From: Methanoculleus sp.
GTDB lineage: Archaea > Halobacteriota > Methanomicrobia > Methanomicrobiales > Methanoculleaceae
Length of the DNA stretch: 34,812 nucleotides
Direction of reading: 5' to 3'
Assembly: GCA_030156625.1 (NCBI GenBank)
Contig: JASGMC010000012.1
Location: forward strand, 1 to 34,812
Shown: in pieces, positions 1-34,812 of the stretch
How positions within the stretch are numbered: position 1 is the first letter of the stretch
Layout of the letters: the number at the start of each line of letters is the position of its first letter
Position numbers and translations under genes: made by a program
Notes under the pieces: model-generated
Databases searched by the model: none
Told to the model about the DNA's origin: nothing
Seen by the model: the letters and a program-made list of their open reading frames with translations, nothing else

Positions 1-410
1 GGGTTGATCGTCACGTGGCCGTATCCCGGCGGGAGCAGGATCTTGTCGCCGGCGGTCCCCTCGATCATCACCACGTCGTCGGCATCGCGGGTCTGGAGGA
101 GGTAGTGGCCCGTCCCCTCGAGCACCTCGTAGATCTCCGGGTAGAGTTCTCCTGCCGGGTTCTCGGTGTGGTAGTGCCCCTTCGTCTTGACGTACTCCCC
201 GCAGAGGGTCCGGGCGGGAATGACGGTGATATCGTAGCGGACGTGGTGCTGCCGGAGCCACTCCCGGTCGCTCTCGCTTTTCGCGAGATCGCGGTACATA
301 AAATAGAGGGGCTGATCGGAGGTGCAGCCGGGATCTGCGAGAACCTCGCGCATCTCCTCGATTGTCCTTGTCTGCGACTCCGGTTTAGGTCCGTCCCAGT
401 ACCCGTTCAT
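1..410 (-). CDS. pgiA: Cupin-type glucose-6-phosphate isomerase (5' part; runs off the window)
   Basis: This would interconvert glucose 6-phosphate and fructose 6-phosphate in the cytoplasm. About 136 residues are visible. The cupin metal-site pattern is clear: KGHYH at 77-81 (His79, His81), Glu88 nine residues after the first His, then PEIYEVLEG, and a second cupin strand with GYGH near 129-132. These match the ligand spacing known for archaeal cupin PGI (Pfam GPI) rather than the classical enzyme. The ATG at 408-410 overlaps the stop of the upstream surface-protein gene as ATGA, so the two are probably translationally coupled. The C-terminus lies outside the window. Confidence 0.9.
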   Translation of the reverse strand, partial: MNGYWDGPKPESQTRTIEEMREVLADPGCTSDQPLYFMYRDLAKSESDREWLRQHHVRYDITVIPARTLCGEYVKTKGHYHTENPAGELYPEIYEVLEGTGHYLLQTRDADDVVMIEGTAGDKILLPPGYGHVTIN

Positions 411-1693
411 CTCTGTTTCTTACGGTACACGAATATATAATACCCTGCTCCTGCGATGACGGCCAGAACGGCGACGAGGAAGACCGGATTGGTGAAGATA
501 GCGCCCTCTCTCCGCTCGAGCGCGACCGTTACTTTCATCGTATCCGATATCTTGCTGTTGTCGAGGTCGTCGCGGTAGCGGATCTCGGAGTCGATCCCGT
601 ACTTCTTCTCGGTGCCGTCGCCGTCGACGTTCACCTCGAACCGTGCCGTCGCGGTCTGTCCCGGGGCAAGGTCGCCGAGGAAGGCGGTGTCGTCGCTGCT
701 GGTGAAGGGGTCGACGGCGCTGATCCGGGCCTGGGCGTTGTAGACCGTCGCCGCCCCGACATTCTTATACACAACCTCGAGGATGCTCTTCTGCCCCAGG
801 TAGAGCGTCGATTCCGGCGAGACGACCTCGAAGGCGATCTTGCCGCCGACGGGAAGGCCAATCGTCGCCGACCGGGAGGTCACCGACGTCCCCTCGTAAT
901 CCTCGTAGGTGACCGCGACGTCCAGCGGGTAGGACTTTGGTTCGGCGGTGTCGGCGACCGAGACCTTGAACTTCACGTCCACCGTCTCTCCCGGCTCGAA
1001 CGTCCCGACGTAGGCGCTGCCGTCGGTGGGGATGAGCGGGCTAGCGCCGTTCCTCGTGACCTTTGCAATGGCGTTGTTCGCCGTGTCGTGCCCGATGTTC
1101 TTCAGGGTCAGGTAGATGTAGCCTTCCGTGCCGACGTTCAGCGACTCGGACCGCACGTCAAGGACCTCGACCTGGAGGTCGGGCGTGACCCGCACGGTGA
1201 GTGGCAGGGTTTCGGTCTTCTTCTGGTAGTTGTAGCGGAGGAGATCGCTCCCGTACTCTTCCGCATCCGCAAGGTAGGTGTAGGTGACCTCGAGCGGCAG
1301 CACGTAGGTGCCCGGTTCCGCGGAATCCGCCACCTTCACTTCGAACGTGGCGGTCGCGGCGGCCCCGCCCATAATGTCGCTTAAGAACTGGGGATCAGTC
1401 TTGATGGTAAACGGTGTATCGGTGCCCTTGAGTTCTACGGTAACCAGTTTCGCGGTGTTCGGCTGGTCATCGGGGGTGATGAGCGTCGAACCGACGATCT
1501 TGTGGGTATTCAGACCGCTATTGGATATGATAACCGCGAGATTGGTCTCGGCGCCCGGCGCGAACTCATTGGTGCCGGAGATCGTTGCCGACAGATCCGG
1601 ACTTCCATAGAGGTACTTGGTGCCCTGCGCCGCCCCCGGCGCAGCCAGGAGTGCCAGCAGGAGCATCAGTACCGGTACGTATTGCCAACGCAT
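407..1693 (-). CDS. COG1361-type surface protein with signal peptide and C-terminal membrane anchor
   Basis: A 428-residue extracytoplasmic protein. Residues 1-22 are a signal peptide (basic start, leucine-rich core, AAPGAAQ cleavage region). The body holds three or four repeated immunoglobulin-like beta modules with the recurring pattern 'PG(E/Q)T ... F.V.V...A.P..Y.L', as in NPCBM/NEW3 or CARDB-like domains of COG1361 S-layer-related proteins. A final hydrophobic segment (about 400-422) followed by YRKKQR is a membrane anchor. The ATG is preceded by a good ribosome site (AAGGTGA at 1696-1702 on the complement). It lies divergent to a TrmB regulator, with a TATA-like box and an inverted repeat between them, so TrmB control is plausible but inferred. 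The ligand or partner is unknown. Confidence 0.8.
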   Translation of the reverse strand: MRWQYVPVLMLLLALLAAPGAAQGTKYLYGSPDLSATISGTNEFAPGAETNLAVIISNSGLNTHKIVGSTLITPDDQPNTAKLVTVELKGTDTPFTIKTDPQFLSDIMGGAAATATFEVKVADSAEPGTYVLPLEVTYTYLADAEEYGSDLLRYNYQKKTETLPLTVRVTPDLQVEVLDVRSESLNVGTEGYIYLTLKNIGHDTANNAIAKVTRNGASPLIPTDGSAYVGTFEPGETVDVKFKVSVADTAEPKSYPLDVAVTYEDYEGTSVTSRSATIGLPVGGKIAFEVVSPESTLYLGQKSILEVVYKNVGAATVYNAQARISAVDPFTSSDDTAFLGDLAPGQTATARFEVNVDGDGTEKKYGIDSEIRYRDDLDNSKISDTMKVTVALERREGAIFTNPVFLVAVLAVIAGAGYYIFVYRKKQR

Positions 1694-1703
1694 GTCTTCA
1701 CCT

Positions 1704-1725
1704 TGTTGTTATTGTAGCAACAACA
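1704..1725. promoter_or_regulatory. Inverted repeat between divergent surface-protein and trmB genes (candidate operator)
   Basis: TGTTGTT at 1704-1710 and its exact reverse complement AACAACA at 1719-1725 are separated by 8 bases. The repeat lies 11 bases upstream of the surface-protein ATG, near the start point expected from the TATA-like box at 1740-1749. It could be bound by the adjacent TrmB protein. That is inference from position. Confidence 0.5.
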
Positions 1726-1739
1726 TTTATTGATGAACG

Positions 1740-1749
1740 GTATATATAC
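1740..1749 (-). promoter_or_regulatory. TATA-like box of the surface-protein gene
   Basis: An alternating TA tract (GTATATATAC-like) lies about 50 bases upstream of the minus-strand ATG at 1693. An archaeal start point about 25 bases downstream would fall around 1715-1720, inside the inverted repeat. The tract is too close to the trmB ATG (1758) to serve that gene. The TTTATT at 1726-1731 is better placed for trmB. Confidence 0.45.
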
Positions 1750-1757
1750 ATAATGGA

Positions 1758-2549
1758 ATGAAGGCTTCCCGGGATGTTCCAAACGCCCTCCTCGAATCCC
1801 TGAAATCACTGGGTCTCACGAAGTACGAAGCCCTCGTGTATATCGGGCTCCTCAGGACGGCAGGTGCGACTGCGACAGAGGTCCACGAGATCTCTGGCGT
1901 GCCGCGCGCGTCCGTCTACCCGGTCCTCGACCGGCTCGTCCAGAAGGAGCTGGTCAGTGTCTCCCACACGACGCCCAAGCGGTTTGACGCGGTTCCTCCC
2001 GACCAGGGCGTCGAGAACCTGATGCGCCGAATCGAGAGCGACGCCCAGAGCGCCCGGACGGCCCTCGATGCCCTCTACCGGGAGAAGGGGCCGGGAGGCC
2101 GGGGCGACCAGGAACTGATCTGGACCATCTACGGGGAGGAGAATATCAGGACCCGCCTTGCCGGCATGTTCCGGAGCGCGGAACGGAGCGTGGAGGTGCT
2201 GGCGACATGGGACCTCCTCCGGGAGAGCATGCTCAAACTGCTCGATCCCGTCCCCGACTCCGTGCCGGTCGACCTCGTCACCGAGCGCTGGGAGGGCGAG
2301 CAGCCTTCCCGGTTCCGGCTCCACGTCCTTCCCCTCGCCGTTTTGCAGGAGATTCGTTTCCCGGCGGATAAACTGCTGCCGTACGAGAGATCCGGTGTCT
2401 TTCTGGTGGACGACGCCCGGGCGCTGCTCTGGATGGAAGGGATCGACGGGCAGCCATCGGCCCTCTATTCGGAGTCTGCGGGGCTCGTCCTGTTTGTGCG
2501 GCGGCATATCACCACCGTCACCGAATGGGCAAGGGCTACGGTTCAATAA
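1758..2549 (+). CDS. TrmB-family transcriptional regulator
   Basis: A 263-residue DNA-binding protein. Residues 10-85 form the TrmB winged helix-turn-helix, with the family phrases 'LGLTKYEALVYIGLL', 'A(T)EVHEISGVPRASVYPVLDRL' and 'ELV'. A short coiled linker follows (about 85-112, RRIESDAQSARTALDAL). The rest is an effector region resembling the PLD-like C-terminal fold of TrmB proteins, and its ligand cannot be read from sequence. TrmB proteins usually respond to sugars or related metabolites. There is no ribosome site in front of ATG 1758, and an upstream ATG at 1753 stops at once, so a leaderless message is likely. It is divergent from a surface-protein gene and converges on the NrpR-like gene, with a 7-base overlap of the ends. 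Confidence 0.88.
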   Translation: MKASRDVPNALLESLKSLGLTKYEALVYIGLLRTAGATATEVHEISGVPRASVYPVLDRLVQKELVSVSHTTPKRFDAVPPDQGVENLMRRIESDAQSARTALDALYREKGPGGRGDQELIWTIYGEENIRTRLAGMFRSAERSVEVLATWDLLRESMLKLLDPVPDSVPVDLVTERWEGEQPSRFRLHVLPLAVLQEIRFPADKLLPYERSGVFLVDDARALLWMEGIDGQPSALYSESAGLVLFVRRHITTVTEWARATVQ

Positions 2550-3289
2550 TCCTCCAGGTAACCCATCTCGCGGATATCGATCAGCCCTTTGAGCGCCTTC
2601 GTCACCACCGATCTACCTGTCTCCTTGACGGCCGCCATCGCATTGGTGCCTCCGACCATCGCCACGCCCACGTATTGCGGGCTTACCGGAACCCCGAGCA
2701 GGGGGACGTTCGGGACGCCGACATCAAGGATGCCGGAGAAACTCATGGCCGTCAGTTCGTCGAGCACCGTATTCATGAGCGGTTCAGCCTCCATGTGGCA
2801 TTCCCGGATGTTTGCGAGGATATTGCCGTCCCTGCGGCGCATGACGTCGAGAATTGATGTGGTTTCCTGGGAGATCAGGACCTCAAGGGGGTCGAGCGTG
2901 GTGTCTCGGTAGAGGATCATGCTCGTGAACCGCCGCGGAACTCTTCCTTCGACCTCGACGATCCCCCCGCCGATAGGGTTGATCGGGATGCCGCGCCGGA
3001 GGAGGAGAGCGTCGAGGGTGATGCTGCACATCGTGCAGACGGCATGCTTGCCGTCCGGCACGGTGTAATCGCCGATCTGCTCGCCCGGCGCGGCGATCAG
3101 GATCCTGTCGCTGATGGTGATGCCCGCTTTGTGGGCCTCTTTTATGATGGAGAGCGCGAACTCGAGATCATGGCTCTCGATGAGCGAGAGGTTGTAGATG
3201 ATCGTCCCCGCGTCCTCCTCCGGGCGGTAGGTCACCCGGAGCGCGTACTCCTCGATACGGTGATTGGTGAACTTCAGGGGGCTGTGCAC
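2543..3289 (-). CDS. NrpR-type nitrogen regulator, effector domain only (NrpRII-like)
   Basis: 248 residues matching the NrpR regulatory domain (Pfam NRD1/DUF128), with typical phrases such as 'VPDGKHAVCTMCSITLDALLLRRGIP', 'GGGIVEVEGRVPRRFTSMI' and a C-terminal 'GVAMVGGTNAMAAVKETG'. In methanogens NrpR represses nitrogen-fixation and glutamine-synthetase genes and is released by 2-oxoglutarate. No winged-helix DNA-binding domain is visible at the N-terminus. This fits the separate effector partner (NrpRII) known in Methanosarcina, or a protein working with an NrpRI encoded elsewhere. The apparent start is GTG at 3287-3289 with a weak AGAGAT upstream. The 3' end overlaps that of trmB by 7 bases, tail to tail. 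Confidence 0.8.
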   Translation of the reverse strand: MHSPLKFTNHRIEEYALRVTYRPEEDAGTIIYNLSLIESHDLEFALSIIKEAHKAGITISDRILIAAPGEQIGDYTVPDGKHAVCTMCSITLDALLLRRGIPINPIGGGIVEVEGRVPRRFTSMILYRDTTLDPLEVLISQETTSILDVMRRRDGNILANIRECHMEAEPLMNTVLDELTAMSFSGILDVGVPNVPLLGVPVSPQYVGVAMVGGTNAMAAVKETGRSVVTKALKGLIDIREMGYLEDY

Positions 3290-3469
3290 TATCAGATCTC
3301 TTGCACGGCAGGGGAAAAAGTATTGCCTTCAAAGAGGGACCTCCGCGTTACAGTCGCGAGCCCGGCTTACTGCCGTTCTTATCCCGGCGGATTTCCGGCC
3401 CCTGTCCCCCTGCCCCCCCGACCTGCGGAGGGAAAACTTGTTCTATCTCCCTGTGGTATTGTAAGGTGA

Positions 3470-4435
3470 ATGGAAAGTGGGACTCGGGAAAAAGCCCGGA
3501 ACGTGCTGAAACGGATCCTGATCGCGGCCTCCTACGACGTCGAGGAAGTCGGCGACCCGCTGGATCTTTCTGCAATCGGGTGCGAAGACGCCATGGTGGT
3601 GCTCTGCTCGGACGACCTGGAGACGATTGAAAAATTCGATTCGATGACCTACCGCCTGCGCACCGGCGATGACGACTGGGTCTGCAGAAAACTGCTCTTC
3701 ACCCTCGATCCGGGGGTGCGGACGGAGGACTGCATCCTGTGGGGCGTGGACGAGTTCGTCCGGTACGCGGGCCGGGCGGCGCTTGCGGAGGTGCTCGGGC
3801 AGAGCCTGGTCCTGGACTTAGGCCGCCCGGCCCCGGCTATCCGGCGCGAACCGGTGGAGACCATCCCTGCAACGGTGGAGGAAGAGCCGGAAGACGGGCC
3901 GGAGTTGCCCCATCTCCCGGTGCAGGTCGCCGAGAAGCGTGCCTGCGGAATCGCCGGGCTGCACGGGACGGCGAAGTGCCGGTTCATTCCGTACTGGAAC
4001 TACCGCTACGTGAGCACCGGCGAGCGCGAGGTGAAGGATCGGCTGATCTCCTTCGACGCCGAAGGGGTCGGGGCCGTCAACGCCATCAACGGCCTGAAGA
4101 TGGAGATCGACCCCGACACCATCGAGCGGGGACCGGTCCCGTTCGGCTCCGAGATCGTGCCCGCCCGGCTCGTGCGGGAGGACGTGGAGGCGCAGCTCGT
4201 CCGGGATGTCGTCGACCGGCTCACCCAGCGGGTGCGGTTCCGCTACGAAAAGGGCGATGCCATCTTCTATGAGGAAAAGACCCTCAAACCCGACCGGAAC
4301 AACATCAAGGTCGACCTCGAGACCGTCTACGTGCCGGTCTGGCAGGTGCGGGGCGGGAGCAAGATCGTCGAGGTCAACGGGTTCACCGGCGAGGTTCTCT
4401 CGATGCCGATGGACGAGGGCGTCGAACTGCTGTAG
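3470..4435 (+). CDS. Conserved-looking protein of unknown function, paired with a flavoprotein disulfide reductase
   Basis: 321 residues, no signal peptide or membrane segment, not recognised. The N-terminal part (1-115) is a compact alpha/beta-looking domain. Residues 118-150 are an acidic, proline-rich linker. The C-terminal half begins with CRFIPYWNYRYVSTGE and ends with VYVPVWQVRGG and VEVNGFTGEV. This tryptophan- and tyrosine-rich repeat style occurs in small beta-domain proteins, but I cannot name a family. AAGGTGA abuts the ATG at 3470, which is close for a ribosome site, so the in-frame GTG at 3503 is a possible later start. The next gene begins 9 bases after the stop, so the two are probably one operon. 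Confidence 0.7.
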   Translation: MESGTREKARNVLKRILIAASYDVEEVGDPLDLSAIGCEDAMVVLCSDDLETIEKFDSMTYRLRTGDDDWVCRKLLFTLDPGVRTEDCILWGVDEFVRYAGRAALAEVLGQSLVLDLGRPAPAIRREPVETIPATVEEEPEDGPELPHLPVQVAEKRACGIAGLHGTAKCRFIPYWNYRYVSTGEREVKDRLISFDAEGVGAVNAINGLKMEIDPDTIERGPVPFGSEIVPARLVREDVEAQLVRDVVDRLTQRVRFRYEKGDAIFYEEKTLKPDRNNIKVDLETVYVPVWQVRGGSKIVEVNGFTGEVLSMPMDEGVELL

Positions 4436-4444
4436 GTAAGAATC

Positions 4445-5767
4445 ATGATCGTCGTCATTGGCGGCGGGCCCGCGGGAAGGCTCGGGGCGATGCACCTTGC
4501 ACAGGCCGGGGAGGAGGTCCGGCTCATCGAGCAGCGCAGCATCGGTGGACAGTGCCTCCACGAGCGGTGCATGACCATCTGCGCCTTAAACGACGTCGCC
4601 CGGCTCGTCGAGTACGCCCGGACCCAGAAGGACCTCGGTATCCTCGACTCGGTCCCGGGCGTCTCCTACCCGGCGATCCGGAGGCGGATCTGCGAGGTCC
4701 AGGAGAAGCTCTCCTCGGTCCTGGACGCCGAGACCCGGCAGGCGGGGGTCGAGGTCATTTACGGAGCCGTTGGCCGGCTGGAGGGGGGCCGGGTCTTCAT
4801 CGGCGACGAGGAGGTCCGGGCCGACGCGGTCCTCGCGGCCACCGGGTCGCGCCCGGCAATCCCCGACATCCCCGGAACCGAACTTCAGGGCGTCTACACC
4901 TACCAGACGCTCCCCGCGATGCCCGATCTTCCCCGCCGCATGGCCGTCATCGGCGGCGGGGTGGTGGCGGCGGAGTTCGCTCACATATTCCGTGCGTTCG
5001 GCTCCGAAGTCGAGATCGTCGCACGGCACGGGCTGCTCGCGGACCTCGATCCGAAGATGCGGTCCGCCGCGCTGCGCGACCTTGCCGGGGTCGGCATCCG
5101 CGAAGAGACCGCCGTCGCAGGTATCGAGGGGAGTGGAAGGGTCCGCTCGGTCCTGCTCGCCGACGGCGAGGAGCTCGAGGCCGATGCCGTCCTGCTTGCC
5201 ACCGGGCTCGTTCCTCGTTCGGAGTCGCTCCAGGGGCTCAGGAAGAGCCCGGACGGTGCCGTCATCGTCGATCGGCGGATGCGCACGAGCGTCGAGGGCG
5301 TCTACGCAGCCGGCGACGTCATCGGCCCGCCCTACCTCACTCCCGCGGCCCGCCGGGAAGGCGTGGTGGCGGCCGAAAACATCCTCGGCCGCGAGACCGT
5401 CATGGACTATGAGGGCATTCCCCAGGCGATGAGCCTCCGCTACGACTACGCTTTCGCCGCGGTCGGCGCCGACGAAGGCGTCACCCTCTCGGCCCCGGCC
5501 CCCGCAGGCCCCGGCTCGTTCTGGGACGTGGCGGGCGGCTGGGCGGGCCTTGCGCAGATCCGGGTCGATCCCGGGAGCGGCCGGCTCACCGGGGCCGCCG
5601 CCGCCGTTCCCGGGGCGGCGACCCTCCTCTCCTACGTCAGCTACCTGATGAAGCGGGGCGTCACCGTCGACGACTTCGACGAGATCGTCGAGGTCCACCC
5701 CTCGACCGACGGCGTCTACGGGCTCGCCCGCTACGCTGCCGGGATGCTCAAAAAGAAGAACGAGTGA
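4445..5767 (+). CDS. FAD-dependent pyridine nucleotide-disulfide oxidoreductase (dihydrolipoamide dehydrogenase-like)
   Basis: 440 residues with the complete class I disulfide reductase layout. The N-terminal FAD site is GGGPAG (6-11). The redox-active pair lies in GGQCLHERC (Cys37 and Cys42, four residues apart) with an extra Cys46. The NAD(P) site is 'VIGGGVVAAEFAHIF'. A second FAD motif reads 'TSVEGVYAAGDV', and a dimerisation domain ends in VHPSTDG. In lipoamide dehydrogenases this last motif is HPTxxE. Here His418 is kept but the Glu position is Gly423. Methanogens normally lack 2-oxoacid dehydrogenase complexes, so the substrate is open: another disulfide, a persulfide or a low-molecular-weight thiol. 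It appears co-transcribed with the preceding unknown gene. Confidence 0.85.
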   Translation: MIVVIGGGPAGRLGAMHLAQAGEEVRLIEQRSIGGQCLHERCMTICALNDVARLVEYARTQKDLGILDSVPGVSYPAIRRRICEVQEKLSSVLDAETRQAGVEVIYGAVGRLEGGRVFIGDEEVRADAVLAATGSRPAIPDIPGTELQGVYTYQTLPAMPDLPRRMAVIGGGVVAAEFAHIFRAFGSEVEIVARHGLLADLDPKMRSAALRDLAGVGIREETAVAGIEGSGRVRSVLLADGEELEADAVLLATGLVPRSESLQGLRKSPDGAVIVDRRMRTSVEGVYAAGDVIGPPYLTPAARREGVVAAENILGRETVMDYEGIPQAMSLRYDYAFAAVGADEGVTLSAPAPAGPGSFWDVAGGWAGLAQIRVDPGSGRLTGAAAAVPGAATLLSYVSYLMKRGVTVDDFDEIVEVHPSTDGVYGLARYAAGMLKKKNE

Positions 5768-5782
5768 TTCGTCCCGGCGGCT

Positions 5783-7405
5783 CTAGAGCTGCCGGAACAT
5801 CTGCCCGAACTTCGGGATGAAATCCTTTTTCCGGGACATGACGCCCTCGAGCCGGACGGGCTGGTCCCGCAGGTCCAGCTTGGTGATGCAGGCCTCGTCC
5901 CCGGCGGCGAAGAGGTCGCTCGCGTTACTAAAGACGTTCGTGAAGAGGGCGAAGAAGCAGTCGACCCCCATTGTTGTCCGCAGGTGCTCGATCTCGGCCC
6001 GGATCTCGTCGGCGTGGGTCTCTGCGAACGCAAACGACGACGTCATCACCTGCGAGACCATGAAGCTCCGCCCGAAGAGGTTGTAGCGCTTCATGTCCCG
6101 TGTGAGAAGTTCTTCCTTCGGGAGGCTATCGAGGTCCATGCCCTTCTGGATCAGTTCCGGCCCGAACTCGGCCGGGTCGACCCCGGCTATCTCCGCGAGG
6201 TACTCCGCCGCCCTGATATCCGCGGGCGTGGTCGTCGAGAGTTTCATCACCATCGTGTCCGAGAGGATCCCCGCGAGGAGGAGACCGGCGGTCGACGGCG
6301 TGGGCTCAATGGAGGCCTCGATGAACTTGTTCGCCACAATCGTCGAGGTCGACCCCACGGGGTCGTTGAGGAACCGCACCGGTTTTAAGGTGGAGATCGC
6401 CCCGAGGCGGTGGTGGTCGATGATCTCGAGGATATCTGCCTGTTCGATCCCGTCCACGGCCTGTGAATACTCGTTGTGGTCGAGGAGGATCACCGATTTC
6501 TGGACGTCCTGCATCAGCGTCGTCCGGGATATGAGCCCGATGTGGTGCCGCCCTTCCCCGACGACGCAGGCCGTCCTGAACTTGGAGTTCGAGACGACGC
6601 TTTTCGCGTACTCGAGGGAGTCTTCCATCCGGACCGTGGGGACGTCGGTCTCCATGATCATGCTCGCGGGGAGGGAGAGACTGATCATCTTGCCGACGCT
6701 GAAGGCGTCGAGTGTCGTCGCGAGCACCGAGGCCCCTCTCGTCCGGGCGGCGTCGATCACGCGCTCGCCCACCGGCGCACCTTCGGCGATGATGAGCGCG
6801 GCAACTCCTGCCGATACCAGGGCGAGCTGAGCCGGCTCGTTGTCCCCGACGATCGCGATATCGTCGGGCGTCATCCGGGAGAGGGTGACGTGCAGGGCGT
6901 CGATGACGGTGTAGACCCGGCCATCTCCGAGCGTCTCGCACGCCGGCACGACTACCCGGGCATCGAGGATGCGGGCGAGGGTATCGAGCGGCATCGGGAT
7001 GAGCGAGAGCTGTTCCCGGGGGTTCTTCCGGACGTAGGCCCGGGCGAGGCCATACTCGCTGACGAGGCCGACCAGGGTCTCGTTCTCGTCCGTGATCGGC
7101 ATGTTCCGCATGTCGTAGGTGTCCATCAGGGCGGCGACGTCGACCGTCGGGACGTCCTGCCGGACGCTCCGGGTATCGAGCGGTATATCCGATACGGTGG
7201 GCTCGACGCTCGCTACGTAGACCGGCGACTCGGCGTTGAACGTCTCGAGCGCAAACCTCGTCTCCGGGCTCACCTCCCCGCACCGGGCGGGAACGTACTT
7301 CCCCGGTTCGGCGTGGTTCAGGAGCTCGGCGTAGCCGATGACACTGCAGATGCTGTCGGTGTCGGGCTGTTTGTGGCCGATGATAACGATCTTGTTCTGT
7401 CCCAT
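5783..7405 (-). CDS. ppaC: Manganese-dependent (family II) inorganic pyrophosphatase with CBS and DRTGG regulatory insert
   Basis: Hydrolyses cytoplasmic pyrophosphate to phosphate. The 540 residues start at MGQNKIVIIGHKQPDTDSIC, carrying the family II metal motif GHxxPDxDS. A CBS domain follows (about 72-125), then a DRTGG-like region (about 150-250), a second CBS domain, the continuation of the DHH domain with VILLDHNE and EIIDHH, and a C-terminal DHHA2 domain. CBS-containing family II enzymes are regulated by adenine nucleotides, with the DRTGG insert linked to diadenosine polyphosphates in bacterial examples. That regulation is family knowledge. An open frame continues upstream to 7687, but GGAGAGC lies just before ATG 7403-7405 and the family begins there. 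Confidence 0.9.
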   Translation of the reverse strand: MGQNKIVIIGHKQPDTDSICSVIGYAELLNHAEPGKYVPARCGEVSPETRFALETFNAESPVYVASVEPTVSDIPLDTRSVRQDVPTVDVAALMDTYDMRNMPITDENETLVGLVSEYGLARAYVRKNPREQLSLIPMPLDTLARILDARVVVPACETLGDGRVYTVIDALHVTLSRMTPDDIAIVGDNEPAQLALVSAGVAALIIAEGAPVGERVIDAARTRGASVLATTLDAFSVGKMISLSLPASMIMETDVPTVRMEDSLEYAKSVVSNSKFRTACVVGEGRHHIGLISRTTLMQDVQKSVILLDHNEYSQAVDGIEQADILEIIDHHRLGAISTLKPVRFLNDPVGSTSTIVANKFIEASIEPTPSTAGLLLAGILSDTMVMKLSTTTPADIRAAEYLAEIAGVDPAEFGPELIQKGMDLDSLPKEELLTRDMKRYNLFGRSFMVSQVMTSSFAFAETHADEIRAEIEHLRTTMGVDCFFALFTNVFSNASDLFAAGDEACITKLDLRDQPVRLEGVMSRKKDFIPKFGQMFRQL

Positions 7406-7535
7406 GCTCTCCTCTGATCCCCGGCGGGGGAACGGTTGTCTCCAGAGGTATCGCCCTCTGCCGTCAAAGGTTTTATGCCGGCCCCCGGGCAGTGCGGGGG
7501 TAACGTTGAAGTAGAGGCTCTCTTCATTCTCCCGT

Positions 7536-8672
7536 GTGGGAACCGATCGCCCCGGGCCCGTCCCGGCCCTGTTCATCCTGGTATGCCTCTTCGTCTCCCC
7601 GGTCGCAGGAGCCGCGGGAGACGTGACGGTGACGTCCGTTGCGGTCGACCCGGCGGTCCTGATGCCGGGTGATGAGGGGACCATCACGGTTGCCGTGCAG
7701 AATTCCGGCCCCTCGACCGTCCCGCTCGGCGGGGCCCGCCTCTACGAGGACGGCGTCGTCCCGATGGGCGAACCCTACCCTTCGGTCGGGGACATCGGGG
7801 CGGGCCTCAACCGGACGTTCACCTTCGCCGTCCGGGCGGACGCCCCCAACGGGACCTATTACCCTCGTTTCTCCCTCGACCTCCGGGAGAACGGGACCCT
7901 CAGCCACCCGGTCCCGGTCCGGGTCGACGGCACCCCGCTCACCGCGTCGGTGGCCGATAGACCGGACGCCTTCGCCGCCGGCCGGACGGCCGAGATCACC
8001 GTCCGGGTGGGCAACCCGCGGCCGAACGCCGTCTCCGGCGTCCAGGTCGTCCCGCAGGGGACGAATTTCACCGTTACCCCCTCGAGCGCCTTCCTCGGGG
8101 CTCTCGCGCCCGACGGCTCCGGGACCGTCGTCTTCAACCTGACCCCGGCCGCCGAGACGGACGTCACATTCCGGGTGGTCTGGCGCAACGGGATCAACAC
8201 CCACACCGCCGACCTCGTGCTGCCGGTCGCGTTCGGCGAGGACAAACGGCAGGCGGACCCCGTCATCACCAACGTCGAGGTCGCCGCGGAGGGGGATATC
8301 TACCGGGCGACGGGCGACGTCATGAACGTGGGCCTCGAGCCCGCGCGGTCGGTGCTGATCGCCCCCGGCGCCCCCGCGACGCCCGTCGATCCCTTCCGGG
8401 TCTACGTCGTCGGGACGCTTGATCCCGACGACATCTCGACGTTCGAGGTGACGTTTGAGGCCGACGCCGGCGTGGAGGAAGTCCCGCTGGTCGTCGAGTA
8501 CCGGGACGACGACGGGAACCTCTACACCGCCGCACGGCCGGTATCGCTCGAGAACCGCACCGGAGAGGAGGCTGCCGATGCCGGGGGACCGGTCCCGGCA
8601 GTCGCCGCCGGCGTGCTGGTAATCGTCGCCGCACTGGCGGCGCTCTGGTACGTCAGGAGATGGCGGCGATGA
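7536..8672 (+). CDS. COG1361/CARDB-type exported protein with C-terminal anchor, first gene of a MacB-like ABC locus
   Basis: 378 residues. A signal peptide covers about 1-27 (ALFILVCLFVSPVAGAAG). Two or three beta modules follow with 'MPGDEGTITVAVQNSGPSTV' and 'AGRTAEITVRVGNPRPNAV' phrases typical of CARDB-like domains. A transmembrane segment near 350-372 ends in YVRRWRR. Start is GTG at 7536: an in-frame stop lies 24 bases upstream and no ATG is available. The gene runs into an ABC ATPase gene with a 13-base overlap and then a permease fragment. In methanogens this trio of COG1361 protein, ATPase and FtsX/MacB permease recurs as an export or envelope-stress unit, where the COG1361 protein probably plays the extracytoplasmic partner (inferred). 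Confidence 0.8.
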   Translation: MGTDRPGPVPALFILVCLFVSPVAGAAGDVTVTSVAVDPAVLMPGDEGTITVAVQNSGPSTVPLGGARLYEDGVVPMGEPYPSVGDIGAGLNRTFTFAVRADAPNGTYYPRFSLDLRENGTLSHPVPVRVDGTPLTASVADRPDAFAAGRTAEITVRVGNPRPNAVSGVQVVPQGTNFTVTPSSAFLGALAPDGSGTVVFNLTPAAETDVTFRVVWRNGINTHTADLVLPVAFGEDKRQADPVITNVEVAAEGDIYRATGDVMNVGLEPARSVLIAPGAPATPVDPFRVYVVGTLDPDDISTFEVTFEADAGVEEVPLVVEYRDDDGNLYTAARPVSLENRTGEEAADAGGPVPAVAAGVLVIVAALAALWYVRRWRR

Positions 8673-9346
8673 GCGGCGAGCCCATCCTCCGGTTCGAGGA
8701 TGTCACCAAGGTCTATCCCCTCCCTGCCGGCGATGTCGTGGCACTCGACCACGTCTCCCTCACCGTCGAGCCGGGTGAATTCATCGCCGTGATGGGGCCC
8801 TCGGGCTCCGGGAAGTCGACGCTCCTGAACATGATGGGCTGTCTCGACGTCCCTACCGCCGGGAAGATCTACCTCTCCGGGCAGGAGATCTCGCAACTGA
8901 ACGACGACGACCTCACCCGGCTCCGGCGGGACCGCATCGGGTTTGTCTTCCAGCAGTTCAACCTCATCCCGCTGCTGTCGGCGGTCGAGAACGTCGAGTT
9001 TCCCATTGTCCTCACCACCGGCAGGGAGGAGAGCCGGCAGCGGGCGATCGAGGTCCTGCGGATGATGCACCTCCACGACGCCCTCTTCTTTCACAGGCCG
9101 GGCGAGCTTTCGGGCGGCGAGCAGCAGCGGGTCGCGATCGCCCGGGCGCTCGTCAACGATCCCGACCTCCTCCTCTGCGACGAGCCGACCGGGAACCTGG
9201 ACTCGAAGACCGGCACCGCCATCATGGACCTGCTCGACCGGATGAACCGCGAGGAGGGCAAGACCGTCGTCATGGTCACCCACGACCCCAACGTCGCCGC
9301 ATACGCCCGCCGCATGATCCGGATCGTGGACGGGAGACTGGCATGA
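8660..9346 (+). CDS. MacB/LolD-type ABC transporter ATP-binding protein
   Basis: 228-residue ATPase of the COG1136 family. Visible motifs are Walker A GPSGSGKST (46-54), Q-loop Gln98, signature LSGGEQQR (150-157), Walker B LLLCDEPTG (170-178), and the switch region 'VVMVTHDP'. It would energise a mechanotransmission-type permease of the FtsX/MacB class rather than a classical channel. ATG 8660 overlaps the previous gene, and a second in-frame ATG at 8669 is an alternative. The last four bases overlap the permease start (ATGATG). The cognate permease is broken here, so this ATPase may have no working partner at this locus. Confidence 0.9.
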   Translation: MAAMSGEPILRFEDVTKVYPLPAGDVVALDHVSLTVEPGEFIAVMGPSGSGKSTLLNMMGCLDVPTAGKIYLSGQEISQLNDDDLTRLRRDRIGFVFQQFNLIPLLSAVENVEFPIVLTTGREESRQRAIEVLRMMHLHDALFFHRPGELSGGEQQRVAIARALVNDPDLLLCDEPTGNLDSKTGTAIMDLLDRMNREEGKTVVMVTHDPNVAAYARRMIRIVDGRLA

Positions 9347-9649
9347 TGCTCTTTACGTTCGCGGCGAGAATCCTCCAGAGGCACTGGATACGCTCGGCGC
9401 TCTCGATCATCGGGATCGTAATCGGCGTGATAGCTATCGCCTCCCTCGGGATCATGGGCAACAGCATCAACCTCCTTGTCGCGAACATCATCACCGACGT
9501 CGGCGACACCATCGTGATCACGCCGCACACCGCGATCGGCGGGACGTTTGCCGGGGACCCTCGGGATCGCAGGCAGCCTCGTCGGCGGGTTCTATCCTGC
9601 GTGGAAGGCGGCGCAGTTGAACCCCATCGAAGCGCTCCGCTACGAGTGA
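9343..9649 (+). pseudogene. MacB/FtsX-type ABC permease with the middle deleted
   Basis: The first about 65 residues are a normal permease start: MMLFTFAARILQRHWIRSAL, then a membrane helix 'LSIIGIVIGVIAIASLGIMG' and the start of the outer domain (VANIITDVGDTIVITPH). At about 9554 the sequence jumps, one frame over, to the very end of such a permease: GTLGIAGSLVGGFYPAWKAA followed by QLNPIEALRYE and a stop at 9647-9649. Family members have close to 400 residues with four helices and a large outer domain. About 300 residues are therefore missing, and the junction also breaks the frame. Reading on in the first frame gives unrelated sequence to 9762. Confidence 0.85.
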
Positions 9650-9744
9650 CGGGTTTTTACCGGATGCGGTCAGGGGGCGGGAAGATCGCCTCCCCGGTAC
9701 AGGAATTTCATACCCGGGGCGACATGGGAAAGCCGGTGAAGACG

Positions 9745-9999
9745 ATGTTGTTTGTCCTGTGATACCAGTTCGAACCGGAACACGTCCATCAGGTCCTGGA
9801 ATTATGGAAACGCTTCCAGTTCCTCTCCGATGTGAAAGTCCATAGCCGCTACCTCCTCATCAGGAGGCATATGTCGGTTGCCCTCTTTGAAGCGCCGGAC
9901 GAGCGCTCCACTTTAAAGATCACCGCGCCGTTCAGCTCGTACGGGGTTGCCCACGTCGCACCGGCAATGCCGCTCGAAGAGGCGATCAGGACGGTCTGA
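9745..9999 (+). pseudogene. DUF3303-like small protein interrupted by an in-frame TGA at codon 6
   Basis: A ribosome site GGTGA (9735-9739) precedes ATG 9745. The frame reads MLFVL, then TGA (9760-9762), then continues open as YQFEPEHVHQVLELWKRF, RYLLIRRHMSVALFEAPDE, LKITAPFSSYGVAHVAPAMP and ends at TGA 9997-9999. The start, the central 'hhEAPDE' strand and the 'aPFSSyG' end resemble DUF3303 proteins (about 85 residues). A single base change, for example from TGG, would explain the stop. Restart at the in-frame ATG 9871 would give only about 42 residues. Selenocysteine is unlikely in this lineage. Confidence 0.6.
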
Positions 10000-10226
10000 T
10001 CGAGGGTGCTGCCCGGCAGATCGAGCGTAGCCGTTCCCCACCGGGGTCCGCCGCAAGGGTGGTCGCGGCGATGCCTCCTGTGGTGATGAAGACATGCGTA
10101 ATTTCATAGTGCAGGAGACCGGAAACTCTATGAGCACTTATAGAATGATAGACATCTCTGTCAGGACGTGCTCCGACCCCCATCAGGTCCCCAATACGAT
10201 AGCAATACCAAAGTTGCGTGGAACGA
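10000..10226. other. Gene-free stretch after the decayed DUF3303 gene
   Basis: No convincing coding sequence on either strand. A short minus-strand frame (9986-10255) has no recognisable family, start signal or composition support. A TTATAGAAT element near 10138-10146 is a possible promoter for the following gene. Together with the two preceding pseudogenes this makes about 0.9 kb of apparently decayed DNA. Confidence 0.4.
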
Positions 10227-11405
10227 ATGTTACAGATGATTACGTGGCTCGACAAAAACTTCAGCTCGCTTCAGCCGACGCGGGCGGTCATCATGAGAGC
10301 GCTGCGCCACCTGCGCCCCGCAGATCGAAAAAAACTCTTCTCTGAGGATATCCCCGAGATGCGCACCGCCGAAGGGCGGTGGTTTGAGGCGATCGTCTAC
10401 GAGATGATCCTCGACCTCTCGCTCAAGACCGACCTCATCCTCTCCGTCGTGGCCCGGGGTGCCGACGGGCCGGCGAAGGTCCGGCGCGCGCAGCTCGGCC
10501 AGAACGGGCTCTTCTACTCGAACATCGGGGATATCAAGGTCCGGGGAAACGGACAGGACCTCGCGGAAGTCGACATGATGCTCGTCGACCACACCGGGGC
10601 GCTGACGTTCGGGGAGATCATCACATCGCCTGCCGACTTAAAAGAGTTCGAGGCGGAGATCAGCTACAAGAAACAGCTCTTCGGCTATCTCTACGGGCAG
10701 CCGACCGTGCCGTTCCTCCTCATCTCCTCGGTCGACATATCCCGGACTGCCGTCGTTCGCCGCCTCCTCAAGGAGCCCGACAACGCCCTCCTCACCACTC
10801 CCACCTGTGAGGACCTGAAGGCCCTGATCCGCCCGCAGGACCTGAAGCGGAGCCCTGCCCGCCAGATCCGGCACAAAAAACTGGTCTCGATAGCCGATAT
10901 CCCCCCGCGGCGGCCGTTCGACTACAAGAAACTGCACGACGAGCGGATGCAGAGCATCATCGCCGCCGTCACCTCGAAGAAAGGTATCGGGGAACTCGGC
11001 ACCCCGGACGAGATCCCGCCGATCGTGAAGAAAGTCCTCTTCGGCGGGCTCTACCCCTCCGCCCTCCGGATGCTCGATGCACGGTATCCCATCCGCATCA
11101 AGGGGAAGACCTACGATCCGGATACGATCCAGAAGCAGTTCTCGAAGGTCATCCTCGCCGTGAACATCCCGGAGTACCGGCCGATCATCTACCTGCGGAC
11201 ACGCAACAAGAAGGAGTATCTCAAGATGGTGCCGAGCAGGGCAGGCGGGTTCAAGTTCGAGAGCCGGCGGACCCCCCACATGGCCGGGTTCTTCCTCTGG
11301 CTCGAGTCCGTCCAGCCGTCGATCGGGGCCGAACTGACGCGGGAACTCCTCGACGCATTCCCCGCGGTCCATGTTCCCGAAACAGGCACGGCCGCAAAAC
11401 CATAA
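10227..11405 (+). CDS. Protein of unknown function with a possible PD-(D/E)xK-like core
   Basis: 392 residues from ATG 10227. A GTG at 10218 and an ATG at 10236 are alternatives, and no start has a clear ribosome site. It is soluble and rich in basic residues in the second half. The N-terminal half has the order helix 'GRWFEAIVYEMIL', then strands 'EVDMMLVDHTGALTFGEII', then helix 'YKKQLFGYLYG'. This resembles the ExD...ExK arrangement of restriction-endonuclease-like folds, but the last position is GEIIT where a Lys would be expected. The C-terminal half (about 255-392) contains 'RTRNKKEYLKMVPSR', which could contact nucleic acid. No named family is recognised. It stands alone, between decayed genes and a PAP2 gene on the same strand. 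Confidence 0.65.
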   Translation: MLQMITWLDKNFSSLQPTRAVIMRALRHLRPADRKKLFSEDIPEMRTAEGRWFEAIVYEMILDLSLKTDLILSVVARGADGPAKVRRAQLGQNGLFYSNIGDIKVRGNGQDLAEVDMMLVDHTGALTFGEIITSPADLKEFEAEISYKKQLFGYLYGQPTVPFLLISSVDISRTAVVRRLLKEPDNALLTTPTCEDLKALIRPQDLKRSPARQIRHKKLVSIADIPPRRPFDYKKLHDERMQSIIAAVTSKKGIGELGTPDEIPPIVKKVLFGGLYPSALRMLDARYPIRIKGKTYDPDTIQKQFSKVILAVNIPEYRPIIYLRTRNKKEYLKMVPSRAGGFKFESRRTPHMAGFFLWLESVQPSIGAELTRELLDAFPAVHVPETGTAAKP

Positions 11406-11525
11406 AGTACCTATGCGTCCTCCTCCCATAAGGGCTCATGATACCGGGGTGCGGTGATCCGGGATGGACCTGATGGCGGAGGCGATGCCCCGGCTGCTCG
11501 CGAACGTTGATCCCGGGTGGAGGGT

Positions 11526-12500
11526 ATGACCGATCCCCAGATCGCATTCATCCAGGCGCTCCAGACACAGGCCGCGTGGCTCGCGGTCCCGATGCAGTTC
11601 TTCTCGTTCCTCGGGCAGCCGGAATTCTACCTGCTCGTCATCCCGATCCTTTACTGGTGCTGGAATCCGCGCCTCGGCCTCCGTCTCGGGCTCCTCATGG
11701 GGATATCGGGCGGGCTCAACGAGGCCCTCAAAGTCGCGTTCCACTTCCCCCGTCCCTACTGGGTCAGCCCGGAGGTCAGGGCGCTCGGGAATTACCCGTC
11801 GTTCGGGCTGCCGTCGGCGCACGCCCAGGGGTCGGTGGCGCTCTGGGGGCTGCTCGCCGTCGACGCCCGGCGCGGGTGGTTCTGGGCATTCGCGGCCGTG
11901 ATGGCCTTCCTCATCGGCGCGTCGAGGGTCGTTCTCGGGGTCCACTTTCCGACCGACGTCGTCGCGGGCTGGGCGGTCGGCGTCGCCGTCCTTCTCGGGT
12001 TCCTCGCTCTCGAGAAGCCGGTGGGCCGCCGGGTCGCCGCCCTCCCGCTCTCCCGGCAGGTGCTTGTCGCGTTCGCAGGTTCCCTCGTCCTGGCTCTGGC
12101 CTCCTTTGCCGCCCTCGTGGCACTCGGGGACTGGCAGGTCCCCGCGTCCTGGGCGGCGGGGGCGCTCGAGCGGTCGGGGGAGCCCATCCATCCGCTCTTC
12201 CTCCGGGACGCCGTCACGGCATCGGGGCTCTTCTTCGGGTTCGCGGCCGGTGCGGCGGCAGAGCATCACCGTGGCAGCATGTGCGCCGTCGAGAAGGGGT
12301 CCGTCCGCCTGCTCCGCTATATCTTCGGAATCGCCGTGACCGGGGCGATCTGGTTCGGGCTCGGGCTCCTCGTCCCGTCCGACCCCGCCTCGGCCGCATA
12401 CGTCCTCCAGTATCTCCGGGCAGCCGTTGCCGGTGCCTGGGTCTCGTTCGGCGCTCCGGCGGTCTTTGCCCGCGCAAACACGCTCCGGGGCGGAGCGTAG
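11526..12500 (+). CDS. PAP2-superfamily membrane phosphatase
   Basis: A 324-residue polytopic membrane protein. The three PAP2 motifs are intact: KVAFHFPRP (Lys69 to Arg75-Pro76), PSAH (96-99) and SRVVLGVHFPTD (Arg134, His140, Asp144). These residues form the vanadate-type phosphatase centre, so it should dephosphorylate a lipid phosphate or isoprenoid diphosphate at the membrane. The family has both roles and sequence alone does not separate them. The C-terminal half adds about five hydrophobic segments beyond the basic PAP2 unit. GGAGGGT lies just before ATG 11526, and an in-frame GTG at 11517 is the alternative start. Confidence 0.88.
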   Translation: MTDPQIAFIQALQTQAAWLAVPMQFFSFLGQPEFYLLVIPILYWCWNPRLGLRLGLLMGISGGLNEALKVAFHFPRPYWVSPEVRALGNYPSFGLPSAHAQGSVALWGLLAVDARRGWFWAFAAVMAFLIGASRVVLGVHFPTDVVAGWAVGVAVLLGFLALEKPVGRRVAALPLSRQVLVAFAGSLVLALASFAALVALGDWQVPASWAAGALERSGEPIHPLFLRDAVTASGLFFGFAAGAAAEHHRGSMCAVEKGSVRLLRYIFGIAVTGAIWFGLGLLVPSDPASAAYVLQYLRAAVAGAWVSFGAPAVFARANTLRGGA

Positions 12501-12514
12501 GGGTATATATCCCC
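12500..12514 (+). promoter_or_regulatory. TATA box of the archaellin-like gene, flanked by GGGG/CCCC
   Basis: GGGG, TATATAT (12504-12510) and CCCC run consecutively. The ATG at 12533 lies 23-29 bases downstream of the TATA tract, the usual distance to an archaeal transcription start. The message is therefore probably leaderless and independent of the PAP2 gene that ends at 12500. Confidence 0.6.
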
Positions 12515-12532
12515 GGCAGGCGAGGATCCTGT

Positions 12533-13144
12533 ATGGATTCGGCGGGCGGCGGTCTCACGGTGCTCGAGTGGGCGATCCTCGGCGTCGTGACGGTCCTGCT
12601 TGCCGTGCTTGCGGTCCACGCCCTGGCCGTTCCCCACGGCCCTCCGGCAGGCCTCGTCTACTCGGCCCTCGAGGAGACCGGGGATTGCCTGGTCGTCTCC
12701 GGCGACGTCTACGGCTACGCGCTTGCGTGCGGGAGTGTCGACGGCGTCGATCTGTGGTGCGACCTGCCCGATCCTTCAAGAATGGGGTCGGTTTCCTGCA
12801 GCGTCCGCCTCTTCGTCGGCGATATGGGGAGCGTTGATATGGGCCGCGCCACGGTCGAGATCGCCGCCCGGGACGGGACCGAACGCCTCGCGAGGACTGC
12901 GGAGGCACCGGTGCGGCCCGGGAACTGGACGATCGTCCGGACGGGGCACACCATTCCTTTCCTGCAGGCGGACGACGACACCCTCCTCGAACCCGGGGAA
13001 CGGTTCGACCTGCTCGTCTACCCCTCCCGGCCGCTTGCGCCCGGCGAGACGTTCCGCGTCTGCATCACCCCGCCCGGCGGCGTCCCGCTCACGGTCGAAC
13101 GGACCGTGCCGCCCCGGATCACGCCGGTGATGGATCTCGGGTGA
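12533..13144 (+). CDS. Orphan archaellin-like / type IV pilin-like protein
   Basis: 203 residues. The N-terminus reads MDSAGGG then LTVLEWAILGVV and a hydrophobic helix. Cleavage after Gly7 would place Glu at +5, as in archaellins processed by the class III signal (prepilin-like) peptidase, but the leader lacks the usual positive charge. The rest also follows archaellins: 'LVYSALEETGDCLVVSGDVY' after the helix, 'DDDTLLEPGERFDLLV' late in the protein, and the ending LTVERTVPPRITPVMDL. It carries five cysteines, unusual for an archaellin. No other arl/fla gene (ArlI, ArlJ, peptidase) is nearby. It could be a minor or specialised filament subunit. The upstream open frame overlapping PAP2 is a shadow. 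Confidence 0.72.
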   Translation: MDSAGGGLTVLEWAILGVVTVLLAVLAVHALAVPHGPPAGLVYSALEETGDCLVVSGDVYGYALACGSVDGVDLWCDLPDPSRMGSVSCSVRLFVGDMGSVDMGRATVEIAARDGTERLARTAEAPVRPGNWTIVRTGHTIPFLQADDDTLLEPGERFDLLVYPSRPLAPGETFRVCITPPGGVPLTVERTVPPRITPVMDLG

Positions 13145-13165
13145 AGTGGCGTCCGCTCAGCATGC

Positions 13166-13172
13166 TTTTATA
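13166..13172 (+). promoter_or_regulatory. TATA box of the nfeD-SPFH operon
   Basis: TTTTATA at 13166-13172 lies 22-28 bases before ATG 13194, which fits a leaderless message starting at that ATG. This supports 13194 over the upstream in-frame extension. Confidence 0.5.
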
Positions 13173-13193
13173 GCCGAAAGCCGACTCACTCCT

Positions 13194-13652
13194 ATGCTTG
13201 CAGAGGGGATCGCTCTCGGCTGGGTGCTGATCGTGCTCGGGGCGGTGCTGCTCCTGGTGGAGGTTTACGAGCCCGGGTTCTTCATCGCCGTCCCCGCGAC
13301 GGTCCTGATCATCCTCGGCGTCCTCCTCCTCCTCGGCGTCGATATCCTCAGTTCCCCCCTCGCCCTCATTGTCGGGGTTCTCGCCGCAATCGGAGCGGCC
13401 GCGGTTACTGTCTGGTTTTACGGCCGCCTCACGCCGGGGAGAGGCCCCCCGACGACCCTCTCCCGGGACTCGCTCGTCGGCCTCGAGGGGACGGTGGTCG
13501 CTCCGGTCGATGCGGATACGCTCGTGGGAAAGGTGCGGCTCGGGAGCACGGAATGGAGCGCCCGTTCCGAGTCCGGGAGCATCCCGGTCGGGAGAAAGAT
13601 TATCGTCGTACGCTCCGAAGGGGTGCACGTCGTCGTGAAGGAGGTTACATAA
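13194..13652 (+). CDS. NfeD-family membrane protein
   Basis: 152 residues: two or three hydrophobic segments near 5-75 (GWVLIVLGAVLLLVEVYEPG, then a valine/leucine-rich helix pair) followed by an OB-fold-like C-terminal domain (about 95-152) starting 'SLVGLEGTVVAPVDADTLVGKVRLG', the hallmark of short NfeD proteins. NfeD proteins are the obligate neighbours of SPFH/stomatin proteins and are thought to help organise them in membrane microdomains. The SPFH gene starts one base after this stop codon. The start was chosen from the TATA box position and the first hydrophobic segment. Confidence 0.88.
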   Translation: MLAEGIALGWVLIVLGAVLLLVEVYEPGFFIAVPATVLIILGVLLLLGVDILSSPLALIVGVLAAIGAAAVTVWFYGRLTPGRGPPTTLSRDSLVGLEGTVVAPVDADTLVGKVRLGSTEWSARSESGSIPVGRKIIVVRSEGVHVVVKEVT

Positions 13653-13653
13653 A

Positions 13654-14736
13654 ATGCTTTTAACTGGAGAATTTCCGTGGACCGGTCTCATTACGGTCTT
13701 TCTTATTATTGTTATCGTCATCATCTTCGCCCGTGGCGTGGTGATCGTCCAGCCGTACGAACAGGGGCTCCAGATACGCCTGGGGCAGTACATCGGGAGG
13801 CTGAACCCCGGCTTTCGGTGGGTGATTCCGCTGGTCACGGTGGTCAGGAAACTCGACCTCCGCACAGAGGTGATGGACGTCCCGCGGCAGGAGGTGATCA
13901 CGAAGGATAACTCCCCGACGAACGTCGACGCGATCGTCTACGTTCGGGTGATCGACCCCGAGAAAGCCTACTTTGAGGTGATGAACTACCGGTCGGCGAC
14001 GGTGGCGCTGGCGCAGACGAGTCTGCGCGGGATCATCGGCGATATGGAGCTCGACGAGGTGCTCTACAACCGGGACATCATCAACGCCCGCCTCCGTGAC
14101 ATCCTGGACCGGGAGACCGATGCCTGGGGCGTGAAGGTCGAGCGGGTGGAGATCAAGGAGGTCGACCCGGTGGGTGCGGTCAAGCAGGCGATGACCGAGC
14201 AGACCGCGGCCGAGCGTGAGCGGCGTGCCGCGATCCTCCGTGCGGACGGCGAGAAGCGTGCGGCGATCCTGCGGGCCGAAGGCAGCCGGCAGAGCATCAT
14301 CCTGGAGGCCGAGGGCGAGCGGCAGAGCAAGATCCTGCGGGCCGAGGGCGAACGGCTATCGAGGATCCTGCAGGCGCAGGGCGAGGCGCAGGGGCTGCGC
14401 ATCCTCTCGGTCGGCGCCCGGCCGCTGGACCGGCGGGCAATCACGGTCCTCTCGCTCGACGCCTTAAAGCAGATGGCCGAGGGCCAGGCGACGAAGATCA
14501 TATTCCCCTTTGAACTCTCGAGCGTCGTCAAGCAGGCCGCGGAGTACCTCGGCGCCACCGCCGAGGCCCCGGAGGTTCCCGAAGGCGCCGAACTGCCGTC
14601 GGAGGATATCCTCGGGGAGATCCCGAGCAGAGAGGTCGTCAAGACTGCGGAAGAGGCGGTAAAGAGCATCGAGACCGATATCGACGTGGAGATGCAGAAG
14701 AAGTCGCGGGACCTGATCGGGAAGGGAGGGCTGTAA
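13654..14736 (+). CDS. SPFH/Band 7 (stomatin-like) membrane protein with an 11-residue repeat coiled coil
   Basis: 360 residues. One membrane segment (about 11-27) is followed by the Band 7 domain (27-185) with the family phrases 'VQPYEQGLQIRLGQYIGRLNPGF' (in parts), 'RTEVMDVPRQEVITKDN' and 'AQTSLRGIIGDMELDEVL'. Residues 191-245 are five tandem 11-residue units (RAAILRADGEK, RAAILRAEGSR, QSIILEAEGER, QSKILRAEGER, LSRILQAQGEA), a right-handed coiled-coil pattern that drives oligomer assembly. A C-terminal acidic tail follows. Stomatin-like proteins form ring or cage assemblies on membranes and modulate proteases and channels. It is paired with NfeD. The client is unknown. Confidence 0.92.
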   Translation: MLLTGEFPWTGLITVFLIIVIVIIFARGVVIVQPYEQGLQIRLGQYIGRLNPGFRWVIPLVTVVRKLDLRTEVMDVPRQEVITKDNSPTNVDAIVYVRVIDPEKAYFEVMNYRSATVALAQTSLRGIIGDMELDEVLYNRDIINARLRDILDRETDAWGVKVERVEIKEVDPVGAVKQAMTEQTAAERERRAAILRADGEKRAAILRAEGSRQSIILEAEGERQSKILRAEGERLSRILQAQGEAQGLRILSVGARPLDRRAITVLSLDALKQMAEGQATKIIFPFELSSVVKQAAEYLGATAEAPEVPEGAELPSEDILGEIPSREVVKTAEEAVKSIETDIDVEMQKKSRDLIGKGGL

Positions 14737-14967
14737 AGCCCAAAATTCCCACCTGAAGGCGCTCACGCCGCTGCATTCAAAGACCTCGGGCCTTTTTCGG
14801 GCCCCGGTCTCAATGATTCGTCGCGCCCAGAGCCGGTCACACCCGGGAAGTCGCCTCCACGGCTGCTGTCAGCCGGATCTCACCCATTTTGCCTGAACTG
14901 ACCTGGCCACGGTCCGTCGTGGTCGGTCACGATAGTGCCGCCGCCCTGACGGGAAAATAGAGGGCAT
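14737..14967. terminator. Intergenic stretch with a candidate transcription-end hairpin
   Basis: Between the converging SPFH and site-2 protease genes. GGGCC (14788-14792) can pair with GGCCC (14800-14804) around a T-rich loop, with GACC/GGTC at its borders (14782-14785, 14806-14809). A second hairpin, CCACG/CGTGG with GACC/GGTC at its base, lies near 14900-14928. Both are plausible ends for converging transcripts. No gene is visible. Confidence 0.35.
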
Positions 14968-16299
14968 TCACCCCATCGTCAGCACGAACCGTATCGCAGC
15001 GACGATCAACGGCGTCGTGATGAGGAGGATCAGCATCACCGTGACGAACCCGCTGATCGAGGCGACGACCCGCTGCGCGTACCGGGACCAGCCCCACCGC
15101 TCGAAGAACCGCTCCACCCCTTCCTTCATCATGTAGCCGCCGTCGAGCGGGACAACCGGGATGGCGTTGAACATCCCGACCAGCAGGTTGAACCACGCGG
15201 TCCAGAAGAAGAGGTGGACCGTGCCCCAGAAGAAGGGGAACGGCTCCTCCCAGGCTATCTGCTCGGGGGTGTCGGTGAGCAGGATAGCGAGCTGCTGGGT
15301 GTTGCCCTGGATGAAGGCGTCGATCGGGGCTATCGTGAGGTAGAGCGGCGCGAGCAGCCCGAGGTCCGCGACGTTTCCTATATGCTCCTTCACTGCGGGC
15401 GCGTTGTAGTAGTAGACTCCCATGAACCCGGAGTCCCGGTCGCCGTCGAGCGCCTCCGGCCATTCGGTCAGGGTGAGCGTGTACGTGCTCTCGACTCCGT
15501 CTTTTTCGGCCGTCAGCGTGACCGTCTCCCCCGGCTGCGTCCCGTCCATGATTGCCGAGACCTCATTCTGGCTCGCCACCGGGAGGCCGTTGATGCCCGT
15601 GATGATCGAGTAGCCGGGGAGCCCCGCGTCGGCCGCCGGGTAGTCCTGGTAGACCCCCTGGACGAGCGGGATCGCGAGAGGCGTCGCCATCCCCAGAAGA
15701 AGGAACATCGCCGCAAAGCAGGCAAGGCCCATGACGATGTTGTTCGTGATCCCGGCGCCGAACATCCGGATTTTGGGCATTCCCTTCGCCGCTTCGACGT
15801 CTTCCTCGTCGGGCTCGACGAACGCCCCTATCGGGACGACGGCGATGAGAAGGCCCATGCTCCGCACCCGCATATCCTCGACCCGGGCGAGGATCGCGTG
15901 GCCGAACTCGTGGATGACGATCGTGAGGAGGAGGCCGATGATGACGGCCGCGGTGATCGGAATCGCCTGGTTGACCCCGGGTATCGCGAGGATGTTTCTC
16001 GGATCGTAGATCCCGGTCGGTTCCGGGGTATGCACCAGATACTGGGGGACTGCGAGGACCAGGGCGAGGGTCATGAAGGCCGAGACCACGACGACCATGA
16101 CGACCCCGAGCGTCGCGTAGGCCCGAAGCGGCGTCCTGAACTTTTGGAACCAGTCGAAGAAACCGACCCGCTCGGTCTTGATGGCGAGGATGGGGCCGAA
16201 GAACATGACGTGATCGCGAAACAGCCCCCGGTCGCGGATATAGTAGGCGATCAGGAGGTATGCCGCGACGAGAAGGAGGAGTATCTGGAGCCAGCTCAT
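14968..16299 (-). CDS. Site-2 protease family (M50) intramembrane metalloprotease with PDZ domain
   Basis: A 443-residue integral membrane protein. The zinc motif HEFGH is at 130-134 and the third ligand motif NAIPVVPLDGG at 378-388 (Asp386). A PDZ-like domain lies between them (about 225-300, 'YPAADAGLPGYSIITGINGLP'). About six to seven hydrophobic segments are visible, with a membrane helix right at the N-terminus. These proteases cut membrane-bound substrates such as anti-sigma-like factors in bacteria. Archaeal substrates are mostly unknown. GTG at 16300-16302 directly precedes the ATG used here. The rnhB gene lies 40 bases upstream on the same strand. Confidence 0.9.
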   Translation of the reverse strand: MSWLQILLLLVAAYLLIAYYIRDRGLFRDHVMFFGPILAIKTERVGFFDWFQKFRTPLRAYATLGVVMVVVVSAFMTLALVLAVPQYLVHTPEPTGIYDPRNILAIPGVNQAIPITAAVIIGLLLTIVIHEFGHAILARVEDMRVRSMGLLIAVVPIGAFVEPDEEDVEAAKGMPKIRMFGAGITNNIVMGLACFAAMFLLLGMATPLAIPLVQGVYQDYPAADAGLPGYSIITGINGLPVASQNEVSAIMDGTQPGETVTLTAEKDGVESTYTLTLTEWPEALDGDRDSGFMGVYYYNAPAVKEHIGNVADLGLLAPLYLTIAPIDAFIQGNTQQLAILLTDTPEQIAWEEPFPFFWGTVHLFFWTAWFNLLVGMFNAIPVVPLDGGYMMKEGVERFFERWGWSRYAQRVVASISGFVTVMLILLITTPLIVAAIRFVLTMG

Positions 16300-16339
16300 C
16301 ACTCACGGTTGGCGCGCGGGAGACATAAAATCTTCCGCG

Positions 16340-16969
16340 TTATGAGATATCGCGCATCGTCGTCTGGTAGAGATTCGTCACCGTCTTCCAGCTCCGGCGG
16401 GCGCAGGGCGGCGGGTTCCCGTAGTCCCGGATGTAGCCCCGGAGGAACTCGATGGTTGTCGGGTCGGAGGGGTAACCGCTCCCGATCTTCCCATACTGCT
16501 GCTCGAGCTCCCTGATAGCCCGATCCCGGGTGACCTTCGCGACGACGCTCGCCGCGCCGACGATCTTGTGCCGGGCGTCCGCCCGGTGCTCGGCGACGAT
16601 CTCGCAGGGGAAGTCGAGGTGGGCCGCGACCGTCCGACCGTAGCGCTCCGCGTTCACGTCGCAGGCGTCCAGGTAGGCCGACTCCGGTCTGAGCCCCGTG
16701 AGCGCCTCGGCGTGGAGTTCGGCCACGCACGCGTTCATGCTCATCCTGCTCCGGGCATCGTCGATCCCGGCGGCATCGATGGTGACGATCGCTATCGAGA
16801 AGTCGCGCAAAAGGATCTCGTAGAGTTCCTCGCGCTGCTTCGGCCGGAGGACCTTCGAGTCCCGGATGGGGAGGGCCGCAAGGTCCCCGGTCGCCCGGCA
16901 CCCGACTGCGGCGACCACCATCGGACCGATCACCGAGCCTTTCCCCGCTTCGTCCACCCCGCAGATCAC
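16340..16969 (-). CDS. rnhB: Ribonuclease HII
   Basis: Removes RNA from RNA-DNA hybrids, including single ribonucleotides and primers. The 209 residues starting at GTG 16967-16969 begin MICGVDEAGKGSVIGPM, the standard RNase HII start with catalytic Asp6-Glu7. YLDACDVN (Asp101) and SVVAKVTRDRAI supply the remaining acidic residues. AGAGGAT lies just before this GTG. A longer frame starting at TTG 16999 adds 10 residues not expected in the family and would leave almost no room for the divergent trkA-type gene. Length is normal for archaeal RNase HII. Confidence 0.92.
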   Translation of the reverse strand: MICGVDEAGKGSVIGPMVVAAVGCRATGDLAALPIRDSKVLRPKQREELYEILLRDFSIAIVTIDAAGIDDARSRMSMNACVAELHAEALTGLRPESAYLDACDVNAERYGRTVAAHLDFPCEIVAEHRADARHKIVGAASVVAKVTRDRAIRELEQQYGKIGSGYPSDPTTIEFLRGYIRDYGNPPPCARRSWKTVTNLYQTTMRDIS

Positions 16970-17022
16970 ATCCTCTGGTTTATTCGCAAGGTATTTCAAT
17001 GCAGACGATTGAAACCAGATGG

Positions 17023-17688
17023 ATGTACACGATCATCGTCGGCCTGGGCGGAATCGGCCGGAACCTGACTGCGATCGCCGTGAACGCCGGCGACTCCGTG
17101 GTGGTGATCGACCAGGACGAGGAACGTGCGAGCGATATCCTGGAGCACTACGACGTTCTCGCCATCACCGGGAACGCGACCGACAAGTCGGTGCTGCAGG
17201 ACGCAGGGATCGACCGGGCCGACGCCCTGGTCGCAACCACGAGCGACGACGCCGTGAACCTGATGACCTGCTGGCTTGCGAAACGCTACAACGTCGGCAA
17301 CGTCGTCTCGATCGTCAACCAGAAAGAGCATTCCGACCTCTTCAACGAGGTAGGGGTGAGGATCAGCGAGAACCCCGACGAGCTGGTGGCGACCCGTCTT
17401 TACTACTGGGCAAAAAGCCCGAACCTCCAGCAGGTCGCCTCGATCCCCGGCGGCACCATCTTCGAGATCGTCGCCGACGAGGGCGCGCCCATCGTCGATC
17501 ACGAGATCCGGGATCTCGAGGTCCGGAACTTCGTCTTCATCGCCATCCGGCGTGCCGGGGGCGATCTCATCATCCCGAGCGGCACCGTCCGTATCCGGCC
17601 CGGCGACGTCATCACGGTCTTTACAAAAAAGGAAGCGGAAGCGGAGACGCTAAAGACACTCAACAAACAGCTGATACGGTCAGGCTAG
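17023..17688 (+). CDS. trkA: TrkA-type potassium transport regulator (RCK N and C domains)
   Basis: 221 residues. The N-terminal Rossmann domain has GLGGIG (7-12), an acidic VVVIDQD at the end of the second strand, and '[26 protein letters not shown]', all typical of RCK/KTN nucleotide-binding domains. A TrkA-C domain follows (about 137-215, ending '[20 protein letters not shown]'). TrkA proteins gate TrkH/Ktr potassium channels in response to NAD(H) or ATP/ADP. No channel subunit gene is adjacent, so the partner is encoded elsewhere. An in-frame ATG at 16999 would add 8 residues, but family alignment favours 17023. It converges on the reductase gene with a 9-base overlap. Confidence 0.88.
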
Positions 17689-18876
17689 AGTGTCTTTGAG
17701 CGCTTTCAGCTCGAGAAGCATCTTCGGGTTGCGCTTGATCAGTTCCCTGATGAGCGCCGCGACCGAGAACTCACTGAAACTGATGCTTGCAATCGAGTCC
17801 GCGAGGGTGTTGAGTTTCGTATCGTCGAGGGTGATGAAGTACTCTTTGACCTTGTAGTTCCGCTCGATCGTCATGCCCATTCTGGATGCACGCCACTCCG
17901 TGTCGTAGGGCATCAGGGCCTCCTTTGAGCAGTTGCCCGCCTCGATGCATTTTGAGGCCACCTCGCCGGCGAGCCTTCCGGTATACATGGCGTTCCCTAT
18001 CCCGCCGCCGGTGATGGGGTCGACGACCCTCGCCGCGTCGCCGGCGACGAGAAGGCCGTCGCCGACCGTGCAGGCGAGCGGCCGGCAGACCGGGACACCG
18101 CCCGCGATCGCCTCGATCGTCTTTCCATCGGGGAAGCTCTTTGCGACAAACCGGTCCAGGTAGTCCTTCGCCCGGGACCCGTCGCGGCTCTTCCTGCCCG
18201 TGATGCCGATCCCGACGTTTGCCGTCCGGTCGCCCTTGGGGAAGACCCAGAGGTAGCCTTCGGGTGCGATCTCGTTGCCCAGGTAGAAGTCCGTCGAGCC
18301 TGCGTCGATATCGATGTCGGTCATCAGGTACTGTGCGCAGCTCATCATCTCCCGGAGGGGGACGGTGGTGTCGAGCCCGGCCCGGCGGGCGAACTGCGCC
18401 TCCGTGCCGTCGGCGGCGATGACCACCTCGGCACGGATATCGGCCGGTGTCCCGGCCGAAAGCACCTTCGCGCCCCGGACCGCCCCGTTCTCCATGATCG
18501 GTGCGGTCGCCCGGGTCTTGACGATCACGTCCGCCCCGGCCTCGGCCGCCTGCCAGACGAGTTCCCGGTCAAAGACCTTCCGGTCGAGGACGTAGCCGAC
18601 CTCGCTTCCGGCCCTGTCCTGGTCGAGCCTGATGGCGGTGCCGTTCGGGGCGATGATCCGGGCACTCTCGATATCGGCGGATATCCAGCGGGGGTCGGGC
18701 TTGATATATTCCTTCAGGAGTTCTTTGCCGATCCCCTCCGCACACCGGACGGGCGTGCCGATGGCGGGACGCTTCTCGATGAGACAGACCGAGTTTCCGG
18801 CTTTTGCCGCCGTCTTCGCGGCAAGGGCGCCGGCGGGGCCGCCCCCGATGACGAGAATATCGTAGTTATTCTTCAT
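17680..18876 (-). CDS. Geranylgeranyl reductase (digeranylgeranylglycerophospholipid reductase family)
   Basis: A 398-residue FAD protein. The start is [20 protein letters not shown], with GGGPAG at 11-16. '[13 protein letters not shown]' is the substrate-loop phrase common to archaeal geranylgeranyl reductases, '[17 protein letters not shown]' is a family core motif, and '[26 protein letters not shown]' (in parts) is the second FAD motif. It hydrogenates the isoprenoid chains of archaeal membrane lipids to saturated archaeol. ATG 18874-18876 has GGAGGT just upstream, inside the end of the ferredoxin gene, and the reading frames overlap by 11 bases. The adjacent ferredoxin is the likely electron donor: such a pair is known to work together in Methanosarcina acetivorans. 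Confidence 0.92.
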
Positions 18877-19051
18877 GGACGACCTCCAGTGCTCCGAGCG
18901 GGCACGCCCGCGCGCAGATCCCACAGGCGATGCACTCCCGCTCAAGGCTGAGGTAGGCGTCGATCAGTTCGAGCGCGTCCTCGGGACAGACTGCAACGCA
19001 GGTGCCGCAATATCCACACTTGTCTCGGTTTATCCTGAGCATTGTACTCAT
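18866..19051 (-). CDS. 2[4Fe-4S] ferredoxin, probable electron donor to geranylgeranyl reductase
   Basis: 61 residues with two CxxCxxCxxxC clusters: Cys12, 15, 18, 22 and Cys40, 43, 46, 50, the last of each group followed by Pro. The sequence begins [15 protein letters not shown]. The ATG at 19049-19051 lies about 25 bases after a CATAAAG promoter element and has no ribosome site, fitting a leaderless message. A longer in-frame extension to 19204 has no family support. It overlaps the reductase gene by 11 bases and is presumably translated with it. Confidence 0.92.
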
Positions 19052-19074
19052 AATGTCGCCGTCGTCACAAAAAC

Positions 19075-19081
19075 CTTTATG
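19075..19081 (-). promoter_or_regulatory. TATA-like box of the ferredoxin-reductase operon
   Basis: CATAAAG on the minus strand, 24-30 bases upstream of the ferredoxin ATG at 19051, as expected for a leaderless archaeal transcript. Confidence 0.45.
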
Positions 19082-19147
19082 CTCCTCGCGCGAGTTGCTG
19101 CACCGGAATCTCCGCCCGGACGCGTGACTGGCGGCCCGCCGTCCCGT

Positions 19148-19167
19148 GCCGCCCCGGCCCGGGCGGC
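19148..19167. repeat. GC-rich inverted repeat between the ferredoxin and cbiT promoters
   Basis: GCCGCCC (19148-19154) and GGGCGGC (19161-19167) are exact reverse complements with a 6-base spacer. It sits mid-way in the divergent region, about 80 bases upstream of cbiT. It may be a regulator site or an insulator. There is no sequence sign of a cobalamin riboswitch. Confidence 0.35.
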
Positions 19168-19204
19168 GAGACGATTCACTGCGCCATTTAATAGGAGTTA
19201 GCAC

Positions 19205-19212
19205 AAATTTAT
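19205..19212 (+). promoter_or_regulatory. TATA-like box of the cbi operon
   Basis: AAATTTAT lies about 20-26 bases ahead of cbiT ATG 19231, where there is no strong ribosome site. This suggests a leaderless start for the whole cbi operon. Confidence 0.4.
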
Positions 19213-19230
19213 CTGGTTAATGGGGATGCT

Positions 19231-19761
19231 ATGGGACTGAAGGGTGGACCCACGCAGGACGAAGTCATGGCCGTCTCGCTCGCGAAACTCGGCATCCGCC
19301 CTGGCGACCGGGTGGCCGATGTCGGGTGCGGGACCGGGAAGGTTGCCGTCGCCATATCGAAGACGGCTGAGCGGGTCTACGCGATCGACCGGCGATCGGA
19401 GGCGATCGCCTGTGCCCGGGCCGAGGCAGCTCGCGCCGGCGCTGAAAACGTCGAATTCTTCGAGGGCGACGCGGTGGAGTTCCTCCCGGATCTGGGGGCG
19501 CTCGACGCCGCCTTTGTCGGGGGGTCCGGCCGCCTGCCGGAGGTCCTCGACCTCCTCGCCGATCGGGTGCGGGGGAGGATTGTCGTGAACGCGGTTATGA
19601 TCGGGACGCTTCAATCGGCGATAGCGAGCATGCAGCGCCTCGGGATCTTCGAGGAGGCCGTTCACCTTCAGGTCTCCCGGTCTGCCGGGATCGCCGGCGG
19701 GGTGATGTTCAAACCCATAAACCCCGTCTACATCGTCGTCGGGGGTGCCGGATGCTCGTAG
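19231..19761 (+). CDS. cbiT: Cobalt-precorrin-6B C15-methyltransferase (decarboxylating), CbiT
   Basis: Methylates C15 of the corrin ring and removes the carboxyl group of the C12 acetate side chain. 176 residues. The opening 'GGPTQDEVMAVSLAKLGI' is the CbiT signature. The SAM-binding loop DVGCGTGK is at 30-37, followed by AIDRRSEAI at the acidic SAM ribose position, and 'DAAFVGGSGRLPEVL' is the family's central motif. In many bacteria CbiT is fused to CbiE as CobL. Here it is a separate gene at the front of the operon, with cbiE at the far end. It overlaps cbiL by 10 bases. Confidence 0.92.
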   Translation: MGLKGGPTQDEVMAVSLAKLGIRPGDRVADVGCGTGKVAVAISKTAERVYAIDRRSEAIACARAEAARAGAENVEFFEGDAVEFLPDLGALDAAFVGGSGRLPEVLDLLADRVRGRIVVNAVMIGTLQSAIASMQRLGIFEEAVHLQVSRSAGIAGGVMFKPINPVYIVVGGAGCS

Positions 19762-20369
19762 GGGTGGGGCTCGGGCCCGGCGACCCGGAACTCCTGACCC
19801 TGCGGGCGGTCAGGCTCCTTTCCGAAGCTGCGGCGGTCTTTGTCCCCGGAAACCTCGCCTACGACCTGGTGCGGCCGTACCGGCCCGATGCCGCCGTCCT
19901 CAACTTCCCGATGACGAACGACGAGGCCTACATCAGAACGTGCCTGGAAGAGAACGCCGACCTGATTGCACCGCACGCAATGGACGGCCTTGCGGTATTC
20001 GGGATCATCGGGGACCCCAACTTCTACTCGACCTTCTCCCGGCTCTGCGAGGTGATCGCCGCCCGCTACCCGGAAGTCGCGTTTGCGACCGAGCCCGGGA
20101 TCAGCTCCATCACCGCGTTCGCCTCGGTGGCGAACGTCCCGGTGGCCGGGGGTTTCCTCGTCTCGGACGGGAACGGGCCGGAGTCCCGGATCTTCATGAA
20201 GGTCCGGCGGCCTGCCGCGCTCGCGGCCTCCCTCTCGGAGGAGGGCTACTCGGAGTTCGTCCTCGTGGAGCGGATGTTCCTTCCCGAACAGCGGGTCTAC
20301 CGGGGGGACGACCTTCCCGAGAAGAGCGACTATTTCTCGATTCTCTTTGCGAGGCGGCCGCATGCATAA
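19752..20369 (+). CDS. cbiL: Cobalt-precorrin-2 C20-methyltransferase, CbiL
   Basis: 205 residues of the tetrapyrrole methylase (class III SAM methyltransferase) fold. It starts MLVGVGLGPGDPELLTLRAV with the glycine-rich P1 loop, then 'GIIGDPNFYSTFSRLCEVI', the region that distinguishes CbiL/CobI from the other ring methylases, and 'EPGISSITAFASVANVPVA'. It transfers the third methyl group of the pathway, to C20, which is later lost during ring contraction. Somewhat short compared with the about 230 residues of bacterial enzymes but complete in motifs. It overlaps cbiT and cbiF. Confidence 0.9.
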   Translation: MLVGVGLGPGDPELLTLRAVRLLSEAAAVFVPGNLAYDLVRPYRPDAAVLNFPMTNDEAYIRTCLEENADLIAPHAMDGLAVFGIIGDPNFYSTFSRLCEVIAARYPEVAFATEPGISSITAFASVANVPVAGGFLVSDGNGPESRIFMKVRRPAALAASLSEEGYSEFVLVERMFLPEQRVYRGDDLPEKSDYFSILFARRPHA

Positions 20370-21078
20370 GTTCTACATCGTGGGTGCAGGGCCCGGGGCG
20401 CCCGACCTCATCACCGTCCGGGGGATGGACCTCCTCCGGCGGGCGGACGTCCTCATCTACGCGGGCTCGCTCGTGAACCCGGCGCTTGTTGCGGAGTCCG
20501 GCGCGGGCGTGAGACTCGACAGCTGGGGGATGGCGCTTCCGGAGATCGTCGCCGCCATCGAAGAGCACGTCCGGGCGGGGAGACTCGTCGTCCGGCTCCA
20601 CTCCGGCGATCCGGCCCTCTACGGGGCGATCGTCGAGCAGATGGCGGAACTTGACCGGCGCGGGATCGAGGCCGAGATCGTCCCGGGGGTATCTTCGCTC
20701 TTTGCAGCCGCTGCGGCCCTCAAGACCCAGTTCACCCTCCGCGACGTCTCCGAGAGCCTGATCGTCACCCGCCCGGCGGGAGCGACGCTTGAATCGGACC
20801 TGATCCCCGAGTTCTCCCGGCTCGGGCAGACGATGGTGGTCTTCCTCGGCACCGAGCGGATGGAGGAGATCCTTGCCCGGGTGGAGTGCCCGCCAGAGAC
20901 CCCGGCGGCGGTCGTCTACCACGCATCCTGGCCCGACCAGAAGATCGTCTTAGGGACGGTGGCCGACATCGCACAAAAGACCCGGGCTGCCGGGATCGAG
21001 CGGACGGCGCTGATCGTCATCGGAAAGGCGGTCGAGGGGGCAACGTCCGGGTTCGGGAGGTCGGTCCTCTACTCATGA
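20362..21078 (+). CDS. cbiF: Cobalt-precorrin-4 C11-methyltransferase, CbiF
   Basis: 238 residues from ATG 20362. Family motifs: 'FYIVGAGPGAPDLITVRG', 'ADVLIYAGSLVNPALV', 'LHSGDPALYGAIVEQM', 'EIVPGVSSLFAAAAAL' and 'FLGTERMEEIL'. It methylates C11 of cobalt-precorrin-4 after ring contraction. The ATG lies 8 bases inside the end of cbiL, and its stop overlaps cbiG as ATGA. A short in-frame extension upstream to 20347 is possible but lies in cbiL and has no family support. Confidence 0.93.
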   Translation: MHKFYIVGAGPGAPDLITVRGMDLLRRADVLIYAGSLVNPALVAESGAGVRLDSWGMALPEIVAAIEEHVRAGRLVVRLHSGDPALYGAIVEQMAELDRRGIEAEIVPGVSSLFAAAAALKTQFTLRDVSESLIVTRPAGATLESDLIPEFSRLGQTMVVFLGTERMEEILARVECPPETPAAVVYHASWPDQKIVLGTVADIAQKTRAAGIERTALIVIGKAVEGATSGFGRSVLYS

Positions 21079-21947
21079 CCGGGACCGTCGTGATCGCGCT
21101 CGAGCGGTTCCTCCCCGACGCCCGCCGGATAGCGGACGCCGTCGGCGCCGACGTCGTTCCTTTCGGCCCGGATGCCTTCCGGGCGGCGTTTAGCCGCTAC
21201 AGCCGGATCGTCGCCCTGATGTCGGCCGGGGTCGCCGTCCGGGGGATAGCCCCGCTTCTCGCCGACAAGTGGCGCGACCCGGCGGTGGTGGTTGTCGGCC
21301 CGGATCTCCGCTACGCCGTCCCGGTCGTCGGCGGGCACCACGGCGCAAACGACCTTGCCCGGGAACTCGCCGCTCTCGGAGTCACACCGGTGATCACGAC
21401 CGCGACCGAGACCCGGGGGCGGGAGTCGGTCGAGGGGATAGCCGCACGCACGGGATGCGAGGTCGTGAACCGCGACTCCACCCGGGCGGTGAACGCCGCC
21501 GTGCTGGACGCCGACGTGCCCCTCTACGCCGTCACCGGCCCCGGGATCGTCGTCGCGGGGCCGGGTGTCTCCCTCCTCGTCCGGAAGGGTGAGTACGTCG
21601 TCGGCGTCGGGTGCCGGAAGGGTACTCCGGCCGCCGATGTGGAAGAAGCCATCCGGCAGGCGCTGGCGCGAGCCGGGATTGCGCCCGACGAGGCCCTCGT
21701 CTACGCGACGACCGCACAGAAGCGCGGAGAGGCGGGGCTCGCTTCCGCCGTCGCGGGCCTCGGCGGCAACCTCGTATTCTTAGACGACGAAACATTGAAC
21801 GCACAGGAGACCCCGTCGCCCTCGCGGGCCTCCCTGATCGGGCTTGCCGGGGTCGCGGAACCTTCGGCTCTCGCGGTCTCGAAGCGAAAAGAACTGGTTC
21901 TTGCCAAGCAGACATATGGGAGTGTTACCGTTGCAATCGCACGATAG
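21075..21947 (+). CDS. cbiG: Cobalt-precorrin-5A hydrolase, CbiG
   Basis: Opens the ring-A lactone of cobalt-precorrin-5A, releasing acetaldehyde (the C20 fragment). 290 residues in three parts: an N-terminal domain with 'IVALMSAGVAVRGIAPLLADKW' (in parts) and 'VPVVGGHHGANDLAREL', a middle linker domain, and the C-terminal CbiG domain beginning 'VVGVGCRKGTPAADVEEAI' with 'LASAVAGLGGNLVFLDDETL' following. All three are complete. Start ATG overlaps the cbiF stop by four bases, and the end overlaps cbiH by 32 bases, which suggests tight co-translation. Confidence 0.92.
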   Translation: MTGTVVIALERFLPDARRIADAVGADVVPFGPDAFRAAFSRYSRIVALMSAGVAVRGIAPLLADKWRDPAVVVVGPDLRYAVPVVGGHHGANDLARELAALGVTPVITTATETRGRESVEGIAARTGCEVVNRDSTRAVNAAVLDADVPLYAVTGPGIVVAGPGVSLLVRKGEYVVGVGCRKGTPAADVEEAIRQALARAGIAPDEALVYATTAQKRGEAGLASAVAGLGGNLVFLDDETLNAQETPSPSRASLIGLAGVAEPSALAVSKRKELVLAKQTYGSVTVAIAR

Positions 21948-22710
21948 CGGAGGAAGACTGTACATCGTCGGCACCGGTCCCGGCGACCTGCTGCATATGA
22001 CGCCCCGGGCCCTAAAAGCCCTCGGCGAAGCCGACTGCGTCATCGGCAACGGGTTCTACCTCGACCTGGTGATGCCGATGCTCGCCGGAAAAGAGGTCGT
22101 CCGGAGCAGCATGGGCAAAGAGGTCGACCGGGCTTCACGCGCGCTCGCCCTTGCACAGGATCGCATCGTCGCGATGGTGAGCGGCGGCGACGCCGGGGTC
22201 TACGGGATGGCGAGCATCGTCCTCGAGGTGGCTGAACGGTCGGGCGCGAAGGTCGCGGTCGAGGTCGTCCCCGGGATCACGGCCGCGGTCTCGGCGGCGG
22301 CACGGCTCGGCTCGCCGCTCTCGGGCGACTACGTCACGATGAGCCTCTCGGATCTCCTGACGCCCTGGGAGGAGATCGAGCGGAGGCTCGACCTCGCGTT
22401 CCGGATGCGGGTGCCGGTCGTCCTCTACAACCCCCGGTCCCGGGGACGGCCGCACAACCTTGATGCGGCGGTCGCTATCGCCCGCCGCCACCTCCCGGAC
22501 ACGACGCCGGTCGGGGTGATCAAAAACGCCTACCGGAAGGGGGAGGAGCGGTTGATCACGACGCTCGGAGAGTTTATAGACCACTTCGCCTTCGTGGACA
22601 TGCACTCGATCGTCTTTGTCGGCGGAGAAGAGACCAGGATCTGGAGGGATGAGACTGATGCGAGAGGAATCATCACGCCCCGGGGATACCACCGGAAATA
22701 CGTATACTGA
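21916..22710 (+). CDS. cbiH: Cobalt-precorrin-3B C17-methyltransferase, CbiH
   Basis: 264 residues. This is the ring-contracting methyltransferase: it methylates C17 and joins C1 to C19. Motifs: 'GRLYIVGTGPGDLLHMTPRA', 'VIGNGFYLDLVMPML', 'MVSGGDAGVYGMASIVLEV', 'VVPGITAAVSAAARLGSPL', and the CbiH-specific 'YVTMSLSDLLTPWEEIERR' and 'VVLYNPRSRGRPHNL'. It begins at ATG 21916, inside cbiG. The 14 residues before the conserved GRLYIVG are variable. No fused iron-sulfur domain is seen, unlike some long bacterial CbiH60 forms. It overlaps cbiC by about 53 bases. Confidence 0.93.
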   Translation: MGVLPLQSHDSGGRLYIVGTGPGDLLHMTPRALKALGEADCVIGNGFYLDLVMPMLAGKEVVRSSMGKEVDRASRALALAQDRIVAMVSGGDAGVYGMASIVLEVAERSGAKVAVEVVPGITAAVSAAARLGSPLSGDYVTMSLSDLLTPWEEIERRLDLAFRMRVPVVLYNPRSRGRPHNLDAAVAIARRHLPDTTPVGVIKNAYRKGEERLITTLGEFIDHFAFVDMHSIVFVGGEETRIWRDETDARGIITPRGYHRKYVY

Positions 22711-23338
22711 TCTTGCGGCGGTCACGCCGGAGGCCTACGCGATAGCGAGCACGAGCCGGAACCTGGCCCGGGAGCGGGTGGGAAACGCCACTCCCGAGGA
22801 CCGGATCCGGCAGCGGTGCTCGGTCGCGGTCGGCGACTTCGCGATGGCCGATCTGATGCGCTTTTACGGCGACCCGGTCGAAGCCGGGGTCTCCGCACTG
22901 GAGCGGCGGGCGCCGATCGTCGTCGATATCCGGATGGTGCAGGCGGGCGTCCTGAAGCGCGGGCATACAAGCGAGGTCGTCTGTGTACTCGACTTTGGCG
23001 AGGATATCGCCCGCGAGCGCGGGATCACCCGGACGTCCGCGGGGTTCCTCGCCCTGCGCGACCGGCTGGAGGGCGCGATCGTGGTCATCGGGAACGCCCC
23101 TTCGGCGCTCCTCGTCGTCTGCGATATGATACGGGAAGGAGTCCGGCCGGCGCTGGTCGTCGGAACCCCGGTGGGGTTCGTGAACGCCGCGGAGTCGAAG
23201 GAGGCGCTCCGTGCCCTCGACGTGCCGTCGGTCTCGAACGCCGGCACCCGGGGAGGGACGCCGGTCGCGGTGGCGGCGATAAACGAGATCATCACGATTC
23301 TTGCCGAGCGTGCAGGCCATGCGGGACCCGGTCACTGA
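22658..23338 (+). CDS. cbiC: Cobalt-precorrin-8 methylmutase, CbiC (catalytic His position is Val)
   Basis: Moves the methyl group from C11 to C12 to give cobyrinate. 226 residues from ATG 22658, which has GGAGGG nine bases upstream. ATG 22649 also fits but touches that ribosome site. Family regions: 'VVDIRMVQAGVLKRGH', 'ITRTSAGFLALRDRLEGAIV', 'VIGNAPSALLVVCDMI' and 'LVVGTPVGFVNAAESKEAL'. In CobH the proton-transferring His43 sits in RMVHACG. The aligned stretch here is RCSVAVG, putting Val56 at that place. His103 in KRGH is a possible substitute. Since the gene sits intact inside the operon, I expect it to work. The change may be general among archaeal CbiC proteins. Confidence 0.88.
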   Translation: MREESSRPGDTTGNTYTDLAAVTPEAYAIASTSRNLARERVGNATPEDRIRQRCSVAVGDFAMADLMRFYGDPVEAGVSALERRAPIVVDIRMVQAGVLKRGHTSEVVCVLDFGEDIARERGITRTSAGFLALRDRLEGAIVVIGNAPSALLVVCDMIREGVRPALVVGTPVGFVNAAESKEALRALDVPSVSNAGTRGGTPVAVAAINEIITILAERAGHAGPGH

Positions 23339-24329
23339 CTTCGAGTACCCCGACGCGTGGGTGGCGGCCTGCCGCTCCACGGACCTCCTCGAAGACGTCC
23401 GGCGGGGTCTCGCGGTCCTGACGGCGTCGGGAACGGTCCTCCGCCGGGGGTTTTCGACCGGGACGACGGCGGCCGCGGCCTGCAAGGCGGCGGTCCTCTC
23501 GCTCGCCCTCGATACCGTGGAGGAGATTGAGGTCACCCTCCCCTGCGGGATTGCGGTCAGGCTCCCGGTGGACGCCTACCGCGGGCGGGCGTCGTGCATG
23601 AAGGACGCCGGGGACTACCCCTCCGACGTGACCGCGGGGCTCGAGTTCGTCGCGACCGCGGTCCCTTCCCTCTCGGGAGGGGTCCAGTTCGTCCCCGGTG
23701 AGGGCATCGGGAGTTTCGGCCGCAATACGCTCCGCCACCTGCAGGGGACGCCGGCGATCAGCGCCCCGGCGCTCGACTGCATACGGCGGTCGATCGACGA
23801 GGCGGTGGAGGAGGCGGATCTATCCGGGACGACGGTCATCCTCACGATCCCCCGGGGTGCGGAGGTGGCGCAGAAGACCCTGAACCCGAAGATCGGGGTG
23901 CAGGGCGGGATATCGGTCCTCGGGACGACCGGGTTCGTGGAGCCCTGGGACGATCACATGACGGAGGGGGTGCTCGACCGGATCGCCCGTGCCGATGCGG
24001 TCGTGCTGACGACCGGGCGGCTCGGCCTGCGCTACTCCCGTCTCCTCTTTCCGGAGCATGAGGCTATCCTGGTCGGGAGCAAACTCGAGGAGGCTCTCCG
24101 GGCGGCCGACGGCGATGCTGTGATCTGCGGGCTCCCCGGCCTGATCCTGAAGTTCATGAACCCGGACGTCCTCGATGGGACCGGGTGTGCGACAGTGGAG
24201 GAACTCTCGGCGACCCCGCTCTGGGAGGCAGTGGCCCGCCGGGAACTTCGCGCGTTCCGGGTCCGCTACCCCCGCGTCCGGGTCGTGATCGTCGATCGCG
24301 ACGGCCGAATCATCGGGGAGTCGCCATGA
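23319..24329 (+). CDS. cbiD: Cobalt-precorrin-5B C1-methyltransferase, CbiD
   Basis: 336 residues from ATG 23319. Methylates C1 of the corrin ring. CbiD is unrelated to the other ring methylases. Signature regions: 'RRGFSTGTTAAAACKAAVL', 'MKDAGDYPSDVTAGLEF', 'VPGEGIGSFGRNTL', 'IPRGAEVAQKTLNPKIGVQG' and 'SVLGTTGFVEPW'. All are present and the length is normal. It overlaps cbiC by 20 bases and cbiE by four (ATGA). In-frame TTG 23301 and GTG 23310 are possible earlier starts. Presence of CbiD and CbiG marks this as the cobalt-early (anaerobic) route. Confidence 0.93.
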   Translation: MRDPVTDFEYPDAWVAACRSTDLLEDVRRGLAVLTASGTVLRRGFSTGTTAAAACKAAVLSLALDTVEEIEVTLPCGIAVRLPVDAYRGRASCMKDAGDYPSDVTAGLEFVATAVPSLSGGVQFVPGEGIGSFGRNTLRHLQGTPAISAPALDCIRRSIDEAVEEADLSGTTVILTIPRGAEVAQKTLNPKIGVQGGISVLGTTGFVEPWDDHMTEGVLDRIARADAVVLTTGRLGLRYSRLLFPEHEAILVGSKLEEALRAADGDAVICGLPGLILKFMNPDVLDGTGCATVEELSATPLWEAVARRELRAFRVRYPRVRVVIVDRDGRIIGESP

Positions 24330-24958
24330 AAGTCGTCGGCGTGGGCTGCGGTCCCGGCATGCTGACCGCTGAGGCGGCGAGGGTCATCGCGGGCGCGTCG
24401 CTCGTCTACGGCTCGGCCCGGGCGATCGCGCTTGCACGGGACGCCATCTCCCCGGGGTGCGAGGTGCATGAGATCACGGATTACCGGAGCCTCCGGTCCC
24501 TCCCGGACGATGCAGTCGTCCTCTCGACGGGGGACCCGATGCTTGCGGGGCTCGGCTATCTCCCGGGCGAGGTGGTCCCGGGGATATCTTCCCTCCAGGT
24601 CGCCTTCGCCCGGCTGAAGATTCCGCTCGCGAAGGCGGCGGTCGTCTCGGCCCACGGGAAGGATCATTCCCGGGCGGTAGCCGAAGCCGGGGGAGAGGTC
24701 CTCGCGGGCCGGGTCGTCTTCCTCATCGCCGACCCGGCCTTCGACGTCGGGGCGTTCGCGGCCGCCCTCCCGCCCCGGATCCGGCTTGCCGTCTGCGAGA
24801 ATCTCGGCTACCCGGAGGAGCGGATCGCCGTCGGGACGGCGGCGGAGCCTCCGGCGCCCCGGGATGACCTCTTCGTGGTGGTGGCGGGGGAGTTTCAAGA
24901 CCCCGGCACGGGAGCCGCGAGACCCGCCGCGGCGCTCTCCTTCTTTCGGAGGTCGTAG
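24326..24958 (+). CDS. cbiE: Cobalt-precorrin-7 C5-methyltransferase, CbiE, with its 3' end in an IS relic
   Basis: 210 residues. Methylates C5 of the ring. CbiE motifs: 'VVGVGCGPGMLTAEAARVI', 'VYGSARAIALA', 'VVLSTGDPMLAGLGYL', 'EVVPGISSLQVAFARLKIPL', 'VVSAHGKDHSRAV' and a final strand 'DDLFVVVAGEF' near 184-194, where the family normally ends. The last about 16 residues are not conserved. The final six codons before TAG, and the stop itself, come from the antisense of a truncated transposase gene. An IS insertion followed by deletion has therefore replaced the natural 3' end without touching the catalytic domain. Last gene of the cbi operon. Confidence 0.9.
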   Translation: MKVVGVGCGPGMLTAEAARVIAGASLVYGSARAIALARDAISPGCEVHEITDYRSLRSLPDDAVVLSTGDPMLAGLGYLPGEVVPGISSLQVAFARLKIPLAKAAVVSAHGKDHSRAVAEAGGEVLAGRVVFLIADPAFDVGAFAAALPPRIRLAVCENLGYPEERIAVGTAAEPPAPRDDLFVVVAGEFQDPGTGAARPAAALSFFRRS

Positions 24959-25215
24959 CCCGACCGGAGGAGGTCGATGAGGATGGCCTGGTACGCCCCC
25001 CGCTCGCAGAGTTCGAGGTGGTAGCGGTGCACCGTCGATTTCGTCCCGTACTTCTCCGGCACATCGTTCCAGGTGCACCCGGTGGAGATGACGTACAGGA
25101 CCCCGTTGAAGAGGAGCCGGGGATCCCGGCGGGGCCTGCCGATGTGGGGTTTACGGGGCGGGAGGTGTCTACAGACGATCTCCCAGAGATCATCGTCGAT
25201 CTCCCGAAACGTCAT
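24938..25215 (-). pseudogene. IS5-family transposase, N-terminal fragment
   Basis: About 92 residues of genuine transposase: MTFREIDDDLWEIVCRHLPP, 'HIGRPRRDPRLLFNGVLYVI', 'STGCTWNDVPEKYGTKSTVH', 'LCERGAYQAILIDLLRSGYD'. This is the DUF4096-type N-terminal domain of IS5-family transposases. After LRK the frame enters antisense cbiE and stops at 24895. The DDE catalytic core is missing, so it cannot transpose. Confidence 0.85.
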
Positions 25216-25262
25216 GAGCAGTGCATACCTCTAAAAGACCTTATAGTTTTGGGACGGCTTCG
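24938..25262 (-). mobile_element. Truncated IS5-type insertion sequence (left end only)
   Basis: The outer end is probably near 25244-25262, where the minus strand reads GAAGCCGTCCCAAAAC, similar to terminal repeats of IS5/IS4-type elements with GAGGCTGTCC-like ends. A CTATAAGG promoter-like stretch and the transposase start follow. The sequence stops matching a transposase at about 24938, inside the cbiE 3' end, so the right two-thirds of the element are gone. Confidence 0.65.
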
Positions 25263-25292
25263 GAAACCTGAGATCCCGGATCGGGGGCGCTG

Positions 25293-26219
25293 TTATTCTT
25301 TGGGGCTGTAGTTCGTGACGATGATCTCGCGGATCTCTCCACGCTTCGTCCCGTCGCAGTTGATTGCTCTCCTCGCCGGTACCCGGTCGATATGGTACCG
25401 GGCGTAGAGGTCGTCGAAGAACCCGTCGTCCGGGTCGACGTTCTTCGGGTCTGAGTTGCTCAGCATGAGCCTCGCGCCCTTTGCGTCGCATCGTGCGTAG
25501 AATGCCGCAAGACGCTTCTGCTCCTCGTCGGAAAACCTGTTCTTCGAGTACTGCGTGAACGACGATGTCCGGTTCAGGGGCCGGTAGGGCGGGTCGAAGT
25601 AGACGAAGGTATCCTCCGCGATGTAAGGCTCTGCCTGCGTGAAGTCGCCGAAGTGGATGGTCGTATTCCGGAGCGCAGCGGAATCGGCCCGGAGCACCTC
25701 TTCGTGCAGGATCCGCGGGTTACGGTACCTGCCGAACGGGACGTTGAACCCGCCCCGGGAGTTTACCCGGTAGAGGCCGTTGAAGCACGTCCTGTTGAGG
25801 AAGATGAACCGGCCTGCCCGCTCCACCCACTCCTCACCGTACTGTCTTAAATCGATCTCCTCGCGCTCGCGGTTGAACGCATCCCGCACGGCGTAGTAGT
25901 AGTCCCTGCGTCCGGGCTCGTCCTTTGCCAGAAAATCGTCAGAGACGTCGCGCAGGTAGTCGATGAGGGCGGAGACGTCGTTTTTGACGACGCTGTAGGC
26001 GAGGACCAGCTCCTCGTTGATATCGAAGAGGTGGCACTCTCTGAACTCAAAGATGCTGTTGAAGTGAAAATAGACCGCTCCGCCGCCCATGAACGGCTCG
26101 ACGAAGACCGGGAGGGATCCCTCGGCGAGCTCCGGAGGAACTCTCAGGGTGAACGCATCGAGCAGTTGCGCCTTTCCGCCTGCCCACTTGAGGAACGGTC
26201 GTGCGGTGGATGTTGCCAT
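25293..26219 (-). CDS. Dam-like DNA adenine N6-methyltransferase (D12 class)
   Basis: 308 residues. Motif order is that of the alpha/D12 class: FLKWAGGK (9-16), EPFMGGGAVYFHF (41-53, SAM binding), 'FIFLNRTCFNGLYRVNSRG' and the catalytic DPPY (209-212), followed by 'LNRTSSFTQYSKNRF'. It should methylate adenine N6. Relatives such as Dam and DpnM act on GATC, but the site cannot be read from sequence. No restriction endonuclase gene is adjacent, so it is either solitary or left from a lost system. It lies between two mobile-element relics. The promoter is not obvious. Confidence 0.9.
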   Translation of the reverse strand: MATSTARPFLKWAGGKAQLLDAFTLRVPPELAEGSLPVFVEPFMGGGAVYFHFNSIFEFRECHLFDINEELVLAYSVVKNDVSALIDYLRDVSDDFLAKDEPGRRDYYYAVRDAFNREREEIDLRQYGEEWVERAGRFIFLNRTCFNGLYRVNSRGGFNVPFGRYRNPRILHEEVLRADSAALRNTTIHFGDFTQAEPYIAEDTFVYFDPPYRPLNRTSSFTQYSKNRFSDEEQKRLAAFYARCDAKGARLMLSNSDPKNVDPDDGFFDDLYARYHIDRVPARRAINCDGTKRGEIREIIVTNYSPKE

Positions 26220-26667
26220 CGATCTCTACCATCCGGCGTTAATTTCGTTATCGACAGTATTTGTTTTGAAACACGTTAGCGTTGTCCGTATCTTGCGACG
26301 GTCCCCTCCGGTATCCCCTGGTCGGGTTCAGGATCGTGGGCCGGGGAGCCCCCCCTCTTTTCGTCGGGGGAGGAATCGGCCCCGCCGTGTCCTGATACAC
26401 ATTCACCCCGCACGGGCACTCTTTATGCCTGGGGAGTGCCCACAGGGATCTGGTTGCGCTACGGAAGGCACGAAGCAGGTGAGTAATTTCCTGCGGATTA
26501 CAGTTACCTACGACAGGCGCAAACGACACCACAGTGCAGCGAGGAACATCGCTGCCAGGGCCGCCGTCAACCGGCCTATTGCGGTCTGCTTCCCCACTCC
26601 CCGGGGAGAGGTTGAATCGCAAGCCTATAAAGGGCATGATGCCTCACACGGGATCATGCCCCCGACT
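26220..26667. other. Stretch between the two methyltransferase genes, holding mobile-element remains
   Basis: 448 bases without an intact gene. 26220-26490 holds GC-rich inverted repeats: GGGCACTC/GAGTGCCC at 26414-26441, and CCCCC/GGGGG flanking TCTTTTCGT near 26348-26370. I see no family in its open frames. From about 26491 the plus strand resembles the end of a TnpB gene and leads into an IS200/IS605-type right-end hairpin at 26659-26678. The dam promoter must also lie in the first part. Confidence 0.5.
26414..26441. repeat. Perfect 8-base inverted repeat
   Basis: GGGCACTC (26414-26421) and GAGTGCCC (26434-26441) with a 12-base spacer containing TTTATG. It could be the left-end hairpin of the nearby IS200/IS605-type relic or a small RNA hairpin. 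No function is assigned. Confidence 0.4.
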
Positions 26668-26685
26668 TCAGTCGGGGGTAGTTGA
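26491..26685 (+). pseudogene. Possible TnpB C-terminal remnant
   Basis: The frame ending at 26685 reads 'TYDRRKRHHSAARNIAARA' followed by a variable tail that runs through the terminal hairpin. The phrase resembles 'RDxNAAxNI' after the zinc ribbon in TnpB proteins, where the Asp is the last RuvC residue. Here that position is His-Ser, so it would be inactive even if longer. The zinc-ribbon cysteines and everything before are missing or unrecognisable. Support comes mainly from its place just before an IS605-type end. Confidence 0.4.
26659..26678. mobile_element. IS200/IS605-type right-end hairpin
   Basis: CCCCCGAC (26659-26666) pairs perfectly with GTCGGGGG (26671-26678) around the loop TTCA, followed by TAGTTGAC. 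Such a hairpin immediately after a tnpB-like 3' end is the usual single-strand recognition structure at the right end of IS200/IS605 elements. The minus-strand methyltransferase gene terminates in its loop (TGA, 26668-26670). Confidence 0.55.
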
Positions 26686-27708
26686 CGCGCCGCCGCCCCG
26701 TGGAGGGGCGCCCCCCCTGCCGCCGGTCCGGATGCCCTCTTGCCTCAGCATCTTCTCGATCGCCCACCGGCCCCGGCCGAGTTCTCTCTCCAGCGTCTCG
26801 ACTGCACTCTTCCTGGTCTCGCCGGACTCGATGAGCACGGTGAACCGCGAGACCAGGGTTTCGCGGTCGTCTTCCGTCCAGGGCCTGCCCCGGTTCTCCG
26901 GCTCCCCGGTCCGCGGGGTCCGGAGCGTGGAGAGCAGGCATCCCTTCCCGGTGTCGCGCAACTCTTCGATCTTCAGGTCGAAGACCCTCTCCGAGATCTC
27001 GAACCCGGTCGCCCGGCGGTTGAGGCCGACGGCCGTCTTTGCGGTCGAAAAACCGCCGAGGAACATATCGCAGACGAGGTCGCCCTCGTTGCTGCTGTAC
27101 TGGATCATCTTTACGAGCAACTCCGTCGGCAGTTCGTTCTTGTTCTTCGCCTGCCCCGGTTTGTACTCGCGGTTGATGCACCAGACGTCTTCGCGGTCGC
27201 GGTAGTTCAGCGACCCGTTGTCCGGCCCCTTCTCCCGGGCCCCGTAGCGCGACTCCAGGTTGAACGTCCGCTCGCCGCCCGGTTTTTCGTAGAAGAGGAT
27301 GTGGTAATGGGAGGAGACGTACTTCCGGGTGGTGTAGACGCCGAAATTGTACCGCCATATGATATGGTTGACCTCGCGAAGGCACGTCTGCCGCAGGGCA
27401 TGGAGTATGTGGTAGAGGTTCGTGTAGCCCGAGACGATGTAGATCGACCCGCCCGGCCTTAATATCCGTTCGGCCTCCCGGATCCATCTCAGGCTGAACT
27501 CCCCGTAATCGGATGCGGGAACCTCGACATAGCCCCCGACGACGAAACTCTCGTCCCGGTTGTAGTGGTGGTGCAACCGGTCGCCGTTGATGCCGTACGG
27601 GGGATCGGTGACGATCAGGTCCACCGAGTCGTCGGGGATATGCACTTGTGCCCCCGCGATGCAGTCGCCGTTGTAGAAGACATTGCCGTTGACCTCCTTA
27701 AACCTCAT
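26668..27708 (-). CDS. DNA N6-adenine methyltransferase (beta type) with C-terminal helix-turn-helix extension
   Basis: 346 residues from ATG 27706-27708, which has GAGGG six bases upstream. An ATG at 27726 lacks a ribosome site. The catalytic motif TDPPYGI (34-40) comes first and the SAM motif DMFLGGFSTAKTA (214-226) late, the beta-class order. DPPY rather than SPPY favours adenine N6. Residues 276-320, 'PWTEDDRETLVSRF ... GRGRWAIEKML', look like a Myb/SANT-like helix-turn-helix, an uncommon addition. The last residues, GGGASTTPD and the stop, fall in an IS200/IS605-type end hairpin, so the natural C-terminus may have been replaced. No endonuclease is adjacent. Confidence 0.85.
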   Translation of the reverse strand: MRFKEVNGNVFYNGDCIAGAQVHIPDDSVDLIVTDPPYGINGDRLHHHYNRDESFVVGGYVEVPASDYGEFSLRWIREAERILRPGGSIYIVSGYTNLYHILHALRQTCLREVNHIIWRYNFGVYTTRKYVSSHYHILFYEKPGGERTFNLESRYGAREKGPDNGSLNYRDREDVWCINREYKPGQAKNKNELPTELLVKMIQYSSNEGDLVCDMFLGGFSTAKTAVGLNRRATGFEISERVFDLKIEELRDTGKGCLLSTLRTPRTGEPENRGRPWTEDDRETLVSRFTVLIESGETRKSAVETLERELGRGRWAIEKMLRQEGIRTGGRGGAPPRGGGASTTPD

Positions 27709-27732
27709 AATTTCCCTCGGCGGCATGTTGCG

Positions 27733-27762
27733 GGCTGTACGTACATTGGCTGTACGGACATA
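27733..27762 (-). promoter_or_regulatory. Two 15-base direct repeats with a palindrome in the methyltransferase promoter
   Basis: GGCTGTACGTACATT (27733-27747) and GGCTGTACGGACATA (27748-27762) agree at 13 of 15 positions. The first contains the palindrome TGTACGTACA (27736-27745). On the minus strand a TTATGT-like TATA element lies just upstream (about 27758-27766), so the repeats cover the presumed start site, 25-55 bases before the ATG. This is a classic repressor position and may be an operator for the methyltransferase gene. Confidence 0.45.
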
Positions 27763-27921
27763 AGATACTCGTTGTGATTACGGCTCTTCTCCCGGTTCCT
27801 ACGGGTATCTGCGTGCGGCGAAATCCGATCCGCATCCCCGCCTGCCGGGAGGGTATCATTAATACATTTTTCAGACAAACTCAGGTTGATCACCAGCAGT
27901 GAAACAGCCCCGGGAGTTCGG

Positions 27922-28683
27922 ATGGCGCCACATTCAGGAGAACCGGAGAGTTCGTCCCGCACCGGAGCGGGAGCGGGGGGGCAGCGCCCCCTCGCAGCGG
28001 GAGAGCGGCCGGTCCATGAACGCATGGCAGAACTCCTGGCCGAGAACGCAGCGCTCCGGCGCGAGAACGCCGCGTTACAGTCGCTGAAGGATGCCCTGCA
28101 GGAGAGCGAGGAGCGCTACCGGCGGCTCTTCGAGGACGACCTCACCGGGGATTTCCTCACCGGCGTGGATGGCCGGATACTCGCCTGCAACCCGGCGTTC
28201 GTCAGAATGTTCGGGTTTGCTTCCATAGAAGACGCACTGGACACCGATATCCGGGATCTCTACGAAGACCCCGGGGACCGGGACCTGCTCCTCGCACGCC
28301 TCCGGAGGGAGGGGAAGATCGAGAACGAGGGCCGGACCCGGAAGCGCCGGGACGGCACCCGTATCCATGTCGTGGAGAACATGGTCGGGCGCTTTGGTCC
28401 TGACGGCGAACTGATCGAGACCCAGGGTTACGTCTACGACGACTCGGAGCGCAGGCGGGCGGAGGAAGAAATCAAGCGCCACGCCGCCGAGCTCGCCCGG
28501 ATCCACCGGGACCTCGAGTCCGCCCACCGGGAGGCGAACCTCTACCTGGATATCCTGACCCACGACATCGGGAACACCGAGAACGTCTCGAACCTTTACG
28601 CCGAACTGCTCATCGATTCCCTGGAGGGGGCGGCGTTTGTGTTCACGCTCCGGCAAGCGGACGGCGTGCCGGCACGGCCGTGA
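27922..28683 (+). pseudogene. PAS-domain sensor histidine kinase with the ATPase domain deleted
   Basis: 253 codons, open throughout. Residues 1-35 are low complexity. 36-65 form a coiled coil (MAELLAENAALRRENAALQS). A PAS domain spans about 66-175 ('YRRLFEDDLTGDFLTGVDGR'), with a PAC-type 'ETQGYVYDDSERRRAEEEI' end. Then comes the phosphoacceptor region 'LYLDILTHDIGN' with His214, as in methanogen PAS kinases. At about residue 236 it jumps from 'YAELLIDSLEG' to 'AAFVFTLRQADG', which is how HATPase_c domains end. The N, G1 and G2 boxes are missing (about 150-200 residues). It cannot autophosphorylate. It might still sense or be an acceptor. Start ATG 27922 has GGGAG upstream. Confidence 0.75.
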
Positions 28684-28713
28684 GACGGGGGAGGGGGGGG
28701 TTGTGTGGCCTGT

Positions 28714-29550
28714 TCAGGACTCCGCCCGGATCACCGCCACCCTCCACTCGACCCCGTGGAGCCCGGCCGTCGTCCAGGCGATCTCCTTCTGCACCGCCTG
28801 CCCGCCGTCGGCAGTAAATTCATAGGCCGCGGTGCCGTAGCGCTCGTCGGCGACCCGGCGGGCCACTTCAAGCAGGTCCGGGTAGTCCGCGTAGAGCGGG
28901 TCCTCGAACGTCATCTTCCCGATCTGGGCCGGGTCGGTGTCGTAGAGCACCCGGCCGTCCGTCTGGACGACCATCACCTGGTAAGGGGTGCCGTTCGCCG
29001 CCGGGCCGGCGACGCCGGCGATCAGGTTCTCCGGCCGGAAGACGACGGAGGCGAACCCGACAAACACGCTCTCGTTCGTGAAGACGGGCGCCGTGATGAC
29101 CGTCGCCGGGAAGTCTTCCGCGACCGTTATCACCTCGCTCATGATCGGCCGCTTCGTCGCGAGGATGTGCCGGACGTGGGCCTGGCCCCGGATCTCCGCG
29201 CCCTCGATGCCGCGATACGTCGCCGGTTCGGCGGCGACGATCGTGCCTCCCGCGTCACTGACCGTGCAGTCGACGATCGACGGATCGGCGGCGGAAAGGT
29301 TCGCGAGGATCGCGCGGGCGTCGTCGCCGGAGAGATCGGTCTCCCCGAGGTCGAACGCCGCGTATGCCAGGCGGTCGTCGAGATCCTCGAGTGCAACGGT
29401 GATCTCGGACTGCAGGCGGATGAGGAGCGCCGCAGCATCTCCGTCGGTCACGGAGGCGGTCGCCGGCTGGTCCGGTGCCGCGCAACCGGCGCAGGCGGCG
29501 ACCAGGACCGCCAGAGCGGCGACGAGCCACGGGTATAATTGAGAACTCAT
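28714..29550 (-). CDS. Lipoprotein with a Cache-like sensor domain
   Basis: 278 residues from ATG 29548-29550, with GAGGG six bases upstream. The signal peptide ends in a lipobox-like VAAC (Cys20), with a second Cys at 23, so lipid anchoring outside the cell is likely. The rest resembles an extracellular Cache/PDC fold: a long N-terminal helix ('LLIRLQSEITVALEDLDDRL'), then strands with 'VDCTVSDAGGTIVAAEP', 'SEVITVAEDFPATVITAPVF' and 'YQVMVVQTDGRVLYDTDP'. Such domains bind small ligands in receptors. Here there is no cytoplasmic output domain, so it may work as a binding protein. The gene converges on the broken PAS kinase gene, 30 bases apart. Confidence 0.75.
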   Translation of the reverse strand: MSSQLYPWLVAALAVLVAACAGCAAPDQPATASVTDGDAAALLIRLQSEITVALEDLDDRLAYAAFDLGETDLSGDDARAILANLSAADPSIVDCTVSDAGGTIVAAEPATYRGIEGAEIRGQAHVRHILATKRPIMSEVITVAEDFPATVITAPVFTNESVFVGFASVVFRPENLIAGVAGPAANGTPYQVMVVQTDGRVLYDTDPAQIGKMTFEDPLYADYPDLLEVARRVADERYGTAAYEFTADGGQAVQKEIAWTTAGLHGVEWRVAVIRAES

Positions 29551-29641
29551 CAAAATCCCTCGATACAGGAAAAAAGGAGGACGGGAAATTTAAGGCCTGC
29601 GAAATAGCCCCCGTTTAATTGAAGCGGACAGCGGCGCGCCG

Positions 29642-30361
29642 TCACCGGGGCGTCCGTTCCCGGAGCCGCCCCTTATACAACCGCCACCCCACGACGGCGG
29701 CCAGGATGGCGGCGGCGACCGCGGCCAGGATGCCGATCCCGAGGGCCGGGTCCTGCCGGTAGACGTCCAGGATCACGTCGGCCCCGAGGGCGATGATGAG
29801 GCTGGAGGCGAGCGACCCGGTGCAGACGCAGGCAAAGACCCTGGCCTTCTCCAGCCCCAGCAGCCGGCCGACGATCGCCCCGTTCATCGCCCCGGTCCCC
29901 TGGAGCGGGAAGAAGACGAAGAGAACGAGCCCGATCGTCGAAAACCGCCTGAGCCAGGGCCGGGTATCGGTGTAGTTCCGGCCAGCCGTCATCCCGCTCT
30001 CGAGCAGCCGACCGATGAGGGGGATCTTCAGCGCCAGGTCGAAGTTCCAGACGACGAAGAGGGAGACGGCCACGTCGAGGAGAACGATCGCGAGGGTGAC
30101 GAGCCACCAGGGGTAGCCCATCACGATCGCGATGGGAATGATCGACTCCTTCCCGGCCGGGGGGACGAAGTAGGCGGCGAGCAGGCCAGAGATGACGAGA
30201 AATTGCTGGTAGGGCTCGATCAGGTAGAGCGCCGCAAAAATTGCCAGAGCGATGATGAACGGGAGGACGAGTTTTATGGGACCGGCAAGGTAGGGGTTTG
30301 CGAGGAGGGCCTTCCAGCCCTCCTCCGGTTCGGATATATTGGTCGTGTTGTCCGTGCTCAT
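29642..30361 (-). CDS. Small multidrug-export-like membrane protein (COG2426)
   Basis: 239 residues with about five to six membrane segments (38-55, 57-70, 75-105, 140-158, 180-200, 207-230). The family signature is seen as 'FVPPAGKESIIPIAIVMGYP' near the first third and 'VFFPLQGTGAMNGAIVGRLL' in the middle, the PF06695 'P..GTG' motif. The name comes from weak resistance data in one bacterium. The true substrate is unknown. Start ATG has GGAGAT seven bases upstream. The N-terminal 30 residues are hydrophilic. The lipoprotein gene follows about 90 bases downstream on the same strand. Confidence 0.8.
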   Translation of the reverse strand: MSTDNTTNISEPEEGWKALLANPYLAGPIKLVLPFIIALAIFAALYLIEPYQQFLVISGLLAAYFVPPAGKESIIPIAIVMGYPWWLVTLAIVLLDVAVSLFVVWNFDLALKIPLIGRLLESGMTAGRNYTDTRPWLRRFSTIGLVLFVFFPLQGTGAMNGAIVGRLLGLEKARVFACVCTGSLASSLIIALGADVILDVYRQDPALGIGILAAVAAAILAAVVGWRLYKGRLRERTPR

Positions 30362-30473
30362 GGGTCGATCTCCGGGCGGGAGACCCTCTGTTCAGGTTTG
30401 AGGTTTCCGGATAAATACGTTATCTGCAGAGGTTCCAGCAGGTTCAAGTTCATGCAGCGCGAGGATAGGGAGC

Positions 30474-30740
30474 ATGGTTCCCGTTCCTGTTACCCGGCCG
30501 CCCCGCCCCCTCCCCGTCGTCGATGCCGGCACCCGGGAGAGCGCTCTGTGCACGATCGCCAATGTCGGGACCGCGCTTGAAACCCTGCGCGAGGTGAGAA
30601 AGCACGTCCGCGGCGACCATAAGCGCCGCCTCGACGAGGTCGCGGTGATCCTCCGGGTGGTCGCGCTCGATGCCCAGGCGACCTATGCCATAACCGACGA
30701 AGAGGCCCGGGCCTTCATCCGGGACTGCCGTTCAAGGTGA
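30474..30740 (+). CDS. Small protein of unknown function
   Basis: 88 residues, basic and soluble, not recognised. After a proline-rich start (PVTRPPRPLP), residues 24-88 are predicted mostly helical: 'LCTIANVGTALETLREVRKH', 'RLDEVAVILRVVALDAQATY', 'TDEEARAFIRDC'. GGGAG lies just before the ATG, and ATAAATA near 30411-30418 could be its TATA box. The last 26 bases overlap the converging DUF885 gene. Composition and signals support a real gene, but no function can be proposed. Confidence 0.55.
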   Translation: MVPVPVTRPPRPLPVVDAGTRESALCTIANVGTALETLREVRKHVRGDHKRRLDEVAVILRVVALDAQATYAITDEEARAFIRDCRSR

Positions 30741-31980
30741 GGTCGCCGGGCAGCACCGGCTCGGTGAGGACGTGGGCGAAGCGTTCCCACCGGTCCGCCC
30801 CGCTCCCGACGTAGTCACGGACGAGCCGGTACCCCTCGCTCAGGGCCACCGGGTAGGCCCGAGACTCCTCGATGAACCGGAGGTGGGCCTCCGCCGCCTC
30901 CGGATCGAGGAGCAGGACGTCCCGGAGGAGTCCGCACGCCTCCTCACGCGAGAGCGTGCCGTCGATCAACCCGCGGGCCACCCGGGTATTCCCCGGGAAG
31001 AGCAGGTCCGTGGCCGTGGTGCTGACGGCATCGACGAGAGCAGCATCCGCCGGGTCGAACCCGGCCAGCGGGAAGAGGACCTCCTCCAGGAACCGCACCC
31101 GAACGGGTGCGGGAAAGATCATCTCCTCGCCGAGCCGTGCGGCGCCTTCGCCGACCGTCGCGAGCGGCGACGCGAGCGGGACGACCGAGTGCTCGATCCA
31201 GCCCCGGGCACGGACGAGGGCTGCCTCCCGAACCGCCCGCATCGTGTGGTGGCCGGGATAACCCTCGTGGCAGGCGTGGGTGAGGGGCCGGTCGACGGTG
31301 ACCGGCAGATCGGCGTTCACCCGGACGAGGCTCGTCCCGTCACCGAGGTAGCGGTTGTGAGCTTCCCACGGCTCCCCGGTGACGTACGCGACCTCGAGGC
31401 GTTCCCCCGCCGGGAGCGGCAGGTGCTCCGCGGTCCGGCGGCGGCTCTCGGCAAATGCGGCCGCAAAAACCGGCTCCAGCCGGTCCGGCGGGATGGCGAA
31501 CGAGTCCATGAACGTCCGGTAACGCCCGGCAAGGTCGCCGTTCCCCGGGAGGTCGGCATCGAGCGCCGCGTGCAGCCCCTCGTACCAGGTGGGGTCGTCC
31601 TCCGGCGCCGCGACCCCGAAGAGCGCCTCCGCCCCGGCATCGAAGGCGAGGCCCTTCCCCGCAAGAATCCCGGCGCGGGCCTCGAGCGCCCGGACCATGC
31701 CCCGGAGGTAAGCGTGGCGCATGCGCCCGGCGTCCTCCAGCCGGTCGGGCTCGATCCTGTCCAGGGTGGCGAGAAGGTCGGCGGCGTACCCGGCGATGCG
31801 GTCCGGCGGGACCGTGACCGTGAGCGCCTCCTCCTGCACCGCCGCCGGACCGAAGTAAGCGTCCACATAGATCGGGTCGTGCACCCCGAGCCAGAGCACG
31901 CATTTGACGTAAAACCGTGCGACGGCATCAAGATCCCTGGCCTCGGCGGCGCTTCCTCCGGTATGAGTGAATGGTTCCAT
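30715..31980 (-). CDS. DUF885-like putative metallopeptidase
   Basis: 421 residues, no signal peptide. The key motif is HACHEGYPGHHTM, with HEGYPGHH at 238-245, the zinc-site pattern of DUF885 proteins, which are distant relatives of gluzincin peptidases (the HExxH helix extended to HExxxGH). A Glu in 'ARLGEEMIF' about 45 residues later may be the third ligand. The rest is mostly helical. Family members in bacteria are usually exported, while this one appears cytoplasmic. Substrate unknown, probably peptides. Start ATG 31978-31980 lacks a strong ribosome site. The 3' end overlaps the small unknown gene. Confidence 0.8.
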   Translation of the reverse strand: MEPFTHTGGSAAEARDLDAVARFYVKCVLWLGVHDPIYVDAYFGPAAVQEEALTVTVPPDRIAGYAADLLATLDRIEPDRLEDAGRMRHAYLRGMVRALEARAGILAGKGLAFDAGAEALFGVAAPEDDPTWYEGLHAALDADLPGNGDLAGRYRTFMDSFAIPPDRLEPVFAAAFAESRRRTAEHLPLPAGERLEVAYVTGEPWEAHNRYLGDGTSLVRVNADLPVTVDRPLTHACHEGYPGHHTMRAVREAALVRARGWIEHSVVPLASPLATVGEGAARLGEEMIFPAPVRVRFLEEVLFPLAGFDPADAALVDAVSTTATDLLFPGNTRVARGLIDGTLSREEACGLLRDVLLLDPEAAEAHLRFIEESRAYPVALSEGYRLVRDYVGSGADRWERFAHVLTEPVLPGDLTLNGSPG

Positions 31981-32095
31981 CTGTCAGTTCACGGGGATGT
32001 GTGGGCTCTAAGAATACTTAATCGGCATGATCTGCCTTTGCTCTTCCCCGGCCTCACCTGCAGAGGGTTTAACCGGTCCGGCACCAACCTCAGGT

Positions 32096-32647
32096 ATGAT
32101 GAACGAGTCGCTCCGGCAGGTCGTCCACCTCACCTTCGGTCTCGGGATCGCGGGTTTTGTCCTCCTCTTCGACCGCGATTTCGTCCTCTCCGTCCTCATG
32201 CTCGCTCTCTTCGTGGGGTTCATCCTCTCCGACGCCATCTCCCGGGGCTACACCATCCCGGTTGTTTCGAGAATCATCGCGGGGCTTGAGCGGCGGGATG
32301 CCGCCCCGGGCAAAGGAGCGCTCTTCTTCGCGCTCGGAGCTCTCTTCTGCCGGGTCTTCTTCGCTAAAGAGGTCGCCTTCATGGGGCTCGTGGTGCTCGC
32401 GCTCCTCGACAGCGTCACCACCCTCGTCGGCGTCAGGTTCGGCAGGACCCGGATCTACAACCACAAGTCCCTCGAGGGGACGCTTGCCGGAATCGCGGTG
32501 ACGGCGATCGTTCTCTGTCTTCTCGTCCCGCCGGCGATCGCCCTCACGACGGCTGCGGCCACGGCCCTCGCCGAACTGGTGAGCCCTGTGGACGACAACC
32601 TCGTCATCCCGGTCGTGGCCTGCCTCGTTCTTGTGCTGCTGCTCTGA
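32096..32647 (+). CDS. Polyprenol/dolichol kinase-like membrane protein (SEC59/DGK1 type)
   Basis: 183 residues with five to six membrane segments. Two short loops carry the family motifs: 'LALLDSVTTLVGVRFGR' (about 101-117) and 'NHKSLEGTLAG' (122-132), followed by 'SPVDDNLVIPVV'. These match CTP-dependent dolichol and diacylglycerol kinases of yeast and their archaeal relatives. The likely role is phosphorylating an isoprenoid alcohol or archaeal lipid intermediate at the membrane (inference). Start at 32096 (ATGATG) with a TTTAACC promoter-like element 22-28 bases upstream suggests a leaderless message. The open frame upstream of this ATG is not supported. Confidence 0.8.
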   Translation: MMNESLRQVVHLTFGLGIAGFVLLFDRDFVLSVLMLALFVGFILSDAISRGYTIPVVSRIIAGLERRDAAPGKGALFFALGALFCRVFFAKEVAFMGLVVLALLDSVTTLVGVRFGRTRIYNHKSLEGTLAGIAVTAIVLCLLVPPAIALTTAAATALAELVSPVDDNLVIPVVACLVLVLLL

Positions 32648-32674
32648 GGACGTTGAACCGCCCGGTTCGATTAT

Positions 32675-32683
32675 TGTATAAAG
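32675..32683 (+). promoter_or_regulatory. TATA box of the secreted charged-protein gene
   Basis: TGTATAAAG lies about 45 bases before GTG 32722. A start near 32705 would leave a short leader that carries the ribosome site GAGGTGA at 32709-32715. Confidence 0.5.
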
Positions 32684-32721
32684 GTCCATCCCGATCTCTC
32701 TATCACCAGAGGTGAAGATCG

Positions 32722-33408
32722 GTGAAGCGCATCATTGCAGCAGCCATGATCGTCTTCCTCCTCCTCCCGGGATTCGCGGCCGCCGCTTCCGGGAGCTACG
32801 GCAGCCCGGGAGGAGAGCAGGTCGGGAACGGCGAGACGAACACGACACCGGGAGGAGAACTGCGGGTGAGGGCGGGGGAGAATGCAATCCTCCGCGCGGA
32901 AGAGAGCGTCCTTGACCGGGACCGGGTGAGGATAGGGGAGAACGAGACGTCCGGGGACCGGGTGCGGGCTTCGGAGAATACGACCCCGCGGTGGGAAGAG
33001 CATATTCCTGACCGGGACCGGGACCGGGTCCGGCTCGCCGTCCACGCTCTGCTCGGCGCTGAGAACCGGACCGGCGGCATAGGAGAGAACGTCTCCGCCA
33101 TCGCCCGGGAGATTAACAACTCGGTCCGGAAGACCTTCGAGGCCGAGGAGCAGATCCGGACCCGGCACGGCTTCATGCGGTTCCTCTTCGGGGGCGATGC
33201 ACAGGCCGCACGGCTGATCGAGGAGGAGGCGCAGCGGAACCAGGAGCGTGCCACGGAACTCCGGCGCCTGATCGAGAACTGCACCTGCGACGACGAAACC
33301 CGGACGATGCTCCGTGAGCAGGTCCGGACGATCGAGCAGGAGCAGGACCGGCTGAGAACCCTTGCGAACGAGGAGATGCAGGTTCGGGGCCTCTTTTCCT
33401 GGCGGTAG
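32722..33408 (+). CDS. Secreted, highly charged protein of unknown function
   Basis: 228 residues beginning at GTG 32722, six bases after GAGGTGA. A signal peptide is clear (MKRIIAAAMIVFLLLPGFAA, then AASGS). Residues 25-105 are low complexity with recurring units RVRAGEN (48-54), RVRIGEN (68-74) and RVRASEN (80-86) and many Asp-Arg pairs. From about 105 to 228 it is a long helical region, 'ALLGAENRTGGIGENVSAIA', 'EEEAQRNQERATELRRLIEN', 'LREQVRTIEQEQDRLRTLAN', probably a coiled coil, with one CTC cysteine pair between the two helices. Several N-glycosylation sequons (NTT, NET, NRT, NVS, NCT) fit an outside location. Similar charged coiled-coil proteins are common in Methanomicrobiales, but I know no function. 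Confidence 0.75.
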   Translation: MKRIIAAAMIVFLLLPGFAAAASGSYGSPGGEQVGNGETNTTPGGELRVRAGENAILRAEESVLDRDRVRIGENETSGDRVRASENTTPRWEEHIPDRDRDRVRLAVHALLGAENRTGGIGENVSAIAREINNSVRKTFEAEEQIRTRHGFMRFLFGGDAQAARLIEEEAQRNQERATELRRLIENCTCDDETRTMLREQVRTIEQEQDRLRTLANEEMQVRGLFSWR

Positions 33409-33421
33409 AACCCCCGGCCTT

Positions 33422-34405
33422 TTATTTCCCTTCTTCTAACCACTCGCAGAGTGCAGGCCGGTCGCACTCCGGGCAGGTGGTGAAGACCCCGCAGGCGGAG
33501 CAGTCCTCACCGGTGCAGGGCTGGACCCGGATCGTGACGTTCGCCCGGGGGAATTCCCGCCGGATGTCGTCCTCCACCTGCTTCACGGTGCCGTACGCCT
33601 CTTCGAGGGTCGCGGTCCGCGGAACGACCAGGTGGAGGTCCACAAACCTGTTCGGCCCCGACCGGCGGGTCCGGAGCCGGTGGAAATCGATGACGTCCGT
33701 ACAGTACCCGCTGATGATCTCCCGGATCCGGGCCTCCTCGTCGGCGGGGAGACTCCGGTCGACGAGATCCTCGAACGAGCGCCGGATGAGATCGAATGCC
33801 GCCCGGAGGATGATGGCGGCGACCGCGAGCGCGATGAGGGCGTCAAGGACCACCAGACCCGTCAGCCGGATCAGGATAAGCCCGGCCACGACCCCGGCGG
33901 AGGTGTAGACGTCTGTGCGCAGGTGCCAGGCATCGCTCTCGAGCGCGATCGACTCGGTCTTCTTCGCCACCGTCATCAGCCGTGAAGAGACGTAGAGGTT
34001 CACCCCGGCCGAGAGCAGCATGACGGCGACGCCGAGCCCGAGCCCCTCGACGTTCAGCGCCCCCTCCCCGCCGAGAAGGTTTTTCATCGCCTCGTTGATG
34101 ATCAGGGCGGCGGCTACGAGGATCAGGACCGCCTCAAGGAGCCCCGATATGCTCTCGTACTTCCCGTGCCCGAAGGTGTGGCACTCGTCGGGGGGGCGGG
34201 CCGACTGCCTGACCGAGAAGTAGGCGATGACCGCGGCTATCAGGTCGATGGCGGAGTGGATCGCCTCGGATATGATACCGACCGATCCGATGGCGAAACC
34301 GACGGCAAGTTTCGCCACGACGAGAAGCGTGTTCGATGCGACCGAGAGGCGTGCGGTCTTCTCTTTGAGCACGCCATCCTGTTCTCCCGGACCGACCGCT
34401 TCCAT
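33422..34405 (-). CDS. Cation diffusion facilitator transporter with cysteine-rich C-terminal tail
   Basis: 327 residues. Six membrane helices with the CDF metal site: 'SEAIHSAIDLIAAVIAYFSV' (His50, Asp54), then the conserved loop ECHTFGHGKYESISGLLEA (His80, Gly79) and the second half-site in 'DAWHLRTDVYTSAG'. A cytoplasmic domain (about 225-300) follows, with 'RLRTRRSGPNRFVDLHLVVP'. It would export divalent metals such as Zn, Fe or Mn using a proton gradient. Unusually, the end (302-327) carries six cysteines spaced C-x4-C-x2-C-x5-C-x2-C-x5-C. Start taken as ATG 34403-34405, as earlier ATGs extend an unconserved leader. It lies 125 bases downstream of pyruvate kinase on the same strand. Confidence 0.85.
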   Translation of the reverse strand: MEAVGPGEQDGVLKEKTARLSVASNTLLVVAKLAVGFAIGSVGIISEAIHSAIDLIAAVIAYFSVRQSARPPDECHTFGHGKYESISGLLEAVLILVAAALIINEAMKNLLGGEGALNVEGLGLGVAVMLLSAGVNLYVSSRLMTVAKKTESIALESDAWHLRTDVYTSAGVVAGLILIRLTGLVVLDALIALAVAAIILRAAFDLIRRSFEDLVDRSLPADEEARIREIISGYCTDVIDFHRLRTRRSGPNRFVDLHLVVPRTATLEEAYGTVKQVEDDIRREFPRANVTIRVQPCTGEDCSACGVFTTCPECDRPALCEWLEEGK

Positions 34406-34530
34406 GATTGATGAGTATTCGCCCTCCACCGGGATAGGGTTTGTCGTCCCGGAGGGCATTCTCCCGAAGGAAGGACACCTGAAAGCTGAAAGGAGGGCTG
34501 CCGGAGGGACCCCCTGAGGCCACCCCTCCT

Positions 34531-34812
34531 TCAATCGACCGTGAGGATGATGAGCGAGTCGGTCCCTTCCCGCCCCGGGGACACTCCTTCGGTCAGCACC
34601 ACGCGCTCGCCGGGCTCGATAAGCCCCGAGTCCCGGATCGAGTCGAGGATCGCCCCGTGCCAGTACTCCTTCTCGCTCCGGATCAGGAACGGGCAGACCC
34701 CGTAGGAGAACGCCAGGAACTTGAAGGTGCTCGGGTTCCGGGTGAACGCGAGGATCCAGGCCTCGGGTTTGAACCGGGAGATGTTCCGGGGTGTGCTCCC
34801 GGAGCGGGTGGG
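34531..34812 (-). CDS. pyk: Pyruvate kinase, C-terminal part (runs off the window)
   Basis: The last 93 residues are visible. They start with TRSGSTPRNISRFKPEAWIL, matching the pyruvate kinase C-domain 'TrSGrTAr.isrfrP', followed by 'AFTRNPSTFKFLAFSYGVCP' and an ending 'VVLTEGVSPGREGTDSLIIL', corresponding to 'v.TgG.p.g..GtTN.i.v'. Converts phosphoenolpyruvate and ADP to pyruvate and ATP. The catalytic barrel is outside the window. Confidence 0.9.
   Translation of the reverse strand, partial: PTRSGSTPRNISRFKPEAWILAFTRNPSTFKFLAFSYGVCPFLIRSEKEYWHGAILDSIRDSGLIEPGERVVLTEGVSPGREGTDSLIILTVD

Follow-up and report, generated by a model that had tools for sequence, protein, structure and literature searches.

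The archaellum filament is generally described as an archaellin shaft with the base proteins ArlF and ArlG, and to our knowledge little has been established on what starts or caps such filaments. The textbook archaellin leader ends in Lys/Arg-Gly. Minor pilins of the Epd type are presumably laid out like the archaellin relative analyzed in this work, i.e., with a class III leader, one helix, and a small outer domain. Such minor pilins of archaeal type IV pili are EpdA-C of M. maripaludis (PMC3875500, PMC10133366), and a low-copy role is proposed here for the family of this protein as well; its head, however, is of the archaellin type, no pilus operon lies beside the gene, and only PF01917 is matched in Pfam. 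Stand-alone archaellins are already known: passages of PMC4858521 describe archaellin genes as prone to duplication and often solitary, and the FlaB genes of M. hungatei are placed away from the fla cluster in the relevant part of PMC4704411. The family may already have an arCOG number. In the literature searched, neither a description of an order-wide clade devoid of the shaft helix nor a tip-cap, initiator, or DNA-uptake role for an archaellin relative was found, and PMC11641113 had no bearing on the clade.

The window, i.e., the whole stretch of DNA analyzed (34,812 nucleotides), comes from a genome of Methanoculleus sp. (G000). With about even confidence, we propose that the archaellin relative encoded in it is a low-copy, processed, pilin-like surface subunit of the tip, base, or decorating kind, and not a part of the shaft.

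Gene, promoter and protein layout

The gene occupies positions 12533-13144 of the plus strand (ATG at 12533, TGA ending at 13144) and encodes a stand-alone archaellin relative of 203 aa. Its reading frame and coordinates, given previously in a first-pass annotation together with archaellin-type motifs, were all confirmed in the sequence; the motifs are VSGDVYG (residues 55-61), LLEPGE (151-156), and ERTVPPRITPVMDL (189-202). A 545-codon frame (11507-13144), shared with the archaellin relative, runs without a stop through the upstream PAP2 gene; it is probably a product of the high G+C content, and calling the start by the longest ORF would be wrong at this place.

A TATA box of its own had also been claimed for the gene, and the claim is borne out by a TATATAT element at 12504-12510 (plus strand), 29 nt upstream of the ATG. 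This 7-mer occurs four times in the window, both strands counted, where 0.27 occurrences are expected (four were reached in 1 of 100 shuffles), and a TATA element 28-30 nt before the start was present in 19 of the 19 Methanoculleus copies examined, including broken and cut ones, and absent from both sister-genus copies (0/2). The spacing to the ATG suggests the leaderless type of transcript, and a sigma-70 promoter scan found none, as expected for an archaeon. Since the downstream NfeD gene has its own TATA-like stretch before it, the archaellin-relative gene is probably transcribed alone.

The protein consists of the leader MDSAGGG, the stretch LTVLEWAILGVVTVLLAVLAVHALAV, the linker motif PHGPPAG, and a head of about 160 residues with the end ERTVPPRITPVMDLG. 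The predicted class III-type leader (12533-12553, plus strand) would be cut after Gly7 (MDSAGGG↓LTVLE). It was previously called uncharged, and indeed it holds neither Lys nor Arg, but one Asp is present, so that it is better described as without positive charge. The leader is free of Lys/Arg in the five Methanoculleus rows, while the sister genus (G037) has MKLDKNERG↓LTVLE. Gly7 is invariant in the 18 copies of Methanoculleus and the sister genus. Among the 27 order-wide rows of the family, in which the cleavage site was located by a pattern itself requiring Gly or Ala at -1, Thr is found at +2 in 26; position +5 is Glu in 21 rows and Ser, Asp, or Gly in the other six. As sequence context, this is the expected class III signal, with a putative cut before x-T-x-x-E. 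The archaellin leaders of the same genome (L072 3027-4180, L073 9662-10222) end with Ala preceded by acidic residues (NEDA↓F, NDNA↓F, DEEA↓F), and not with the Lys/Arg-Gly of the textbook form.

The leader is followed on the plus strand by a predicted hydrophobic N-terminal helix (residues 8-32, LTVLEWAIL..., with Glu at +5; 12554-12628), delimited by prediction and by the helix comparison described below and modeled by AlphaFold as a helix over residues 10-32 (block pLDDT 77-85), by a Pro/Gly-rich linker (residues 33-42; 12629-12658), the length of which varies across the family in the alignments, and by a head (residues 43-203; 12659-13141), which is assigned as an archaellin-like beta-sandwich from hhalign and from Foldseek and VIA matches of a low-confidence model.

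Five cysteines occur in the window protein, at positions 52, 66, 76, 89, and 177. Cys52 (codon 12686-12688, plus strand) and Cys89 (12797-12799, plus strand) co-occur, in 16/16 Methanoculleus copies and 0/2 of the sister genus; Cys76 is kept in 15 of the 16 intact Methanoculleus copies and in both sister-genus ones, and Cys66 and Cys177 were found in 2 and 4, respectively, of these 18. As Cys52 and Cys89 are present or absent together, they would fit one intramolecular bond in Methanoculleus at most. The earlier idea of a disulfide-linked filament component is weakened by these counts, as only Cys52, Cys76, and Cys89 are kept in the genus and the fullest Cys column of the order-wide alignment has 9 of 27 rows; covalently linked filaments were set aside in view of this poor conservation across the family.

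Archaellin homology and distribution of the family

The window protein matched Pfam PF01917 at E 2e-4 (22 bits, below the cut-off of 29.5), and a phmmer search of PDB gave the A. pernix flagellin 7txi (E 5e-5); an NCBIfam scan gave nothing up to E 10. Compared by hhalign, the family profile (27 order-wide members) aligned with 13 archaellins over 184 columns (99.8%, E 2.2e-29), whereas the values were 1.3% against ArlF and 1.7% against ArlG, for which the alignments were small, with 4 and 3 rows. PF01917 was matched at E<=0.01 by 20 of the 27 members and was the sole Pfam family found at this threshold among them; none of the Pfam pilin models matched. The archaellin match noticed in the first-pass annotation is therefore real and holds at the profile level, and the relationship, the non-standard role, and the promoter that it had put forward are all supported.

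Two AlphaFold models were examined, a full-length one (pLDDT 53, pTM 0.48) and a head-only one (pLDDT 57), both of low confidence, as only 7 close sequences were eligible for them. In the Foldseek search with the full-length model, the 19 best rows were all archaellin, ArlG, or ArlF (E 1.5e-5 to 3e-3), and VIA gave Z values of 9.9 to 7.8 for rows of these proteins, the first unrelated row standing at 7.6; adaptin appendage rows (Z about 7) reflect a common sandwich arrangement only. The head-only model also had archaellins first among its matches, with a best E of only 3.5e-3. The ranking of the matches would suit the archaellin beta-sandwich anticipated for the head, but the confidence of the models was low and the Z gap to the unrelated row narrow. 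The homology rests on the sequence profiles, to which the structure models lend weak support.

In comparison with known systems, the family shares with archaellins (ArlA/ArlB, PF01917) the profile match, the C-terminal ending, Thr at +2, mostly Glu at +5, and perhaps, according to the low-confidence models, the head fold. It differs from them in lacking the shaft helix sequence and its near-invariance, in its Pro/Gly linker, and in forming its own clade, and the window protein remains below the PF01917 cut-off. The stator proteins ArlF and ArlG may have a similar beta-sandwich, as judged from weak structure matches; they show no profile relation to the family, fall into a separate clade, and, in the window's genome, do not have the G/A↓xTxxE start. 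Membership in either was set aside on the profile comparison and the tree separation.

In a careful tree (58 rows, 205 columns), the branch between 26 members and 32 archaellins had 100/100 support and recurred in 100% of the bootstrap trees, and the subclades followed families largely, but not wholly. This tree comprised 58 of the 81 rows of a quick tree, with ArlF, ArlG, and 16 further near-duplicate rows left out. In the quick tree, which included ArlF and ArlG, 31 members formed one set (support 100) lying among archaellins, its stem being 1.44 changes per column long. The trees did not include L113, the broken copies L029/L084, L032, L034, or the short archaellin L062. Because support for the branching point is weak (83) and a long-branch warning applies where ArlF and ArlG join, derivation of the family from an archaellin is only likely, and a placement as sister to archaellins is an alternative not firmly separated from it.

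Intact copies were found in 16 of the 35 Methanoculleus genomes and frame-broken or contig-cut ones in three (G008, G010, G017); some of the genomes without an intact copy are incomplete assemblies. Both genomes of the sister genus (g3) hold a copy, and with a profile of the 18 Methanoculleus and sister-genus copies each of the six family-level groups of the order was strongly matched. When 392 genomes of the phylum were searched, with scoring limited to 8 candidates in each, members reached at least 107 bits and all fell within the order, archaellins reached at most 97 bits, and no match outside the order rose above the archaellin background (the best had 70.5 bits among the matches listed). 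Apparently, the family is an old, vertically inherited side branch of archaellins, and no order other than its own has yielded members so far. A tandem duplicate of the gene was observed in one f5 genus (L108 6271-7621), and a third f5 paralogue, located elsewhere (L113 6722-7291), has no recognizable class III motif.

Helix constraint and selection

Among the archaellins of the order (43 rows, 903 pairs), the first 25 mature residues have a mean identity of 0.88 and the head one of 0.31, whereas in the family clade (30 rows, 435 pairs; L099 left out) the corresponding values are 0.31 for the helix and 0.40 for the head. For pairs with a head identity of 0.25-0.35, helix identity is 0.60-1.00 among the archaellins (394 pairs) and 0.08-0.42 in the clade (192 pairs). 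The near-invariant hydrophobic core helix of shaft archaellins is therefore not found in the family (0.31 vs 0.88). As judged from these comparisons and from the kept Thr at +2 and Glu at +5, the constraint of shaft packing is lost in the family and that of processing retained; and because the helix varies as much as the head, while the archaellin helix is near-invariant, the family protein is unlikely to be a shaft subunit.

These data bear directly on the possibility of an ordinary archaellin copolymerizing in the shaft, like the strongly diverged archaellins in Halorubrum. Archaellin homology agrees with it, and passages of earlier reports record stand-alone archaellins (PMC4858521) and two-archaellin filaments (PMC7349177). 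Nevertheless, the free divergence of the helix at equal head identity, the length-variable linker, and the presence of mere remnants of the gene in two archaellated species (see below) render it very improbable, and a low-copy subunit outside the shaft is preferred.

The dN/dS values (Nei-Gojobori) for the 16 Methanoculleus copies had medians of 0.43 for the whole gene (119/120 pairs), 0.36 for the head (120/120 pairs), and 0.75 for the helix (106/120 pairs; IQR 0.52-1.14). The head is under purifying selection. That the ORF is decaying or non-coding and has no function, as could be read from the remnants or frame breaks in G004, G019, G008, and G010 and from the restriction of intact copies to fewer than half of the Methanoculleus genomes (some others being incomplete), is hardly credible in the face of the overall and head dN/dS, the retention of the gene across the order, and the conserved position of the TATA element.

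Archaellum co-occurrence, genomic neighbors and possible roles

In a survey of 150 genomes of the order, the gene was found in 71, a few of them with broken or partial copies (G008, G010, G038); G054, with a match within its arl locus, and G125, with a fragment, were left out of this count. ArlJ (E<=1e-20; the query was identified as ArlJ/FlaJ by NCBIfam, E 7e-229) was present in 68 of the 71 gene-positive genomes vs 42 of the 79 gene-negative ones, with a Fisher p of 7e-10 that overstates the association because ancestry is shared: one genus (g20) supplies at least 11 of the 37 double negatives. PF04659 was discarded as an archaellum marker because it is too weak in this order (65/150 genomes), and ArlJ was used instead.

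Three genomes, i.e., G000, G143 (76% complete), and G062, were gene-positive and ArlJ-negative. In G062 (98% complete, 20 contigs), the gene is kept and open over 236 codons, and neither ArlJ nor any other PF01917 match was found. Also, no arl genes occur there (L149, C3) within 16 kb of the gene that in G072 flanks the arl and chemotaxis genes; at that place, G072 (L150, C2) keeps them, with CheA and a receiver domain recognized by Pfam. G062 thus appears to have lost motility, the place in question lying on a continuous contig. As this genome keeps the gene without arl genes, the gene can persist for at least some time after the archaellum has gone. The gene is missing from 42 of the 110 ArlJ-positive genomes, and in two Methanoculleus genomes, G004 (L145) and G019 (L144), which have ArlJ and archaellins, only short remnants of it lie between PAP2 and NfeD, a pattern read as in-place erosion. 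On this evidence, archaella can do without the gene.

It follows from G062 and the free helix that a solitary membrane-anchored envelope protein has to be considered, which would carry an archaellin head and never enter a filament, with a layout like ArlF/ArlG or a small S-layer-associated protein. The weakly constrained helix (dN/dS 0.75), the variable Pro/Gly linker, and the f5 paralogue devoid of a recognizable class III motif speak for such a protein as well; the conserved x-T (26/27) and Glu at +5 (21/27), needless for a plain anchor, and the co-occurrence with ArlJ speak against it, and we regard it as possible but doubtful. The retained processing features and the tie to ArlJ favor the low-copy filament subunit, against which G062, the remnants in G004 and G019, the 42 ArlJ-positive genomes without the gene, the differing neighbors described below, and the six of 27 rows without Glu at +5 have to be set. 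The two readings are close.

The genome of the window (82% complete, 130 contigs) has six PF01917 matches, one of them being the window gene. Its arl genes, i.e., arlB1, arlB2, arlCE, arlF, and arlG (the last named by place and look, as Pfam assigned no family), are on another contig, C38, and run into the contig end. In 20 genomes that have the gene and arlJ on one contig, the two are at least 442 kb apart, and the orphan position far from archaellum genes, pointed out in the first-pass annotation, therefore holds. Contig C28 carries a second archaellin pair, likewise separate from the arl genes (L073 9061-10222, minus strand; 186 and about 210 aa); it has a normal shaft helix and relatives in most Methanoculleus genomes searched. 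Because of this pair and the other stand-alone archaellins reported, a stand-alone position is ordinary for archaellins.

The immediate neighbors, both on the plus strand, are a PAP2-superfamily membrane phosphatase (11517-12500; PF01569, E 8e-22) and an NfeD-like protein (13194-13652; PF01957). The order PAP2-gene-NfeD-SPFH is kept in 6/6 Methanoculleus loci (L007-L012), whereas no neighbor from the window, save an unrelated ABC stretch, was found at the 20 loci examined in other families, of which two are short contigs; conservation beside PAP2 and NfeD, as looked for in relatives, is thus confined to the genus loci. A common operon function with PAP2, NfeD, and SPFH was set aside, since these neighbors are kept only in f1 and the genes have their own TATA boxes. 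Elsewhere, the neighbors are a PAS protein in two f6 loci, a thermosome-like gene (named by eye) on the opposite strand in three f4 loci, and, in f2, a PLD-family protein directly upstream in 4/8 loci and a one-helix protein directly downstream in 4/8 loci (L095 2671-3048, L106 7613-7987, L107 6626-7015, L114 7389-7766). The latter shows a weak OB-fold match (19.3 bits vs the Pfam cut-off of 27, E 0.001; none for the L095 copy) and no convincing match in NCBIfam or PDB searches, and its layout recalls that of an M. maripaludis OB-fold protein needed for transformation (described in part of PMC10133366). A role fixed by neighbors in these families was also set aside, as the neighbors differ between families.

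An archaeal-type prepilin peptidase is encoded in G000; the one detected lies on contig C44, together with a PilB3-like secretion ATPase and two platform genes. The archaellin relative could accordingly be a minor pilin of this second type IV-like pilus, acting in adhesion or DNA uptake. In its favor, G062 retains the ATPases and the peptidase, three g8 genomes have such an ATPase gene at a distance of about 11-12 kb from the archaellin relative, and the f2 gene adjoins the one-helix or the PLD-family protein. In the g8 genomes (G057 C1, G062 C1, G072 C3/L174) the ATPase gene is on the same strand, and in G072 unrelated, housekeeping-like genes lie between it and the archaellin relative. For transformation in Methanoculleus thermophilus, a TctA-like transporter is reported to be essential along with a type IV-like pilus (PMC10133366), which is suggestive only. 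However, the two g20 genomes examined (G074 and G084) keep such ATPases and a peptidase without the gene, no pilus gene adjoins the gene in f1, and the f2 OB-fold match is below the Pfam cut-off, the putative likeness to the M. maripaludis protein being one of layout; this explanation appears improbable.

The preferred low-copy subunit builds on the homology, the separate clade, the conservation of the signal site, the loss of helix constraint, and the selection on the head; the minor subunit or adhesin suggested at first is compatible with it. Processing, location, copy number, and job of the protein would then be as follows. The precursor would be inserted in the membrane and its 7-residue leader cut after Gly7 by the prepilin peptidase. 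The hydrophobic helix would stay in the membrane or enter a type IV-like filament once, and not thousands of times; this filament would most often be the archaellum, with Thr at +2 and Glu at +5 helping the entry. The archaellin-type head would be displayed outside on the flexible Pro/Gly linker, and the protein would work in adhesion or assembly as a subunit of low copy number that sits at the tip or base or decorates the filament. More speculative, and unlikely, is the proposal of a dedicated archaellin-derived subunit present once per filament, which would cap the tip or initiate assembly, or else of a pilin that the second pilus re-uses in DNA uptake.

For annotators, it should be stressed that family members score close to or below the Pfam cut-off for archaellins, while a place in the shaft is improbable for them. 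In-frame deletion has been carried out in M. thermophilus (PMC10133366), and the role would be testable in that species if it holds the gene. With the peptidase site and the head kept and the shaft helix dropped, the clade suggests itself as a candidate filament starter or cap.
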